A program made the position numbers and the translations under genes. A stretch of 64,000 nucleotides of DNA from Priestia megaterium (lineage in GTDB: Bacteria > Bacillota > Bacilli > Bacillales > Bacillaceae_H): NCBI RefSeq assembly GCF_009497655.1, contig NZ_CP023317.1, positions 1,393,501 to 1,457,500 of the forward strand, read 5' to 3'. Positions 1 through 64,000 of the stretch are shown here, in pieces; the stretch's first letter is position 1, and each line of letters starts with the position of its first letter. The notes beneath the pieces were generated by a model that was given only the letters and a program-made list of their open reading frames with translations, searched no databases and was not told the DNA's origin.

Positions 1-4
1 ATAA

Positions 5-1132
5 ATGAAGTTAAAAATTGGTATTACATGTTATGCTTCCGTTGGAGGTTCAGGAGTGGTAGCAACGGAGCTAGGGAAGCTGCTGGCTGAAAAGGGGCAC
101 GAAATTCATTTTATTTCCTCTAGCATGCCTTTTAGATTGACGAAAGTATATCCAAATATTTATTTTCACGAAGTAGATGTAAATCAATACTCCGTCTTTA
201 AATACCCTCCGTATGATCTCGCTTTATCCAGTAAAATGGCTGAAGTGGCTAAAAGAGAAAAGCTTGATATTATTCATACGCACTATGCAATCCCCCATGC
301 CGTTTGCGGGATTTTAGCTAAACAAATGGTAGAGCACGAAGTGAAAATTGTGACGACTCTTCATGGAACAGATATTACGGTTCTAGGAGAGGATCCATCG
401 TTAAAAGACTTAATTAAATTTGGAATTGAGAAATCAGATGCAGTGACGGCTGTATCTCAGTCACTTGTTGACCAAACTCACCATTTAATTAGTCCAGATA
501 AAGAAATTGAAACGATGTATAATTTTATTGATGAACGAGTTTATCATAAAAAAGAAGTTCAGTATTTAAAAGCGGAGTATGGCATATTAGAAAATGAAAA
601 AGTCGTTATTCATATTTCAAACTTTCGTCAAGTCAAACGAGTTACAGATATAGTCAAAACATTTGCTATTATTAATGAAAAGCTTCAGTCTAAGCTGCTG
701 CTTGTAGGAGACGGCCCTGAAATGACGGTTGTGTCTCAATTGGTAAAAGAGCTAAATCTTCAAGATTCTGTGTTATTTCTTGGGAAACAAGAAAATGTAG
801 CAGAATTATATTCGATTAGCGATTTAAAACTGTTATTATCTGAAAAAGAAAGCTTTGGGCTTGTACTTTTAGAAGCTATGGCTTGTGGTGTTCCATGCAT
901 CGGAACAAATATAGGCGGAATTCCCGAAGTAATTGAACACGAAAAAACAGGATATATTTGCGAAGTTGGAGACGTCGAAGAGGCAGCGAGCAAAGCAATT
1001 CAGCTACTTGAAAATGAACAGCTGCATCACCAAATGAGGGAAGCGTCTCTAAGCGCAGTTAATCATAAATTTCATTCAACAGAGATTGTGAGTCAATATG
1101 AAAAACTTTATTATAAATTGGTACAGGGTTGA
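5..1132 (+). CDS. bshA: N-acetyl-alpha-D-glucosaminyl L-malate synthase BshA
   Basis: Glycosyltransferase (GT4, GT-B fold) that transfers GlcNAc from UDP-GlcNAc to L-malate, the first step of bacillithiol synthesis in the cytoplasm. The 375-residue protein has the N-terminal glycine-rich loop ([11 protein letters not shown], about 13-24) and the C-terminal nucleotide-sugar E-x7-E motif ([10 protein letters not shown]282 and E290), followed by GIPEVI. Length and motifs match the family. The ATG is only 4 bases from the window edge, so its ribosome site is not visible. The next gene cca follows within 16 bp, which matches the B. subtilis mgsA-bshB1-bshA-cca-birA order, so cotranscription is likely. 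Confidence 0.96.
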
Positions 1133-1147
1133 AGAATGGAGGACGTT

Positions 1148-2341
1148 ATGAAAGAACCGTTCATTCATCCGCTTTATATTATTGAAAAACTGGAGACAGC
1201 CGGTTACGAAGCGTATTTTGTTGGAGGAGCGGTCCGGGATCTCATTTTAAATCGGACGATTGGAGATATTGATATCGCTACGTCAGCTAGGCCGGAACAA
1301 GTGATGGAACTCTTTCCTAAGACGATTCATGTAGGAATCGAGCATGGTACGGTTGTCGTTGTTCATGAGAACGAGACCTATGAGGTGACCACTTTTCGCT
1401 CTGAGGGAGAATATGATGATTTTCGTCGTCCCTCGTCCGTTACGTTTATTTCGTCTCTGATAGAAGATTTGCAGCGTCGCGATTTTACAATTAATGCAAT
1501 GGCTATGAATGCAAAAGGAGAAATTATTGATCCATTTAATGGAAGGGAAGATTTGCGAAACCAGTTAATTCGTACTGTCGGAAATGCTAAAGAACGCTTT
1601 CATGAAGATGCTCTTCGTATGATGAGAGCCGTTCGCTTTGTCAGTCAGCTGGCGTTTTCGCTGTCTGATCAAACTAAAAGAGCCATTCAGCAATACGGTG
1701 AACTACTGAGGCATGTTTCTATTGAACGCATTACAGTTGAATTCGAAAAAATGCTGAGCGGAAAGCGGCCGTCTTTAGCATTAGCACTTGTAGCAGATAC
1801 GGAGCTGTATCGCTACTTGCCCGAATTGAATGTAGATCCGCAAAAATTCCGATCTGTTTGTGCACACGATTGGATGATGCTTCAGCGAGTATCGGAGTCG
1901 TGGACACTTCTTGTACATCTGCTCGACATTCAAGACAAGCAGGCATTTTTTAAAAGCTGGAAATTATCTAATAAGCAAATTAAAGATATTCAGCTTCAGT
2001 CTATTGGTCTTCGGGACGTTTTGGAAAATGGATGGTCAAAACGCATCATGTATACAATTGGAGAGCAGGCCAGCGTGAGCGTGAATCGTATTTTACAACT
2101 TCTTCGAAGCAATGAGTATATGAATGAACATGAGCTTCTTTACATCTATAGCGAGCTGCCTATTCATTCTTTAAAAGATTTAGATATAAATGGTCAAGAT
2201 CTTTTAGTGTGGACAGGTAAAAAGGGTGGTCCATGGGTGTCTCAACTATTAAAAGAAATTGAGGAAAAAGTTCTATACAATGAGTTAATGAACACGAAAT
2301 CTTCAATAAGAAAGTGGGTGCAGTCTTGCAGTCAGATATAA
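1148..2341 (+). CDS. cca: CCA tRNA nucleotidyltransferase
   Basis: Adds or repairs the 3'-CCA end of tRNAs. Class II nucleotidyltransferase: GGAVR at residues 26-30 and the metal-binding DxD (D40, D42) are present, followed by the RRDFTINAMA motif. I start at the ATG at 1148 because GGAGG lies 5 bases upstream of it; the ATG at 1136 has no such site. This gives 397 residues, normal for the Bacillus enzyme. It lies 15 bp after bshA and its 3' end overlaps birA by 16 bp, so the three genes form one translationally packed unit. Confidence 0.96.
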   Translation: MKEPFIHPLYIIEKLETAGYEAYFVGGAVRDLILNRTIGDIDIATSARPEQVMELFPKTIHVGIEHGTVVVVHENETYEVTTFRSEGEYDDFRRPSSVTFISSLIEDLQRRDFTINAMAMNAKGEIIDPFNGREDLRNQLIRTVGNAKERFHEDALRMMRAVRFVSQLAFSLSDQTKRAIQQYGELLRHVSIERITVEFEKMLSGKRPSLALALVADTELYRYLPELNVDPQKFRSVCAHDWMMLQRVSESWTLLVHLLDIQDKQAFFKSWKLSNKQIKDIQLQSIGLRDVLENGWSKRIMYTIGEQASVSVNRILQLLRSNEYMNEHELLYIYSELPIHSLKDLDINGQDLLVWTGKKGGPWVSQLLKEIEEKVLYNELMNTKSSIRKWVQSCSQI

Positions 2342-3315
2342 GAAGAACGCTGCTTGAAATGTTTACGAACGCAGATGGGGACTATGTGTCCGGCCAAAAG
2401 ATCAGCGATTTATTAGGCTGTTCAAGAACAGCTGTATGGAAGCATATCGAAGAGCTGCGAAAAGACGGCTATGAACTTGAAGCTGTTCGTAAAAAAGGCT
2501 ATCGCATTGTTGGGAAGCCGAACAAAGTAAGCAGCAACGAGCTTTTATTAGGGCTTCAAACAACAAAAATCGGCCAGTATATTCACTATGAGGAAAGCGT
2601 GCATTCTACTCAAAAAATTGCTCATCGAATTGCTCAAGAAGGAGCAAAAGAAGGAACGGTCGTAGTTGCTGAAGAGCAAACGGCAGGAAGAGGAAGACTT
2701 GATAGAGCGTGGTACTCCCCAAAATATACTGGTGCCTGGATGAGTATTATACTGCGTCCTTCTATCCCTCCGCAGCAGGCTCCTCAGCTGACTTTACTAT
2801 CAGCAGTGGCTGTTGTACAGGCCATTCAAGAAGTGACGAACCTTTCTCCAGACATTAAATGGCCGAATGATGTTTTATTAAATGGGAAGAAGCTAGTTGG
2901 GATTTTAACGGAAATGCAGGCTGATTTTGACCGGATTCATTCGGTCATCATTGGAATCGGCATTAATGTGAATCAGCAGGAAACGGATTTTAATGAACAA
3001 ATCAAACACATTGCCACATCTTTACGTATTGAAAAAGGTGAAGAAATTAATCGTGCCGCTTTGATGCAAGCGTTTTTCTTAAAGTTAGAAACCCTTTATG
3101 AAGAATACTTAAAAAATGGCTTTGGTTTAATTAAAGTTCTTTGGGAAACGTATGCAATCAGCATTGGAAAGCGAATTATAGCACGGACGATGACAGCCAA
3201 CATTGAAGGCTTTGCAAAAGGTATAACAGATGAAGGCGTTTTATTGATTGAAGACGATGAAGGTGTTATACACCGAATTCATTCTGCAGATATTGAGCTC
3301 TCTGCTAAAAAATAG
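2326..3315 (+). CDS. birA: Bifunctional biotin-[acetyl-CoA-carboxylase] ligase / biotin operon repressor
   Basis: Activates biotin to biotinyl-AMP, biotinylates acceptor carboxylases and, with biotinyl-AMP, represses biotin genes. An N-terminal winged helix (about 20-60, including SGQKISDLLGCSRTAVWKHI) is followed by the ligase domain with GRGR at 121-124 and KWPNDV, and a C-terminal SH3-like domain. I choose the TTG at 2326, giving MQSDIRRTLLEMF, which matches the B. subtilis N-terminus in length and pattern; a GTG at 2314 is the alternative. The start lies inside the cca reading frame. A terminator-like hairpin follows at 3345. Confidence 0.94.
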   Translation: MQSDIRRTLLEMFTNADGDYVSGQKISDLLGCSRTAVWKHIEELRKDGYELEAVRKKGYRIVGKPNKVSSNELLLGLQTTKIGQYIHYEESVHSTQKIAHRIAQEGAKEGTVVVAEEQTAGRGRLDRAWYSPKYTGAWMSIILRPSIPPQQAPQLTLLSAVAVVQAIQEVTNLSPDIKWPNDVLLNGKKLVGILTEMQADFDRIHSVIIGIGINVNQQETDFNEQIKHIATSLRIEKGEEINRAALMQAFFLKLETLYEEYLKNGFGLIKVLWETYAISIGKRIIARTMTANIEGFAKGITDEGVLLIEDDEGVIHRIHSADIELSAKK

Positions 3316-3344
3316 TAGAAAAATAAAGAAATTTTTATTATAAT

Positions 3345-3395
3345 ACGAGTATCAAGGTAGTATCGAAAGAACTTCACTTGATACTCGTTTGTTTA
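3345..3395 (+). terminator. Terminator-like hairpin after birA
   Basis: ACGAGTATCAAG (3345-3356) pairs perfectly with CTTGATACTCGT (3377-3388) around a 20-base loop and is followed by TTGTTTATTTTT. It probably ends the bshA-cca-birA transcript before the panB leader. Confidence 0.7.
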
Positions 3396-3424
3396 TTTTT
3401 AATACGACAATAAATCTGCCTTGA

Positions 3425-3545
3425 TCCATTAAGGACTAGGACAGAGGGATGACGCGTAGGTAAGCACATTAGGTAAAGTGTGCTTTTTATAGATGAAGTC
3501 TGTCAAAGTCCTTCTTCCTTTTATAGGTAGAAGGGCTTTTTTGTG
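3425..3545 (+). ncRNA. Candidate attenuator/riboswitch-like leader of panBCD (possible pan motif)
   Basis: Three structures compete. (1) AAGGACT-agg-ACAG (3431-3444) pairs with CTGT-caa-AGTCCTT (3500-3513), enclosing (2) a hairpin AAGCACA/TGTGCTT (3462-3485) with its own short T-run. (3) A strong intrinsic terminator AAAGTCCTTCTTCC (3505-3518) / GGTAGAAGGGCTTT (3526-3539) with T-run 3537-3542 uses the same AGTCCTT bases as structure 1. Pairing 1 and the terminator cannot coexist, which is the usual attenuator logic. Bacillus panB leaders are known to carry the conserved pan RNA motif, and this is a candidate for it. I cannot check its consensus here. Confidence 0.6.
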
Positions 3546-3588
3546 TGCAGACGTGCGCTCATCTCCTCTGAGAAGGAGGAGAAAGTTA

Positions 3589-4422
3589 GTGAAAACAAAA
3601 TTAGATTTTTTACGTATGAAACAAAACAATGAACCAATTGTGATGCTGACTGCGTACGATTATCCGTCAGCTAAGTACGCTGAAGAAGCAGGCGTAGACA
3701 TGATTTTAGTAGGCGACTCTCTAGGAATGGTCGTTTTAGGATATGACTCTACGATTCCTGTAACGGTAGATGATATGATTCATCATACAAAAGCGGTTAA
3801 AAGAGGGGCTAGTGATACATTTATCGTCACCGACATGCCGTTTATGTCCTATCACGTGTCGAAAGAAGACACGATGAAAAATGCTGCTCGCATTATGCAG
3901 GAAAGCGGAGCTCATGCTTTAAAAGTAGAAGGTGCAAACGATGTTCTCTATACAATTTCAGAATTGACGCAAGCTGGTATTCCGGCTGTTGCACATCTCG
4001 GGTTAACACCTCAGTCTGTCGGTGTTCTGGGCGGTTATAAAGTGCAAGGGAAAGAAGCGAAAGAAGCCAAACAGCTAATCCAAGACGCAATCAAGTGTGA
4101 GCAGGCGGGAGCTATTGCTGTTGTATTAGAGTGTGTTCCTAAACAAGTAGCAAAACAAGTAGCTGAACGCTTAAGCATTCCAACAATCGGAATCGGAGCA
4201 GGAGCTGAGACGGATGGTCAAGTACTTGTATACCACGATGTATTAACGTACGGCGTAGAGCGTGTGCCCAAATTTGTTCAGTCATTTGCGAAAATAAATG
4301 AGCCTATTTTACAAGGGCTTTCTCAGTATGTAAGTGAAGTGAAAAAAAGAGAGTTTCCGAAAGAAGCACATACTTTTTCAATGAAAGAAGAGCAGTTAAC
4401 GGCACTGTACGGAGGGAAATAA
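3589..4422 (+). CDS. panB: 3-methyl-2-oxobutanoate hydroxymethyltransferase PanB
   Basis: Converts alpha-ketoisovalerate and 5,10-methylene-THF to ketopantoate, the first committed step to pantothenate/CoA. I start at the GTG at 3589, which sits 9 bases after AGGAGGAG; longer in-frame extension to 3493 would run through the leader terminator. The resulting 277 residues match the family. [26 protein letters not shown] and the ALKVEGA segment typical of ketopantoate hydroxymethyltransferases are present. One base separates its stop from panC, and panD follows, so panBCD is one operon controlled by the structured leader just upstream. Confidence 0.96.
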
Positions 4423-4423
4423 G

Positions 4424-5281
4424 ATGAAAGTCATTACAACAATTAAAGACATGCAGCAGGAGATGAAAAAAGAAAAGCAGCTTGGACGTTCAATTGGATT
4501 TGTCCCGACGATGGGCTATTTGCATGAAGGTCATGCTACTCTGCTTGGAGCAGCTCGCACAGAAAATGAAGTAGTGGCGCTAAGTATTTTTGTGAACCCG
4601 ACTCAATTTGGACCAAATGAAGATTTTGATACGTATCCAAGAGATTTTGAACGCGATGAGCGCGTGGCAAAAGAAGCTAACGTCGACTATTTATTTTATC
4701 CTTCAGTAGAGGAAATGTATAAGTCAAGCCGTTCAGTTGCTATAACCGTGAGAGATCGTGTAGACGTATTGTGTGGACAGAAGCGTCCCGGTCATTTTGA
4801 CGGAGTAGCCACGGTACTAACAAAGCTTTTTCACATTGTAACACCAGATCGTGCATACTTTGGTAAAAAAGATGCGCAGCAAGTTGCTGTAGTAGATGGT
4901 TTAATTGAAGATTTTAATTTCCCGGTGGAGCTTAGAGCAGTAGATACAGTGAGAGAAGCAGATGGATTAGCTAAAAGTTCTCGTAACGTATATTTAACAG
5001 ATAAAGAAAGAGAAGAGGCACCTGTTTTATTTAAGAGTTTACAAAGCGCTCTGCAGCTTCTTGAAGGTGGAGAGAAGCAAGTAGAAATCATTAAAGGGAC
5101 CATTCGAAAAGAAATTGAGCAACATACGAGCGGTAAAGTGGATTATATCGAGGTTTATACGTATCCAGAGCTAAAACCAATTAAGAACGCCGCTGGAAAA
5201 ATCATTATCGCTTTAGCTGTTCAATTCTCTAAAGCTCGTTTAATTGATAATGTAATTGTAGACGTACAGGGGGATAACTAA
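4424..5281 (+). CDS. panC: Pantothenate synthetase PanC
   Basis: ATP-dependent condensation of pantoate with beta-alanine. The 285-residue protein carries the HxGH nucleotide-binding motif (H34, H37 in [12 protein letters not shown]), the FGxKDAQQ segment and a KSSRN motif in the KMSKS-like position. It starts two bases after panB and its stop codon abuts the panD ATG, so translation is probably coupled. Its beta-alanine substrate is made by the next gene, panD. Confidence 0.97.
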
Positions 5282-5665
5282 ATGTTTCGCACGATGATGA
5301 ACGCTAAAATACACAGAGCTCATGTAACTGAAGCCAACTTAAATTATGTTGGCAGCATCACCATTGATGAAGATATTATCGACGCAGTAGGAATTGCAGC
5401 AAACGAAAAAGTCCAAATTGTAAACAATAATAACGGAGCTCGCTTGGAAACGTACGTGATTCCCGGCGAACGAGGGAGCGGCGTAGTTTGTTTAAATGGA
5501 GCTGCTGCAAGACTCGTGCAGCCTGGAGATATCGTCATCATTATCTCTTATGCGCTCGTAGCAAATGAAGAAGTAGCTCACCATCATCCAACCGTAGCGA
5601 TTATGAATGAGCAGAATAAAATCCAACAATTGCTTAAACAAGAACCAGCTGGTACAATTCTATAA
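5282..5665 (+). CDS. panD: Aspartate 1-decarboxylase precursor PanD
   Basis: Pyruvoyl-dependent decarboxylase that makes beta-alanine from L-aspartate for pantothenate synthesis. The self-cleavage site Gly24-Ser25 is visible (NYVGSITID), and the 127-residue length is standard. AGGGGG lies just before the ATG. It is the last gene of panBCD and is followed directly by a strong terminator. Confidence 0.97.
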
Positions 5666-5670
5666 GAACA

Positions 5671-5697
5671 GTCCCCCTTTATGAGGGGGATTTTTAT
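5671..5697 (+). terminator. Terminator of panBCD
   Basis: TCCCCCTTT and GAGGGGGA form a tight hairpin followed by TTTTTATTT. Confidence 0.85.
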
Positions 5698-5764
5698 TTG
5701 AATACATACGCTAGTAAGTGAACGGTATAAACCTCTATACACACTAAAGTAAAACTTCTATGTA

Positions 5765-5829
5765 TGAAAGCCTCTCTGTTTTTCACGAGAAGGAGTTGCG
5801 CTTTTAAAGCATATAGAGCAGGCTTTCAC
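5765..5829. repeat. Spaced inverted repeat upstream of dinG
   Basis: TGAAAGCCT-CTCT (from about 5765) is complementary to AGAGCAGGCTTTCA (to about 5829) with one bulged base and roughly 38 bases between the arms. It lies between the panD terminator and dinG. A TATACT -10-like sequence follows at about 5833. It could be a leader hairpin or an operator region; its function is unknown. Confidence 0.45.
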
Positions 5830-5867
5830 TTTATACTATAAAAAGACAGACTTGCGAGGTGTTGACC

Positions 5868-8669
5868 GTGAATAAACGCTTTGTTGTGGTAGATCTTGAA
5901 ACGACGGGACATTCTCCAAAACAAGGAGATAAAATGATTCAATTTGCTGCTGTCATAGTAGAAGACGGCAAAATTGTTGAACGTTTTTCTAGTTTTTTAA
6001 ATCCTGGTATGGATATTCCGCCTTTTATTACACAACTAACTAACATTCAAAATGATATGGTGAAAGATGCGCCTTTATTTGAAGAAATTTCACCTAAAAT
6101 TATAGAATTGCTAGATGATGCTTATTTTGTTGCACATAATGTGGCATTTGATTTAACTTTTTTACAAGAAGAACTCTATCAGTGCGGGATGGAGACGCTT
6201 TATAATTCAACCGTGGATACCGTCGAACTGGCCCGGATTCTGTTGCCTACAGTTGATGGGTACAAACTTAGTCAATTAGCTGAGTATTTACATATTGAAC
6301 ATGAAAACCCTCATCAAGCAGATAGTGATGCAGAAGTAACGGCACGTATTTTACTTTTACTAATTGAAAAATTAAAGAAGCTCCCTTTAACAACCTTGAA
6401 GCAGCTATACGCGCTAAGCTTACACTTTAAAAGTGAAATTGGAGAACTGATTCAACAAGTTATAGATGATAAAAGTTATGCCGAGGATGATTCTTATGAA
6501 TTTATACACGGCATTGCGCTAAACAAATATCAGCCGCATTCAGCTAATGAAAAGCAGCACTCTCATACTTACGAAATATTTGAAACTGAAAAGCAAAAGC
6601 TGTTCCATCAGGCTCTGCCATTGTTTGAAGAACGAAAAGGGCAGTGGGAGATGATGAACTTTGTACAAGAGTGCTTTGCAGGCAACGAGCATGCTTTAAT
6701 TGAAGCGGGGACCGGTATTGGTAAAACCTACGCTTATTTAGTTCCTGCCGTGTTTTATGCTTCTGTTCATCACCACCCAGTCATTATCTCAACTAACACG
6801 GTAACGCTTCAGCAGCAAATCATCGAAAAAGATGTGCCCATTTTAGAAAAGATTGTGCCATTTCCTGTCACAGCAGCTGTTTTAAAAGGAAGAGAACATT
6901 ACATTAGTATAAGAAAATTCATTCAGCTCTTAAAAGAGCGAAATAATAATTACGATGCGATCCTCACAAAAGCGAAGCTGCTTATTTGGCTGACGGAAAC
7001 GGAAACGGGCGACAGCGATGAAATAAACCTGCCTTCTGGGGGCAAACTTTTTTGGGAACAGCTAAATGAAAGCAATCCGTCTCCAAGTGACTTTAAGCAT
7101 CCTTGGAAACTTTATTCTTTTTATGAACGAGCGCAGAACAGAGCGCAAAATGCCCATATAGTAGTGACAAATCATCGCTTGCTGTTGATGGATGTGATGA
7201 GTAATCATGAGCTGCTGCCTGATTATAAACAGGTTATTATTGACGAGGCTCATCACTTAGAAGACATTGCCGGAGAAGAACTAGGAGAGCGCTTAGATTA
7301 TTTTGCGGTTCATGCGCTATTAAACCGAATCGGAACCATTCAAGACAAAGGGCTGTTAAAAAAAGTTCATCATACGCTTGTAAAATATAGCATCGAGCTT
7401 AACACTGAACTTCTTCAAAATCTGTTTGTGCAGCTTCATTCTGAGTGCGATGACTTATTTCGTTTGATTCATTCTTTTGTTCAAAAAAGAACGGGCAATC
7501 AGCAGGGCGAGATTGGAAGAAGCAGCTATCGGTATAAAGTGGAAAAAGAGCATGGGCATTACTGGACGGCCATTCAAGAAGCAGCGTCGCGCATTCGTTT
7601 TTTAATTCACGATCTTTTTACATGGAATGATGGGGCAAGACATTCCTTTGACGATCTATATGACAAAGCCACAAAAAATGAACAGTCGTCTCTTCATGAA
7701 TTTCAAACGGCTGTTAAAGGATTTGAGCATATATCTCAGCAAATAGAAAAGCTTTTGTTCAAACAGCAGAGCAATTACGTAACGTGGTTTGAAATTGAGC
7801 CAAAAGGAGCAGCAAATGCTACGTATATCTATAGTCAGCCTACTTCCATTGCCGATACGGTGGCTGATGAATTTTTCGCTAAGAAACAAAGCGTTATTTT
7901 AACATCGGCTACATTGACGGTGAATGGAACATTTGATTATTTAATTCAAGAGCTAGGGTTATATGACTTTCAGCCTGCTCAACTCATTCTTCCTTCCGAG
8001 TTTGATTACGAGAAGCAAGCTAGAGTCTATATTCCTCAGGATATGCCTGCTGTTAACGAAGTATCATTATATGAGTATAGCGCTATGATGGCAGAAAGTA
8101 TTCTTGACGTAGCCAAAGTAACAAATGGCCGTATGCTGGTGCTTTTTACTTCATATGACATGTTGAAAGCTACATATGGTTATTTGAAAGAGTTAAACGA
8201 TCTTGAAGAGTTTGTCCTGCTTGGTCAAGGAGTCACAACTAGAAATCGCAATAGACTGTTAAAAGACTTCAGTCAATTTGAGCATTCCATTCTTTTGGGT
8301 ACAAACAGTCTGTGGGAAGGAATTGATTTGCCAGGAGATTTATTATCATGTCTCGTAATAGTCAGACTTCCTTTTTCATCTCCAAATCAACCTCTGTTGA
8401 CAGCTAAATTTGAGCAGATGAAAAAAGAAGGGAAAAGTCCCTTTATGAATTATTCACTTCCTCAAGCCGTTATCCGTTTTAAACAAGGATTTGGACGGTT
8501 GATTCGTTCAAAAAGTGACCGGGGAGCTATATTTATTTTTGATAATCGTATTACGCGAACAGCATATGGATACCATTTCCTTCACTCGCTTCCAAAAGTC
8601 CAGGTTGTTCAAAAAACGTTTTCAAATATCTTACTGGACTACAAAGAATGGTGGAATGAAAAGACTTGA
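5868..8669 (+). CDS. dinG: DinG-type 3'-5' exonuclease / helicase-like protein
   Basis: An N-terminal DEDDh exonuclease (VVVDLETTGH near residue 7, HNVAFDLTFL, and HQADSDAEVT) is fused to an XPD-like superfamily 2 helicase core: Walker A in EAGTGIGKTYAYL, DEAH in IIDEAHHLED, and motif VI QGFGRLIRS. I start at the GTG at 5868 because GAGGT lies 7 bases upstream (933 residues). The segment where Fe-S helicases carry cysteines reads KGREHYISIRKF and contains no cysteine, so the iron-sulfur cluster seems to be missing. This is as expected for Firmicute DinG, where exonuclease rather than helicase activity is reported. A second, cysteine-bearing relative lies at 54979. Confidence 0.93.
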   Translation: MNKRFVVVDLETTGHSPKQGDKMIQFAAVIVEDGKIVERFSSFLNPGMDIPPFITQLTNIQNDMVKDAPLFEEISPKIIELLDDAYFVAHNVAFDLTFLQEELYQCGMETLYNSTVDTVELARILLPTVDGYKLSQLAEYLHIEHENPHQADSDAEVTARILLLLIEKLKKLPLTTLKQLYALSLHFKSEIGELIQQVIDDKSYAEDDSYEFIHGIALNKYQPHSANEKQHSHTYEIFETEKQKLFHQALPLFEERKGQWEMMNFVQECFAGNEHALIEAGTGIGKTYAYLVPAVFYASVHHHPVIISTNTVTLQQQIIEKDVPILEKIVPFPVTAAVLKGREHYISIRKFIQLLKERNNNYDAILTKAKLLIWLTETETGDSDEINLPSGGKLFWEQLNESNPSPSDFKHPWKLYSFYERAQNRAQNAHIVVTNHRLLLMDVMSNHELLPDYKQVIIDEAHHLEDIAGEELGERLDYFAVHALLNRIGTIQDKGLLKKVHHTLVKYSIELNTELLQNLFVQLHSECDDLFRLIHSFVQKRTGNQQGEIGRSSYRYKVEKEHGHYWTAIQEAASRIRFLIHDLFTWNDGARHSFDDLYDKATKNEQSSLHEFQTAVKGFEHISQQIEKLLFKQQSNYVTWFEIEPKGAANATYIYSQPTSIADTVADEFFAKKQSVILTSATLTVNGTFDYLIQELGLYDFQPAQLILPSEFDYEKQARVYIPQDMPAVNEVSLYEYSAMMAESILDVAKVTNGRMLVLFTSYDMLKATYGYLKELNDLEEFVLLGQGVTTRNRNRLLKDFSQFEHSILLGTNSLWEGIDLPGDLLSCLVIVRLPFSSPNQPLLTAKFEQMKKEGKSPFMNYSLPQAVIRFKQGFGRLIRSKSDRGAIFIFDNRITRTAYGYHFLHSLPKVQVVQKTFSNILLDYKEWWNEKT

Positions 8670-8690
8670 GCATAGCTTAAGTCTTTTTTT
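8659..8690 (+). terminator. Terminator overlapping the end of dinG
   Basis: AAAAGACTTGAGC and GCTTAAGTCTTTTTTT form a stem whose 5' arm lies within the last dinG codons. Confidence 0.8.
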
Positions 8691-8756
8691 ATGCATACTG
8701 TTTCTTCACTTGAGAGACGATAGTAATATACTATGATAAGCAAATGAGGACAGTGT

Positions 8757-9554
8757 ATGATTAAAATATTGCTAAGTGCTGTACTGTTTTTTAGTTTTAT
8801 GACCTGTTCGGTTTCAGCAGCCGTCATTAAAAACGTAGATTTTGGTTTGCAAGCTGATGAAGTAGTGATCACCTTTCTGCCTCTTTCAGATGGAGAAGCA
8901 AGTCTGATTCAAGACGGAAGCGGTGAGGCGATTTTAGTAAATACGGGGAGTGCATCTTCCTATCCAGAGCTAAACAAGTGGCTGCAGCGATATAAAGTAA
9001 AAAAAATCAACCAATTAATAATTACGAAACAGCAAAAGTACTATGATTCAAATGTTCAGCGAGCTGTGAAGGATTATCATATAGAGCGTATTATTGTGCC
9101 GGCTCAGTACCAGGCGGAATTTCAAACAGAGAAGTGGAAAGAAAATGATTTATTTCAGTTAACGGATAATATACACGTTGATGTCTTGCATGCATCGAAG
9201 CAAAAAACAGCGGCTATGGATCTATTATTTACGATTGGAGAGCACCGAGTTCTATATGCCATGAGCGGCTCAGATGAAGTAGAGGAAAAGTTTTTACGCA
9301 TTCCCCTTACTCATGTAGATATATTGAAAATTCCTAATTTTGGAGAGGGAACGTTTTTTTCGAATACATTTTTGAAGCAATTAGATATACAGCTTGCCGT
9401 TGCGTTTACGAAACCAGGGCGTTCCTATTCCCCTCGACTGCTTTCAAATTTAACAGCTGAATGGATTGAATTATATGACGTAAGAGAGGGGAGCGCTTAC
9501 TCTATTAAAATGTCGCTAAAATCCTATGATGTGATGAAATTTTCTGCAAAATAA
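8757..9554 (+). CDS. Secreted degenerate metallo-beta-lactamase-fold (ComEC C-terminal-like) protein
   Basis: 265 residues with a signal peptide (MIKILLSAVLFFSFMTCSVSAA, probable cleavage near 21-22). The next part follows the layout of the ComEC C-terminal metallo-beta-lactamase domain: LPLSDGEASLIQ for D-VGQGDSxLIQ, ILVNTG for ILIDGG, and KKINQLIIT for the strand before the metal motif. Where the family has HxHxDH this protein has KQQKYYD, so every histidine ligand is gone. It is therefore probably not a hydrolase; binding or structural roles are possible. It is an orphan gene inserted between dinG and ypmA, absent from my recollection of the B. subtilis order. Start ATG follows a weak GAGGACAG site. 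Confidence 0.6.
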   Translation: MIKILLSAVLFFSFMTCSVSAAVIKNVDFGLQADEVVITFLPLSDGEASLIQDGSGEAILVNTGSASSYPELNKWLQRYKVKKINQLIITKQQKYYDSNVQRAVKDYHIERIIVPAQYQAEFQTEKWKENDLFQLTDNIHVDVLHASKQKTAAMDLLFTIGEHRVLYAMSGSDEVEEKFLRIPLTHVDILKIPNFGEGTFFSNTFLKQLDIQLAVAFTKPGRSYSPRLLSNLTAEWIELYDVREGSAYSIKMSLKSYDVMKFSAK

Positions 9555-9741
9555 ACAAATTTCCTTTTGCAAAAAGAGGTAAATTCCTTATAATATTATA
9601 TATGTTTACTTATTTATTCGGTTTTTACGCAAAACGTACAGGCTGGATTGATGAGTGAAAAAGATGACGATGGTTTTTGATACCTGTTATAATACGGATA
9701 TCGTCATTTTGCGTCGTGATAGACGAGCTAGGAGGTTTACA

Positions 9742-9912
9742 ATGGAAAGCAGGATTGAAGTATTATCAACTGTCCGCGTGGAAAATTCCTCGGATTTATA
9801 TAAAATTGTTGATAGTTTGAATCGCACGTTGAAAAAGCAAGATTTGATGTTCGGATTAGCGTTAGATGAAGAAGATCAAAGCAAAGCTGTATTTACAATT
9901 TATCGTACATAA
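9742..9912 (+). CDS. ypmA: YpmA family protein
   Basis: Small 56-residue protein, uncharacterised, conserved in Bacillaceae at this position between dinG and ypmB. AGGAGG lies 6 bases before the ATG at 9742, which rules out the longer in-frame extension to 9655. No transmembrane segment or known catalytic motif. It is followed after 11 bp by ypmB, then aspB. Function unknown; identification rests mainly on synteny and size. Confidence 0.8.
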   Translation: MESRIEVLSTVRVENSSDLYKIVDSLNRTLKKQDLMFGLALDEEDQSKAVFTIYRT

Positions 9913-9923
9913 GTAGGGATTTT

Positions 9924-10412
9924 ATGAAAAAGTTAATTATTGTAGCGGTAGCTGCTGTGCTTTTAATTATCGGAGGCATTTCTTTTAGCATTTATCACTC
10001 GTCTGTGAAGGATGTTCAGTCTGCTGAGGAAAAAGCAGCATCCCAAGCAAAAAAAGAATTTAATTTGAAATCTGTCACAAGCACCCAGCCATATTTCGGC
10101 AATCATGCATTTTATGTAGTAGAAGGTACAAACCGAAGCAATCAAAAGGTAATTGCTTGGATGCCTAAAAGCAAAAAACAAACAGCTGTTTTAAAGAAAG
10201 CAAGCAGCGGGATCACAAAAGAGAAAGCCATTTCCATTGTGAAAAATGATAAAAATCCGCAGGAAATTAAGTCGGTGCGCCTAGGCATTGAAAATAAAAA
10301 GCCGCTGTGGGAAGTAACATATGTGGATAAAGATAAGAAACATTTAACATACTATTATCTTGATTTCTCTAGCGGTGAATTTATAAAACGATACAGCTTA
10401 TCTCAATCATAA
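9924..10412 (+). CDS. ypmB: Membrane-anchored PepSY/DUF5590 protein YpmB
   Basis: 162 residues. One N-terminal hydrophobic segment (about 4-26, with IVAVAAVLLIIGGISFSIY) probably anchors it facing outward. The rest is a pair of small PepSY-like alpha/beta repeats: TKEKAISIVKNDKNPQEI followed by a PLWEVTYVDKD strand and YYLDFSSGE at the end. PepSY domains are often linked to peptidase inhibition at the envelope, but no function is shown for YpmB. It sits directly after ypmA and before aspB, as in B. subtilis. Confidence 0.85.
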   Translation: MKKLIIVAVAAVLLIIGGISFSIYHSSVKDVQSAEEKAASQAKKEFNLKSVTSTQPYFGNHAFYVVEGTNRSNQKVIAWMPKSKKQTAVLKKASSGITKEKAISIVKNDKNPQEIKSVRLGIENKKPLWEVTYVDKDKKHLTYYYLDFSSGEFIKRYSLSQS

Positions 10413-10492
10413 ATCGTTTATACCATATGAAATACCATATGTGTCATAATATAAGATTTCAGCGCTTTATGAAAATGAAGCCAATTTTTTAT

Positions 10493-10520
10493 CTATAATC
10501 AGCCTGCGGGCTGATTATAG
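10493..10520 (+). promoter_or_regulatory. Perfect 12-bp hairpin in the aspB 5' region
   Basis: CTATAATCAGCC (10493-10504), loop TGCG, GGCTGATTATAG (10509-10520). It is not followed by a clear T-run. It lies 11 bases before the AGGGGGAG ribosome site of aspB, so it may stabilise the mRNA 5' end or affect initiation, or be a weak terminator of ypmAB. Confidence 0.55.
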
Positions 10521-10545
10521 CTTTAGTTCATAGGGGGAGATTTTA

Positions 10546-11730
10546 GTGAAGTTAGCAAAACGTGTATCAGCATTAACGCCATCATCAACATTAGCGATTA
10601 CAGCAAAAGCGAAAGAATTGAAAGCGGCTGGTCATGATGTGATTGGACTTGGAGCAGGGGAACCTGATTTTAATACGCCGCAGCACATTTTAGAAGCGGC
10701 TGTTACGGCAATGAATGATGGTCAGACAAAATATACGCCAGCAGGCGGTCTTGCACCATTAAAAGAAGCGGTAATTGAAAAATTCAAACGCGATCAAGGC
10801 CTGACGTATTCACCTTCTGAAATTATTGTTTGTACAGGTGCTAAGCACGCACTGTATACGTTATTTCAAGTTCTGTTAGACGAAGGTGACGAAGTAATTA
10901 TCCCAACTCCTTACTGGGTAAGTTATCCTGAGCAAGTAAAGTTAGCAGAAGGTACACCCGTATTCGTTGAAGGTTCTGAAAATAACGAATTTAAAATCAC
11001 ACCTGAACAATTAGAAGCGTCTATTACTGCTAAAACTAAAGCTGTTATTATCAATTCACCAAGCAACCCAACGGGTATGATTTACACAAGAGAAGAGCTT
11101 CAAGCTTTAGGAGAAGTTTGCTTGAAGCACGATATTTTTATCGTATCAGATGAAATTTATGAAAAGCTTGTATATGGTCAAAATGAACATGTATCGATTG
11201 CACAGCTTTCACCAGCGTTAAAAGAAAAAACAATTATCATTAACGGTGTTTCTAAGTCACATTCCATGACGGGCTGGCGCATTGGATATGCAGCTGGTGA
11301 TGCTACAGTTATTAAAGCAATGACAAACCTAGCGAGTCACAGCACGTCAAATCCAACATCTATTGCTCAATATGCAACAATCGCTGCTTATAACGGCACT
11401 CAGGAGCCGGTGGAAATGATGCGACAAGCTTTTGAAGAGCGTCTAAACGTGATTCATGAAAAGCTGATTAACATTCCAGGGTTCTCATGCTTAAAACCAC
11501 AGGGTGCTTTCTATTTATTCCCTAATGCAATTGAAGCTGCAAAGTTAACTGGCTTTGATACAGTTGATGCATGGGTAGAAGCTATTTTAGAAGAAGAGAA
11601 GGTAGCGCTAGTGCCTGGATCAGGATTCGGTTCACCTGAAAACGTACGTCTTTCTTATGCTACATCACTAGATCTGCTAGAAAAGGCATTGGAACGAATT
11701 CAATCATTCATGACTCGTCATATGAAATAA
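10546..11730 (+). CDS. aspB: Aspartate aminotransferase AspB
   Basis: Fold-type I PLP aminotransferase interconverting aspartate/2-oxoglutarate and oxaloacetate/glutamate. 394 residues. Visible motifs: GAGEPDFNTP near the N-terminus, NSPSNPTG, the YEKLVYG segment, the PLP lysine in GVSKSHSMTGWR, and the substrate-carboxylate arginine region NVRLSYATS. The GTG start follows AGGGGGAG. Its product aspartate feeds the neighbouring asparaginyl-tRNA synthetase route and the pantothenate route through panD. A terminator separates it from asnS. Confidence 0.94.
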   Translation: MKLAKRVSALTPSSTLAITAKAKELKAAGHDVIGLGAGEPDFNTPQHILEAAVTAMNDGQTKYTPAGGLAPLKEAVIEKFKRDQGLTYSPSEIIVCTGAKHALYTLFQVLLDEGDEVIIPTPYWVSYPEQVKLAEGTPVFVEGSENNEFKITPEQLEASITAKTKAVIINSPSNPTGMIYTREELQALGEVCLKHDIFIVSDEIYEKLVYGQNEHVSIAQLSPALKEKTIIINGVSKSHSMTGWRIGYAAGDATVIKAMTNLASHSTSNPTSIAQYATIAAYNGTQEPVEMMRQAFEERLNVIHEKLINIPGFSCLKPQGAFYLFPNAIEAAKLTGFDTVDAWVEAILEEEKVALVPGSGFGSPENVRLSYATSLDLLEKALERIQSFMTRHMK

Positions 11731-11749
11731 AAAAGATTATATTTAAAAA

Positions 11750-11800
11750 CAAAAGAGCCTTTTAGCACAGATCACACGTGTTAGAAGGCTCTTTTTGTTT
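11750..11800 (+). terminator. Terminator between aspB and asnS
   Basis: AAAAGAGCCTT...AAGGCTCTTTTT with an extended, partly paired interior (TAGCAC / GTGTTA). It ends aspB and lies just upstream of the asnS promoter. Confidence 0.8.
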
Positions 11801-11805
11801 GTTAC

Positions 11806-11834
11806 TTGTTATTATGTTTGTCGAAATGTATAAT
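11806..11834 (+). promoter_or_regulatory. Sigma-A promoter of asnS
   Basis: TTGTTA (11806-11811), 17-base spacer, TATAAT (11829-11834). Transcription would begin near 11841, about 45 bases before the asnS start. Confidence 0.7.
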
Positions 11835-11885
11835 AGGATGGCATACATAATTACGAAATGTAAGTTTTTTGGAGGGATATTAATC

Positions 11886-13178
11886 GTGAAAATTACGATT
11901 TCAGAAGCAAGCAAGCATGTAGGAAAAGAAGTAACAATTGGTGCTTGGTTAGCGAATAAACGTTCAAGTGGTAAAATTGCCTTTTTACAGCTGCGCGATG
12001 GATCAGGATTCATGCAAGGGGTAGTTGTAAAAGCTGAAGTAGAAGAAGAAACTTTTAAATTAGCTAAGTCTATGACGCAAGAATCATCACTATATGTAAC
12101 AGGTGTAGTACGTGAAGATGAGCGCTCACCGTTTGGCTATGAGTTAACAGTTACAAGCCTTGAAGTTATTCATGAAGCTGTTGATTACCCAATTACGCCA
12201 AAAGAACATGGAACAGAGTTCTTAATGGATAACCGTCATTTATGGCTGCGTTCTAAACGTCAACATGCTGTTATGAAGGTTCGTAACGAAATCATTCGTG
12301 CAACGTATGAATTCTTTAACGAAAACGGGTTTACAAAAGTAGATCCTCCAATCCTAACAGGAAGTGCTCCTGAAGGAACAACAGAATTATTCCACACGAA
12401 ATATTTTGACGAAGATGCATATCTTTCTCAAAGTGGACAGCTTTATATGGAAGCAGCGGCAATGGCGCTTGGAAAAGTATTTTCATTCGGTCCAACGTTC
12501 CGCGCTGAAAAATCTAAAACACGCCGTCATTTAATTGAGTTTTGGATGATTGAACCAGAGATGGCTTTCTACCAATTCGAAGATAACTTGAAAGTACAGG
12601 AAGAGTATGTGTCTCATGTCGTACAGTCTGTTTTAACAAACTGTAAGTTAGAGTTAAATGTACTAGGCCGTGATACATCTAAGTTAGAACAAATTAAAGC
12701 GCCATTCCCTCGTATTTCGTACGATGAGGCTCTTAAATTCTTACATGAAAAAGGATTTACAGACATTCAGTGGGGAGATGACTTTGGAGCACCGCATGAA
12801 ACGGCTATCGCAGAAAGCTATGACAAGCCGGTATTCATTACACACTATCCAACGTCATTAAAACCATTTTATATGCAGCCAGATCCAACAAATGAAGACG
12901 TAGTATTATGTGCAGACTTAATCGCACCAGAAGGCTACGGAGAAATCATTGGAGGCTCTGAACGTATTCATGATCAAGAGCTTTTAGCTCAGCGTGTAGA
13001 AGAGCACAAATTAGATACAGAAACATACAAGTGGTATTTAGAGCTTCGTAAGTATGGCTCAGTTCCACATTCAGGATTTGGTTTAGGCCTTGAGCGTACA
13101 GTAGCATGGATTAGCGGCGTAGAACACGTTCGTGAAACGATTCCATTCCCACGCTTATTAAACCGTTTATACCCGTAA
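11886..13178 (+). CDS. asnS: Asparaginyl-tRNA synthetase
   Basis: Class II aminoacyl-tRNA synthetase charging tRNA-Asn. An N-terminal OB-fold anticodon-binding domain (about 10-110) precedes the catalytic core with motif 2 ([16 protein letters not shown]) and motif 3 ([10 protein letters not shown]). I start at the GTG at 11886, giving [16 protein letters not shown] and 430 residues, because GGAGGG lies 10 bases upstream and because a longer frame would extend through the promoter. It is monocistronic between two terminators. Confidence 0.96.
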
Positions 13179-13185
13179 GGAAGTG

Positions 13186-13223
13186 AAAAAGTATTCTGAC
13201 TCCTGTAGTCAGGATACTTTTTT
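13186..13223 (+). terminator. Terminator of asnS
   Basis: AAAAAGTATTCTGAC pairs with GTCAGGATACTTTTTT around a 7-base loop, with a T-run. Confidence 0.85.
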
Positions 13224-13514
13224 AGCTTTTTTTTATGAATCATAAAAAGAAAAGAAAAACGAGGTTTTTACTTATATCACAAGGAAACAACGGCAAACAT
13301 AGAAGAGAGTCTAACTTAAAAGGGAGTTGCAATTCTCGAAAAAATAAGTTAGTGTAATATTCTTGGAAGGAAGTCATCGTTCGTATATATTTTATATGTG
13401 CAGAGCAATGGTACGGTTTCAGCGGAAAGTTTTACATAGAAGCTTTTTTAGCTTCGAATAATTATTACTTTGACTATAAACTTCATGATATACTAACTAC
13501 TGAGGTGTTCGGAT
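13224..13514. other. Intergenic region before dnaD with an inverted repeat
   Basis: About 290 bases with no convincing gene. CTAACTTA (13311-13318) and TAAGTTAG (13345-13352) form a perfect 8-bp stem around an interior GAG/CTC hairpin, without a T-run. The last 60 bases presumably hold the dnaD promoter; TATACT at about 13490 is a candidate -10. No other feature is supported. Confidence 0.4.
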
Positions 13515-14222
13515 ATGAAAAAAGAAACGTTAATTGAATGGTTTGAACAAGGCACAGTTTCAATTCCGAAGCTGCTGCTTAATCACTATAGCGATTTGGG
13601 AATGAACGAAACGGAATTCATGACGTTAATGCATATTTATGTTTCCATTGAAGGCGGTGAAGGTTTCCCGACACCTAACGAATTGGCGGCAAAAATGAGT
13701 ATTTCAAGTGCTGTGTGTATGGATACGCTGCGAGCATTAATTCAGCGCGGCTTTTTATCTATTGAGCAAGATCAACAGCAAAACGCCCTTATTTGTGAAC
13801 GTTATTCATTAAAACCGCTTTGGGAAAAGCTTATTCATCATATGATGCAAGAAACAAGAGAAGTAGAAAAAAGCGAAGAAGAACAAGAAGAGCTTAATTT
13901 ATATACAATGTTTGAAAAAGAATTTGGCAGAGCATTGTCTCCGTTTGAATGCGAAACGCTAGCGATGTGGATTGATCAAGATCATCATGACCCCATTATT
14001 ATTAAAGCGGCACTAAGAGAGTCGGTGATGTCTGGAAAATTAAACTTCCGGTATATTGATCGTATTTTATTCGAATGGAAGAAAAATGGCATTCAGACCA
14101 TTGATCAAGCCCGCAAGCATAGCCAAAAATTTCGTCAAAATCAACAGCCCAAAAAACTATCTTCTGTTAACCCTTCTCAGTCTACATCAGCCATTCCTTT
14201 TTTTAACTGGCTAGAGCAATGA
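13515..14222 (+). CDS. dnaD: DNA replication initiation protein DnaD
   Basis: Primosome component that acts with DnaB/DnaI to load the replicative helicase at oriC and at restart sites. 235 residues: an N-terminal winged-helix/oligomerisation domain (about 1-115, with PTPNELAAKMSISSAVCMDTL) and the C-terminal DnaB/DnaD domain (about 130-200, with ALSPFECETLAMWID and FRYIDRILFEWKKNGI, the family's YIDRIL...W motif). GAGGTG precedes the ATG. The same dnaD-nth-ypoC order occurs in B. subtilis. Confidence 0.95.
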   Translation: MKKETLIEWFEQGTVSIPKLLLNHYSDLGMNETEFMTLMHIYVSIEGGEGFPTPNELAAKMSISSAVCMDTLRALIQRGFLSIEQDQQQNALICERYSLKPLWEKLIHHMMQETREVEKSEEEQEELNLYTMFEKEFGRALSPFECETLAMWIDQDHHDPIIIKAALRESVMSGKLNFRYIDRILFEWKKNGIQTIDQARKHSQKFRQNQQPKKLSSVNPSQSTSAIPFFNWLEQ

Positions 14223-14228
14223 CAGGAT

Positions 14229-14277
14229 AAAAAGCTGCTTCAAGATCCAAGTAATTGAATCTTGAAGCAGCTTTTTT
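14229..14277 (+). terminator. Terminator after dnaD
   Basis: AAAAGCTGCTTCAAGAT and ATCTTGAAGCAGCTTTTTT form a 17-bp stem with T-run. It separates dnaD from nth. Confidence 0.88.
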
Positions 14278-14362
14278 AAAAGAATGTGGACAAAAGTAGC
14301 ATTTGACAAGAACCCTATTGTAAAATAGGGGGGAACTACCTGTAAGAAGAAGGAGAACTAGT

Positions 14363-15034
14363 ATGTTAACGTTAAAACAAATCAGACAGTGCCTAGATGC
14401 TATGGCAGAAATGTTTCCTGACGCTCACTGTGAGTTAAATCATCGGAATCCCTTTGATTTAGTCATTGCTGTGGCGCTATCTGCTCAGTGCACAGATGCT
14501 TTAGTCAACCGCGTAACAGCGGATTTATTCAAGAAATATCAAACGCCTGAAGACTATTTAGCCGTTTCGTTGGAAGAGCTGCAGCAAGATATTAGATCAA
14601 TCGGCTTATATAGAAATAAAGCTAAAAACATTCAAAAGCTCTGCCGTATGCTCATTGATGAATACGGAGGAGAAGTTCCGAAAGATCGTGATGAGCTGAC
14701 CAATCTTCCAGGAGTAGGGCGTAAGACGGCTAATGTTGTTGTATCCGTAGCTTTTGGAGTACCGTCAATAGCAGTAGACACGCATGTAGAACGTGTAAGT
14801 AAACGCCTTGGGATTTGCAGGTGGAAAGATTCCGTTTTGGAAGTAGAAAAAACGCTGATGAGAAAAATTCCGAAAGATGAATGGTCCGTTACGCATCATC
14901 GACTTATCTTCTTTGGACGCTATCACTGTAAAGCACAGTCTCCTCAATGTCATGTCTGCCCGCTTCTTGATCTTTGCCGAGAAGGAAAGAAACGAATGAA
15001 AGGAAAAGAGAAGAAGACAGATGTTACCGATTGA
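14363..15034 (+). CDS. nth: Endonuclease III (DNA glycosylase/AP lyase)
   Basis: Base-excision repair enzyme removing oxidised pyrimidines and cleaving abasic sites. 223 residues with the helix-hairpin-helix LPGVGRKTANVV containing the catalytic lysine, the catalytic aspartate in VDTHVERVS, and the [4Fe-4S] cysteine pattern C-x6-C-x2-C-x5-C (CKAQSPQCHVCPLLDLC). AGAAGGAG precedes the ATG. ypoC begins inside its last codons. Confidence 0.96.
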   Translation: MLTLKQIRQCLDAMAEMFPDAHCELNHRNPFDLVIAVALSAQCTDALVNRVTADLFKKYQTPEDYLAVSLEELQQDIRSIGLYRNKAKNIQKLCRMLIDEYGGEVPKDRDELTNLPGVGRKTANVVVSVAFGVPSIAVDTHVERVSKRLGICRWKDSVLEVEKTLMRKIPKDEWSVTHHRLIFFGRYHCKAQSPQCHVCPLLDLCREGKKRMKGKEKKTDVTD

Positions 15035-15521
15035 AGTGCCGTCACATTTCATATGCGAACCATTTTATTCAAAAGAAGATCGGGTTCTTGAATTAGATAC
15101 AAAAAATGGAATAAATTATTTTGCTTATGATATTTTATACGATGTACATAAAGAAACGAAAACACCTTGGAGGGATGTTCAAAAGAACATACGGCCATTT
15201 TTTGAAAAGTGGGAAACTCAAAGGGAAGAACTGCATACGCTTTTTTCTCAGCGAAAAGCAAAAGAAGCAGCGCCTTGTATGAAACAAGCTGCTGCTATGT
15301 ATATTAGTTTACTGTTTTGGATTAATGGACAGCCCGTTCGGCGTTTAAATCGGCTGCAAGAAGACATAGCGGACCTAACCTATAAGCCTATTAACTGTGC
15401 TGAGAGACTTATGTTTTTGCTGCAGCGAGTTTCTTCTTATCAAGCGTATATTCAGCTGACAGAATTATTTAATGAGCTGCGTAAGCAGTATGCAAAAATG
15501 CTTATTCTTCACAAGAAATAA
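15021..15521 (+). CDS. ypoC: YpoC family protein
   Basis: 166-residue soluble, helix-rich protein of unknown function. It starts 14 bases inside the end of nth, so translation is coupled, and the nth-ypoC arrangement is the same in B. subtilis. LLFWINGQPVRRLNRLQ and YKPINCAERLMFLL look like the conserved core. No catalytic motif is recognisable. The terminator just after it also serves ponA from the other strand. Confidence 0.82.
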   Translation: MLPIEVPSHFICEPFYSKEDRVLELDTKNGINYFAYDILYDVHKETKTPWRDVQKNIRPFFEKWETQREELHTLFSQRKAKEAAPCMKQAAAMYISLLFWINGQPVRRLNRLQEDIADLTYKPINCAERLMFLLQRVSSYQAYIQLTELFNELRKQYAKMLILHKK

Positions 15522-15548
15522 AGCCCCTACACGTGTAGGGGCTTTTTA
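15521..15548. terminator. Bidirectional terminator between ypoC and ponA
   Basis: AAAGCCCCTACAC/GTGTAGGGGCTTTTT is nearly a perfect palindrome with A- and T-runs on both flanks, placed between convergent genes. Confidence 0.88.
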
Positions 15549-15556
15549 CTGCTGCG

Positions 15557-18388
15557 TTAATTTTCAGTTGTTGGCTCTTGCTGCGGTGTAGCAGGTGTTG
15601 ACGGCGTCGATGGTGTAGCAGGAGTTTGTGGTGTTTGACTTCCTGAGTCACTTCCACCGTTGTCTGCTGGAGGAGTTGTTGCGCCTCCGTTATTATTGTT
15701 GTTGTTGCTGCTATTACCATCGTTAGCATTGCCGCTATCGTTATTGTTATTGTTATTATCGGTATTGCCGCTATTGCTACCGCTGCTATTGCTGCCATTA
15801 TTGCTGTTTTGGTTATCATCCGGCTGAGTAGATGAATCGTCACCTTGATCAGAGCCGTTGTTTTGATCAGTGCTGCTATTATCTTCATTTTGATTATCGT
15901 CCGTTGTTCCGTCATCTTCAGGCTTAGTAGAATCATCTTCGGTAGCTTGATCTGATGAATCAGGGACTTTTACAGAAGAACTAGCGCTTTGGCCCGTATT
16001 TGTTGTTACGGTGAAACTATACGTTGCGCCTGGTGCTGGGTTGGAAATTGTTTTTCCACCGGCTCCTGCGCCAGATGCGAGTTGTTCAGAACCGTTAGGA
16101 GATGACATTGTGACTGTAAAGGTTGTATCACTGGCTGCGTTTGACGCTGACCAGTTAACTGAAATTGCTCCTCCGCTATACGAAGCAGTAATTTTTGGCT
16201 TCACATCTTTATTGTCTTTTTTCTCTTTTTTGTCCTCTTTTTTATCTTCTTTCTTTTCTTCTTTTTCTTTTTTCACAAACGTTTGAGATACTTTGGTCGG
16301 TGCAGTACCGCGCACAAAGTATTCTTTCGTAATTAAGCTCGAAGGAGTAGAGCCGCTTGGGCGTTTTAAGTCTTTGCCCGTTGGTTTTTCCACGGAACGT
16401 TCAACTACGCTGTCCGGCTGCTTGAAACTTCCTTTAGGTTTGCCTTCAGAAATATGAGTAATAACATGCTTAAAGATATTTTTTGCCATGCCTGTTTCAT
16501 TAGGACTTAAAATATAGCCGTCTTTAGCAGTTTCATAGCCTGTCCATACGGAAATCGTATAGTTTGGCGTAAATCCATTAAACCAAACGTCTTTTTCACC
16601 AGCGTCTGGAATATTGTATCGTTGCTTTTCTGCAGCACTAAAGTTCGAAGTTCCCGTTTTACCCGCAATTTCTAATCCTGGTGTACGAACAGCACGAGCT
16701 GTACCATATGATTCGTTTACAACAGATTTCATCATGTCCGTCATCATAAATGCCGTGTAATCTTGCATTGCGCGTTTTGGTTTTGGCGTTAAATCAATTT
16801 CTGTTCCATCAGGGAATTTTACCTTTGTCACCGTATGCGGTGCATTGTACATACCTTCATTTGCAAAAGCACTATAGGCTCCAGCCATTTGCAGAGGTGT
16901 AACACCTGTACGGAAGCCTCCGATAGAATAAGATTCAGAATAAGCTTCGCCGTCTTCTTCATCTAATTTTAGCCCAAGGCCTGTAGCGAACTCTTTTGCT
17001 TTGTCCGCACCGGTTGCTTGGAACGCTTTTAAAGCAGGGATGTTCAGTGAACGTCCTAAAGCTTCACGCGCTGAAACCCAACCTTTATAGTTGCGTCCAA
17101 AATTTCGGATTGGCGTGCCGTTTGAATAATGATATTCTTCATCTTTTAGCGGTTGTCCAGTAGACCACTTTAAGTTCTCAATCGCTGGACCGTAATCTAA
17201 GATCGGCTTAATTGTTGAGCCGGGCTGGCGTCTCATATTTGTTGCAAAGTTCAAGCCGCCTGACACGCGGTTACGTCCGCCTCCAATTGCTTGAATACCG
17301 CCTGTTTCATTATCTACAACGACAAGACCTGCTTGGAATTTATCGTTCGGGAAGTTGACTACTTTGTTATTCATCACATCATCTACATAGTCCTGAGCAT
17401 TCGTGTCAAGCGTTGTATAAATTTCTAAGCCCGCAGAAAATGGATCCGCGTCTGTTTTCTTTTTTACTTCCTCGATTACTTGATCAATAAATACATCGTA
17501 CTTAGATGTTGATTCAGTTTGTTTAGCTAAGTGAGCCTGTACATCTACTTGTTTTGCTTTGTCGGCCTCGGCTTGTGTAATGAAGCCGTTTTTAGCCATT
17601 AAGTTTAATACTGTGTTACGGCGTTTAGTAGCATTCTCTGGGTTTGTAACTGGGTTATAAGTAGTTGGCGCTTTTGGTAAGCCTGCCAACATAGCAGCTT
17701 CATCAAGAGTTAAATCTTTTACGCTTTTAACTCCGTAAAATTTCTCAGCTGCTCGTTCAATACCGTATACTTCACCTGATGCGAAATATATTTTGTTTAA
17801 ATACATTTCAAGAATTTGTTGCTTCGAATATTTGCGCTCAAGTTGGTAAGCTAACCACATTTCTTGTACTTTACGTTTAACCGTCTTCTTTGGTGATAAG
17901 AACGAATTCTTTACCACTTGCTGAGTAATCGTACTACCGCCCTCAGCACCGAAGCCGTTTTTAAAGTTCGCCATTAATGCTCCGCCAATACGGTAAAAGT
18001 CGACGCCGTGATGTTTATAAAAACGAACGTCTTCCGTAGCGATAAATGCGTTTTTGACGACTTGAGGGATTTCATCGTATTGCACATATGTACGTTTTTG
18101 AGCTCCAATTTCTTTTACAACTGTTTTTCCATCGTTTGCATATACTTTAGATGAAAAAGAGTTTTTTAATACCGAGTCATCAACTTTTGGAGCATCGCTT
18201 ATCATAGCAAAAAAAGTTCCCACTCCGGCAATGAGCCCGATGATTCCTATCAGTAAAACTGCGGCAACAATTTTACGAAATAGGCCTCCTTTTTTCTTCT
18301 TTTTCGGTTTTCCTTGAGATTTACCTTCTGGTTTGTTGTCATTCATAGCTCTTCGTCGTTCTTCACGAGAGCGATAATTATCTGACAT
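15557..18388 (-). CDS. ponA: Penicillin-binding protein 1A/1B (bifunctional peptidoglycan synthase)
   Basis: Class A PBP. Order of parts: basic cytoplasmic tail, one membrane anchor (about 37-60), GT51 glycosyltransferase with catalytic ATEDVRFYKHHGVD, transpeptidase with the serine motif STIK (S391, K394) and GKTGTSN, a fibronectin III-like domain (about 725-795), then a low-complexity C-terminal tail rich in N, D, S, Q and G ending with T/P repeats. At 943 residues it is longer than typical PBP1 because of this tail, which probably spans the wall. It follows recU on the same strand by 63 bp, as in B. subtilis recU-ponA. Confidence 0.95.
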   Translation of the reverse strand: MSDNYRSREERRRAMNDNKPEGKSQGKPKKKKKGGLFRKIVAAVLLIGIIGLIAGVGTFFAMISDAPKVDDSVLKNSFSSKVYANDGKTVVKEIGAQKRTYVQYDEIPQVVKNAFIATEDVRFYKHHGVDFYRIGGALMANFKNGFGAEGGSTITQQVVKNSFLSPKKTVKRKVQEMWLAYQLERKYSKQQILEMYLNKIYFASGEVYGIERAAEKFYGVKSVKDLTLDEAAMLAGLPKAPTTYNPVTNPENATKRRNTVLNLMAKNGFITQAEADKAKQVDVQAHLAKQTESTSKYDVFIDQVIEEVKKKTDADPFSAGLEIYTTLDTNAQDYVDDVMNNKVVNFPNDKFQAGLVVVDNETGGIQAIGGGRNRVSGGLNFATNMRRQPGSTIKPILDYGPAIENLKWSTGQPLKDEEYHYSNGTPIRNFGRNYKGWVSAREALGRSLNIPALKAFQATGADKAKEFATGLGLKLDEEDGEAYSESYSIGGFRTGVTPLQMAGAYSAFANEGMYNAPHTVTKVKFPDGTEIDLTPKPKRAMQDYTAFMMTDMMKSVVNESYGTARAVRTPGLEIAGKTGTSNFSAAEKQRYNIPDAGEKDVWFNGFTPNYTISVWTGYETAKDGYILSPNETGMAKNIFKHVITHISEGKPKGSFKQPDSVVERSVEKPTGKDLKRPSGSTPSSLITKEYFVRGTAPTKVSQTFVKKEKEEKKEDKKEDKKEKKDNKDVKPKITASYSGGAISVNWSASNAASDTTFTVTMSSPNGSEQLASGAGAGGKTISNPAPGATYSFTVTTNTGQSASSSVKVPDSSDQATEDDSTKPEDDGTTDDNQNEDNSSTDQNNGSDQGDDSSTQPDDNQNSNNGSNSSGSNSGNTDNNNNNNDSGNANDGNSSNNNNNNGGATTPPADNGGSDSGSQTPQTPATPSTPSTPATPQQEPTTEN
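15580..15960 (-). repeat. Low-complexity Asn/Asp/Ser-coding tract in ponA
   Basis: Trinucleotide-like runs (ATT/GTT/ATC on the + strand) encode alternating N, D, S and G residues, then TPST/PATP repeats. Such tracts commonly vary in length between strains through slippage. They also produce long spurious open frames on other frames here. Confidence 0.7.
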
Positions 18389-18451
18389 AAAAACTCCTAC
18401 CTTTCAACGCATTGTAAGAGAATGATTTCCGTAAACATATATATCATACTC

Positions 18452-19051
18452 TTAAAAGTATAATTTATCTATAGTTTTTATGTAATCGATTCTCGGATGG
18501 TAACCAAGTTCGATGAAATGCCCTTTTTTTTCAATATCTGCCTTAGGGATTGATTTTCGTCCATCTTTTTTCATGGCATCCCAATAAGGAAAAAGGAACT
18601 GTGCTTCGAACAAGTATATTTCTTGTAAAGTAGAGAACATTAATATAACGAAACAAACCCCGTTTTGTTTCACAATTTGCTTCATATGTTCAATTTGATG
18701 TTCATGAAAATTACGCAGAGGAAATGAGGTTTTATTTCTCGTTTCTTTTGCTTCAAAGTCAAGGTGTTTTCCTTTATAGATTCCATTATAGTCTGTAGTA
18801 GAAGCCTGCTTAAAATAAGCTTCTTTGATAACAGCGGCACTTCTCTTCGGATAGTCTACTTTTACAATTTGAACAGGGGTTGGTTTTTTGTGAACAATGG
18901 CTATTCCTTTTGAAACATAGTATTCGTTTGTTTCGTTTAAATCGTCCTCCAGCGTCATACCACGATTGCTATAGCTAGCTTCTAGCTTTTTAGGGGAAGG
19001 ACTGCTGGTATTCAATGGCTTATAGGCCTTTCCGTTAGGATAGCGAATCAT
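18452..19051 (-). CDS. recU: Holliday junction resolvase RecU
   Basis: Resolves Holliday junctions in recombination and chromosome segregation, and modulates RecA and RuvAB. 199 residues from the ATG at 19051 ([10 protein letters not shown]), chosen because AAAGGAG lies 8 bases upstream. The nuclease core is visible: [25 protein letters not shown], and the DFEAKET metal-binding/catalytic motif followed by [14 protein letters not shown]. It is divergent from yppC, with a shared promoter region of about 90 bp. Confidence 0.96.
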
Positions 19052-19142
19052 AACCATCACTCCTTTAGTGTAAATCTATTAAACAAACAAATTCTATTAT
19101 ACCAAATCCTACAAATAAAAATAGATGAAAGAAGATGAAGAG

Positions 19143-20120
19143 ATGTCACTCAATAGTTCGGAACAAGCGCTGTTGACGGCGATTAAAAAAACAACAGACA
19201 AGCTGAATATTGATAATATATCAAGAACCCAAGCTTATGCAACTTTTTATCATAGATATCCTGAAGTAAAGTGGGCATTTCTCGCAAGTATGGTATCGCG
19301 CAACGCAGGGTGGAATATGTGTGATTTGCAAGGAGAACCAATGAAAAAAGCGTTATCAAAGCAAACGCGCGATTTATTATTTTTGACGTATGAAAGAGCA
19401 AATTGGCTTATTTTTAAAGATGCCTTCCCGCAATTACTATTGTATGCTGTTTCGCGTAAAAAACATGTCTCTTACGTTCATTTACTTCCCTATTTAAATG
19501 TTTCATCTTTTATCGAAGAAAAGTGGAGGCAATTTATGCAGAAACCTTCTGAACTGCAGCTTATTCATGCGTTAATTGTAAATGAGCAGCACGTTATTCA
19601 AAAGCCCGTTATTGAACAGCCTTTTTATCAAGACAGAGTATTTAAAAGTGCGCTGTTTTTTTTTCAAGATATATTCCACTTTAGTTCCGTCCTTTTTCCT
19701 ACTACAAAAGGGGAGCTATACGGTTGTTCTGTTCATGATTTTACAAAAGTAAATAATCGGATTGATTTGGGGAAGAAATTAGGGGCTTTATTATTTCATG
19801 AAAAGTATTATCCCTTGTTTTATGAATTTTCTTTGAAAACAAAGCATACGGGTTCGAGACACGATTATGAGCAGTATTTTGTGGATGAAACCAGTTGCTG
19901 TACACCTGCACTTCGAAAGGTGTATCCGGCTATTAGCCATCATGAAAAAAAGAGAGAAAAGTGGTTTTTAACAAAAAAAGAGGAACACAAGCTGATGAAA
20001 AAGCCGCCTTTTCCAAAGAAAGTTCATTTTACAAAGTGGTATCTTCAAAAGCAAAAGCAGCTGCATATATTAATGAAAGTAGCGCAAGTAGTTAATGTAA
20101 ATAAAAACGGCCACAAGTGA
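19143..20120 (+). CDS. yppC: DUF2515 protein YppC
   Basis: Uncharacterised Bacillaceae protein of about 326 residues, found divergently next to recU in B. subtilis too. Conserved-looking core: NIDNISRTQAYATFYHRYPEV and LASMVSRNAGWNMCDLQG. The C-terminal 60 residues are strongly basic with many Lys/His. No signal peptide. The start is uncertain: ATG 19143 (MSLNSSEQ) fits family length, but ATG 19125 is in frame and neither has a strong ribosome site. Confidence 0.75.
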   Translation: MSLNSSEQALLTAIKKTTDKLNIDNISRTQAYATFYHRYPEVKWAFLASMVSRNAGWNMCDLQGEPMKKALSKQTRDLLFLTYERANWLIFKDAFPQLLLYAVSRKKHVSYVHLLPYLNVSSFIEEKWRQFMQKPSELQLIHALIVNEQHVIQKPVIEQPFYQDRVFKSALFFFQDIFHFSSVLFPTTKGELYGCSVHDFTKVNNRIDLGKKLGALLFHEKYYPLFYEFSLKTKHTGSRHDYEQYFVDETSCCTPALRKVYPAISHHEKKREKWFLTKKEEHKLMKKPPFPKKVHFTKWYLQKQKQLHILMKVAQVVNVNKNGHK

Positions 20121-20130
20121 CCGTTTTGTT
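20103..20130. terminator. Terminator between convergent yppC and sspM-like gene
   Basis: AAAACGGCCAC/GTGACCGTTTT hairpin with one wobble pair; A- and T-rich on both sides. Its 5' arm overlaps the yppC 3' end. Confidence 0.75.
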
Positions 20131-20131
20131 C

Positions 20132-20233
20132 TTAAGTAGAAGGCTGGTTAGGACCGTTTAACTTTTTAGGATCACCGTAGGTTTTTGTTTCGGGCTTATT
20201 TTTAGGCTGTGATTTTTGCTGTTTGTTGGCCAT
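20132..20233 (-). CDS. sspM: Small acid-soluble spore protein M-like (SspM)
   Basis: 33-residue protein MANKQQKSQPK...LNGPNQPST. Its basic, Lys/Gln/Pro-rich composition and the GPN(Q/R)PST terminus match minor SASP M of B. subtilis, and it lies in the same ypp neighbourhood. Minor SASPs are made in the forespore. AGGAGGTG lies 8 bases before the ATG. Upstream, GGATA and CATTACA, 19 bases apart, resemble a sigma-G promoter with one mismatch in the -10. Convergent with yppC. Confidence 0.75.
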   Translation of the reverse strand: MANKQQKSQPKNKPETKTYGDPKKLNGPNQPST

Positions 20234-20460
20234 ATCTAGGCACCTCCTATCATGTTGTAATGAACGTTCAGCAGCAGAATGTATCCACTTAGCTGAAATG
20301 TCTATACTAGTGTTTTCAATATGTTCTCTTTCGATTCACCCTAAATGAAAATGTCGAAAACATCTTTCTTTGACGAATAGAAACTAGTTTTGTCATGTGT
20401 GAAGGGACATTGAATAAAAAAGAGAATACGTTATGCAAAGGAAAATTTGGAGGGATGGCG

Positions 20461-20715
20461 ATGAAACAAAGTATGGTTAAAACAAGCGAAATGATGACTT
20501 TATTAGATAGCTTACTAGAGAAAGTAGATCTAGTGGATAAAACGATGTCTACATCTATAAATGAAGCATTTACACATTGTGAAGAAACATATATGGAACA
20601 AGTTCATCGCATTGACCAATCACTGCAAGAAATTGAAGTAGCTGTGTATGAAAGCATGCCTTCCGAAACAGAATGGAGTAGAAGCCGAAGAGAAATGGTT
20701 CTTCATACAGTATAA
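20461..20715 (+). CDS. Small uncharacterised protein upstream of yppE
   Basis: 84 residues from the ATG at 20461 (MKQSMVKTSEMM), 6 bases after GGAGGG; an ATG at 20455 overlaps the site and is less likely. The sequence is mostly helical and acidic with heptad-like spacing (LLDSLLEKVDLVDKTM...VHRIDQSLQEIEVAV), suggesting a coiled-coil or helical hairpin. It occupies the yppD position, but I cannot confirm homology. yppE follows after 45 bp. Confidence 0.6.
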   Translation: MKQSMVKTSEMMTLLDSLLEKVDLVDKTMSTSINEAFTHCEETYMEQVHRIDQSLQEIEVAVYESMPSETEWSRSRREMVLHTV

Positions 20716-20760
20716 AGATTGTTTATGTTACAATAGTCATCGTAGAGGTGACGAATAACG

Positions 20761-21111
20761 ATGAATGAAGATGTGAAAAAAAGTACGGAAATCATGTTTC
20801 AATATAATGAAGTAGCTGTAGAGCGATTAGCTTCTATTCAACAGGAAGAAAATTATGAAGTTAAATTTTTTGAAGAAGTAAAACCTTATGGAGATATTTT
20901 CTTCAAAGAACTTGATGAATGGGCTAGTCTCGTAACGGAATGGCTGAAGAAAGAGCGACCAAAATATATTCATGTTAATCAAGTGGAGACGTTAAAAGAA
21001 AATTTACAAAACGTTGTACTACAGTCATTTTATCCAGAGACGCGAGAAAAGCGATTTAAAAAGATGTATCACTCAAATAAGTATGTGCTCGAGTCGATAT
21101 TGAATAATTAA
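20761..21111 (+). CDS. yppE: DUF1798 protein YppE
   Basis: 116-residue cytosolic protein of the DUF1798 family, whose known member folds as a four-helix bundle; biological role unknown. Family-like features: KPYGDIFFKELDEWASLVTEW in the middle and FYPETREKRFKKMYHSNKYVLESIL at the end. GAGGTGA precedes the ATG. The stretch after it to 21190 is followed by a dispersed repeat element. Confidence 0.85.
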   Translation: MNEDVKKSTEIMFQYNEVAVERLASIQQEENYEVKFFEEVKPYGDIFFKELDEWASLVTEWLKKERPKYIHVNQVETLKENLQNVVLQSFYPETREKRFKKMYHSNKYVLESILNN

Positions 21112-21189
21112 TCCCGGCCTTCCGTTAAGATCTACAAGGTGGGGATTTTCTATGTATGAAATGGTAACAAAAGTATATTACTCGAATTT

Positions 21190-21490
21190 AAAAACGAACT
21201 ATCGATCATTTTTTTGATTCGTAGTTCGTTTTTTTTGATTATTAGCATAGGTTTCATCTGTTTCGTTCCTTCGAGTAGTTGATTTGAGGGCAAGGCAAAG
21301 ACTCCTGCGGGAAAAGTGGAACAGATGAGACCCCGCAGAAGCGCAAGCGACGAGGAGGCTCATCGACCGCCCGCGGAAAGCGAAGCCTTGCATGGAGATC
21401 AACTGCGGTGTCATAAGCGATTCAGCTCATGTATCCCATTTGTTCGTTTCTAGATTGGATTCATTTTTGTTATGTCCCAGCCTCTTTTTA
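21190..21490 (+). repeat. Dispersed repeat element, copy 1 (longest)
   Basis: Left end: hairpin AACGAACTA (21193-21201)/TAGTTCGTT (21222-21230) with T-run, which could end yppE transcripts. Core about 21290-21400 is GC-rich and highly self-complementary: CTGCGGG with CCCGCAG, GATGAG with CTCATC, and CCGCCCGCGG. Right end: CCCATTTGTTCGTTTCTAG, then GTTATGTCCCAGCCTCTTT. Similar GC-rich cores with CTCCTGCGGG...GACCCCGCAG...CCGCCCGCGGAAAGCG are widespread in Bacillaceae genomes. Three shorter relatives lie in this window (33658, 60768, 63290). The open frame across it is not a gene. Confidence 0.8.
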
Positions 21491-21507
21491 TCATGATCAA
21501 TAAAAAG

Positions 21508-21678
21508 TTAATCAAAATCTTTTTGAGATTGGATAGAAACAGCTGGGTGATCTTGTGAAGCGACTGTATCGATATGATAATCAACTTTTTCGGTATGTTT
21601 AGAAGCAACGGCGTTATTTGTTTTATTTACTGCACTTTGTCCCTGTTTTTTGTGATCAAAATGTTTTCCACGACTCAT
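21508..21678 (-). CDS. Small hydrophilic protein, probable forespore gene
   Basis: 56 residues, MSRGKHFDHKKQGQS...SQKDFD, rich in His, Lys, Gln, Asn and Asp with no hydrophobic segment. AGGAGGTC precedes the ATG by 7 bases. Upstream on this strand, ACATA and TATACTA 18 bases apart resemble a sigma-G/F promoter. Composition and promoter suggest a small spore protein, but I recognise no family. Confidence 0.6.
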   Translation of the reverse strand: MSRGKHFDHKKQGQSAVNKTNNAVASKHTEKVDYHIDTVASQDHPAVSIQSQKDFD

Positions 21679-21770
21679 GAGATAGACCTCCTTTATTGAA
21701 TACTACGTTAAAGCTTTTATAGTATAAACAAGTCAAAAAAGAAGTATGTGTCCACTTTAAAGGAAACAAA

Positions 21771-21794
21771 GAAACCACCGATTTCTCGGTGGTA
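21771..21794 (-). terminator. Terminator of yppF
   Basis: ACCACCGA/TCGGTGGT with a GAAA tetraloop on the minus strand, followed by TTTCTTT. Confidence 0.7.
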
Positions 21795-21804
21795 GTAAAA
21801 AAAA

Positions 21805-21999
21805 TTAATCGTCTTGTGCACTAAAATCGGGCTTAGTAGCTCCAATTTGTTCGAGTTCACGTACAGCGGCTTTGTAATTCATAGGAGTTAAAAAACCTTT
21901 TAAATACTGCTGCTGAGCAAAATCGAGTAATTCATTACTTGACTGCGGCTCATATTGTTTCACCGCAATAAAAGCTTCTTGAAGTTCGTTCACATACAT
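21805..21999 (-). CDS. yppF: YppF family protein
   Basis: 64-residue YppF-like protein, function unknown. Helical with conserved NELQEAFIAVKQY and QQQYLKGFLTPMNYKAAVRELE segments and an acidic end. AGGAGGG precedes the ATG. Present in the same ypp cluster of B. subtilis. No membrane segment or export signal. Confidence 0.82.
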   Translation of the reverse strand: MYVNELQEAFIAVKQYEPQSSNELLDFAQQQYLKGFLTPMNYKAAVRELEQIGATKPDFSAQDD

Positions 22000-22166
22000 G
22001 TAAATTCCCTCCTAATCCCCATTTGTGCCACTACGTATAGGTAGTATCACTTGTTCTTATCGTACCATATATTTGAATAATCTCGTTTTTTTGAAAAATT
22101 TAAACTTTCGACAGAAACCTACATATTTTTGAATGCGTTCCCCAAAAGTACAAGTAGACGAACGTC

Positions 22167-22193
22167 ACCTCTTATTTCTGCATACATACTATA
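22167..22193 (+). promoter_or_regulatory. Sigma-K-type promoter of yppG
   Basis: AC (22167-22168), 16 bases, then CATACTATA (22185-22193), a full match to the sigma-K -10 CATAnnnTA. It places yppG in the late mother-cell programme. Confidence 0.6.
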
Positions 22194-22229
22194 TATTATG
22201 TAATATTAAAAAGGAGGTATTGATTTTGC

Positions 22230-22643
22230 ATGTATACAAGTAAGCACTATCCGTATTATGAGCAACATCAACCAGAACGTTTTGATTTAAGTCAGGTACA
22301 TCCATTTCCACAGTATCACCAGCAGCCATGGACGGAAGCTTATATGCCGCAACATCCGTACGCTCAGCAACAAATGCCTTTTGGCCCTCAGCAAATTCCC
22401 TATATGAACGGAATGTACCAGCAGCCCATGTACAACAATGCAGGTGCGCCTTTTAATCCATATCCTAAAGGTCAGCAGCAAAAGCCTCAGCCATCTCAAT
22501 TTCAGTCATTAATGTCTCAGTTTAAATCGAGTGATGGCAATTACGATATGAACAAAATGATGAATACTGCGGGACAGATGATGGGAGCCATGAACCAATT
22601 AACATCCTTAGTAAAAGGGTTTTCCGGGATTTTCAAAGTATAA
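22230..22643 (+). CDS. yppG: YppG-like protein, probable spore coat component
   Basis: 137 residues. The N-terminal two-thirds is rich in Tyr, Pro, Gln and His (HYPYYEQHQPERF, QQMPFGPQQIPYMNGMYQQPMY), typical of crosslinkable coat proteins. The C-terminal 45 residues form the conserved YppG domain ending QLTSLVKGFSGIFKV, where FxGIFK is the terminal signature. AAGGAGGT lies 11 bases before the ATG. A sigma-K-type promoter (22167-22193) supports mother-cell expression. A terminator follows. Confidence 0.82.
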   Translation: MYTSKHYPYYEQHQPERFDLSQVHPFPQYHQQPWTEAYMPQHPYAQQQMPFGPQQIPYMNGMYQQPMYNNAGAPFNPYPKGQQQKPQPSQFQSLMSQFKSSDGNYDMNKMMNTAGQMMGAMNQLTSLVKGFSGIFKV

Positions 22644-22645
22644 GG

Positions 22646-22671
22646 ACTAGAAGTTATTTTCTAGTCCCAGC
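22646..22671. terminator. Terminator after yppG
   Basis: GGACTAG/CTAGTCC hairpin around AAGTTATTTT, between the convergent ends of yppG and the small gene at 22675. Confidence 0.55.
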
Positions 22672-22674
22672 TTA

Positions 22675-22821
22675 TTATTTTTTCTGTTGATTTTTCAAAT
22701 AGTTTTCTCCAAGAAGTGCAAATACTTCATTGTAGGTTAGTCCAGACTGCGCATTTAAACGTTTGATCTCTTCGACATCTGTTGTTGATGAAGTTGAAAT
22801 TTGATGTTTGTTTTTTTTCAT
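22675..22821 (-). CDS. Small protein with a gamma-SASP-like motif
   Basis: 48 residues, MKKNKHQISTSSTTDVEEIKR...NQQKK. The stretch TTDVEEIKRLNAQS resembles the TDV-x2-VK-x2-NAQS element of gamma-type small acid-soluble spore proteins, though the rest (GLTYNEVFALLGENYLK) does not. GGAGAGG precedes the ATG. TATACTA, about 75 bases upstream of the ATG, fits a sigma-G-like -10. A forespore role is therefore plausible but unproven. Confidence 0.55.
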   Translation of the reverse strand: MKKNKHQISTSSTTDVEEIKRLNAQSGLTYNEVFALLGENYLKNQQKK

Positions 22822-22902
22822 AAAACCTCTCCTTTTCTATGTAAAATGAATAACGCTCCATCTTAGTATATTTCCAAATGTGCACCTTCTATAAGTGGAA
22901 AA

Positions 22903-22941
22903 AAACGCCGAAGACATTCGTAGTTCTTCGGCGTTTTTTTG
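22903..22941 (-). terminator. Terminator of the cotG-like gene
   Basis: AAAACGCCGAAGA/TTCTTCGGCGTTTT stem with A/T runs on both sides, downstream of the minus-strand gene at 22967. Confidence 0.8.
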
Positions 22942-22966
22942 CAATAAAGATGAGTGTTTAGAGAAA

Positions 22967-23299
22967 TTAAGAGCGGCGAGTAGAACGGCGAGAACGGCGA
23001 GTAGAACGACGAGAGCGGCGAGTAGAACGGCGAGAACGGCGAGTAGAACGACGAGAGCGGCGAGTAGAACGACGAGAGCGGCGAGTAGAACGGCGAGAAC
23101 GGCGAGTAGAACGACGAGAGCGGCGAGAAGAGCGACGCGTACCGCGGGTAGAACGGCGAGAGCGGCGGCCAGTGCTACGAGAAGAGCGACGTGGCTTTGT
23201 TAGTGGACCGGCAGTTGGCTCTTGAAACATAAAAGATTTCAGTTCTGTACATTCTAGGGCTTCAGCAGCCTCTTTAATTTTTTCAGGTGTAATATGCAA
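22967..23299 (-). CDS. Arg/Ser-repeat CotG-like spore protein
   Basis: 110 residues. A 36-residue non-repetitive head (MHITPEKIKEAAEALECTEL...) is followed by 74 residues made almost entirely of Arg, Ser and Thr. The last 49 are seven perfect copies of RRSTRRS, and the stop follows the final copy directly. I use the TTG at 23299, 8 bases after AAGGAGG. It is divergent from cotH, the same arrangement as B. subtilis cotG-cotH, and CotH phosphorylates serines in CotG. I infer a CotG-like outer-coat substrate of CotH. A protamine-like DNA-binding role is the alternative. Name not assigned because sequence homology to CotG is compositional. Confidence 0.72.
   Translation of the reverse strand: MHITPEKIKEAAEALECTELKSFMFQEPTAGPLTKPRRSSRSTGRRSRRSTRGTRRSSRRSRRSTRRSRRSTRRSRRSTRRSRRSTRRSRRSTRRSRRSTRRSRRSTRRS
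22970..23116 (-). repeat. Seven 21-bp tandem repeats encoding RRSTRRS
   Basis: Seven consecutive 21-base units. Two synonymous variants (GGCGAGAAC and GACGAGAGC types on the + strand) partly alternate, as expected from duplication of a 42-bp double unit. Copy number should differ between strains. Confidence 0.85.
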
Positions 23300-23470
23300 T
23301 ACAAAAACCTCCTTGTCAATTGGACTAGGTCTTGCATTAATAGAATACGCGCTGATGCTTGTCCTTGATATGAGTCAAAAGTGGAGTTTGCGGAAATAGT
23401 TGATGCTGCGGGGTATCATGGAGAATTTACCCTTCATATACTTTAATAATTGAAGAAAGGTGGTCGAATC

Positions 23471-24556
23471 ATGAAGCAAAAAGAAGTCCCTCAATACGCT
23501 CTGTTTGTGAATGTAAAAGATTTAAAGGAAATGCAAAGAGATATTTGGTCAGAAGAAGCGGTTCAGGCAACGATGAAGTTTAACAAAAAACGCTACGATA
23601 TTGATTTGCTCCTAAGAGGCTCCCATATTCGGAAGATGAAGAAAAAGTCATATTATATTGAATTTTATTCTCCGAAAATATTTCAGCGCGCCAAAGAAAT
23701 ACACCTAAACGCTGAATACAAAGATCCATCGCTTATGCGTAACAAATTGTCCCTCGATTTTTTCTCTTCTTTAGATGTTTTATCTCCCCACTCTCAGTTT
23801 GTCACTCTTAAGATTAATGGGAAAAATGAAGGAATATATCTTCAGCTCGAATCGGTAGATGAACTATTTTTGAAAAAAAGAAATTTAGCGGATGGATCCA
23901 TATTTTATGCAGTAGACGGAGATGCTAATTTTTCTTTGATGAGCGATTTGGATAAAAAGCCAAAAACAACTTTGTTATCTGGATATGAAGATAAAGCAGT
24001 GAGAGAAGGAGACGAGGAAAAATTAGAAAAGTTTATATTTAATCTTAATACATGGACAAATACGGAATTCGAACAGAATATTGAGAAGTACCTGAACGTC
24101 GACCGCTACTTATCTTGGTTAGTCGGTATTATTTGTATGCAGAATTACGACGGTTTTGTCCATAACTATGCGCTCTATCTAAATCATGAAAGCGGGCGCT
24201 TTGAACTGATTCCATGGGATTATGATGCAACTTGGGGAAGAGATGTAAATGGAAAAGTAATGGAAGGAGACTATGTCCGTGCACAAGGATTTAATACGCT
24301 TACAGCTCGCTTACTGGCGGTGAACAGCATTAAAAAGAGATATATTCAAAAAATGAACAATGTTCTAAATAATCAATTTACAATAGAATACATGAAACCA
24401 ATCATTTATCAACTGCATGAGTATATTGCTCCATATGTATTAAAAGATCCTTACGTAAAAGATAACTTGGAGCAATTCCATAAGGAACCAGACCTTATGC
24501 TTTCTTTCGTAAAAGACCGAACAGCGTACATTAAAAGTCATCTTTTTGATTTTTGA
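23471..24556 (+). CDS. cotH: Spore coat protein kinase CotH
   Basis: Atypical protein kinase of the CotH family that phosphorylates coat proteins CotB and CotG in the mother cell and is needed for outer coat assembly. 361 residues. The central LRGSHIRKMKKKSYYIEF segment fits the family's RG-S...KKSY motif, and the catalytic region has NYALYLN and PWDYDATWG, with D250 and D252 as likely metal/catalytic residues. I start at ATG 23471, 8 bases after AAAGGTGG, not at the TTG at 23450. It lies between the CotG-like gene (divergent) and cotB. Confidence 0.92.
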   Translation: MKQKEVPQYALFVNVKDLKEMQRDIWSEEAVQATMKFNKKRYDIDLLLRGSHIRKMKKKSYYIEFYSPKIFQRAKEIHLNAEYKDPSLMRNKLSLDFFSSLDVLSPHSQFVTLKINGKNEGIYLQLESVDELFLKKRNLADGSIFYAVDGDANFSLMSDLDKKPKTTLLSGYEDKAVREGDEEKLEKFIFNLNTWTNTEFEQNIEKYLNVDRYLSWLVGIICMQNYDGFVHNYALYLNHESGRFELIPWDYDATWGRDVNGKVMEGDYVRAQGFNTLTARLLAVNSIKKRYIQKMNNVLNNQFTIEYMKPIIYQLHEYIAPYVLKDPYVKDNLEQFHKEPDLMLSFVKDRTAYIKSHLFDF

Positions 24557-24687
24557 ATTTTACTAGACTGATAGGCAAAAGTGGAATTTAAGAATAATAG
24601 GCAAATGCAGGAAGACAATAGCTGTACATGATACGTATATATACATTATGAATGACCAATAAGGACAATTAATAAGGAGGAAAAATA

Positions 24688-25767
24688 ATGAGTAACTATT
24701 ACTACGACCAAAATCAAGACCAAACTCAAAATGCCAATCGTAGTCGCGCTCGTAAAGTTCAACAATCTGAAAGCACGGGCTACTCTGCCCACTTTAAACC
24801 ATTAAAAGGGAGAGTAGTAACTGTCTATCGCGGGGGGCCTGAATCTAAAACGGGATATTTAATCGACGTTCAATCAGATTATTTAACACTTGCTCTTGAA
24901 ACAAAACAAAATAACAATCAGCAAAATAATCAACCGGCGCAGCTTATTCCACAACAGCAATATACATTTATTTATTACCAGCTCGCTCATGTTAAAAGCA
25001 TTACAGAGGATACAAAGTCTAATTCCGCGCAAACATTTTCTGGATTTAATAGTGAAGTAGAACTGCACAGAGCCAACACATTTGCAGGCACTTTATTATT
25101 GATGAAAGATAAACAAGTGCAAATAAATCAAGGAGGGCCAGAGAAAAAATTGGGTAAGATCCTTGATGTATTAGGCTCATTTGAATCTGCGTATGTCGTA
25201 TTACTAACAGAAGATGACGGCGTCGTTTATATCAATGTAGAGCACATAAAGAGTGTAAGTGAAGTTGTAAGCAAAAATACGCCTGTTGTTCCGCAAAACC
25301 CATTATTAGTTGAAGAGACACCTGAGTATATTAAAGCGAAAAGTTTCAATGAACTGTTTGAAGAGTTTTCGCATAGATGGGTAGCTATTAACGGCGGAGG
25401 GCCAGAGGCTGTAGAAGGTGTGTTAGTTCAAAGTCGCAATGGAAACTTTACTCTTGTACAAAATAATCAAGTTCTACGTTTACAACCAAGACACGTAAAA
25501 ACCATTGCCTTAGGATCAAAAGGATCTTTCAAGCAAAATGAAGAAAATTCTGAGCAAAATGGAGATACAAATGAAGAAGATTCTGTGCAAGAATCAACTA
25601 CTGTAGATAGAACCGGAGGTCGCACGGATGGCCGTACTGGAGACCGTACCGGAAGACGTACAGGAGGTCGCACAGACGATCGCTCGGGAGGTCGCCGTAC
25701 GGGTTCACGCTCTTCAACACCAGGTGAAAAAGTTATTAAAACGAAAAATTATCGTTGGAAAGCATGA
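24688..25767 (+). CDS. cotB: Outer spore coat protein CotB
   Basis: 359 residues. Three related beta-rich segments with the motif GGPE (near 50, 150 and 235) form the CotB core: VVTVYRGGPESKTGYLIDV, VQINQGGPEKKLGKIL, WVAINGGGPEAVEGVL. The C-terminus (about 305-345) is a Thr/Arg/Gly repeat tail (RTGGRTDGRTGDRTG). In B. subtilis the CotB tail is Ser-rich and phosphorylated by CotH; here Thr would be the main acceptor. AAGGAGG precedes the ATG. The cotH neighbour supports the role. Two hairpins follow it at 25780. Confidence 0.9.
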   Translation: MSNYYYDQNQDQTQNANRSRARKVQQSESTGYSAHFKPLKGRVVTVYRGGPESKTGYLIDVQSDYLTLALETKQNNNQQNNQPAQLIPQQQYTFIYYQLAHVKSITEDTKSNSAQTFSGFNSEVELHRANTFAGTLLLMKDKQVQINQGGPEKKLGKILDVLGSFESAYVVLLTEDDGVVYINVEHIKSVSEVVSKNTPVVPQNPLLVEETPEYIKAKSFNELFEEFSHRWVAINGGGPEAVEGVLVQSRNGNFTLVQNNQVLRLQPRHVKTIALGSKGSFKQNEENSEQNGDTNEEDSVQESTTVDRTGGRTDGRTGDRTGRRTGGRTDDRSGGRRTGSRSSTPGEKVIKTKNYRWKA

Positions 25768-25778
25768 TGAACTGGAAC

Positions 25779-25806
25779 ATAAAAGGTGCTTATAAAGCAC
25801 CTTTTC
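25779..25806 (+). terminator. Hairpin between cotB and its paralogue
   Basis: AAAGGTGCTT/AAGCACCTTTT with loop ATA, followed by a short pyrimidine run. It may partly terminate cotB transcription and lower expression of the downstream paralogue. Confidence 0.65.
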
Positions 25807-25836
25807 TATCATATAGGAAAAAGGAGGAGAATGAGT

Positions 25837-26499
25837 ATGAGTATGAATCATTATATTGATAAAATTGTTGAAGTCGATATATCAGGTAAAACAACGTTTG
25901 TAGGAAAACTTGTTGATCTCGGGTTAGATGTAATGGTTTTATATAATGGACATGATTATTTGTATATTCCTCTTTTACACATACATCGCTTACGAGAGGT
26001 TTCAGAAGAAGATTATACACCTTTACGAACCATAGAAGAGAACTTAATAGAAGAAAGTCAGCGGATTTCTTATCGTAATATTTTACAGCAGGCAAAAGGG
26101 AAATTTATTGAAATTTATGTAACAGGAGGAAAATCATTGCATGGCTATATTACAAGCGTGCTGAATGATTATCTTGTGTTTTATTCTCCAGTGTATAAAA
26201 ATGTCTTTGTTTCTCTACATCATTTGAAATGGCTTACCCCTTATAGTAATGAGTTAACCCCTTATTCTTTAAGTGACAAAGAGCTCCCAGTAAGGCCTGC
26301 CTCTGCACCTTTTGTCAGAAACTTTGAAGAGCAGCTTAAAAAATATGAAAATCAACTGGTCGTATTAGATTTAGGGGATCAATCAGAAAAAATTGGCGTA
26401 CTTAAAGAAGTTTCTAATAATATTGTTGAACTAATTACGGCAAATGGAGAAAGTATGTATTGGAAGTTAGCTCACGTAAAATCTGTGCACTTGCCTTAG
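25837..26499 (+). CDS. Short CotB paralogue without repeat tail
   Basis: 220 residues from ATG 25837, 9 bases after AAGGAGG; ATG 25831 is also in frame. Three segments echo CotB: IVEVDISGKTTFVGKLVDLG, FIEIYVTGGKSLHGYITSVL and LVVLDLGDQSEKIGVLKEV. Each ends in a line like LLHIHRLREV or LAHVKSVHL, corresponding to CotB's LAHVKSITE. The GGPE glycines and the phosphorylatable tail are missing. It probably arose by duplication and may be a structural coat protein or CotB partner that CotH does not modify. It is in line with cotB, and a terminator follows. Confidence 0.72.
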   Translation: MSMNHYIDKIVEVDISGKTTFVGKLVDLGLDVMVLYNGHDYLYIPLLHIHRLREVSEEDYTPLRTIEENLIEESQRISYRNILQQAKGKFIEIYVTGGKSLHGYITSVLNDYLVFYSPVYKNVFVSLHHLKWLTPYSNELTPYSLSDKELPVRPASAPFVRNFEEQLKKYENQLVVLDLGDQSEKIGVLKEVSNNIVELITANGESMYWKLAHVKSVHLP

Positions 26500-26502
26500 A
26501 AA

Positions 26503-26531
26503 AAGAGACCTCGGTGTCGTCTCTTTTTTTA
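26503..26531 (+). terminator. Terminator after the CotB paralogue
   Basis: AGAGAC/GTCTCT hairpin around CTCGGTGTC region with a seven-base T-run. Confidence 0.75.
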
Positions 26532-26665
26532 TGTACTTATCAGGACAAGTATATTGAATAAACAAATGAGATGATTTAAATTTTTTAGAAAATTATGTTG
26601 ACAATAAAGAAAATCTTTATTAAAGTTAGTAACAACAAACGTTAACCACCAACAATTATATAGAA

Positions 26666-26835
26666 CTCTTATCAAGAGTGGCGGAGGGACTGGCCCTGCG
26701 ATGCCCGGCAACCATCAAATGAAACATTCATTTGAACGGTGCTAATTCCTGTGGAACATCAGTATTGTTCTAACAGATGAGAGAAATCGTGTATAAACGA
26801 ACACTCTTCCATCTGTGAAGAGTGTTTTTTATTTT
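26666..26835 (+). promoter_or_regulatory. SAM-I (S-box) riboswitch with terminator
   Basis: S-box hallmarks in order: CTCTTATCAAGAG P1/P2 start, GTGGCGGAGGGACTGG, CCCTGCGATGCCCGGCAACC, GGTGCTAATTCCTG, and the closing GATGAGAG (to 26783). The expression platform follows: terminator ACACTCTTC/GAAGAGTGTTTTTT (26801-26827). CAGATGAGAG can instead pair with CTCTTCCATCTG as antiterminator. High SAM should terminate metI-metC. Confidence 0.96.
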
Positions 26836-26854
26836 GAGTTAAGGAGAGAAATAG

Positions 26855-28000
26855 ATGAAAATTGAAACTTTATTAGTTCGTTCAGGAGTAGGTCGTGACC
26901 CTTCAACAGGTTCTATTACAACACCCATTTACCAAGCATCAACATTTGCTCATCCTGCTTTAGGGCAAAGTACAGGATTTGACTATGCACGTACGGCAAA
27001 TCCTACTCGTACGGCATTGGAAGAAGCAATTGCTGCTTTAGAAAAAGGCGAAGTAGGAGTAGCATTCGCTTCAGGAATGGCGGGTGTAATGTCAGTTTTA
27101 GCGCTATTTAAAAACGGAGATCATTTAATTGTATCAGAGGATTTATACGGAGGAACGTACCGAGTACTAAATGAAATCTTTTCAGAGCAAGGAATTACTG
27201 TTTCGTACGTCAACACAGCCCATCTCGAGCAAGTAAAAGATGCGCTTCGTCCCAACACGAAAGCTTTATTCATTGAAACACCTACAAATCCAATGATGCA
27301 CGTGACTGATTTGCCAGAAGCAATTGCGTTAGCTAAACAGCATGATTTGCTTACTATCATTGACAATACATTCATGTCCCCTTACTATCAGCGTCCTTTA
27401 GAGCTTGGAGCAGATATTGTGATACATAGTGCAAGCAAATACATTGGGGGTCATAATGATGTAGTTGCTGGTCTTGTAGTCGCTCGATGTAGTAGCTTAG
27501 GAGAAAAAATTCGTTTTTATCAAAATGCAGCTGGGGCAATCTTAGGTCCACAAGATAGCTGGCTGTTATTGCGCGGTATTAAGACGCTAGCGCTTCGTAT
27601 GGAAAAACATAACGAAAACGCACTGAAAATTGCAAATTGGCTTACTGCTCATGATCTCGTGGAAAAAGTGTATTACCCTGGTCTTGAAACACATCCGGGC
27701 TATGAAATCATGAAGAAACAAGCAACTGGATTTGGAGGCATGATTTCTTTTGCTGTCTCACACCCTGACATCGTGTCAGTACTTTTAGAAAATGTTAAAG
27801 TTATTACATTTGCAGAAAGCTTAGGAGGCGTGGAAAGTTTAATGACATTCCCAGCTCGTCAAACACACGCTGACATTCCGGAGGAAATTCGAAATCGTGT
27901 CGGAGTAACAAACTGTTTACTTCGATTATCAGTTGGAATTGAGCACGCAGATGATTTAATTAAAGATTTGAAGGAGGCATTTGATGCATACCAACAATAA
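26855..28000 (+). CDS. metI: Cystathionine gamma-synthase / O-acetylhomoserine thiolyase MetI
   Basis: PLP enzyme (Cys/Met metabolism family) condensing activated homoserine with cysteine or sulfide in methionine synthesis. 381 residues with YxRTANPTRTALEEAIA, the cofactor lysine motif SASKYIGGHNDVV, and LLRLSVGIEHADDLI at the end. AAGGAGAG precedes the ATG. It lies directly downstream of the SAM riboswitch and overlaps metC by 17 bases, as in B. subtilis metI-metC. Substrate preference between cysteine and sulfide cannot be read from sequence. Confidence 0.93.
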   Translation: MKIETLLVRSGVGRDPSTGSITTPIYQASTFAHPALGQSTGFDYARTANPTRTALEEAIAALEKGEVGVAFASGMAGVMSVLALFKNGDHLIVSEDLYGGTYRVLNEIFSEQGITVSYVNTAHLEQVKDALRPNTKALFIETPTNPMMHVTDLPEAIALAKQHDLLTIIDNTFMSPYYQRPLELGADIVIHSASKYIGGHNDVVAGLVVARCSSLGEKIRFYQNAAGAILGPQDSWLLLRGIKTLALRMEKHNENALKIANWLTAHDLVEKVYYPGLETHPGYEIMKKQATGFGGMISFAVSHPDIVSVLLENVKVITFAESLGGVESLMTFPARQTHADIPEEIRNRVGVTNCLLRLSVGIEHADDLIKDLKEAFDAYQQ

Positions 28001-29165
28001 TAAACATAGATTTGGTACGAACTTAATTCATGCAAATACAGGAATTGACGGTCATTTTGGAGCGGTTAACGTACCTATTTATCAAGTATCTACATTTAAC
28101 CAAGAAGATGAGACGAACAACGGCCGCTATGACTATTCTCGTTCAGGAAACCCAACGCGTGAGGCTTTAGAAAACACTATTGCTCAGCTAGAAAATGGAT
28201 ACGCTGGTTTTGCTTTTTCATCAGGTATGGCTGCTATTTCATCGGTGTTATCTATTTTTGAATCAGGGGATGAAATTTTAGTTTCACACGATACGTACGG
28301 CGGGACATATCGTGTATTAACACGATTATTTTCAAAGTTTGGTATCAAAACAACTTTTGTTGATACAACGAAGGTTGAGAAAGTAGAAGAAGCTATCACA
28401 AAAGATACGAAGGCTATCTATATCGAAAGCCCTTCAAATCCATTTTTACAGGTAACGGATATTAAAGCAGTAGCAAGTTTGGCGAAGGAGCACAATCTCC
28501 TTACAATTGTGGATAACACGTTTTTAACACCTTATCTACAGCAGCCGATTGACCTTGGTGTAAATATTGTCATTCATAGTGCTACAAAATATATCAGCGG
28601 CCACAGTGACGTCATTGGCGGTTTAGTTGTAGTAAGCGATGAAAAGCTAGCGGAAGAAGTAAAGTTTGTACAAAATGCTTTTGGTGCTATCTTGGGGCCA
28701 CAGGATTGTTTTTTACTGCTTCGAGGCATTAAGACATTAAAAGTTCGTTTAGATCAGCAGTTAAAAACAGCGCTGCAGTTTGCAAAGTGGCTTGAAGAAC
28801 AATCTCTAGTGAGCCGTGTATACTACCCAGGCTTAAAAAGTCATCCGGACCACAAACTCATTTCAGAACAAGCAAATGGATACGGAGCTATGATTTCTTT
28901 CCAAGTGCAGGATGAAAAAGTAGCACGACATATTTTACAAGGAGTCAAATTAGCTTCAATTGGCGTTAGTCTAGGTGCAGTTGAATCCATTCTCACGCAT
29001 CCTGCAACAATGTCTCATGCAAGTATCCCAAAAGAAGTACGTGAAGAAAAAGGAATTACTGATTCACTTCTTCGCCTTTCAGTAGGGTTAGAGGAATTCG
29101 AGGATTTGAAGCAAGACTTTAACGCTGTTTTTCAAAGCTTAGAAGAAAAAGCGTTAATTAAATAA
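27984..29165 (+). CDS. metC: Cystathionine beta-lyase MetC
   Basis: PLP lyase converting cystathionine to homocysteine, pyruvate and ammonia. 393 residues from ATG 27984, with AAGGAGG 7 bases upstream and inside the metI end; the TTG at 27981 is less likely. Motifs: DYSRSGNPTREALENTIA, SATKYISGHSDVIGG with the PLP lysine, and LLRLSVGLEEFEDLKQDF. Paralogous to metI next to it. Both are under S-box control, so homocysteine supply responds to SAM. A strong terminator ends the operon. Confidence 0.94.
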   Translation: MHTNNNKHRFGTNLIHANTGIDGHFGAVNVPIYQVSTFNQEDETNNGRYDYSRSGNPTREALENTIAQLENGYAGFAFSSGMAAISSVLSIFESGDEILVSHDTYGGTYRVLTRLFSKFGIKTTFVDTTKVEKVEEAITKDTKAIYIESPSNPFLQVTDIKAVASLAKEHNLLTIVDNTFLTPYLQQPIDLGVNIVIHSATKYISGHSDVIGGLVVVSDEKLAEEVKFVQNAFGAILGPQDCFLLLRGIKTLKVRLDQQLKTALQFAKWLEEQSLVSRVYYPGLKSHPDHKLISEQANGYGAMISFQVQDEKVARHILQGVKLASIGVSLGAVESILTHPATMSHASIPKEVREEKGITDSLLRLSVGLEEFEDLKQDFNAVFQSLEEKALIK

Positions 29166-29199
29166 AAAAAGGACTTCCATTAAGGAAGTCCTTTTTTTG
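29164..29199. terminator. Terminator after metIC (bidirectional)
   Basis: AAAAAAAGGACTTCC/GGAAGTCCTTTTTTT around ATTAA. It also lies at the 3' end of the opposing gene at 29200. Confidence 0.9.
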
Positions 29200-29466
29200 T
29201 TATATACAGCTATCTAAAAGGTTTGTGTATAGGGACGTAAGCGCAACTTTTTCATCAGAGGAAAGACTGCTGTTTAGAATTCTTTTTATGCCAAGATGAT
29301 ATTTTACATACGGTGTTTGCCGAACGCGTGGATGAGTCATTTCATCTTTTAAATCTTTCAGAATGGCTTCGTGAAGCTGATCTTCACTTGTCAGGGCTTG
29401 TTTAGAAGCGAAAGAACGGTTCAACCATAGGGTCTGATAAGCTGCTAGTAAATGTTCAGAAGTCAT
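29200..29466 (-). CDS. Hypothetical protein, 88 aa
   Basis: Cytosolic, helix-rich (SEHLLAAYQTLWLNRSF, LHEAILKDLKDEMTHP, VRQTPYVKYHLGIKRIL). The composition is balanced and coding-like. AGGAGC lies about 11 bases before the ATG. No family recognised and no known motif. It is convergent with metC and shares its terminator; the next upstream gene is the SIMPL protein on the same strand, 62 bp away. Confidence 0.6.
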   Translation of the reverse strand: MTSEHLLAAYQTLWLNRSFASKQALTSEDQLHEAILKDLKDEMTHPRVRQTPYVKYHLGIKRILNSSLSSDEKVALTSLYTNLLDSCI

Positions 29467-29528
29467 TGTGCAAAGAGCTCCTTTAGATTAGTTTCTTCAT
29501 TATAATAATCTATAGTTTATCATAAGTA

Positions 29529-30188
29529 TTAATACGTGTACGTAACTTTTACAGAAGCGGATACAGTCAAGGACTGAGCTTGGATAGGGGGAGAGGCTGC
29601 TAATAACTTAGGCGAGGAGCCAGATGACTGATAGACGGGGCCTTCTTCGATTAAAATGGGGATTTGGTTAATAGGGAGCTGCAGCGTGTTGGCAATGGTA
29701 AAGGCCTTTTCTTTAGCGTTAAGCAAAGCTTTACTTATCGCTTCTTGTTCATATTTATCATCATTTGTAACGTGAAATTGAAGATCTTGCGCTACGTTGG
29801 CTCCGCTTGAAAACGTAGCGTTATAAACATCGCCAGCTTGTTTTACATCTTGTACTCTTACTCTAAACAAATGCTGTACTTCGTATCCCGTAAGAGTCGA
29901 TTTTCCATCGCTGTAATCATATTTAGGATTTATAGTGAATGAAGCTGTTTCAATTTGCTGGTCGTTGATTCCAAGTTTTTTCATCTCTTGCAGCAGAGTA
30001 TTTGAAACAGCTGAATTTTCTTTTAAGGCTTCTTGAACGTCTCGGTTTTCCGTGCGCGTTCCAATCGTCATGGAAATTTCATTTGGAATGGCTGAAGCAG
30101 TTCCTTCACCAGTTACTTTAATTTCTCTATTTTGTGTATCTACGCGCAGTGGCTGTGTAGGTTCGTAAGGGAAATAAGAATGTTGCAT
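29529..30188 (-). CDS. SIMPL (DUF541) domain protein
   Basis: 219 residues; the SIMPL domain spans about 22-218: REIKVTGEGTASAIPNEISMTIG at its start, ENSAVSNTLLQEMKKLGIND, IETASFTINPKYDY, GYEVQHLFRVRV and ALLNAKEKAFTIANTL. Many SIMPL proteins are exported, but this one has no signal peptide; it starts with a polar HSYFPYEP stretch. AAGGAGGG precedes the ATG. Function unknown. The absence of an export signal and the spore-rich region suggest a cytosolic or coat location, which is only inference. Confidence 0.82.
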   Translation of the reverse strand: MQHSYFPYEPTQPLRVDTQNREIKVTGEGTASAIPNEISMTIGTRTENRDVQEALKENSAVSNTLLQEMKKLGINDQQIETASFTINPKYDYSDGKSTLTGYEVQHLFRVRVQDVKQAGDVYNATFSSGANVAQDLQFHVTNDDKYEQEAISKALLNAKEKAFTIANTLQLPINQIPILIEEGPVYQSSGSSPKLLAASPPIQAQSLTVSASVKVTYTY

Positions 30189-30249
30189 GTAAAAACCCTC
30201 CTTAATCCGTCTTTAGTACATATATATGACTGCAGGGCTTGCATTAAAA

Positions 30250-30287
30250 GCAAAAAGTACACAAGTCGTAACTTGTGTACTTTTTTT
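30250..30287 (-). terminator. Terminator of the proline symporter gene
   Basis: AAAGTACACAAGT/ACTTGTGTACTTTTTTT palindrome centred at about 30268, with T-runs on both strands. Confidence 0.85.
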
Positions 30288-30288
30288 A

Positions 30289-31767
30289 CTATTTTGTATG
30301 CTGTTCTAATACGCTTTCCATGTTTCTAAATTGATCTTCTACAGCTTCTGAAGGCTTTTTTGTTAACAGACTTACTACAATAACAGCCAGCAAGCTTAAG
30401 AAAAATCCAGGAATCATTTCGTAAAGGGCATCTTTCAATGGAGTATTTACCCAAATTAATACTGTAGCTGCACCTACAATCATTCCTGCAAGGGCTCCCC
30501 ATCTAGTCATACGCTTCCAGTAAAGACTTAGTAAAATGGCCGGGCCAAATGCAGAACCAAATCCAGCCCATGCGTATCCGACAAGTCCTAAAATCGTATC
30601 ACTAGGCTTTAAAGAAAGCAAAATACCAATAATTGCAACACCTAAAACCGCAGCTCTTCCGACTGTTACAAGCTCTTTGTCAGAGGCTTTACGTCGGAAA
30701 AATGTTTTATAAAAATCTTCTGTAACAGAGCTTGCCGTTACAAGCAGCTGAGAAGAAATAGTACTCATAATCGCTGCCAATAAAGCTGCATATAAAAATC
30801 CAGTAATTAATGGATTAAATAAAACATCAGCAAATTTAATAAAGATTGTTTCAGGATCCCCAAGTTTCATCCCAGTTTGATCCACATAAGCAATTCCAAC
30901 AAGACCCGTTAACATAGCGCCAATGATTGATAGGATCATCCAGCTCATACCGATACGACGGGCAGGCTTTAATTCTTTAATAGAAGAGATCGCCATAAAG
31001 CGAACGATAATATGAGGTTGACCAAAATAGCCAAGTCCCCAGGCTAAAAAAGAAATAATCCCTACTACGGTTGTACCTTTAAATAAATCAAGGTAAGTTG
31101 GATCGATATTTTTTACAATATCCATTGTTGTTCCAACGCCGCCTAAGTCAGTAAAGGCTACAATAGGCACTAAAACAAGGGCAATGAACATAATAACGCC
31201 TTGCACAAAATCTGTTAAACTAACGGCTAAGAAACCGCCGAACAGAGTATAGGCAATAACGACAGCAGCCGTTACAAATAGTCCTATTTGGTAATTTAAA
31301 CCAAATGCCGATTCGAATAATCTTCCGCCTGATACCATACCAGCTGAAGTGTAAAGAGTGAAGAAAATAAAGATAACAATCGCTGATACTGTTCGAAGAA
31401 CCTTGGCATGGTCCCCAAAGCGATTTTCAAAAAAGTCCGGAATTGTAATGGAGTCATTCGCTACTTCCGTATAAGTGCGAAGACGCGGAGCGAGGATTAA
31501 ATAATTTAAATAAGCACCAATAGATAAACCTACTGCAAGCCATAAACTTGAAAGACCTGTCACGTACATGGATCCAGGAAGGCCCATTAACATCCATCCG
31601 CTCATATCTGAAGCACCTGCTGAAAGCGCAGTAACAGCCGGACCTAGTCCGCGTCCGCCTAGCATGTAACCCGATACGTCTTGAGTTGTTTTTGTGTAGG
31701 CATACCATCCTATTCCGAGCATTCCTACAAAATAAATGCCCAGTGAAATATAAACACCAATATCCAC
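30289..31767 (-). CDS. putP: Sodium/proline symporter (PutP/OpuE family)
   Basis: SSSF-family Na+-coupled proline transporter with 13 predicted membrane helices, about 492 residues. Typical: [29 protein letters not shown] in helix 2, [13 protein letters not shown], and [26 protein letters not shown] use the GTG at 31767, 5 bases after AAGGGGAGAT; the TTG at 31770 is also possible. A perfect cre site about 160 bp upstream points to catabolite repression, fitting uptake of proline as carbon/nitrogen source (PutP) more than osmoprotection (OpuE), though both share this sequence type. Confidence 0.9.
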
Positions 31768-31778
31768 CAAATCTCCCC

Positions 31779-32005
31779 TTTATGCATTTTTTATGCATGA
31801 AACGAGCACTACTCGCCATGCAAACATCTTATGGTTTCTAAAACTAACAAACTTTTCCCTTACTATCAACCCACAAAACCGTAAAATACATGAGGCGAAA
31901 ATCCCCTATCCCCCTATAACAAAGAAATGAAAACGTTTTCAAAATAAAATAAAATAAAAATATTCAGAAACTTATAAGTGCATTTTTTATGCAATATTTT
32001 ATGCA
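31779..32005. repeat. Four TTTTATGCA-like motifs flanking the putP promoter region
   Basis: Two copies in close tandem near the putP start (about 31780-31797, TATGCATTTTTTATGCAT) and two about 200 bp upstream (about 31985-32006, TTTATGCAATATTTTATGCA). The spacing of 11 bases within each pair is about one helical turn, which suggests a protein-binding array. No regulator is identified. Confidence 0.45.
31928..31941. promoter_or_regulatory. Catabolite-responsive element (CcpA site) upstream of putP
   Basis: TGAAAACGTTTTCA is a perfect 14-bp palindrome and a full match to the cre consensus. It lies about 160 bp upstream of the putP start. The opposing gene ends at 32060, so putP is the likely target. 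Confidence 0.85.
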
Positions 32006-32016
32006 ATGGGTAAAAT

Positions 32017-32046
32017 AAAAAGAGCATTTTATAAAATGCTCTTTTG
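32017..32046 (-). terminator. Terminator of the YhcN/YlaJ-type gene
   Basis: AAAAGAGCATTTT/AAAATGCTCTTTT palindrome just downstream of the minus-strand gene at 32060. Confidence 0.8.
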
Positions 32047-32059
32047 ACATTCATGTATA

Positions 32060-32605
32060 TTAGCGTGAATTTGGAAACACGCGGCGAACAACTTCTGAAA
32101 ACTCGTCAAACAGTCCAGAGACTGGTTTACCCGTTTGAAGCTTGTCTACATATCCATTCATACGGTTTACAAAGTCGGGGTTTGTTGATACAAACACTCG
32201 ATGAACACTGCCGTCGGCTTTTCGTACTTCGTGTGCGATCTTATGCTCCATATCTTTTGTGAGATTGCCTTCTTTGTTATCGTCTAATACAGCTGCTACA
32301 TAAGCTGTATGGTCGGTTACGATTACGTTAGCATCTTTTACATTTTTTAACGCTACGATACGATCAGCTGCCACATCGGCTACTCTCATTCCGCCGGACT
32401 GATTGTACTGTTCTTTCTCATTACGCTGTACGTCTTGCGTATTATTTACGTCATTCATTTTCGTTTTATTGTTTCCATTTTCATATGTGACGTTGCGGAC
32501 TGTATTATCGTCAATGACGCCATCTTTACCTTGATCTGCTGTGCTGCAGCCGAATAAAGAAAGGGTCGTCATGCAGCCTACAACAAACAAAAACGATTTC
32601 TTCAT
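32060..32605 (-). CDS. YhcN/YlaJ family sporulation lipoprotein
   Basis: 181 residues with a lipoprotein signal: hydrophobic stretch then LFGC (Cys20). An Asn/Asp-rich linker (30-70) precedes the YhcN/YlaJ domain: MRVADVAADRIVALKNVKDANVIVTDHTAYVAA, EHKIAHEVRKAD and VSTNPDFVNRMNGYVDKL. Family members are forespore-expressed lipoproteins associated with spore membranes and germination. Upstream on this strand, GTATG and AATTATA with 18 bases between resemble a sigma-G promoter. GGAGTGAT precedes the ATG. Confidence 0.86.
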   Translation of the reverse strand: MKKSFLFVVGCMTTLSLFGCSTADQGKDGVIDDNTVRNVTYENGNNKTKMNDVNNTQDVQRNEKEQYNQSGGMRVADVAADRIVALKNVKDANVIVTDHTAYVAAVLDDNKEGNLTKDMEHKIAHEVRKADGSVHRVFVSTNPDFVNRMNGYVDKLQTGKPVSGLFDEFSEVVRRVFPNSR

Positions 32606-32716
32606 GATAGTATCACTCCTTATAAGTTTTAACCTTTCTTATAATTTGTTAAAAACGTGTGAAGCATACATGAAAAATATAAAAAAGCCTATACTATCGA
32701 AAAAGGAGGAATATGT

Positions 32717-32884
32717 ATGAGTGAAATCCGACAAAGCATATTTGTGCTTCATACAAAAGAAGAAAACCATGAAGAAACAACAACGTTTGCGTTAACTTCA
32801 GAAGAAGCTAAGCTATTATTTGAAACCCTGCAAAATAAACGAAAAGAAATTATCGACGCCCATATTGATAACATGTTGACGTAA
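32717..32884 (+). CDS. Small hypothetical protein, 55 aa
   Basis: MSEIRQSIFVLHTKEENHEETTT...NMLT. AAAAGGAGGA lies 6 bases before the ATG. A beta strand-like start and a helix SEEAKLLFETLQNKRKEIIDAHI. Acidic and soluble. It is divergent from the YhcN-like gene. No family recognised. Supported by a strong ribosome site and coding-like composition. Confidence 0.6.
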   Translation: MSEIRQSIFVLHTKEENHEETTTFALTSEEAKLLFETLQNKRKEIIDAHIDNMLT

Positions 32885-32942
32885 GGAAGGTAAATATCTT
32901 GTAAAACAGATGAGCCATATGTTAAAGGTGGCCAAATATTTG

Positions 32943-32971
32943 CATTCTACATATAGGTATAGTATAATGTA
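32943..32971 (+). promoter_or_regulatory. Sigma-A promoter upstream of the cold-shock gene
   Basis: TTGCAT, 17-base spacer, TATAAT (near 32943-32971). Transcription from here would carry a leader of about 185 bases including the long hairpin at 33031. Confidence 0.7.
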
Positions 32972-33030
32972 AACGCAACCAAATATAACTAATACTATGT
33001 TTTGACCATATACTCGAATTAGATTTAGTG

Positions 33031-33095
33031 AAAATTCACTTGTTATAAAGGAGATCTACTTCGCGTAGGTCTCTTTTATAATATGTGAATTTTTT
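33031..33095 (+). promoter_or_regulatory. Long hairpin with T-run in the csp leader
   Basis: AAAATTCAC (33031-33039) pairs with GTGAATTTT (33085-33093); then 33041-33059 pairs with 33065-33083 through GTTATAAAGGAGATCTAC / GTAGGTCTCTTTTATAAT with two wobbles. Only 33040/33084 is unpaired. Six T follow. It looks like an intrinsic terminator, and it sits between the strong promoter and the csp start. Note the 5' arm contains AAAGGAG. Confidence 0.8.
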
Positions 33096-33163
33096 ATTTA
33101 CGGTATAAATGTAAATATAGAGTAACATATTAAAATTTTTACATTTTTTGGAGGTTTTTTTAC

Positions 33164-33367
33164 ATGGCTACTACAGGTACAGTAAAATGGTTTAACAGTG
33201 AAAAAGGCTTCGGTTTTATCGAAGTACCAGGCGAAAATGATGTATTTGTTCATTTTTCAGCTATCCAATCTGAAGGCTTCAAAACATTAGAAGAAGGCCA
33301 AAAAGTTGAATTTGAAATCGTTGAAGGCCAACGTGGACCTCAAGCGGAGAATGTTGTAAAATTATAA
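33164..33367 (+). CDS. Cold shock protein (Csp family)
   Basis: 67-residue OB-fold nucleic-acid chaperone. Both RNA-binding motifs are intact: RNP1 KGFGFIEV and RNP2 [13 protein letters not shown] lies about 11 bases before the ATG, in a long AT-rich leader typical of csp genes. Which B. subtilis paralogue (CspB, C or D) it matches cannot be told by eye. A terminator follows. The leader hairpin suggests post-initiation control. Confidence 0.95.
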
Positions 33368-33381
33368 TTCAACGCTACATA

Positions 33382-33410
33382 TGAAAGCTGCCGATCGGCA
33401 GCTTTTTTTG
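33382..33410 (+). terminator. Terminator of the csp gene
   Basis: AAAGCTGCCGATCGGCAGCTTTTTTT, a perfect palindromic stem with T-run. Confidence 0.88.
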
Positions 33411-33471
33411 TGCAAATTTGTTTTATTTGTATGATTAAGAAAATAGATTAAAGTAGGGGAGAAGGGAAGGC

Positions 33472-33660
33472 GTGAGTTCATTTCATTGCTGTGCCACATG
33501 TCAACATTTTCAAAGCATTAAATTGGATAAGGGAATGAAGTATCAATGCAAGAGACTAGGCTATGAAACTCGTCCTGCTTATCAGTTTACATGCTGGGAA
33601 CCAAAAGAAGTAGTTAAAAAGCTAATGGAAAAACGAAATCAAAAAGATATTGATACATAA
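33472..33660 (+). CDS. Small cysteine-rich protein, 62 aa
   Basis: GTG start after GGGGAGAAGGGAAGG. Cysteines at about 6, 7, 10, 26 and 41: CCATCQHF near the start, YQCKRLGYETRP, and FTCWEPKE. The C-x2-C...C...C layout suggests a small zinc-binding protein. Soluble, with a basic helical tail. No family recognised. Its stop codon lies at the boundary of dispersed repeat copy 2 (ACATAA of the element end), so the element may have supplied the present 3' end. Confidence 0.65.
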   Translation: MSSFHCCATCQHFQSIKLDKGMKYQCKRLGYETRPAYQFTCWEPKEVVKKLMEKRNQKDIDT

Positions 33661-33915
33661 CGAAATCGATCCCATCTAAAGACGAACAAAGAACAAATGG
33701 AATGGATTCTCTAGTATGAATTGCTTGTTACATCGCTGTTGGTTTCCGTGCAAGACTGCGCTTTCCGCGGGCGGGCGCTGAGCCTTGCCCTCCAATCAAC
33801 AGCTATAAGCACCTACATACATGAAACCTACGTTCATCATCACTACGAAAAAATCCGAACGAGTTGGATTCTCCATCAGGAATCTCAATTCATCGTTCGG
33901 ATTTTTACTAAACTA
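33658..33915 (-). repeat. Dispersed repeat element, copy 2 (internally deleted)
   Basis: Minus orientation relative to copy 1. The right-end segment reads ACATAACGAAATCG...GACGAACAAA (33656-33700). The GC-rich middle keeps GGGCAAGGCT...GCCCGCCCGCGGAAAGCG (complement of 33765-33795) but lacks about 75 bases that copy 1 has between CAAGGC and GAGGCTCA. The left-end hairpin AAATCCGAACGA (33851-33862)/TCGTTCGGATTT (33893-33904) has inner pairing GATTC/GAATC. No real gene inside. Confidence 0.75.
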
Positions 33916-33937
33916 CTTTTGTTCCAGCCGCTTTTAA

Positions 33938-34249
33938 TTATTCCTCTTTATCTGTCCCTTCCTCTGAAGGTAAATGCTTCCCGCAAAACTCTTTGACAGC
34001 TGCTTCTTCCTCTTCTTCTAGGTCGAAGTCTAATACTTTATTTGTTGAAACTTCGTAGAAATGAGTCTGGGCAATAGAAGTGTTATCTTCGCCTTTAATA
34101 TACACTACGCGTAGTGCTAGGTCGCTGCCGGTATATAATTCATCCTCTTCTTCTACCTCAATGTATAAATGAAATTCATAGCGTTCACCTAGAAGGAGAC
34201 CAAATGGATCCTGCAATTGTTCAGCTGTATATTCTTTAATTGTAAACAT
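33938..34249 (-). CDS. DUF6509-type hypothetical protein
   Basis: 103 residues from ATG 34249 (MFTIKEYTAEQL), which follows AAAGGACG; a longer frame to 34327 lacks a site. Strongly acidic (ELYTGSDLALRV, DFDLEEEEEAAVKEF). Pattern IKEYTAEQLQDPFGLLLGERYEFHLYIEVEEEDELY resembles the Bacillus family I recall as DUF6509, function unknown. Soluble; no metal or catalytic motif. The stop lies about 25 bases from dispersed repeat copy 2, whose hairpin could serve as terminator on this strand. Confidence 0.65.
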   Translation of the reverse strand: MFTIKEYTAEQLQDPFGLLLGERYEFHLYIEVEEEDELYTGSDLALRVVYIKGEDNTSIAQTHFYEVSTNKVLDFDLEEEEEAAVKEFCGKHLPSEEGTDKEE

Positions 34250-34409
34250 ATGTACGTCCTTTCCATATATCAGTAAAATACTTGCATCATCTATTATAGT
34301 TTTTCTTTGCAAAGAAAGAAAGTGCATGCGTAATTCATGTACGGATTTATTCCTTGGTCATTCTATTTAGCGAATCTACTTGATGCGATGGCGCAAGGAC
34401 TTCGATGAT

Positions 34410-35921
34410 TTACTTAAAGATGGAAGAAACGCGCGTATGTTTTTGCTTATACATGGCAGCATCTGCTTTTTGAATTAATGTATCTAGATTGGTGTCGTCT
34501 GAAGGCGCACATATAATAAACCCGTAACTCGCAGACAGTGCATATGGCTTCTTACATTCTTTCTTTTTATCTTCTAGCTGATTATTAATATTTTGCCACA
34601 GCTCGTGTACGTATTCTTCCGTTTGTTCAGGAGCAATTAATAAAAACTCATCACCTCCGTAGCGAAAGAGCGTATCATCCTTGCTAATATAACCACTAAT
34701 TGATTCTGCTATTGTTTTAATAAGCCAGTCGCCTTCTCTATGACCGTATTGATCATTTACTAGTTTTAAGGAATTAATATCGATAAAACATAATACAAAA
34801 GATGTATCATTGGTTTTAGCTCTCAGCAGTTCCAGCTGCAGTTTTTCCATTCCGCTTCTTCGATTTAAAATTCCGGTTAGCATATCAGTTGAAGCGTGCA
34901 AGTTCAATTCATGCTCAACCGCTTTTAAATCGGTTATATCGGTAATACCTGCGAGTATGCAGCTTTCGCTTTGATACTCTAGTAATTCATAATTGATCAT
35001 AACCCACTTAGAATCTCCATGTTCACGTGCTTCTAGGATGTAGTTTTTTACATGCTTTTCTTGTTGAAGACGTTTTAAAATCTCCTCTCGATCTTCATCA
35101 GTAGGGTAGATTATAAATCCGTCTAGTTGATCAAGATCTTGAGAAGCAAGATTGTAAAAATGAATAGCTTTATTGTTAATGAGCAGCACTTTGTGGTCGG
35201 ATAATCTCGTTAATAGTAAAGGATAGGGATTAATTTTGAACAGCGTAAAAAAATTATGTTCGCTTTCTTTTAGCTGTAAATGATTCATATATTCTTTGTG
35301 ACGGTATGTATAGAGAATATATGAGATAAGCAAAGCGATAGCAACTGCTGCAGTTGTATTGATCTGCTTTGAAATAAGAGAAAAAGAATCCGGTACATAT
35401 CGTGATAAGCCATATAGTAAAAAAAGATGGTTAGGAATAAAAATAATGCACAGATGTTTTAATTTCATAGGACATAAAACAGCTGTGGAAATCAAAAGCA
35501 TCATATAGACGTCTACGCGACCTGTGAAAAGCTGACTGTTAATAGTAGAAAGTGCTGCAGCAAATACGTAATAAAATATATAGCCATATACCATGGTGCT
35601 TAAGTAGTTAGCAAATCGCTCTTTTCTTTTACTAAAATAATAGAAGAATAAATAAAGAGAAGAGAGAGCGAAACTAGTGAAATGAATACCAATTAGTGTA
35701 TGTCTAAACTGAGATGTCCCCGCATGTTGAAGTAAAGAAAACCCTATATAAATATAAAGAGGGTAGGAAATGACAAGAGCAAGTGAAACTAGCTTGACTC
35801 TTTGTTGAAGCATTTCTGCATTCGTTTTATCGAACATTTTATCTTCATTAACTTCTCTTCCTGAAGGGAAACGAAATTTCTTCAGAAAGGAGAAAGGTAA
35901 AAGCGAAAGAAGAAATGACAT
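34410..35921 (-). CDS. Membrane PAS-GGDEF diguanylate cyclase
   Basis: Makes c-di-GMP from two GTP. 503 residues from ATG 35921, 9 bases after GGAG; an upstream in-frame ATG at 35960 lacks a site. About six membrane helices (30-200) are followed by a PAS-like domain (about 210-325, KINPYPLLLTRL...ILAGITDITDLKAVE) and a GGDEF domain with an intact active site RYGGDEF (catalytic-loop D424). The usual inhibitory RxxD is replaced by SKDD, so product inhibition through the I-site is probably lost. Monocistronic. Confidence 0.88.
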   Translation of the reverse strand: MSFLLSLLPFSFLKKFRFPSGREVNEDKMFDKTNAEMLQQRVKLVSLALVISYPLYIYIGFSLLQHAGTSQFRHTLIGIHFTSFALSSLYLFFYYFSKRKERFANYLSTMVYGYIFYYVFAAALSTINSQLFTGRVDVYMMLLISTAVLCPMKLKHLCIIFIPNHLFLLYGLSRYVPDSFSLISKQINTTAAVAIALLISYILYTYRHKEYMNHLQLKESEHNFFTLFKINPYPLLLTRLSDHKVLLINNKAIHFYNLASQDLDQLDGFIIYPTDEDREEILKRLQQEKHVKNYILEAREHGDSKWVMINYELLEYQSESCILAGITDITDLKAVEHELNLHASTDMLTGILNRRSGMEKLQLELLRAKTNDTSFVLCFIDINSLKLVNDQYGHREGDWLIKTIAESISGYISKDDTLFRYGGDEFLLIAPEQTEEYVHELWQNINNQLEDKKKECKKPYALSASYGFIICAPSDDTNLDTLIQKADAAMYKQKHTRVSSIFK

Positions 35922-36072
35922 GACCATCATCTCCATATCTTTTTTTAGGTATTTTAGCATGTTTGTATAAGAAAAGACATGAATTTTTTAGATGAAAATG
36001 TCTGCTTTTCCATCAAGAAAAAGCACTAAGAGTTATAGGAGTAAAGGTGAGACCAAAGGGCCCCACCTTTTT

Positions 36073-36324
36073 TTATTGAAGTTTATTTGATTCAGCATGC
36101 CGTACAAACATGGTTTCATCTTCTACTAAGCCGCAAGCTCCGCACTGAATGCGTTTTTGGGGTCCGTTATAAGCAGCGTGAAAGGCATCGAGCGTATCGT
36201 TTGTGTATTCTTCTACGACGTCTCCGCTTCTTGGGTCCATTTTTACAGGTTTTGCATTTTGTTCAATGATATTAAAGCGCGTTCGATTTGTTTTGCAGCT
36301 GGGGCAAAGATAAGGGCTTCCCAT
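36073..36324 (-). CDS. Small zinc-ribbon protein
   Basis: 83 residues from ATG 36324 ([11 protein letters not shown]), 9 bases after AAGGAG. CPSCK near the start and CGACGLVED near residue 70 make a four-cysteine zinc ribbon. Middle part [21 protein letters not shown] is polar; [12 protein letters not shown] leads into the second knuckle. Function unknown; such proteins often bind nucleic acid or act as transcription-associated factors. Divergent from mrfA with about 120 bp between, so both promoters lie there. Confidence 0.75.
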
Positions 36325-36445
36325 TTTTAACATCTCCTTGAAAAATTTACTGTATTAATACCATGTCCGAATCCACCAAAAACATACAAAAACTTATGGT
36401 TTTCTATCGAACGTTCATTCGTTAAAATAGAAGCAGGTGATGAAA

Positions 36446-38716
36446 ATGAGAATACGAAAAAACTTACAAGAAGTAATAGATATCTTGCAAACGAATCCAT
36501 CGTATCAGCAAAATATTGTTCATTGGCATACAATCGAAGAGAAAGAAGCTAAAACTGCGCCATTTCCAGCTTCTTTGCATACGAAACTGCGGGAAGCACT
36601 TGAAAAACGAGGAATTGGTTCGCTTTATACGCATCAAAAAACAGCGTTTGATTTGGCGACAGCTAAGAAGAATGTTGTGGCCGTTACGCCAACAGCCTCG
36701 GGGAAAACACTGTGCTACAACTTGCCGGTACTGCAAAGTATTATGGAAAACGATCAAGCTCGAGCTCTTTATTTGTTCCCAACAAAAGCGCTTGCCCAAG
36801 ATCAAAAAAGTGAATTAAATGAAATCATTGAAGAAATGGAAGTGCCAATCAATAGCTACACGTATGATGGAGATACTCCGGCAAATATCCGCCAAAAGGT
36901 GAGAAAAGCAGGGCATATCGTTATTACGAATCCGGATATGCTTCATTCAGCTATTTTACCTCATCATACAAAATGGGTATCACTGTTTGAGAATCTGAAA
37001 TACATTGTGATTGATGAACTTCATACGTACCGCGGTGTTTTTGGAAGCCACGTAGCCAACGTTATCCGCCGGTTAAAGCGAATTTGCCGCTACTATGGAA
37101 GCGATCCTATCTTTATTTGTACATCAGCGACCATCGCTAATCCAAGAGAACTCGCTGAACATTTAACGGGAGCTCATGTTATGTTAGTAGATAACAACGG
37201 AGCGCCTAGCGGCCGCAAACATTTTATTTTTTATAACCCGCCTATTGTGAATAAACCTTTAAACATTAGAAGAAGTGCTACGCTTGAAGTGCGAAATATT
37301 GCAGGAGAGTTTTTGAAAAATAAAATTCAAACGATTGTATTTGCACGAAGCCGAGTACGAGTGGAAATTATTTTAACGTATCTGCAGGAGCTCGTAAAAA
37401 ACCAGCTTCAACATAAGTCTATTCAAGGGTATCGAGGAGGATATTTGCCGAAGCAGCGACGCGAAATAGAAAGAGGACTTCGAGAGGGAAGTATTTACGG
37501 GGTAGTCAGTACGAATGCTTTAGAGCTAGGAGTGGATATCGGGCAGCTGCAGGTGTGTGTAATGACAGGTTATCCAGGCACGGTTGCAAGCGCTTGGCAA
37601 CAAGCAGGACGAGCAGGAAGACGTCATGGAGAAGCCGTCATTGTGATGGTCGCAAGTTCAAGTCCGCTTGATCAGTATATGATTCAGCATCCGGATTACT
37701 TTTTTAGCAGAAATCCAGAAACAGCTCGAATTAATCCTGATAATCTTGTTATTTTAGTCGATCATTTAAAATGTGCGTCCTATGAGCTGCCGTTTAAGCA
37801 GGGAGAAACATTTGATGGGGTAGAAATTGAAGACGTGCTGGAGTTTTTGCAAGAAGAACGAGTGATTCATTTTAGCGGAGATAAATGGTACTGGATGAAT
37901 GATTCCTTCCCAGCTCATAATATCAGTCTGCGCTCTGCATCCCAAGAAAATGTTGTCATCATTGATCAATCGGACGTTGCAAATGTGAAAGTAATTGGAG
38001 AAATGGATCGCTTTAGTGCTATGACGCTTCTTCATGATGAGGCGATTTACTTGCATCAAGGCATTCAGTATCAAGTAGAATACTTGGACTGGGATGAGAA
38101 AAAAGCGTATGTTCGTGAAGTCGATGTAGATTATTTTACCGATGCAAACTTGGCGGTTAACTTGAAGGTTCTAGAAGCTGATAAAGAACGACTGGAAGGG
38201 ACATATTCAATCAGTTATGGCGATGTAATGGTCAGCGCCATGGCGACGATATTTAAAAAAATAAAGTTTGAGACGCATGAAAACATAGGGTCAGGTCCCA
38301 TTTCACTTCCGGAAGAAGAGCTTCATACAAATGCCGTGTGGCTAAGCTTTGAAAAAGAACAGTTTCACGAATCTGAAGAACGATTGGAACAAGCTCTTAT
38401 TTCCGTGGCAAATGCCATTCAGTCAATTGCACCGCTTATGGTGATGTGCGATCCTTCTGATTTACATGTAGTGCCTCAGATAAAAGCGGTGCACAATGAA
38501 CAGCCCACTATCTTCTTATATGACCGATACCCGGGAGGCATTGGCCTAAGCGATAAAGTATACGAACAAATGAATGATGTGCTAAGTCAAACTAATCAAT
38601 TAATTGTAAATTGTTCTTGCGAAAGCGGCTGTCCGTCCTGTATTGGTATGGAAGCACAGGGAGAACACGCGAAAAGCGATGCGCTCGTACTGCTACAACA
38701 ACTGCAAAGTAGGTGA
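36446..38716 (+). CDS. mrfA: DNA helicase MrfA (YprA)
   Basis: Superfamily 2 DExH helicase that with exonuclease MrfB repairs mitomycin C-type damage independently of UvrABC in B. subtilis. About 756 residues from ATG 36446 after AGGTG. Walker A TPTASGKTLCYNLP, DELH box (VIDELHTYRG), TSATIANP, and GRAGRRHGE (motif VI). The C-terminal DUF1998 domain has four cysteines (CSCESGCPSCIG) for zinc. Very high similarity to B. subtilis YprA throughout the helicase core. mrfB begins 5 bp later. Confidence 0.96.
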   Translation: MRIRKNLQEVIDILQTNPSYQQNIVHWHTIEEKEAKTAPFPASLHTKLREALEKRGIGSLYTHQKTAFDLATAKKNVVAVTPTASGKTLCYNLPVLQSIMENDQARALYLFPTKALAQDQKSELNEIIEEMEVPINSYTYDGDTPANIRQKVRKAGHIVITNPDMLHSAILPHHTKWVSLFENLKYIVIDELHTYRGVFGSHVANVIRRLKRICRYYGSDPIFICTSATIANPRELAEHLTGAHVMLVDNNGAPSGRKHFIFYNPPIVNKPLNIRRSATLEVRNIAGEFLKNKIQTIVFARSRVRVEIILTYLQELVKNQLQHKSIQGYRGGYLPKQRREIERGLREGSIYGVVSTNALELGVDIGQLQVCVMTGYPGTVASAWQQAGRAGRRHGEAVIVMVASSSPLDQYMIQHPDYFFSRNPETARINPDNLVILVDHLKCASYELPFKQGETFDGVEIEDVLEFLQEERVIHFSGDKWYWMNDSFPAHNISLRSASQENVVIIDQSDVANVKVIGEMDRFSAMTLLHDEAIYLHQGIQYQVEYLDWDEKKAYVREVDVDYFTDANLAVNLKVLEADKERLEGTYSISYGDVMVSAMATIFKKIKFETHENIGSGPISLPEEELHTNAVWLSFEKEQFHESEERLEQALISVANAIQSIAPLMVMCDPSDLHVVPQIKAVHNEQPTIFLYDRYPGGIGLSDKVYEQMNDVLSQTNQLIVNCSCESGCPSCIGMEAQGEHAKSDALVLLQQLQSR

Positions 38717-38720
38717 ACTC

Positions 38721-39971
38721 GTGTCTTTTAAAAATAAATTAAACCGTATGAAAAAGCATCTTCATGTTACAGAAGCGAAGCCTCCGGTTGAAAGTACCCC
38801 CCAGCGATCTAAGGGCGCGTCTATTCCCTATGAGCAGGAATGGAAGGGAAATCATGCTGCGCCTTACTTTGCCGAAGACAGCTACTGTATGATCAGAGAA
38901 GTGGTTTACCCGCTCGACTACAAGCATGGACATTATGAATTTAATGAGCTGAAAAAAGTAGTGGAAGTATGGAATCAGTCTACAGTTGCTCATCCGCTTT
39001 CATCAAAAGGCCACACATATTCAGATTTGTTTTTCTTTGATACGGAAACGACGGGGCTTAGTACAGGTACGGGAACGACTATCTTTTTGCTAGGATACGC
39101 AAGGGTGTTAAAAGATTCCGTCGTTTTTCGTCAGCATATATTAACCGAGCCAAGTGGAGAAGTAGCATTTTATGAAAGTTTTTTAAAAGAAGTAGACTAC
39201 ACGACGCTTGTGACTTATAATGGTAAATCTTTCGATTGGCCTCACGTCAAGACTCGCCATACGCTATTGAGAGATCATTTGCCCAAGCTGCCTAAGTTCG
39301 GTCACTTTGATTTACTGCATGCGTCAAGAAGGCTGTGGAAACATAAAATGGGTTCGGTTAAGCTTGCGAATGTCGAAAAAGAAATACTTGGAATTGAACG
39401 AGTTGATGATATTCCCGGTTTCTTAGCTCCCATGATTTATTTTGATTTTATTGAAACGAAAAATCCAAGAGGCTTATTCGACATTATGAAACATAATGAA
39501 CATGATATTTTATCGCTTATTACCTTATACATTCATTTATCAAAACATCTCCTTACTAGTGAGGAGTTTACAGAAAAAGAAACATATGAAGTGGCAAGGT
39601 GGTATGAGCAGTTGGGGGAGGACAAGCACGCTTTCTCTCTTTATCAAGGCGTAGCGGAAAAAGAAAAAGAAGAGCATGAAAAAGCTCAGCTAGCGATGGC
39701 TTATCATTATAAAAAAGAGAAGAGTTGGAAAGAGGCAGTGGACATGTTTGAACCCTTGGTTCAAACATGTGAAGGTGACGTCGCTATAGAAGCACTGGTT
39801 GAGTTAGCTAAAATTTATGAGCATCGTCTCAAAGATGTTCATCAAGCACTTCTATATACTGAGCTAGCCTCGGAGAAGTGGAATCAACTCAGGGGAATGA
39901 CGAAAAAAACGTCGAAGGAAGCGCTTGAAAAAAGACTTCTTAGATTAAAAAATAAATCAGCTAAAGGATAG
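38721..39971 (+). CDS. mrfB: 3'-5' exonuclease MrfB (YprB)
   Basis: RNase H-like DEDDh exonuclease partner of MrfA. 416 residues from the GTG at 38721, which follows AGGTG and starts 4 bases after the mrfA stop. FDTETTGLSTGTGTTIF carries the first D and E, TYNGKSFDWPHVKTRH the second D, and NEHDILSLITLY the H...D pair. The C-terminal 130 residues are TPR-like helices (ARWYEQLGEDKHAFSLYQ, AMAYHYKKEKSWKEAVDMF) that probably mediate protein contacts. Co-transcribed with mrfA. Confidence 0.95.
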   Translation: MSFKNKLNRMKKHLHVTEAKPPVESTPQRSKGASIPYEQEWKGNHAAPYFAEDSYCMIREVVYPLDYKHGHYEFNELKKVVEVWNQSTVAHPLSSKGHTYSDLFFFDTETTGLSTGTGTTIFLLGYARVLKDSVVFRQHILTEPSGEVAFYESFLKEVDYTTLVTYNGKSFDWPHVKTRHTLLRDHLPKLPKFGHFDLLHASRRLWKHKMGSVKLANVEKEILGIERVDDIPGFLAPMIYFDFIETKNPRGLFDIMKHNEHDILSLITLYIHLSKHLLTSEEFTEKETYEVARWYEQLGEDKHAFSLYQGVAEKEKEEHEKAQLAMAYHYKKEKSWKEAVDMFEPLVQTCEGDVAIEALVELAKIYEHRLKDVHQALLYTELASEKWNQLRGMTKKTSKEALEKRLLRLKNKSAKG

Positions 39972-40130
39972 GCTTCAGCTGATTTATTTTAAAATATTCA
40001 GAATTATTATTCTTTTGTTTTTGTAGACGTTTTATATTGTTCTATTTTTCAGTCATTGATAAAATTAGTCAATGTAAGACTGATTCTTACAGCTTAAAAA
40101 CAGAACTTTGGTGAGATGGAGAGAGGCCTC

Positions 40131-40226
40131 ATGAAAAATGTGATTTTAGTATCATTTTTCGCATTAATTTGTTTAACAGTAATTGTCTTAAGCAGTTTGA
40201 AAAATTCGTATAACTCCTTTATGTAG
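40131..40226 (+). CDS. 31-aa single-pass membrane peptide
   Basis: MKNVILVSFFALICLTVIVL then SSLKNSYNSFM. One hydrophobic helix of about 19 residues with a short polar tail. GGAGAGAGG lies 5 bases upstream of the ATG, which supports translation. It lies between mrfB and the cotD promoter. No known family; it could be a small membrane regulator or a spore-membrane peptide. Confidence 0.5.
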   Translation: MKNVILVSFFALICLTVIVLSSLKNSYNSFM

Positions 40227-40251
40227 GTCAAAAATAGGTGTTTGTCTTAGT

Positions 40252-40279
40252 ACATGTACATTACCCTTCACATATTGTA
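40252..40279 (+). promoter_or_regulatory. Sigma-K-type promoter of cotD
   Basis: CATATTGTA (40271-40279) fully matches the sigma-K -10 CATAnnnTA; an AC dinucleotide lies about 16-18 bases upstream (GTACAT). B. subtilis cotD is also sigma-K dependent. Confidence 0.65.
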
Positions 40280-40317
40280 ATAGTGTAATAACTAAACAGT
40301 GAAAGGGGAAAAAGGAT

Positions 40318-40800
40318 ATGTATCCAAGACCAACAAAATGTATGCCACCAATTGTGCATCCAACAAAATGCTGCACACAGTTTACTTCTCAGGAGGTAGT
40401 TGTACCTCACATTCATCCAAGTCATAATACATTGGTGAATCATACAAATGTGAAGCACGTGCATTACTTCCCGCAAACACAATCTGTTGTAAATGAAACT
40501 TCAAATCAACAGTTTTTTGGCGGTGCGCAGCAATATCCAACTCAAGTAGGTGGAGCAGGCTATCCAGGTCAAATGGGAGGCTACCCAGGTCAAGGAGGTT
40601 ACCCAGGTCAAGTAGCAGGTGCTAGTTATCCAGGCCAAGGAGGCTACCCAGGTCAAGTAGGTGGAGCTGGTTTTCCAGGCCAAGGAGGTTACCCAGGTCA
40701 AGTAGCAGGCGCTAGTTATCCTGGACACAAAGGTTGCGGCCAAGGAAGCTGTCATACAAAAGGCGCGCATCAAGGACCTAATTCAGGGTATTTTAGATAA
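40318..40800 (+). CDS. cotD: Inner spore coat protein CotD with collagen-like tail
   Basis: 160 residues. The first 70 match CotD: PPIVHPTKCC, VVPHIHPSHNTLVNHTNVKHVHYFPQT, His- and Cys-rich. The remainder (about 78-145) is a Gly/Tyr/Pro/Gln repeat (GGYPGQ, AGASYPGQ) absent from the short B. subtilis protein. Length 160 versus about 75 in B. subtilis, so the tail is the main difference. Gly-Tyr-Pro repeats suit tyrosine crosslinking in the coat. GGAA precedes the ATG. The mrfB-cotD-ypsA order is as in B. subtilis. Confidence 0.86.
   Translation: MYPRPTKCMPPIVHPTKCCTQFTSQEVVVPHIHPSHNTLVNHTNVKHVHYFPQTQSVVNETSNQQFFGGAQQYPTQVGGAGYPGQMGGYPGQGGYPGQVAGASYPGQGGYPGQVGGAGFPGQGGYPGQVAGASYPGHKGCGQGSCHTKGAHQGPNSGYFR
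40535..40725 (+). repeat. Tandem repeats in the cotD tail
   Basis: Near-identical units of TACCCAGGTCAAG-type DNA code for GGYPGQ(V/G) blocks; a higher-order block GQGGYPGQVAGASYPGQ occurs twice with GGAGFPGQ between. Likely length-variable. Confidence 0.75.
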
Positions 40801-40863
40801 TGTACGTTAATAGGAGCTGATTACATCAGTTCCTATTCTATTTTGTTACAAAGGAGTTATATA

Positions 40864-41415
40864 ATGAAGGTGCTAACGGTTACTGGTTATAAGCCATTCG
40901 AACTTGGAATTTTTAATGAAAAACATCAAGGCATTACATACATAAAAAAAGCGCTCTATAAAAAATTACAGGAATTAGTAGAAGATGGATTAGAATGGGT
41001 ATTGATTAGTGGCCAGCTAGGAGTAGAGATTTGGGCAGCAGAAGTGGTATTTGATCTGCAGCTCGATTATCCCGAGCTTCAGTTAGCTGTTTTAACCCCA
41101 TTTTTGGAGCAGGAAGAAAAATGGAATGACGTCAATAAAGAATTGTATGAATTTGTCTTAAGTCAAGCAGATTATGTAGATAGCATCACAAAAAAGAAAT
41201 ATGAAAGTCCAGCACAGTTTCGGTTAAAAAATCAATTTTTAGTAGAAAAAAGTGAAGGTATTTGTTTAGTTTACGACGAAGAGCACGAAGGAAGTCCTAA
41301 ATATATGTTAGAAACGGCTAAAAAGCGTGCTGAACGAGAAGAATACCCTATTATAATGGTGACGTCTCACGACTTACAGGATATCGTGGATGAAGAAAAA
41401 TTTTCGTCTTTTTAA
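40864..41415 (+). CDS. ypsA: YpsA family (DprA/LOG-like Rossmann) protein
   Basis: 183 residues from ATG 40864 after AAAGGAG. DUF1273 family: [15 protein letters not shown] at the start, a [18 protein letters not shown] segment near 45-65 that corresponds to the glycine-rich nucleotide loop, and [23 protein letters not shown]. YpsA is linked to cell division phenotypes and is encoded next to gpsB, as here. Cytosolic. Ligand not established. Confidence 0.92.
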
Positions 41416-41519
41416 CGCCACTTGACGAAACATTTTAAAAGATAAATTGACATTTGAAGCTATTTTTGAAAAAATGAATTATAATAAAGATAAGGTTTAT
41501 CGTATTCGAGGTGATAGAG

Positions 41520-41852
41520 ATGTTAGCTGATAAAATTCGTTTAACGGCCAAAGAAATTTTAGAAAAAGAATTTAAAACAGGCATGAGAGGCTATAATCAA
41601 GAAGAAGTAGATAAGTATCTAGATTCTGTTATTAAAGATTATGAAGCATTTCATGAAGAAATTGAAGCATTACAAACTGAAAATTTACGCTTAAAAAAGC
41701 AAGTAGAAGAGTTATCTAAAAAGCCGCAACAACCTTCGTTTACCCCGCCGCCGGCTCAACAGCAGCAGCAAGCGGGTACGACAAACTTTGATATTTTAAA
41801 ACGTTTGTCAAACTTAGAAAAACATGTGTTTGGAAGTAAATTATACGAATAA
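41520..41852 (+). CDS. gpsB: Cell-division regulator GpsB
   Basis: Coiled-coil DivIVA-like adaptor that shuttles PBP1 (the ponA product at 15557) between division and elongation. 110 residues from ATG 41520 (GAGGTGAT upstream; GTG 41511 rejected). N-terminal lipid/PBP-binding domain with [28 protein letters not shown], coiled coil about 35-65, Pro/Gln-rich linker, and a C-terminal trimerisation helix [17 protein letters not shown] terminator follows, then rnpB. Confidence 0.95.
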
Positions 41853-41855
41853 CCT

Positions 41856-41891
41856 AAAAATAGGAGTTGCATTCAACTCCTATTTTTATTA
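41856..41891 (+). terminator. Terminator of gpsB
   Basis: AAAAATAGGAGTTG/CAACTCCTATTTTTATT hairpin. Confidence 0.85.
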
Positions 41892-41905
41892 TACTAAGGA
41901 AAGTC

Positions 41906-42318
41906 GTTATCAATAACGTTCGGGTAATTGCTGCATCACATATGAGGATGTAGAGGAAAGTCCATGCTCGCACAGACTGCGATGTCTGTAGTGTTCGTGC
42001 CTAGCGAAGTCATAAGCTAGGGTAGCTGTTAAAAGCTAACGGCGGGGAAAAAGCCTAAGTCTTTTTAAGATATGGCTTGACTACTCTGAAAGTGCCACAG
42101 TGACGAAGTCTTATCAGAAATGATAAGAGTGGAACGAGGTAAACCCCTCGAGCGAGAAACCCAAATAATGGTAGGGGAACTTTCTGGAAGGAACTGAACG
42201 GAAGGAAGGACAAAATGGTTACATTTTGTAGATAGATAATTGCCACCGGAGTACGAGGTAGCTAGCCGCTTGCAGTACAATGGTACAAAACATGGCTTAC
42301 AGAACGTTATTGAAAAGC
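41906..42318 (+). ncRNA. rnpB: RNase P RNA, type B
   Basis: Catalytic RNA for tRNA 5' maturation. Conserved blocks in order: GAGGAAAGTCCATGCTCGCAC, GTGTTCGTGCCTAGCGAAGTC, AAAGTGCCACAGTGACGAAG, GGTAAACCCCTCGAGCGAGAAACCCAA, TTGCCACCGGAGTACGAGG and GTACAAAACATGGCTTACAGAACG. Ends: ATCAATAACGTT near 41909 pairs with AACGTTATTGA near 42303-42314, closing P1. This is the Bacillus (B) architecture. Position after gpsB is conserved. Exact termini are approximate. Confidence 0.97.
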
Positions 42319-42360
42319 AATCGACAATAGTTGTTATACACTATATTTTAATCCAACCCA

Positions 42361-42393
42361 GCTCTTCATATAACGGAAGAGCTTTTTTTATGT
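42361..42393 (+). terminator. Terminator downstream of rnpB (first)
   Basis: AGCTCTTC/GGAAGAGCT around ATATAAC with seven T. Confidence 0.85.
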
Positions 42394-42394
42394 C

Positions 42395-42430
42395 AAAATG
42401 ACAGCTTATCATAAGCTGTCATTTTTTTTG
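42395..42430 (+). terminator. Second tandem terminator
   Basis: AAAATGACAGCTTA/TAAGCTGTCATTTT with loop TCA or so and eight T. Together with the previous hairpin it insulates rnpB from the lia operon. Confidence 0.85.
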
Positions 42431-42456
42431 TACAATCAGGCTGAGCTTGTTGTCAG

Positions 42457-42470
42457 CCTCAGGTCTTAGG
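42457..42470. promoter_or_regulatory. Candidate LiaR operator
   Basis: CCTCAGGTCTTAGG is an imperfect inverted repeat (10 of 14 positions symmetric) about 95 bp upstream of liaI. LiaR/VraR-type sites are imperfect palindromes upstream of their own operons. Only position and symmetry support this call. Confidence 0.35.
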
Positions 42471-42552
42471 AGAAAATAAAGCTCTAGCTCGTTTTGAAAA
42501 AACGTTATCATCCTTAAACTAAGTATATAGAGAAGCGAAAGGAGGAAACAAA

Positions 42553-42897
42553 ATGAAAAAAGTTGGTTTGTTTTTGATTGGAGCGGTAGCTGCTATCGTT
42601 CTTCTTGCAAATGCTGGCCCCATGGTAGGACTTGCGCTTGGCTTGGTTATTTTGTACGTAGCATTTAAAGGGTTTGTTAAAGCAGAGACCCCCTTTAAAA
42701 AATGGTTCTGGGGGTTTATTGGTGTCGTCGTACTCTTAACAACCGTTTCAAACCTTCCGGCTCTTGCTGGTATCATCGCAGCAGTAGTACTTTACATTGT
42801 ATATAAAAAGTGGAACAGCAGCAGGCCTATAAAAATGGAAAAAGAAGATCCGTTTAAGCACTTTGAACGTCAGTGGGCTGACTTAAATCAAAAATAA
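42553..42897 (+). CDS. liaI: LiaI-like small membrane protein
   Basis: 114 residues with four hydrophobic segments (about 4-20, 24-38, 50-65, 68-85) and a charged C-terminus (KMEKEDPFKHFERQW). It is the first gene of the operon and lies 36 bp before the PspA-type liaH. In B. subtilis LiaI is the membrane anchor that recruits LiaH to stressed membrane; this gene is in that position but direct homology is hard to judge by eye. AAAGGAGGA precedes the ATG. Confidence 0.7.
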   Translation: MKKVGLFLIGAVAAIVLLANAGPMVGLALGLVILYVAFKGFVKAETPFKKWFWGFIGVVVLLTTVSNLPALAGIIAAVVLYIVYKKWNSSRPIKMEKEDPFKHFERQWADLNQK

Positions 42898-42933
42898 TAA
42901 AATTTCACTTTATTATCTAAGGAGATGAACAAA

Positions 42934-43560
42934 ATGAGAAACTTATTTACTCGAATGAAAGAAACGATTTCTGCAGACCTTCATCAATTACTTGATCACA
43001 AAGAACAAAAAAATCCAATTGCTTCGTTAAATCACTATTTGCGCCAATGCGAGCAGGAGACTGAAAAGGTAAGGCAGCTTGTTGAGCGGCAGCACACGTT
43101 AAAAGAGCAGTTTAATCGCGAATACCATCTGGCACTTGACATGATGAAAAAACGTCATGAGCAAGCACAAGTGGCGCAAGCAGCTGAAGAAGCAGAATTA
43201 CATGAATTTATTGTAAAAGAGCATGCTCACTACGAAGAGAGAGCAAAGCGTGTAAAAGAATCTTATGAAGATGCATCCAAGCAGTTAGAAGAGCTTGAAC
43301 AAAAGTATGAAGAAATGAAGCATAAGGTAAAAGATATGCATATTCGCCGTATGGAACTAATGGGGCGCGAAAATATTGCCCGTGCGCACCATCGTATGAA
43401 TTCAGTAATGAAAACGGAAGCATCTTATGCGTCCTACAGTCAGTTTGACGAAATGGAAACCTATATTGACCAGCTTGAAAATCAAATTAATACAAATTAC
43501 TACAGACAAACGGTAGACAGCAAGATTGCTGAATTAGAAAAAAGAGTAAAATCATCGTAA
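42934..43560 (+). CDS. liaH: PspA/IM30 family protein LiaH
   Basis: 208 residues from ATG 42934, 9 bases after AAGGAG. Almost entirely coiled coil, as in phage shock protein A: MRNLFTRMKETISADLHQLLDHKEQKNPI at the start (membrane-contact helix), then long Glu/Lys/Gln heptads. Family members form large oligomers that protect the membrane against cell-wall antibiotics and membrane stress. Gap of 135 bp to liaF contains a hairpin (43595-43623). Confidence 0.92.
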   Translation: MRNLFTRMKETISADLHQLLDHKEQKNPIASLNHYLRQCEQETEKVRQLVERQHTLKEQFNREYHLALDMMKKRHEQAQVAQAAEEAELHEFIVKEHAHYEERAKRVKESYEDASKQLEELEQKYEEMKHKVKDMHIRRMELMGRENIARAHHRMNSVMKTEASYASYSQFDEMETYIDQLENQINTNYYRQTVDSKIAELEKRVKSS

Positions 43561-43594
43561 AAAATCAGTGTTTCTGCATAAAACATGGTATTCT

Positions 43595-43623
43595 AAAAAA
43601 GGCGTAGGTTTCTGCGTCTTTTT
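43595..43623 (+). terminator. Attenuating hairpin between liaH and liaF
   Basis: AAAAAGGCG/CGTCTTTTT with a 10-base loop. As in B. subtilis, it may let most transcripts stop after liaIH, leaving lower expression of the regulatory genes. Confidence 0.65.
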
Positions 43624-43695
43624 AAGGTGAGAGAATAGATATCTGCAGCATCCAAAGAACGCTATGTCATCTACGAGGAGAAAGGAGAGGGAGCT

Positions 43696-44424
43696 GTGCA
43701 AAGCGTAAACAAAACAGAATCTCTTATGTTCATTTTTATTTGCAGCTTATTTGTCCTGTTTATTGAAATTATGTTTTTTCACAGCGGCTTGATCTTTTCT
43801 GTATTAATTGCCGGTGCGTTCATGTATATTGGGCGAAAAAAAATGAGAAGAAAATTAGGGCGTATGTTATTTTGGATTGGCGTTATTGGGCTTGTGTTGA
43901 ATATATTTAATACGGTTGCCTTTAAGTTTTTAGTTATTGCTCTTTTCCTGTACTTTTTACTTAGATTTATTCAATTACGAAAGCATCCGGTTGAATTTAG
44001 ACCAACTGACGAGTTGACACAGCAGCCAAACCAAAGTTTGGTTCAGGTCCGGCCGGTTTTGACGAATAAACTTCTTGGTAGTCAAAGAACCGAAGACTCC
44101 GTATACGAATGGGATGATATTAATATTCAAAGCGTATGGGGAGACATTGTGATTGATTTAAGCAATACTGTTCTGCCAAAAGGCGATGCGGTTATCTTTA
44201 TTCGTCAAGTGTTTGGAAATATTAAAGTGCTCATTCCTTACGAAACAGAAGTATCTGTGAATCATTCTAAACTAGCAGGAAACGTAACGGTTTTTGGCCA
44301 TCAGCGCGGCTTTTCGTTCAATGAAAATTTGTCTATCAAAACAGAGGAATTTGATCAATCTGCTCATAGGGTGAAGATTGTTACAACTGTTGTGATTGGA
44401 GATTTAGAGGTGCAAAGGATATGA
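43696..44424 (+). CDS. liaF: LiaF, membrane inhibitor of the LiaSR system
   Basis: 242 residues; GTG start after AAAGGAGAGG. Four hydrophobic segments in the first 100 residues (MFIFICSLFVLFIEIMFF onward), then a soluble C-terminal domain (about 130-242) with SVWGDIVIDLSNTVLPKGDAVI and VFGNIKVLIPYETEVSV, the LiaF C-terminal repeat family. LiaF keeps LiaS inactive without stress. It overlaps liaS by four bases (ATGA). Confidence 0.93.
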   Translation: MQSVNKTESLMFIFICSLFVLFIEIMFFHSGLIFSVLIAGAFMYIGRKKMRRKLGRMLFWIGVIGLVLNIFNTVAFKFLVIALFLYFLLRFIQLRKHPVEFRPTDELTQQPNQSLVQVRPVLTNKLLGSQRTEDSVYEWDDINIQSVWGDIVIDLSNTVLPKGDAVIFIRQVFGNIKVLIPYETEVSVNHSKLAGNVTVFGHQRGFSFNENLSIKTEEFDQSAHRVKIVTTVVIGDLEVQRI

Positions 44425-45467
44425 GTATTCTTCAACGGCAGTTATTGTGGGGGATTTTCTTAAGTTTTTTTGTATTTGTATCCGTGCTCTTTACCGTGTT
44501 TTTTGCATATCCTGTTTTTCAACTTAGCGACTTATGGAAAACGAGCGTATTTGGCATGCCTTTTGTGCTGTTTTCCTTCAGTTTAAGCCTTACGATTGGA
44601 AGCGTGATTGGAGGAATCATGGGGTTTATGTGGAGACAGCAGTGGACATATGTTGAAAACCGATTATATGAAATAGAAAATGGCCACCGGCATATGTCGG
44701 CAAATGAACCGCTTATTCAAGAAACGTCTCGAATTATAAGCCGTTTAAACAAAGTAGATCATAAAATGATTCTTCAAGCGCAGCAATCTCAAAAGATGGC
44801 AACGGAAAAAGTGGAAAATCAGCAAAAGCAAGTGCAAGAAATTGTTTCTCAAGAACGAAATCGGCTTGCTAGAGAACTGCATGACTCCGTTAGTCAGCAG
44901 CTATTTGCCGCTTCGATGCTTATGTCTGCTATTACGGAATCCAATCTTACGCTACAAGACTCTGAAGCTAAGCAATTAAAGATGGTTGAAAAAATGATTA
45001 ATCAATCACAGCTTGAAATGAGGGCTTTGCTTCTTCATCTTCGTCCTGCAGCATTAAAAGGAAAATCGCTACAGGCTGGAATGAAAGAACTGATGAATGA
45101 GCTTGCTCAAAAAGTACCGCTTGAATTAAATTGGAAAATAGAAGGGTTTGAACTTGATAAAGGCATTGAAGACCACTTGTTTAGAATTTTGCAAGAATCC
45201 GTATCAAATACGCTGCGTCATGCAAATGCAACAGCTTTAGACGTGCTGCTGATCAAACGTGACTTTTCCATTATTTTACGTATTTTGGATAACGGAGTTG
45301 GTTTTGATGTAGAAAAGGAGAAAGTCGGATCGTACGGTCTGCAAAATATGTATGAACGCGCAGTTGAAATTGGAGGCCTATTAAAAATTATTAGTTTGCC
45401 CGACAAAGGAACAAAGCTAGAAGTAAAAGTACCGTTAGTAGAAAGAGAGGAGAAGCAAAATGATTAA
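44421..45467 (+). CDS. liaS: Sensor histidine kinase LiaS
   Basis: 348 residues, intramembrane-sensing type: two membrane helices (about 8-30 and 45-70) with almost no extracellular loop, a HAMP-like linker, HisKA_3 with phosphoacceptor H154 (RLARELHDSVSQQLFA), and an HATPase domain (LFRILQESVSNTLRHANA, LDNGVGFDV, GSYGLQNMYERA). Senses cell-wall antibiotics such as lipid II-cycle inhibitors with LiaF. Overlaps liaR by 8 bases. Confidence 0.95.
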   Translation: MSILQRQLLWGIFLSFFVFVSVLFTVFFAYPVFQLSDLWKTSVFGMPFVLFSFSLSLTIGSVIGGIMGFMWRQQWTYVENRLYEIENGHRHMSANEPLIQETSRIISRLNKVDHKMILQAQQSQKMATEKVENQQKQVQEIVSQERNRLARELHDSVSQQLFAASMLMSAITESNLTLQDSEAKQLKMVEKMINQSQLEMRALLLHLRPAALKGKSLQAGMKELMNELAQKVPLELNWKIEGFELDKGIEDHLFRILQESVSNTLRHANATALDVLLIKRDFSIILRILDNGVGFDVEKEKVGSYGLQNMYERAVEIGGLLKIISLPDKGTKLEVKVPLVEREEKQND

Positions 45468-46086
45468 TGTACTGTTAGTAGATGACCATGAAATGGTTCG
45501 TATTGGCGTAGGAGCGTATTTGTCGGCTCAAACAGACATTCATGTAATAGCTGAAGCAGCCAATGGCCAACAGGCCGTTGAATTAGGGCTTCAGCTGCGC
45601 CCGGATATTATTTTAATGGATTTAGTCATGGAAGAAATGGACGGGATTGAAGCAACAAAACAGCTCATTAAGCAGTGGCCGGAAGCAAAAGTAATTATTG
45701 TCACTAGCTTTCTAGATGACGAAAAAGTATATCCCGCTCTAGAGGCAGGGGCAACAAGCTACTTATTAAAAACGTCTAAAGCAGGAGAAATTGCAGCTGC
45801 TATTCGCCGTACATATGAGGGGGAATCTGTATTAGAGCCTGAAGTAACCGGTAAAATGATGTCTAAAATGAGAAAGCCGTCTTTACCTCATGAAGAACTC
45901 ACAGCTCGTGAAATGGAAATTTTACTTTTAATGACACAAGGTAAAACAAATCAAGAGATTGCAGACGAATTATTTATTGCGCTAAAGACGGTAAAAACAC
46001 ATGTGAGCAATTTATTAAGTAAGCTGGATGTGCAGGACCGAACTCAAGCCGTCATTTATGCCTTTAAACACAAATTAGCGCAGTGA
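45460..46086 (+). CDS. liaR: Response regulator LiaR
   Basis: 208 residues: receiver domain with phosphoacceptor D54 (PDIILMDLVMEEMDG), conserved S/T and K positions (IVTSF, YLLKTSKAGE), and a LuxR/NarL-type HTH (LTAREMEILLLMTQGKTNQEIADELFIALKTVKTHVSNLLSKL). Activates the lia promoter on envelope stress. It is the last gene of the operon and overlaps liaS. No liaG gene lies between liaH and liaF, unlike B. subtilis. Confidence 0.96.
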   Translation: MINVLLVDDHEMVRIGVGAYLSAQTDIHVIAEAANGQQAVELGLQLRPDIILMDLVMEEMDGIEATKQLIKQWPEAKVIIVTSFLDDEKVYPALEAGATSYLLKTSKAGEIAAAIRRTYEGESVLEPEVTGKMMSKMRKPSLPHEELTAREMEILLLMTQGKTNQEIADELFIALKTVKTHVSNLLSKLDVQDRTQAVIYAFKHKLAQ

Positions 46087-46121
46087 GAATCGTTATTCAA
46101 AAGAGAATAACGATTTTTTTT
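46087..46121 (+). terminator. Terminator of the lia operon
   Basis: AATCGTTATTC/GAGAATAACGATT with AAAA loop and a nine-base T-run. Confidence 0.88.
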
Positions 46122-46218
46122 GTGAAAAACCTATTTTTTTGCATGTATTCATTATAAAATAGCGATATGCGTAAAGGCGAACGCTTACGTAAAAGCACTA
46201 TTTTGAGGGGTTGAGCAC

Positions 46219-47886
46219 ATGGAAAAGAAATGGTGGAAAGAAGCTGTTGCGTATCAAATCTATCCGCGAAGCTTCATGGATTCAAACGGCGACGGAATTG
46301 GTGACATTCAAGGGGTTATTTCAAAATTAGACTATTTATCTGATCTTGGAATTGATGTCATTTGGATTTGCCCGATTTATCAGTCTCCTAACGACGATAA
46401 TGGCTACGATATCAGTGATTATAAAGATATTATGAAAGATTTTGGAACAATGGAAGACTTTGATGAGCTGTTAGATGAAGTTCACCATCGCGGAATGAAG
46501 CTGATTATGGATTTAGTTATTAACCATACTTCAGATGAACATCCTTGGTTTTTAGAATCTAGGTCTGCTAAAGAGAATCCATATCGTGATTATTATATCT
46601 GGCACGAAGGTAAAGATGGAAAAGAGCCAAACAACTGGGAATCTATTTTTAGCGGATCAGCTTGGGAGTTCGACGAAAAGACAAAAGAATATTACATGCA
46701 CGTATTTTCTAAAAAACAGCCCGATTTAAACTGGGAAAACGAAAAAGTACGTCATGAGCTTTATGAAATGGTTAACTGGTGGTTAGATAAAGGAATTGAC
46801 GGCTTTCGTGTAGATGCTATTTCGCATATTAAGAAAGTGGCCGGCTTCCCAGATCTGCCGAACCCTGAAAAGCTAGATTATGTGCCATCGTTTGAAGGGC
46901 ATATGAATCGACCGGGAATTCAAGAACATTTAAAAGAGCTAAAAGAAAAAACGTTTGCCAAATACGATATTATGACGGTTGGAGAGGCAAATGGTGTAAC
47001 ATCGGACAGCGCAGATGAGTGGGTAGCTGAAGATGGCGGAAACTTCAATATGATTTTTCAGTTCGAGCATATGGGACTGTGGGATAAAGGAGAAGAAAAA
47101 CCGCTTGATTTAATCGAGTTAAAAACAATTTTAACTAATTGGCAAAATGGTTTAGAAAAAATTAACGGCTGGAACGCTTTATATTTAGAAAATCATGACC
47201 AAATTCGTTCTGTAAATAAATTCGGCAGCACAGCTTACCGAGTGGAAAGTGCAAAGTGCTTAGCTGCACTATACTTTTTAATGAAAGGAACACCGTTTAT
47301 TTATCAAGGACAAGAACTTGGAATGACCAATGTTAAATTTGATTCTATTGATGATTATGATGATGTTGGGATGATTAACTACTACCGTATTCAGCGTGAA
47401 AAAGGCGATTCACATGACGAGATTATGAAAGTTATTTGGGAAACAGGCCGCGATAACTCAAGGACGCCAATGCAGTGGAATACAGAAAAAAGTGCAGGAT
47501 TTTCTACCGGAAACCCTTGGATGAAAGTGAACCCAAATTACGTAGACATTAACGTAGAAGAGCAGAAAAGTGATAAGAATTCGGTACTGAATTTTTACAA
47601 ACAGCTCATTAAAATTAGAAAACAGCATGATGTGCTGGTGTATGGAACTTATAAGCTGTTGGCAGAAGAAGATTCCGCTATTTACGCGTATACGCGAACA
47701 TTAGAAGGTAAAACCGCTGTTGTTATTTGTAATATGTCACCGAATAATCAAACGTTCGAGTTTCCTTCAGAGAGCTCATTTACAAACATAGAAGTGCTGA
47801 TTCATAATTATCCGTTGGATAAAAACGAAACGCTTGAACAATGTACGCTGCACCCATATGAAACACGTGTATACTTACTTTCATAA
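46219..47886 (+). CDS. GH13 alpha-glucosidase (maltase / oligo-glucosidase type)
   Basis: Cytoplasmic exo-alpha-glucosidase, 555 residues, normal for GH13 subfamily 31. Catalytic nucleophile D199 (GFRVDAIS), acid/base E256 (VGEANG) and D327 (ENHDQ). The residue after the nucleophile is Ala200; oligo-1,6-glucosidases of this family have Val there, while alpha-1,4-preferring enzymes have Ala or Thr. This suggests maltose/malto-oligosaccharide preference. GAGGGG precedes the ATG. It is a single gene, with a weak cre-like sequence upstream (about 46168-46182, three mismatches). A large hairpin follows. Confidence 0.9.
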   Translation: MEKKWWKEAVAYQIYPRSFMDSNGDGIGDIQGVISKLDYLSDLGIDVIWICPIYQSPNDDNGYDISDYKDIMKDFGTMEDFDELLDEVHHRGMKLIMDLVINHTSDEHPWFLESRSAKENPYRDYYIWHEGKDGKEPNNWESIFSGSAWEFDEKTKEYYMHVFSKKQPDLNWENEKVRHELYEMVNWWLDKGIDGFRVDAISHIKKVAGFPDLPNPEKLDYVPSFEGHMNRPGIQEHLKELKEKTFAKYDIMTVGEANGVTSDSADEWVAEDGGNFNMIFQFEHMGLWDKGEEKPLDLIELKTILTNWQNGLEKINGWNALYLENHDQIRSVNKFGSTAYRVESAKCLAALYFLMKGTPFIYQGQELGMTNVKFDSIDDYDDVGMINYYRIQREKGDSHDEIMKVIWETGRDNSRTPMQWNTEKSAGFSTGNPWMKVNPNYVDINVEEQKSDKNSVLNFYKQLIKIRKQHDVLVYGTYKLLAEEDSAIYAYTRTLEGKTAVVICNMSPNNQTFEFPSESSFTNIEVLIHNYPLDKNETLEQCTLHPYETRVYLLS

Positions 47887-47960
47887 ACAAGTTGAGCAAC
47901 CGATTGCGCAATTTTAAAATGGAAAGCTTTTAAAAACAAATCTATATGCGACATATGTAA

Positions 47961-48005
47961 AGAAACTGCTGGCTCTACCAAGAGCGAGCAGTTTCTGCAT
48001 TTTGA
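47961..48005 (+). terminator. Terminator of the alpha-glucosidase gene
   Basis: AGAAACTGCT-g-GCTCT pairs with AGAGC-g-AGCAGTTTCT around ACCA, followed by GCATTTTGAT. Strong stem with a modest T-run. Confidence 0.75.
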
Positions 48006-48095
48006 TAAAAAGACGGAGAAAGCTTTGACTACGGCGCATGTATATGGTACTTTTACACTTAGTGTAGATAATTAGAAACAAAATGAGGTTGAAAA

Positions 48096-49241
48096 ATGGC
48101 GAAATATAAAATTATTGCAACAGCAGCAATGGGAATTGAAGCACTAGTCGCTAAAGAAGTGCGTGCTTTAGGATATGAATGTGAAGTAGATAATGGCAAG
48201 GTTATCTTTGAAGGAGACGAGCTTGCAATTGCTCGATGCAATTTATGGCTTCGTACAGCAGATCGAATTAAAGTACAGGTTGGACAGTTCAAAGCTCGTA
48301 CGTTTGATGAGCTTTTTGAACAAACAAAAGCATTAAATTGGGGAGATTATTTGCCCGTAGATGCACAGTTTCCTGTATCGGGAAAATCAATTAAATCTAA
48401 ATTGTTCAGCGTATCAGATTGTCAAAGCATTGTAAAAAAAGCAATTGTTGACAGCATGAAAAAACATTATAACAAAACAACAGGCTGGCTCGAAGAAACG
48501 GGGTCAACGTTTAAAATTGAAGTAGCGTTATTAAAAGATGTTGCTACATTAACAATTGACGCAAGCGGTGCAGGACTTCATAAGCGCGGTTACCGCGTAG
48601 GACAAGGGGAAGCTCCTTTAAAAGAAACGCTGGCAGCTGCTTTAATTATGCTAACGCCGTGGAATGCGAATCGTCCGTTTGTCGATGTTTTCTGCGGTTC
48701 TGGTACAATTGCTATCGAAGCAGCGCTTATCGGTCAAAATATTGCACCAGGATTTAATCGTGACTTCTTATCAGAAGAGTGGCCGTGGATGTCAGCAAGC
48801 ATTTGGGACAAAGCGCGCGAAGAAGCAGAAGACTTAGCGAACTATGACCAAGTGCTAGATATTGCTGGTCATGATATTGACCATCGTATGGTAAAAGTAG
48901 CGGAGCAAAATGCATTTGAAGCTGGACTTGGAGATTTAATTCAATTTAAGCAAATGCAAGTGCGCGATTTTACGACGCCGAAAGAATATGGAATCATTAT
49001 TGGTAACCCTCCGTACGGCGAACGTTTAAGCGATCGTCCTTCTGTTGAAAAAATGTACGCTGAAATGGGCGAAGCGTTTTCTAAGCTTGATACGTGGTCG
49101 ATTTATATGCTTACATCTCATGAACAGTTTGAACAGTACTACGGTAAAAAAGCGACGAAAAAACGCAAATTGTTTAACGGATTTATTAAAACAGACTACT
49201 ATCAGTACTGGGGACCTCGTCCTCCACGCAACGATCAATAA
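48096..49241 (+). CDS. ypsC: rRNA guanine-N2-methyltransferase YpsC (RlmL N-terminal type)
   Basis: 381 residues: N-terminal ferredoxin-like and THUMP domains (about 1-160) then a class I methyltransferase (PFVDVFCGSGTIAIEAALIG for SAM binding; NPPYGERL, the N2-guanine methylase motif). Members methylate 23S rRNA. GAGG precedes the ATG. In B. subtilis it follows rnpB closely; here the lia operon and the glucosidase lie between. Confidence 0.93.
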   Translation: MAKYKIIATAAMGIEALVAKEVRALGYECEVDNGKVIFEGDELAIARCNLWLRTADRIKVQVGQFKARTFDELFEQTKALNWGDYLPVDAQFPVSGKSIKSKLFSVSDCQSIVKKAIVDSMKKHYNKTTGWLEETGSTFKIEVALLKDVATLTIDASGAGLHKRGYRVGQGEAPLKETLAAALIMLTPWNANRPFVDVFCGSGTIAIEAALIGQNIAPGFNRDFLSEEWPWMSASIWDKAREEAEDLANYDQVLDIAGHDIDHRMVKVAEQNAFEAGLGDLIQFKQMQVRDFTTPKEYGIIIGNPPYGERLSDRPSVEKMYAEMGEAFSKLDTWSIYMLTSHEQFEQYYGKKATKKRKLFNGFIKTDYYQYWGPRPPRNDQ

Positions 49242-49245
49242 ATAC

Positions 49246-49283
49246 AAAAAGCCAAGCGGTGTAAAAACAGCTTGGCTTTTTTA
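49246..49283. terminator. Terminator after ypsC
   Basis: AAAAAGCCAAGC/GCTTGGCTTTTTT with a 14-base loop; it also lies at the end of the minus-strand small gene at 49286. Confidence 0.85.
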
Positions 49284-49285
49284 CG

Positions 49286-49414
49286 TTATTTCTTTTTTAA
49301 ACCGCGATAAGCTAGCATTCCAAACATGCCTATCCCGAGCACGACAATTAATAAAATAAACCAAAACGTAGCATTAAGCAGGTATTTATATAGTCCGTCA
49401 TAATAATCATGCAT
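49286..49414 (-). CDS. 42-aa single-pass membrane protein
   Basis: MHDYYDGLYKYLLNATFWFI then LLIVVLGIGMFGMLAYRGLKKK. One membrane helix (about 17-36) and a basic C-terminus, so N-outside is likely. GGGGTGAG lies 2-3 bases before the ATG. It is convergent with ypsC, sharing the terminator. No family recognised; it is too short for confident assignment, but the site and composition support it. Confidence 0.5.
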   Translation of the reverse strand: MHDYYDGLYKYLLNATFWFILLIVVLGIGMFGMLAYRGLKKK

Positions 49415-49573
49415 GTACTCACCCCATTATGTTTTTTTATAGTATGGGCGAGTAGCAGGGCAATATATGTATTCATTTCTTTTCAATAGCAGGCTTAAAA
49501 CGAGAAATGATTAGCTTATTTCTAACATATTTACGAAAGGGAAATCTCATACTAAAACCTAAGAGGTGATAAA

Positions 49574-50068
49574 ATGAGAAAAAATCGATCAGCACGGGTT
49601 TTTGGCGGGATGATGCTTCTTTCATGGTTAACCATCCCTTTTATAGGACGACAGCATATTAAGCGCTATTTATCATCTACTATGTTTATTTCCTTTTTAA
49701 TTATGGTTGAAAGCTATATTGCTGAAAAAAAGAAGTGGTGGATATTCCCTAATCCTCCTCATCCATATTTAACAGGTGAAGCTGCTTTACTCTTAGGTCC
49801 ATTTTTAGCAGGTTCTTTATGGATTAAAAAGTTCACATATGGCCATTTTGGAAGGTATATGTTATTAAATGCAATCGTAGATACATTTTTTGTTTATCCT
49901 TTTCAACGAGCTATGAGCCGTGCAAAGCTTTTTAGGGTAGGCACATTTAAAGAGTACCATTTGCTAGGTATCTTTCTGTTAAAAGCTGCTTTAATGTACG
50001 TTTACCAACACCTAATAGTAGAGAAACCGAAACCTCAGCGTGCTTTAAAAAATAATCCTATAGAATAA
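49574..50068 (+). CDS. Hypothetical membrane protein, 164 aa
   Basis: About four to five hydrophobic segments (around 12-28, 34-48, 66-82, 95-112 and 128-146) separated by short basic loops. GAGGTGA precedes the ATG. EKKKWWIFPNPPHPYLTGE lies in the first large loop. No signal peptide or catalytic motif recognised; I do not know the family. Isolated gene between two terminators. Confidence 0.65.
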   Translation: MRKNRSARVFGGMMLLSWLTIPFIGRQHIKRYLSSTMFISFLIMVESYIAEKKKWWIFPNPPHPYLTGEAALLLGPFLAGSLWIKKFTYGHFGRYMLLNAIVDTFFVYPFQRAMSRAKLFRVGTFKEYHLLGIFLLKAALMYVYQHLIVEKPKPQRALKNNPIE

Positions 50069-50108
50069 AGGGGCAGGCAGGGAAGCGTGATTTTCTTGCC
50101 TGCTATTT
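50068..50108. terminator. Terminator between the hypothetical membrane gene and the ABC operon
   Basis: GCAGGCAGGG...TTGCCTGC hairpin with TATTTT after it on the + strand; it lies at the convergent 3' ends. Confidence 0.6.
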
Positions 50109-50915
50109 TAATGCCCCAGAGGTCATTCCTGAAATGAAATGCTTTTGCAAAAACACGTACGCAATCAATAATGGAATAGAAGAAAGAACGACTGCTGAAA
50201 ACAGCATAGGGTAATTGGTTAGAAATTCCCCTTGAAAGTCCAATAATGCAATAGGCAGCGTTTTTACTTCTTTAGATTTTAATAATAGCAAAGGGAATAA
50301 CAGATCATTCCACACGATCACAAACGAAAAAATTCCTACTGTAGCCATTGAAGGTATGGAGAGTCGAAGAGCGATTTTTGAATATATTTTCCACTCTGAC
50401 GCCCCGTCCATGCGAGCGGCTTCGAATAGTTCCTTTGGCAAAGTTTTCATAAACCCCGTTATAATAAACACACCGATAGGAAGCAAAAAACTTATGGAGA
50501 CGATAATGACCCCTGTTAGCGTATTGACCAGTCCAAGCTTATTCATCAGCAAAAAGACAGGAATCATATTGACTTGAGTAGGGACAATCATTCCGCAAAC
50601 AAAAAAGCCGTATACAATCCATCCAAGCTTTTGAGGTAGCTGAATAATAGCGTAAGCAATCATGCTTGAAAACCATAGAATAAAAAACGTGCTAAAGACG
50701 GTAACAATCACGCTGTTTTGAATATAGCCAAAGATGGGTTCATTGACGAGCAGCTGTTTATAATTTTCAATATTCCAGCCTGCTGGTAATCCAATTGGGT
50801 TGCTGTAAAGTTCAGGCGTTGTTTTAAAGGTTGTTAATAAAACCAAGCTTAAGGGCAAAAGAATGATTAAACCGTATATCCCTAAAATCAGATGTCTGAA
50901 TGGATTTTGTTTCAT
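50103..50915 (-). CDS. Sugar ABC transporter permease (MalG type)
   Basis: 270 residues, six membrane helices. The EAA loop is ELFEAARMDGASEWKIYSKIALRLSIP, typical of carbohydrate-uptake (CUT1) permeases. RBS AAAGGAGA before the ATG. Last gene of a four-gene operon (ATPase, binding protein, MalF-type, MalG-type). The transported sugar cannot be deduced from the permease. Confidence 0.9.
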   Translation of the reverse strand: MKQNPFRHLILGIYGLIILLPLSLVLLTTFKTTPELYSNPIGLPAGWNIENYKQLLVNEPIFGYIQNSVIVTVFSTFFILWFSSMIAYAIIQLPQKLGWIVYGFFVCGMIVPTQVNMIPVFLLMNKLGLVNTLTGVIIVSISFLLPIGVFIITGFMKTLPKELFEAARMDGASEWKIYSKIALRLSIPSMATVGIFSFVIVWNDLLFPLLLLKSKEVKTLPIALLDFQGEFLTNYPMLFSAVVLSSIPLLIAYVFLQKHFISGMTSGALK

Positions 50916-50929
50916 AAAAGAATCTCCTT

Positions 50930-51883
50930 TTACATTTTGGTCAGGCGAAGTACGCGAAATTGAAGAAACGTTAAAAGAGCAATCACAATCATAAATACAA
51001 CGGAAATGGCAGAGGCATAGCCAAAACGAAAATTAATAAAAGCTTCGTGATAAAGAAGTGTCGAAAGAATTTCAGTTGAGTTGGAGGGACCTCCATTTGT
51101 CATTGCAATGATTAAATCAAATGCTTTAAAGCTTTGTATGGTCGTATAAGCCACAACCATTGTCGTAGCTGGAGCTAAAAGAGGCCACGTAATGCGCTTG
51201 AATTTTTGCCATCGTGTTGCTCCATCAATACTAGCAGCTTCATATAACTCACTGGGAATAGCTTGAATTCCAGCTACAAAAATAATAAGCATTTGACCAG
51301 TATGTGCCCAAAATTGTACAAAAGCCAAGCTGTAAATGGCGATATGTCCATTTCCAATCCAAGACTGTGTCCAATGCTTAAGGCCTATTTTACTTAAAAA
51401 TAGGTTAACTCCTCCAATGTTGGGGTCATACATAAAGTTCCACGTGAACGCAATCGACACGGACGAAATAATCGTCGGTACAAAAAAGAGTGAGCGATAA
51501 AATGTATTCCATGCAGAATTTCTATAAAGTAAAAGTGCAAAGCCTAAGCTCAATAACGTTTGAAAGATCAGCACGCCAATTGTGAACTTTAAGTTGTTTG
51601 TAAGCGACTGTGTGAAAATAGCATCGTTTGTTAAAATTTCTTTGAAGTTTTGAAACCCTACAAATGAGAACTGAGAAGACAATCCATTCCAATCAGTTGT
51701 ACTTAAAAATAAAGCAGAAAGCGTTGGCAATGCAAAGAAAACCGTATATATGACAAAACCAGGAAGCAAAAACAACCATAGATGCCTGCTTTTAGAGATA
51801 TTTTTAAATGAAAAGAGAGGAAAAGAGAACGAAGGGGTTCTCTTTTCTTCCTCTTGAATAGACGTATTAGTTTTTAGCGACAC
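50930..51883 (-). CDS. Sugar ABC transporter permease (MalF type)
   Basis: 317 residues with six membrane helices after an N-terminal cytoplasmic extension of about 35 residues. EAA loop ELYEAASIDGATRWQKFKRITWPLL. Its start lies 17 bases inside the end of the binding-protein gene, so translation is coupled, and 14 bp separate it from the MalG-type permease. CUT1 family. Confidence 0.92.
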   Translation of the reverse strand: MSLKTNTSIQEEEKRTPSFSFPLFSFKNISKSRHLWLFLLPGFVIYTVFFALPTLSALFLSTTDWNGLSSQFSFVGFQNFKEILTNDAIFTQSLTNNLKFTIGVLIFQTLLSLGFALLLYRNSAWNTFYRSLFFVPTIISSVSIAFTWNFMYDPNIGGVNLFLSKIGLKHWTQSWIGNGHIAIYSLAFVQFWAHTGQMLIIFVAGIQAIPSELYEAASIDGATRWQKFKRITWPLLAPATTMVVAYTTIQSFKAFDLIIAMTNGGPSNSTEILSTLLYHEAFINFRFGYASAISVVFMIVIALLTFLQFRVLRLTKM

Positions 51884-53114
51884 GTTCTACCTCTCCTTGT
51901 GCTTTTTCAGCAGCTTTTTTCGCTGACATACCGGATAGTACGTCCTGTACAGATGTTTCAACAGCTTTTGATACGCGCTCATTTAAAATGGTAAATCGAG
52001 GTTGGAAGACCGTTTTTTTGTCTTTCCACTTTGCGCTTTCTTTGAGTTCAGGTGAATCATATTTCACGTCTTTGACCGTTAATAACTGGCCAGTAGCATT
52101 TGCATACTCAGAAGAAATCTTTGGATCTGCAAGGAAAGTTAAAAATTTCTTAGCAGCTTCTTTATGTTTTGATTTTTCAGCAACACCTAATAAGAATGTT
52201 GTGGTATGAACACCTTCGTATTTGGCTTTATCTTGATCCACTGTAATCGGTGCAAGCAAACCTTGATCAATCTTTGGATTTTGCTGTTTGACTGTAGCCA
52301 TCATATAAGAACCTTGAGCAAGCATTGCGCCTTTTTCCTGAGCGAAAAGTGCTGCAGCACTTTCTTTTTTCGTACCAAGAGCATCTTTTTGGAAGTAACC
52401 TTTATCATTTAATTCTTTAATTTGAGATAGGGTTTTGATAAACCATTCATCAGTTAGCTTGCGCTTGCCCGTTTCTACTTCGTGAAGGGCGTTATTTGTA
52501 GGTTCGTTATTCATAATCATTGGGTTAATAAATTGAGAAGGACTTACGTCTCCTGAAAATAAAATCGGCGTGTAACCATTTTTCTTTAATGTTTCAGCTG
52601 TTTTTAAAAAGCTATTCCAGTCTTTAGGAACATCTAAATTTAGTTTTTCAAAAATGCCTTTGTTATAGACAGGGATGTTATAGACTAGCTGATAAGGAAG
52701 AGCATATTGCGTATTATCCGCTTTACCCGCTTGGATTAGCTTTTCGTCAAATTTGCTGAGTAAGTTTTGGTCGTCCAGCTTTGCAAAACCGTTTGCTTTG
52801 CGAATCGTTTCAAATTGACTTCCTGGAAAACTAGCAAATACATCGATGCCTTCTCCAGAGAGTAGAGATCCTTGAATTTGTGATTGATATGAATCCGAAG
52901 GAAAGACGGTCATCTCTACATGAATATTTGGGTTTTTCTTTTCAAATTGCTCAATGATAGAATCAAAGGCTTTCGTATCTTCTCCTCGCCAATGCGTAAA
53001 GTTAATGGTTACTTTTTTTGAAGAATCGCTGCTGTCGCCGCTTGTTGAACTGTTTTTGCCGCAGCCGGCGATGATCACGGTGAGCATTGCTAACAGAATT
53101 AATAATTTTTTCAT
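51867..53114 (-). CDS. Extracellular sugar-binding lipoprotein
   Basis: 415 residues, solute-binding protein family 1. Lipobox at VIIAGC with Cys18 for diacylglycerol anchoring, then a Ser-rich linker. VTINFTHWRGEDTKAFDSII and FAKLDDQN are usual for sugar-binding proteins; FSGDVSPSQFINPMIMNNEP lies in the hinge region. GGGGGAAC precedes the ATG. Ligand unknown; similarity to oligosaccharide binders is only at family level. Confidence 0.92.
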   Translation of the reverse strand: MKKLLILLAMLTVIIAGCGKNSSTSGDSSDSSKKVTINFTHWRGEDTKAFDSIIEQFEKKNPNIHVEMTVFPSDSYQSQIQGSLLSGEGIDVFASFPGSQFETIRKANGFAKLDDQNLLSKFDEKLIQAGKADNTQYALPYQLVYNIPVYNKGIFEKLNLDVPKDWNSFLKTAETLKKNGYTPILFSGDVSPSQFINPMIMNNEPTNNALHEVETGKRKLTDEWFIKTLSQIKELNDKGYFQKDALGTKKESAAALFAQEKGAMLAQGSYMMATVKQQNPKIDQGLLAPITVDQDKAKYEGVHTTTFLLGVAEKSKHKEAAKKFLTFLADPKISSEYANATGQLLTVKDVKYDSPELKESAKWKDKKTVFQPRFTILNERVSKAVETSVQDVLSGMSAKKAAEKAQGEVERVAKN

Positions 53115-53150
53115 TTTAGTTCCCCCATTTATAGAATTCTTTTTAGATAG

Positions 53151-54242
53151 TTATTGGTCAATTTTGATACGATTGGTAGATGTTTGGTCAAAGAAATGAG
53201 CATGATTCATTTGAAAATGAAACGGAAAGTGCTGATGAACTTGAATATGTTCATCCCCAGGGATTTTAGCCACAAAGAGCTGCTCTCCTAAACTGCTGTA
53301 TAGTATGTACTCTGCTCCTAATAACTCAGACACATCTACCGGTAATGAAATATGAGGAGCATCAGAAAAGGCACGCGTAATATGCTCGGGTCGAATTCCT
53401 ACAGTAATGAATTGATTATTGTAGCCTTTTTCATGTAACGAATGCATTTGATTTTCTGTCAGCTGAAACTCATGTTCACTGATGTACAGTTTGCTGTTCA
53501 CTACTTTTCCTGTGAAAAAGTTCATTCCCGGTGAGCCTATAAAACTGGCTACAAACGTATTCTCTGGAGCATTATACACTTGCATAGGTGAACCTATTTG
53601 CTGAATTTTTCCGTCTTTCATAACTACGATTCTGCTTGCCATCGTCATGGCTTCTGTTTGATCGTGGGTTACATAAATAATGGTCGTCTGCAGCCTCTGA
53701 TGAAGCTTACTGATTTCAGCACGCATTTGTACGCGAAGCTTCGCATCAAGGTTAGACAAAGGCTCATCCATTAAAAAAATTTGGGCATTCCGTACAATGG
53801 CTCTTCCTAAAGCCACTCGCTGACGCTGACCTCCTGATAATGCTTTTGGCTTGCGTTTTAAATAGGGTTCTAAGTCCAAAATACGAGCCGCTTCACGAAC
53901 GCGCTCATCAATTTCTTGTTTTGGGACTTTGCGGAGCTGCAAGCCAAATGCCATGTTGTCGTAAACCGTTAAATGAGGGTAAAGCGCGTAGTTTTGAAAC
54001 ACCATTGCAATATCCCGGTCCTTAGAAGGTAAATCGTTTGCACGATCTCCGTTAATAAGCAATTCTCCTTCTGTTATCGATTCAAGGCCGGCGATCATTC
54101 GAAGGGTAGTGGATTTGCCGCACCCTGAAGGTCCTACAAATACAATAAATTCTTTGTCTTGAATATGAAGATTAAAATTATCAACTGCAAGACTATCTTT
54201 TCCGTATTTTTTATACACATGCTGCAACTGCAGTTCTGCCAT
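53151..54242 (-). CDS. Sugar ABC transporter ATPase (MsmX/UgpC family)
   Basis: 363 residues. Walker A GPSGCGKST, Q-loop VFQNYALYPH, signature LSGGQRQRVALGRA, Walker B IFLMDEPLSNLD and switch HDQTEAMT, followed by the TOBE regulatory domain (about 240-363) with VGIRPEHI. MsmX-type ATPases are often shared by several sugar importers, but here it is the first gene of a complete operon with its own permeases and binding protein. GAGAGGAG precedes the ATG. Its leader carries a terminator-like hairpin (54271-54326). Confidence 0.93.
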   Translation of the reverse strand: MAELQLQHVYKKYGKDSLAVDNFNLHIQDKEFIVFVGPSGCGKSTTLRMIAGLESITEGELLINGDRANDLPSKDRDIAMVFQNYALYPHLTVYDNMAFGLQLRKVPKQEIDERVREAARILDLEPYLKRKPKALSGGQRQRVALGRAIVRNAQIFLMDEPLSNLDAKLRVQMRAEISKLHQRLQTTIIYVTHDQTEAMTMASRIVVMKDGKIQQIGSPMQVYNAPENTFVASFIGSPGMNFFTGKVVNSKLYISEHEFQLTENQMHSLHEKGYNNQFITVGIRPEHITRAFSDAPHISLPVDVSELLGAEYILYSSLGEQLFVAKIPGDEHIQVHQHFPFHFQMNHAHFFDQTSTNRIKIDQ

Positions 54243-54265
54243 TTTTTTCTCCTCTCAGCAGGCTT

Positions 54266-54326
54266 TTAAAAAATAAAAGCCTCTAATTGCATAGACGGAT
54301 TGTACGTGTATCTGGCAATTAGAGGC
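54266..54326 (-). promoter_or_regulatory. Terminator-like hairpin in the leader of the sugar ABC operon
   Basis: On the minus strand, GCCTCTAATTGC (54326-54315) pairs perfectly with GCAATTAGAGGC (54290-54279) around a 24-base loop, followed by TTTTATTTTTT. It lies just before the ribosome site of the ATPase gene. This geometry fits an attenuator or a conditional terminator. I found no T-box or known riboswitch consensus. Confidence 0.65.
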
Positions 54327-54574
54327 TATCGGTTGACCGGTAAGCCTGTAGTATGTAGTTTTGAGTGATTGAATCTGTAAGTGATTTTAAAATATATTAT
54401 TCCTATATGTCAAGTGAGAATTAAAATATTTTAATAAGTTCGATTATTTTCTTAAATGAAAGAATCCATTTATTAAGCCAGAGATGCTGGTTTTGAGAAT
54501 AAAATAAACAGCTGGTGTATAGAATGATAGTATTCACTTTTATAGTAAGCACTACAGAGAGAGGATGTTTATAA
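54327..54574. other. Intergenic region between the ABC operon and a small gene
   Basis: Contains GGTTGACCGGTAAGCC (about 54331-54346) with the palindromic core ACCGGT, a candidate LacI-family operator for the divergent-reading ABC operon, but the flanks are only partly symmetric. The 54380-54540 stretch is AT-rich with no further supported feature except a GTATA...TATAGTA sigma-G-like pair near 54516-54547. Confidence 0.35.
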
Positions 54575-54754
54575 ATGGATAGAAACACGCAGTTCACTAT
54601 GATTCGGCAAGCGTTGGAAAACAGCTATCATTTAATGCAGCAGGGAATAGAAGTTAGCGGAGAGACGCTTACTCAGCTGGAACAAGCAAAAGCCGAGTAT
54701 GAAGCGGCCTTTTTATTGTCTCAGTCCACGGATTCCAAATTCCGCTGTAATTAA
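54575..54754 (+). CDS. Small hypothetical protein, 59 aa
   Basis: MDRNTQFTMIRQALENSYHL then MQQGIEVSGETLTQLEQAKA and a polar tail. One amphipathic helix pair, no membrane segment. GAGAGAGGATG lies about 8 bases before the ATG. GTATA and TATAGTA, 19 bases apart, lie just upstream and resemble a sigma-G promoter, so it may be a forespore gene. No family recognised. Confidence 0.55.
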   Translation: MDRNTQFTMIRQALENSYHLMQQGIEVSGETLTQLEQAKAEYEAAFLLSQSTDSKFRCN

Positions 54755-54978
54755 TTTTTTAATAGCACTTATTCCGTTTGCGTTCTATACACCCAGCTTT
54801 TATACAAAAAGGTTCTGTCCTTACAGGCAGAACTTTTTTATGTTCAGCTCTTTTTATTGACATTTTAGATAAAGTAGTCAATAATTAAGTTTTGCTTACA
54901 TGAGAAATTTACTAGATAAAAAGAAGTGAAGCTAATTTTTATTGATAGATATTTACATAAATAAAGGAGTCAGTATCG

Positions 54979-56916
54979 ATGATGAGAGAGCGGTTGCCTT
55001 TTACAATTGAGCGGGATGAAAACTTTTTTGACAAATTAAATGAATGGATAGGTGATGTTTTTTATGATCATCTTCCAGACGCAGGATTAGAACTTCGGGA
55101 TGAACAAATTTTTATGGCTTTTCAAATCGAACGAGCTTTTAAAGAAAAAAATGTAATCTTTGCAGAAGCAGGTGTAGGAACAGGGAAAACCATTGTGTAT
55201 TTACTGTACGCTATTTGTTATGCAAGGTATATTGGCAAGCCGGCTATTATTGCCTGTGCGGATGAAACATTAATTGAACAGTTAGTAAAAGCCGAAGGAG
55301 ACATTGCCAAGCTCTCTGGTATTTTAGATATTAACATGGATGTTCGCCTAGCAAAATCTCAAGATCAGTATCTGTGTTTAAAGAAATTAGATGCTGTGAC
55401 AGCACGAACAGATAATGAAAACATTGAAGAAATTTACGATACGCTTCCTGATTTTGTTCATGATCATAGTGGTATGCAGTCGTTCTATCACTACGGAGAC
55501 CGTAAAGAATATCCTCATTTAACGGATGAGGAATGGAATCAAATTAACTGGGATACGTTTCAAGATTGCTCTTCCTGTGAGCAGCGTCATAGATGTGGCT
55601 TAACGCTTTCACGCGAGCACTATAGAAAAGCACATGACTTAATTATTTGCTCTCACGATTTTTACATGGAACACATTTGGACATATGAAGCCCGCAAGCG
55701 TGAAGGACAGCTTCCGCTTCTTCCTGAAAGCAGCTGTGTTGTATTTGATGAAGGTCACCTGCTGGAATTTGCTGCACAAAAGGCTTTAACGTATCGCATT
55801 CAAGAAGATACGTTAGAAAACTTGTTAACGCGTCTATTAGAAAATGACGTGCGAGAAGAATTTGCTGTGAAGATCGAGCACGCTATCGATGTGTATGCAA
55901 TGTTCTTTGACCGTTTAAGTGAAGCAAGCACAGAAATCGTTGGTTCTAGCCGTAAAGAAGTAGCCCGAACAAACGGATTACAAAGTGTAGGAAAAGAACT
56001 TTTATCGCTGCTTGAACATATCGGAAACGAGCTTGTGTTTGAGAGTGAGACCTATACAGTAGACGAATATACGCTGCGAATTGTAGATGAGTACCTAGAT
56101 CAAATTGATTATTCGCTGCGCTTATTTATGGACAACGAAAATGCCATCTACTGGGTGGAAGAAAACAACTGGCAGCTGACGTTGGTTATTATGCCGCAAG
56201 CAGTAAAAGACGTCTTAAAAGAACGAGTATTTGCGAAGAAAATACCATACATTTTCACTTCTGCCACTCTTTCAGATAACCAATCGTTCGATTATTTAGC
56301 ATATAGCTTAGGAATTGCAAAGCCGCTTTCTTTTTCCGTTGAATCGCCATTTGATTATGATGAGCAAATGAAAATTGCGGTGAAAGATGTTTCCGATGAT
56401 CAAGAAGAAGCGTTTGCTGAAAAATTTGCCTTTGCTGTTGCTCAGCTCGAAAAAACGAACGGACGAGCACTTTTATTGTTTAACAGTAAAGAAGAACTAG
56501 AGATGTTCAAAGAAGTTTCCAAAGAGTTAAATCAGTACACATTTTTATTTGAAGGCGATCAAGAAATCAGTAAATTAGTGTCTCAGTTCCAAAGGGAAGA
56601 AGAAACGATTTTATGCGCTGTTCATTTGTGGGAAGGGTTGGATATTCCTGGACCTTCGTTATCGAATGTAATTATTTGGTCTCTGCCGTATCCGCCAAAT
56701 GATCCGGTCTTTGAAGCAAAGCGCAATCAAGTAGTCGATCCATTTTGGGATGCAGATATGCCGTATATGCTTCTTCGCTTAAAGCAAGGAGTTGGAAGGC
56801 TGATTCGCTCTCATAATGATAAGGGTCTAATCACGATCTTTATGCCAAAAAGCACAGATTCAAAAGTGCGTTCAATCATTGAACAAAATGTTCCAACGAA
56901 AATAGAAAACGTATAA
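54979..56916 (+). CDS. ypvA: DinG/XPD-family ATP-dependent DNA helicase YpvA
   Basis: 645 residues. Walker A EAGVGTGKTIVYL, DEGH box (VVFDEGHLLEF), SATLSDNQSF and motif VI QGVGRLIRSHNDKG. Cysteines at YLCLKK and CSSC-x5-C (DCSSCEQRHRCG) supply four ligands in the XPD Fe-S position, so this is a probable Fe-S helicase. It lacks the exonuclease domain of the dinG product at 5868. AAAGGAG precedes the ATG. Followed by ypwA as in B. subtilis. Confidence 0.92.
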   Translation: MMRERLPFTIERDENFFDKLNEWIGDVFYDHLPDAGLELRDEQIFMAFQIERAFKEKNVIFAEAGVGTGKTIVYLLYAICYARYIGKPAIIACADETLIEQLVKAEGDIAKLSGILDINMDVRLAKSQDQYLCLKKLDAVTARTDNENIEEIYDTLPDFVHDHSGMQSFYHYGDRKEYPHLTDEEWNQINWDTFQDCSSCEQRHRCGLTLSREHYRKAHDLIICSHDFYMEHIWTYEARKREGQLPLLPESSCVVFDEGHLLEFAAQKALTYRIQEDTLENLLTRLLENDVREEFAVKIEHAIDVYAMFFDRLSEASTEIVGSSRKEVARTNGLQSVGKELLSLLEHIGNELVFESETYTVDEYTLRIVDEYLDQIDYSLRLFMDNENAIYWVEENNWQLTLVIMPQAVKDVLKERVFAKKIPYIFTSATLSDNQSFDYLAYSLGIAKPLSFSVESPFDYDEQMKIAVKDVSDDQEEAFAEKFAFAVAQLEKTNGRALLLFNSKEELEMFKEVSKELNQYTFLFEGDQEISKLVSQFQREEETILCAVHLWEGLDIPGPSLSNVIIWSLPYPPNDPVFEAKRNQVVDPFWDADMPYMLLRLKQGVGRLIRSHNDKGLITIFMPKSTDSKVRSIIEQNVPTKIENV

Positions 56917-56919
56917 AAA

Positions 56920-56946
56920 AGCGCGGTGGCAGCCGCGCTTTTTTAT
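56920..56946 (+). terminator. Terminator of ypvA
   Basis: AAAGCGCGG/CCGCGCTTTTTT hairpin with loop TGGCAG or similar and T-run. Confidence 0.88.
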
Positions 56947-57041
56947 GTGCACAATAGATTGAATTTTCAGTTATATACACACCGTTACTATTATGATAAA
57001 ATAATTTATGGTGAAATAAGGAAAGTAAGGAGGAAAAAACA

Positions 57042-58559
57042 ATGAGAGAAGACATACAGAAAATTGAGAAACAGTTTTATGAATACATGAATAAAATCAA
57101 AAGTTATCACGAGGCAATCGGAGTGATGTACTGGGATTTGAGAACGGGTGCTCCAAAAAAAGGGGCGGATCAGCGTTCTGAAGTGATTGGCATGATGTCA
57201 TCAGAAGCGTTCAATCTTTCCGTTTCTAATGAAATGGCAGGTTTTATTGAGAAATTAACGAACCCTGAGTCACAGCCTTACATAAACGATATTACGAAAA
57301 AAGCAGTGGAAGAATGTAAAAAAGAATATGACTTAAATAAAAAGATTCCTCCGCACGAATATAAAGAATACGTTACGTTAACTTCAAAAGCGGAGTCAAT
57401 TTGGGAAGAAGCAAAAGAAAAAGCAGATTTTGCTTTATTTCAACCGTACCTTGAAAAAATTGTAGCGTTTAATCAGAAGTTTGTGGAGTATTGGGGGTAT
57501 GAAGGAAACAAATATAACCGTTTATTAGACCTTTTTGAACCGGGAATGACGGTTGAAATCTTAGACGAGGTATTTGGAAAGCTGCGGGAGCATATTGTGC
57601 CTCTTGTTCAGCGAATCGCCGGGTCAAATACAAAGCCCAATACGGAATTTTTATTCCGTACTTTCCCAAAAGAAGCGCAAAAGCAATTTAGTCTAGACGT
57701 GTTAAAAACACTCGGCTATGATTTTGAAGCGGGGCGCCTTGATGAAACAGTTCATCCTTTTGCTACTGGCTTAAACCCGGGAGATGTGCGCATCACGACT
57801 AAATATGCCGAAAACGATTTTCGAACGGCTATTTTTGGAACAATTCACGAATGCGGCCATGCTTTATATGAGCAGAATATTTCAAAGGATCTTGTCGGTA
57901 CAGTTCTATGTGAAGGTACTTCAATGGGAATTCACGAATCACAGTCGCTGTTTTTTGAGCAGTTTGTCGGTAAAAATAAGGCATTTTGGCAGCATAATTA
58001 CGACGTACTAAAACAGCATGCGCCGGGGCAATTTGACGATGTAGGTTTAGAAGATTTTTACCGAGGAGTAAATGAGGCAAAACCGTCGCTTATTCGTATT
58101 GAAGCAGATGAGTTAACGTATCCTCTTCATATTATGATTCGTTACGAAATTGAAAAAGGATTAATAAACGGGGAGTATAAAGTTGAGGATTTACCGGAAA
58201 TTTGGAATGAGAAATACGAAGAATATTTAGGGGTTCGTCCAAGTCACGATGGAGAAGGCGTGCTTCAGGACGTACACTGGGCCGGAGGAAGCTTTGGGTA
58301 CTTCCCTTCCTATGCTCTGGGCTATATGTACGCAGCGCAGTTTAAGCATACCATGTTAAAAGACTTGCCTAATTATGATGAACTCTTGGAAAAAGGAGAA
58401 ATTTCGCCGATTACAAATTGGTTAACAGAACATATTCACCAGTACGGAAAAATGAAAAAACCTCTTGAAATTTTAAACGATGTGACGGGTGAAGGGCTAA
58501 ATGTAGATTATTTAATTCAATATCTAGAAGAGAAATACGGACAAATTTATCACGTATAA
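57042..58559 (+). CDS. ypwA: M32 family metallocarboxypeptidase YpwA
   Basis: 505 residues, nearly all helical. The zinc site HECGH (in GTIHECGHALYEQN) matches HExxH, with the downstream glutamate in MGIHESQSLFFE. Removes C-terminal residues from peptides; cytosolic. AAGGAGGA precedes the ATG. The IRTxYxxxD-like conserved segment near the end (GEGLNVDYLIQYLEEKYGQIY) fits the family. Position after ypvA is conserved. Confidence 0.95.
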   Translation: MREDIQKIEKQFYEYMNKIKSYHEAIGVMYWDLRTGAPKKGADQRSEVIGMMSSEAFNLSVSNEMAGFIEKLTNPESQPYINDITKKAVEECKKEYDLNKKIPPHEYKEYVTLTSKAESIWEEAKEKADFALFQPYLEKIVAFNQKFVEYWGYEGNKYNRLLDLFEPGMTVEILDEVFGKLREHIVPLVQRIAGSNTKPNTEFLFRTFPKEAQKQFSLDVLKTLGYDFEAGRLDETVHPFATGLNPGDVRITTKYAENDFRTAIFGTIHECGHALYEQNISKDLVGTVLCEGTSMGIHESQSLFFEQFVGKNKAFWQHNYDVLKQHAPGQFDDVGLEDFYRGVNEAKPSLIRIEADELTYPLHIMIRYEIEKGLINGEYKVEDLPEIWNEKYEEYLGVRPSHDGEGVLQDVHWAGGSFGYFPSYALGYMYAAQFKHTMLKDLPNYDELLEKGEISPITNWLTEHIHQYGKMKKPLEILNDVTGEGLNVDYLIQYLEEKYGQIYHV

Positions 58560-58673
58560 AAAGTGCTATAACCGAATATTATGTTTTGTATTGCAAGTAA
58601 ATGTTCGAAAATATCTTTTTTAGATATTTTCAAATAAAAGATTTGCTGATATAATACAAGTAACTCAATAACG

Positions 58674-58744
58674 CACTCATATAATGACGAGAATAAGGCT
58701 CGTAAGTATCTACCAAACTACCGTAAATAGTTTGACTATGGGTG
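58674..58744 (+). promoter_or_regulatory. Guanine-type purine riboswitch upstream of xpt
   Basis: CACTCATATAAT opens P1 and pairs with ATGGGTG at 58738-58744. TATCTACC and the J2/3 TACCGTAAATAG loop are present, and the specificity base is C in TTGACTATGGGTG, which indicates guanine/hypoxanthine rather than adenine. It closely matches the B. subtilis xpt aptamer. It is followed by a terminator at 58778. Confidence 0.96.
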
Positions 58745-58777
58745 AGCGATGAAGTTTGTTTTTCACTTTTGTGCGTA

Positions 58778-59455
<678 letters not shown>

Positions 59456-59456
59456 T

Positions 59457-60767
59457 ATGAATAAAGGAAAAGTCTTTTCACTTGGTTTACAGCATGTTTT
59501 AGCTATGTACGGAGGTGCGATTGTTGTCCCGCTTATTGTTGGAGGAGCCATTGGCTTGACTCAGCAGCAGCTTACGTATTTAGTGGCGATTGACTTATTT
59601 ATGTGCGGTGTGGCAACGTTGCTGCAAGTATGGAAAAATCGTTTTTTCGGTATTGGTCTTCCAGTTGTATTAGGGTGTACGTTTACTGCCGTAGGACCTA
59701 TGATTTCAATTGGAGGTTCTTACGGCGTTTCCTCCATATATGGTTCTATTATCGTCGCCGGTTTACTCATTGTCCTTCTTTCTGCTTTTCTAGGTAAATT
59801 GGTTAAGTTTTTCCCTCCTTTAGTTACGGGTTCGGTTGTAACAATTATTGGAATTACGTTAATTCCTGTAGCGATTAAAGATTTAGCTGGAGGAGAAGGA
59901 AGTAAAGATTTTGGCAGCTTGAGCAATTTAGGTTTAGGTTTTGGCGTTTTGCTATTAATTATTGTTCTGTATCGATTTACAAAAGGATTTATGCGCTCCG
60001 TCTCTGTGTTATTAGGATTGGTTGTTGGAACAATTGCAGCGTCTTTTATGGGAAAAGTCGATTTTTCCGGCGTAAAAGAAGAAGCGTGGATTCATATGCC
60101 GCACGTGTTTTACTTTGGGATGCCAACGTTTAATATTATGGCCATCCTGACAATGTTCCTTGTTTTACTTGTTGGCATTGTCGAGTCCACAGGCGTTTAT
60201 TTTGCCGTTAGTGATATTTGTAAAAAAGAAGTGGATGAAAAAGATTTATCTAAAGGCTATCGTGCAGAAGGATTGGCGATTTTATTAGGCGGATTTTTTA
60301 ACGCATTTCCTTATACAGCGTATTCTCAAAATGTAGGACTTTTACAGTTGTCAGGTGTTCGCACAAGAAATGTTGTATTTGCAGCGAGTGGAATTTTAAT
60401 CATTTTGGGCTTTCTACCTAAAATCGCAGCCGTGACGACAGTTATCCCGAGCTCTGTACTTGGAGGAGCTATGGTAGCCATGTTTGGGATGGTCATCTCT
60501 TCAGGTATAAAAATCCTTAGTCAAGTTGATTTAGCAAAACAAGAAAACCTTCTTGTAATTGCATGTTCGGTTGGTATGGGTCTAGGGGTGACGGTTGTAC
60601 CTGAACTCTTCAAAAACTTACCAGAGAGTCTTCAAGTTCTCACTGGAAGCGGTATTGTGATGGGGAGTTTTACAGCAATCTTTTTAAATATTGTCTTTAA
60701 TATGATGAAATCACCACGTGCGCAAGTTGCGGACACAAAGTTAACAAATGAAGCAATATCGAAATAA
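59457..60767 (+). CDS. pbuX: Xanthine permease PbuX
   Basis: NCS2 family proton-coupled xanthine transporter, 436 residues, about 12-14 membrane segments. I use ATG 59457 (GGAGG at 59446-59450), not the longer frame from 59409 that runs in xpt. GLQHVLAMYGGAIVVPLIVG at the start is the family signature; STGVYFAVSD and FPYTAYSQNVGLL are typical. Cotranscribed with xpt. Dispersed repeat copy 3 begins directly at its stop and supplies the terminator hairpin. Confidence 0.95.
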   Translation: MNKGKVFSLGLQHVLAMYGGAIVVPLIVGGAIGLTQQQLTYLVAIDLFMCGVATLLQVWKNRFFGIGLPVVLGCTFTAVGPMISIGGSYGVSSIYGSIIVAGLLIVLLSAFLGKLVKFFPPLVTGSVVTIIGITLIPVAIKDLAGGEGSKDFGSLSNLGLGFGVLLLIIVLYRFTKGFMRSVSVLLGLVVGTIAASFMGKVDFSGVKEEAWIHMPHVFYFGMPTFNIMAILTMFLVLLVGIVESTGVYFAVSDICKKEVDEKDLSKGYRAEGLAILLGGFFNAFPYTAYSQNVGLLQLSGVRTRNVVFAASGILIILGFLPKIAAVTTVIPSSVLGGAMVAMFGMVISSGIKILSQVDLAKQENLLVIACSVGMGLGVTVVPELFKNLPESLQVLTGSGIVMGSFTAIFLNIVFNMMKSPRAQVADTKLTNEAISK

Positions 60768-60835
60768 AAAGAGGCTGGCACAAAAGTATGTTAGTTGAAG
60801 AAGATCCGAACGATTAATCGTTCGGATCTTTTCAT
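60768..60835 (+). repeat. Dispersed repeat element, copy 3 (short, hairpin only)
   Basis: AAGAGGCTGGCACAAAAGT (left end) is the inverted form of the TGTCCCAGCCTCTTT end seen in copies 1 and 4. It is followed by the perfect hairpin GATCCGAACGAT (60803-60814)/ATCGTTCGGATC (60817-60828) with T-run. The GC-rich core is missing. It works as the likely terminator of xpt-pbuX. Confidence 0.7.
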
Positions 60836-60875
60836 TGTTATGGGGAACTTAGGCCTAATTTGGTCGTCTTTCCTA

Positions 60876-61736
60876 TTAAGATCGTGTTTTGAAAAACAGT
60901 GTATAAAGCATTTTCCCCACGTCAGGATTTTTTGCCACTAATGAAATTTCTCTTTTGAATTTGAAGTCTGTAATAGGCAATGCTTTAATGTTTGAGCTTT
61001 GTAAATGGCGCATAAAAATTTCAGGGAGAATTGAAATACCTAAATTAGCTGAAATAAATCCCATAATACTTTGAGCAAATTCAATTTCATTGGCAATGGA
61101 CATTTTTAAGTTATGACGATTGTACGCTTTTTCTACTAGTGTCCGAACATCGCACCCTGGAGGGAGAACTACAATGGGTTCTTCTTTGAAATCTTCAAAT
61201 GATACGCTTTCTTTTTCGGCTAACGGGTGCTGATCATTCACAAATAAATAAAAGTCTTCTTTGAATAATAATTTTGACCAGTAAGTATGTTGAATCTCTC
61301 GATCATCAAATAAAGCTCCATCAATTTGATTGCTTTCTAACTGCTCTAACAAATCATAATAGTGATGCGAGGTTTTTATATCAATATGGCGATTGTGGTC
61401 TTTAGCAGAAGCCAGTTGATAAGGTAAGTAAAAAGCAGCCATACTTTGCCACGTTCCGATAGTTAAATCACAAGCTTCTTGCGTAGACACTAATTTTTTT
61501 TGAAGAGCATGAACGCTTGATAGTATGGATTCACCTTCTTGTAAAAGAATTTCACCTGCTGAGGTTAATTCTACTCCTGTAGCGGAGCGAATAAATAATG
61601 TTACTCCTAAATCTTCTTCTAGTTTTCTCATTTGCTTACTGAGCGCGGGCTGCGTCATATGCAGCTGTTCGCTTGCTTTGCTTAAGCTTTTTGTTTTGGC
61701 TGTTTCAATAAAAGACTCAAGCCATTCTGTTTTCAT
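60876..61736 (-). CDS. LysR-family transcriptional regulator
   Basis: 286 residues from ATG 61736 (MKTEWLESF), preceded by AGGTGATA. Winged HTH about 1-60: FIETAKTKSLSKASEQLHMTQPALSKQMRKLEEDLG; LysR substrate domain about 90-286. Divergent from gabD with a palindromic site between them (61747-61763), the standard LysR layout. It therefore probably controls gabD, although GABA or succinate-semialdehyde sensing is not shown. No GabR-type (MocR) protein lies here. Confidence 0.9.
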   Translation of the reverse strand: MKTEWLESFIETAKTKSLSKASEQLHMTQPALSKQMRKLEEDLGVTLFIRSATGVELTSAGEILLQEGESILSSVHALQKKLVSTQEACDLTIGTWQSMAAFYLPYQLASAKDHNRHIDIKTSHHYYDLLEQLESNQIDGALFDDREIQHTYWSKLLFKEDFYLFVNDQHPLAEKESVSFEDFKEEPIVVLPPGCDVRTLVEKAYNRHNLKMSIANEIEFAQSIMGFISANLGISILPEIFMRHLQSSNIKALPITDFKFKREISLVAKNPDVGKMLYTLFFKTRS

Positions 61737-61746
61737 ATTTATCACC

Positions 61747-61763
61747 TATAACCTTTTGTTATA
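61747..61763. promoter_or_regulatory. LysR-type operator between the regulator and gabD
   Basis: TATAACCTTTTGTTATA: 6-bp perfect arms and 5-base centre, containing the T-N11-A signature. It begins 10 bases upstream of the regulator ATG, so it could serve both autoregulation and gabD activation. Confidence 0.7.
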
Positions 61764-61866
61764 CCCATAGTATAGAAGGGAAGTTCTCATAAATCAACGA
61801 AGATGCTAGTGTATATAGTGTAGTTAACACAGCGCAAAGAAATTCACACAACTAGGAGGATGAATG

Positions 61867-63291
61867 ATGTATCCAAACAAACTATATATTAACGGTGAAT
61901 GGACAACAACAGAAGAGAAAATTGATGTGATTAATCCAGCAACAAAAGAAGTTATAGGACAAATTCCCAAGGCAGGCGCAAAGGAAGCAGCACTTGCCGC
62001 TGATGCAGCAGCGACAGCTTTTAAAACATGGTCGAAAAGAACCGCTCAAGAGCGCAGTGCTATTTTAATGAGATGGCATCAACTTATTGAAAATCATAAA
62101 GATGAACTAGCAGAAATTATGACAACGGAACAAGGCAAACCATTTGCAGAAGCAAAAGGTGAAGTGCAGTATGGCAATGATTATATTGCTTGGTTTGCTG
62201 AAGAAGGAAAGCGTGTATATGGTGAAACGATTCCAGCTCATCATACGCATAAGCGTATTACGGTTAAAAAACAGCCTGTTGGCGTTGTAGCAGCTATTAC
62301 GCCATGGAACTTCCCTGCAGCCATGATTACGCGTAAAGTGGCCCCAGCTCTTGCAGCAGGATGTACAATTGTTTTAAAACCATCTGAAGAAACACCATTT
62401 ACAGCATTTCGTTTAGTAGAACTCGCAGAAGAAGCGGGCGTTCCAAAAGGTGTGATCAATGTTGTTACTGGAGATGCAGCAGCTATTGGCGACACATGGC
62501 AAAAAGACGGACGCATCCGAAAATTAACATTTACTGGTTCAACAGCGGTTGGTAAACATCTAATGCGCGGTGCTGCTGATACTGTGAAAAAATTATCGCT
62601 GGAATTAGGCGGTCATGCACCGTTTATCATAACAGAAAATGCAGATTTAGACGCTGCTGTAAACGGCGTAATTGCTTCTAAGTTTGTCAACGCAGGTCAA
62701 ACGTGCATCTGCACAAACCGCGTATACGTACAAGAATCCATTGCAGATGCTTTCGTTGAAAAATTTGCAGCAAAAGCGGCGGAATTAACAGTAGGAAACG
62801 GATTAGAAGAAGGTACACAAGTTGGACCGTTAATTAACGACAAAGCGGTTGAGAAAGTAAAAGCACAAATTGCGGATGCAAAAAGTAAAGGAGCTAAAGT
62901 TGTAGTTGGCGGACAAGCTATAACAACTAAAAACGGTTTCTTTATGGAGCCGACAATTATCACAAATGTAACTGATGACATGAATTGCATGTTTGAAGAA
63001 ACGTTTGGACCATTGGCACCTGTAGCAACATTCAAAACAGTAGAAGAAGCCGTAGAACGAGCAAACAATAGCCCTTATGGTTTAGCAGCTTACGTATTTA
63101 CAGAAAACATCAAAGAAGCAACATTTGTATCTGAAGAATTAGAGTACGGCATTGTAGGAGTAAATGATGGCTCTCCATCTGCAGCTCAAGCTCCATTCGG
63201 CGGCTTTAAAGAAAGTGGCCTTGGACGTGAAGGAAGTCATTACGGCATTGAAGATTATTTAGAAGTAAAATATATCTCAATGGGACTTTAA
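61867..63291 (+). CDS. gabD: Succinate-semialdehyde dehydrogenase GabD
   Basis: NAD(P)+-dependent oxidation of succinate semialdehyde to succinate, the last step of GABA breakdown. 474 residues from ATG 61867, 7 bases after AGGAGG; ATG 61864 is less likely. Conserved: TPWNFPAAMI, FTGSTAVGKHL, LELGGHAPFI with the general base Glu, and GQTCICTNR with catalytic Cys280 and a second Cys at 282. No GABA aminotransferase gene is visible beside it, so the substrate source is open. Confidence 0.92.
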   Translation: MYPNKLYINGEWTTTEEKIDVINPATKEVIGQIPKAGAKEAALAADAAATAFKTWSKRTAQERSAILMRWHQLIENHKDELAEIMTTEQGKPFAEAKGEVQYGNDYIAWFAEEGKRVYGETIPAHHTHKRITVKKQPVGVVAAITPWNFPAAMITRKVAPALAAGCTIVLKPSEETPFTAFRLVELAEEAGVPKGVINVVTGDAAAIGDTWQKDGRIRKLTFTGSTAVGKHLMRGAADTVKKLSLELGGHAPFIITENADLDAAVNGVIASKFVNAGQTCICTNRVYVQESIADAFVEKFAAKAAELTVGNGLEEGTQVGPLINDKAVEKVKAQIADAKSKGAKVVVGGQAITTKNGFFMEPTIITNVTDDMNCMFEETFGPLAPVATFKTVEEAVERANNSPYGLAAYVFTENIKEATFVSEELEYGIVGVNDGSPSAAQAPFGGFKESGLGREGSHYGIEDYLEVKYISMGL

Positions 63292-63490
63292 TAAAAAGTA
63301 GGACAAAAATAGTTTAGTCGAAGTGAAATACGAACTAGCAACTAATAATCAAAATTATTGGTTGTTAGTTCGTATTTTTTTATTGTTAAGATGGACGTAG
63401 CTTTCATGCGTTTCGTTGCTTCTAGCGGATTAATCCCATTTGTTCGTCTTTAGGTCGGAGTGATTTCGTTGTGTCCCAGCCTCTTTTTTA
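63290..63490 (+). repeat. Dispersed repeat element, copy 4 (core missing)
   Basis: Left end GTAGGACAAAAATAG, a long hairpin ATACGAACTAGCAACTAATA (from 63328) / its complement to 63375 with seven T, then about 60 non-core bases. The right end CCCATTTGTTCGTCTTTAGG, GATTTCGTTGTGTCCCAGCC, TCTTTTTT (63434-63488) is nearly the same as copy 1. The GC-rich core is absent. The hairpin is a plausible gabD terminator. Confidence 0.75.
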
Positions 63491-63735
63491 TGCACTTTTG
63501 TAAAGAAAATTTGAAATAATAGTTCTTTAACGCAATTAATTGCATTTCTAGGATGTCTGTGCAAGAATAAATATTTCAAAAATGGTTTAGCTTTGTTTAA
63601 AGCGTGGGTAATACAACAAATGCACATGATTGCTTGTTAGATGAAATGAAAAGCAGAACTTTACCACTGATAAATTACGCAAGCTAGAACCAAAATAGTA
63701 GTACTGAATGGTGAAAAATATAGGAGTTGATATAG
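63491..63735. other. Intergenic region before the last gene
   Basis: About 245 AT-rich bases. I see no gene, hairpin or convincing promoter in it beyond the GGAG ribosome site at the end. Confidence 0.4.
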
Positions 63736-64000
63736 ATGATTACAGCAGAGAAAAACATAGTGAAATTTAAAGCAAAAGACGGACGTGAAGTCACTATACG
63801 CCCTGCAAAGGCAAGTGATGCAGAGCATATTACAACAGCGGTAAGAGAAATTATTGAGGCCGGGGAATTTATTCAAAAAGATGAGCCGCGCACAGTCCAA
63901 GAAGAGCAAGATTTTATTGCATCAGTAGAAAAGAACAATCACATGTACGTTGTAGCTGAAGTCGAAGGTGAAGTGCTTGGAATCGCACGTGTTCTGAGAG
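63736..64000 (+). CDS. GNAT family N-acetyltransferase (5' part, runs off the window)
   Basis: The first 88 codons are visible: EVTIRPAKASDAEHITTAVREIIEAGEF is the usual GNAT start, and MYVVAEVEGEVLGIARVLR is the central beta-strand pair that precedes the acetyl-CoA loop. TAGGAG precedes the ATG by about 8 bases. Acceptor substrate unknown. The 3' end lies beyond base 64000. Confidence 0.8.
   Translation, partial: MITAEKNIVKFKAKDGREVTIRPAKASDAEHITTAVREIIEAGEFIQKDEPRTVQEEQDFIASVEKNNHMYVVAEVEGEVLGIARVLR

Follow-up and report, generated by a model that had tools for sequence, protein, structure and literature searches.

A Priestia megaterium counterpart of the Bacillus subtilis cotG-cotH-cotB-ywrJ cluster, and the composition of CotB tails in relatives with and without the CotH kinase

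According to our analysis, the four genes which fill positions 22967-26499 of the window (the whole stretch of 64,000 nucleotides of P. megaterium DNA analysed, from a genome of 5.24 Mb) are best read as the Priestia counterpart of the B. subtilis cotG-cotH-cotB-ywrJ cluster, working as proposed, with CotH phosphorylating CotG and CotB and with CotB and its tailless paralogue forming a couple; we give this reading a probability of roughly 0.86. In B. subtilis, CotH phosphorylates CotB and CotG (PMC7821199). For Priestia, we observe the gene identities and their order, the intact catalytic residues of CotH, the co-occurrence of two couples and an association of CotB tail composition with CotH, and we infer phosphorylation, its timing and the role of the paralogue: CotH would be made late in the mother cell and would phosphorylate Arg-adjacent Ser and Thr in the disordered CotG repeats and the CotB tail. 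CotG would be an obligate client of CotH, requiring the phosphate for stability and assembly, while CotB and the paralogue, both built of Sm-like repeats, would form a structural couple of their own, with a tail that the kinase could read chiefly where CotH is linked. The B. subtilis and B. cereus literature already describes, or offers a direct counterpart to, the kinase, both types of substrate, the idea of charge balance and the paralogue. As a cluster it is thus ordinary, and the added value of this work lies in the comparison which separates CotH-CotG from CotB-YwrJ, with the useful extra that CotH-free relatives mostly have CotB tails without the Arg-Ser/Thr pattern. The features of the locus are as follows.

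22898-22940, no strand: stem-loop carrying T runs on either strand, behind the CotG-like gene and likely a terminator acting in both directions (z -6.3 and -7.5 for the fold of 22895-22945)
22967-23299, minus strand: CotG/ExsB-family gene, 110 amino acids (NCBIfam NF047410, repeat array, composition)
22970-23167, minus strand: 21-nucleotide tandem array encoding the 7-residue unit RRSRRST (9.4 copies with 85% matches by Tandem Repeats Finder)
23471-24556, plus strand: CotH spore-coat kinase, 361 amino acids, PWDYD intact (Pfam PF08757, PDB 5jd9, catalytic columns)
24688-25767, plus strand: CotB, with a three-repeat N-terminal part, an R-T-G-G tail and the short C-terminal peptide IKTKNYRWKA
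25837-26499, plus strand: tailless CotB paralogue, YwrJ-like, 220 amino acids, three predicted Sm/Lsm-like units

Profiles, repeats and alignment confirmed the four genes where the initial annotation had placed them. Its claim of an intact CotH with PWDYD was likewise borne out, as the protein scores 294.9 bits against PF08757 (cut-off 23.8, profile positions 3-322 of 322) and its residues D227, D250 and D252 occupy alignment columns with Asp in 99 of 99 rows (92 distinct sequences), D227 and D250 being the counterparts of the B. subtilis catalytic residues D228 and D251. It also matches PDB 5jd9, entitled "Spore coat protein H", with E 6e-128, and the genome holds a single CotH-family match. 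Profile searches also upheld the CotB relatedness of both CotB-like proteins: DUF6897 was found above cut-off in CotB, whose N-terminal part consists of three repeats with GGPE motifs (alignment of 16), and the profile comparison of the paralogue with CotB gave a probability of 97.3% over 215 columns (E 2e-11), the two being related along their length. The closest named CotH locus found is that of Priestia aryabhattai, with 97% identity.

For CotH we prefer a start at ATG 23471 to that of the mechanical frame, for the paralogue one at about ATG 25837, and by eye the cluster CotG starts from a TTG behind a GGAGG site. The stem-loop at 22898-22940, which is absent from the list of a consensus scan, makes a long cotH leader containing cotG, as in B. 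subtilis, seem unlikely. Exact matches on the correct strand to CATANNNTA, which we take to be the -10 consensus of the late mother-cell factor sigma-K, numbered zero upstream of cotG, cotH and cotB, and 47 in the window against 38.7 expected by chance. Downstream of the cluster lies a SAM riboswitch (26666-26783, plus strand), followed by two genes whose products we read as methionine-pathway enzymes.

Two separable couples, the kinase-client couple CotH-CotG and the structural couple CotB-YwrJ, emerge from a panel of 348 genomes drawn evenly from the order. CotB was detected in 101 genomes (E up to 1e-10), the tailless paralogue in 94 (E up to 1e-20), the CotH family in 95, with coat-type CotH (frame of at most 404 amino acids, the split gene of G113 being excluded) in 65, and the CotG N-terminus in 38 (E up to 0.001; 36 above cut-off). 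CotG always came with coat-type CotH (38/38), divergent and adjacent in 37 of the 38, and the paralogue came with CotB in 91 of 94, while CotB occurred in 51 genomes lacking coat-type CotH and CotH in 15 lacking CotB. The short CotG model misses CotG-like genes, since of the 65 genomes with CotH it gave no match in 27; in the CotH-free genome G005 it did not report a frame carrying the FMFQEP motif. In the fetched loci of Bacillus inaquosorum (L013) and B. spizizenii (L016), cotH and cotG are present with a LysR-type gene directly after cotH (7083-8100), and no match to CotB or the paralogue was found.

Among the ten Priestia genomes, all four cluster genes are present in five of P. megaterium type, the window's included. 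Genomes G002 and G004 have CotH and a match to the CotG N-terminus without CotB or the paralogue, and the CotG of G002, the only one of the two readable whole, is rich in Lys, Ser and His. G009 has CotH, an acidic tail on CotB, and a CotG that is weakly basic and matches the model below its cut-off. The CotB tail of G005 is of Lys-Glu type; at the place of CotG, this genome encodes an acidic protein with FMFQEP, of net charge -13 after the motif (L115, 6700-7131). In G007 neither CotH nor a match to the CotG model was found, the stretch preceding CotB showed no frame resembling CotG, and the CotB tail is short and Lys-Glu rich. Such CotH-free relatives within the same genus offer natural controls for why coat proteins get phosphorylated.

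The tail of the window's CotB comprises 83 residues in about ten R-T-G-G-like units. It is rich in Thr and Gly, with 14.5% Arg and 12 Ser/Thr-Arg contacts per 100 residues, and C-terminal peptides resembling IKTKNYRWKA also end the CotB of relatives. We compared the tails of 42 genomes, the window included, in which the match to CotB spans the greater part of the three-repeat model, shorter CotB-like matches being excluded. CotH lies in the same locus in 20 of these genomes and elsewhere in 5, and 17 lack coat-type CotH. Ser/Thr-Arg contacts were absent from 1 of 20 tails with linked CotH versus 12 of 17 without coat-type CotH, and the genus medians were 6.8 versus 0.0 contacts per 100 residues (9 and 12 genera, p 0.005), genus averaging being only a rough correction for descent. 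Tails with linked CotH contained 11.0% Arg and 8.1% Lys, against 2.2% (p 0.017) and 23.9% (p 0.036) in those without coat-type CotH, and chains of Lys with Asp or Glu were found in 7 of the 17 genomes without coat-type CotH versus 1 of the 20 with linked CotH. Net charge (p 0.24), acidic share (p 0.64) and basic-acidic contacts did not differ between the groups.

The link has its exceptions. Fewer than 3 contacts per 100 residues were counted in 4 of the 20 CotH-linked tails (L119, L148, L151 and L156) and in 3 of the 5 genomes with CotH elsewhere, and at least 3 in 3 of the 17 genomes without coat-type CotH (L130, L135 and L137). The CotH of L119 reads PWDCD, which was considered as a sign of decay and rejected, its catalytic columns being intact. 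L130 runs to near the contig edge, so that its CotH state cannot be judged. In L135 (3220-3945, minus strand), CotB is missing its first part and has a transporter-like gene beside it, CotH is absent there and the paralogue is intact; this arrangement looks like a recent loss. Leaving out L130 and L135, both of which are kept in the main counts, the genus test gave p 0.0006. In genome G181, which has no CotH match at E up to 0.001, a 42-residue frame resembling CotH around the NYDGF region (L143, 244-372, minus strand), likely a gene remnant, points to CotH loss.

We tentatively propose, at somewhat less than even odds, that the CotB tail records the presence of the kinase: upon loss of CotH the Arg-Ser/Thr tail would be replaced, often by a Lys-Asp/Glu chain with fixed charges instead of phosphate, the CotB/YwrJ core of Sm-like units being retained, and a single CotH would act on three substrates in genomes of P. 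megaterium type, including a Ser-type and a Thr-richer CotG. If true, the published idea that phosphorylation on Ser versus Thr helps decide between coat/crust and exosporium could be tested inside one species. No report of the link between tail and kinase was found in the literature on CotH/CotG/CotB, Priestia, arginine, evolution and spore-coat polyampholytes, as covered by titles and the starts of abstracts with subscription papers mostly outside reach, so that one may already have appeared. CotG-like proteins have been the subject of a survey.

Alternatively, an Arg-rich CotB tail might mainly bind silica or some other polyanion on the surface of the spore, with phosphorylation only tuning the interaction. 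In B. cereus, the zwitterionic C-terminus of a CotB1 is reported to be required for silicification of the spore, with a basic end that binds silica (reviewed in PMC11818168). However, silica binding alone would not predict a tail make-up that tracks CotH, Lys-Asp/Glu chains are concentrated in genomes without coat-type CotH, and we deem this explanation improbable.

As to the tailless paralogue, cluster order and orientation match those of B. subtilis cotG-cotH-cotB-ywrJ, and it is therefore best read as the YwrJ counterpart. Its structure model (mean pLDDT 84.0, pTM 0.80) predicts three Sm/Lsm-like units. The 50 fold matches listed fall mainly on residues 158-220, with one or two each for 1-54 and 82-220, and include the spore protein GerQ (PDB 8zra), whose structure was solved as filaments, at 8% identity and with a Z score tied with those of many Hfq/Lsm chains. 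The paralogue would most likely act as a scaffold partner of CotB and not as a main phosphorylation target; its tailless state, the fact that it follows CotB over CotH and the three predicted Sm-like units favor the unmodified scaffold suggested by the initial annotation. The resemblance to GerQ is compatible with a scaffold without proving it; a shared Sm-like fold shows no function. From its place in a kinase cluster, the paralogue could instead be suspected of docking or regulating CotH, which we consider quite improbable given that it tracks CotB across the panel and stands beside CotB in 15 of 17 fetched loci from genomes without coat-type CotH.

The cluster CotG has a conserved N-terminus ending in FMFQEP, followed by the RRSRRST repeats. 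It scores 38.5 bits (cut-off 28) against NF047410, the CotG/ExsB N-terminal domain, which among the control genomes also matches B. subtilis, and it shows the basic Ser/Thr tandem repeats and the orientation divergent from cotH that mark CotG. The 82 residues after FMFQEP contain 40 Arg, 22 Ser, 12 Thr, 1 Lys and no Asp or Glu, for a net charge of +41. Of 80 named CotH loci, 70 were tested, 5 being dropped for short upstream DNA and 5 for want of an intact CotH frame. That the repeats are slippage-prone, low-complexity sequence of little specific function, clustered with CotH by inherited history, is very improbable: copy number does vary, with 82 to 171 residues following FMFQEP in close relatives, and the named loci show very different repeat designs from genus to genus, yet no Asp or Glu follows FMFQEP in any of the five P. 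megaterium-type cluster copies, a divergent basic Ser/Thr-rich frame lies upstream of CotH in 52 of the 70 testable loci versus 11 of 1694 control frames, and in the panel the CotG family occurs only with CotH.

Ser-dominated and Thr-dominated repeats under CotH are found in other genera too, and in the 18 named loci with both CotG and CotB, Thr accounts for between 0.02 and 0.93 of the basic-flanked Ser/Thr of CotG. Across these 18 loci this share correlates with that of CotB (rho 0.61, p 0.008), a relation which was dropped since by lineage group rho falls to 0.44 (p 0.18, 11 groups). Additional Arg-Ser/Thr repeats were sought in the genome with a DNA pattern, which matched at chance level (18 times versus 24 in the control); the spacing chosen is absent from the repeats themselves, so that the scan is uninformative on further substrates. 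The proposal of the initial annotation that one kinase acts on two Arg-Ser/Thr substrates is favored by the single CotH, its intact Asp residues, the published chemistry and the contacts that track linked CotH, but describes an already known module whose two repeat types would not be peculiar to this cluster. Its accompanying idea that phosphorylation balances charge is supported in print for B. subtilis CotG, whose assembly is reported to become independent of phosphorylation once its repeats are made less positive (PMC9765600). We retained it for CotG and dropped it as a force shaping CotB tails, whose net charge per length did not differ between the groups.

A second CotG/ExsB gene of 127 amino acids (G000:C1:1213722-1213799, minus strand; loci L091 and L125) lies outside the window, about 203 kb from the cluster and away from the single CotH. 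It has RRTT/RRST repeats and a Cys-rich end, is carried by all five P. megaterium-type genomes and contains more Thr than Ser in four of them. Because of this Thr-richer, Cys-capped orphan, the two substrates in the cluster are probably not the full set, and two CotG types under a single kinase provide a clean setting for the Ser/Thr question.

The Priestia cluster resembles the B. subtilis cotB-cotH-cotG module (Freitas 2020, PMC7821199), within the gene row ywrJ, cotB, cotH, cotG (PMC6768931), in its divergent cotG, its co-directional cotH and cotB, its basic Ser-rich repeats and its active-site residues. It differs in having Arg-based repeats (RRSRRST, RTGG) in place of Ser/Lys/Arg ones, a shorter CotG and a Thr/Gly-rich CotB tail where B. 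subtilis CotB is Ser/Lys-rich; the CotB repeat region of B. subtilis was dispensable for outer-coat structure (PMC7821199). Like ywrJ, which is listed as a sporulation gene found in most bacilli and absent from clostridia (PMC3533761), the paralogue gene adjoins cotB, and Bacillus mojavensis has a counterpart of 225 amino acids in the same place; the YwrJ name rests on place and relatives. With the GerQ filaments the paralogue shares a resemblance of fold, not of family. In the B. cereus group, two CotB paralogues are reported, as is phosphorylation of ExsB on Thr (PMC7821199). The family model NF047410 by its name covers ExsB as well, but the cluster CotG, unlike ExsB, is Ser-dominated, the Thr-richer member in P. 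megaterium being the orphan.
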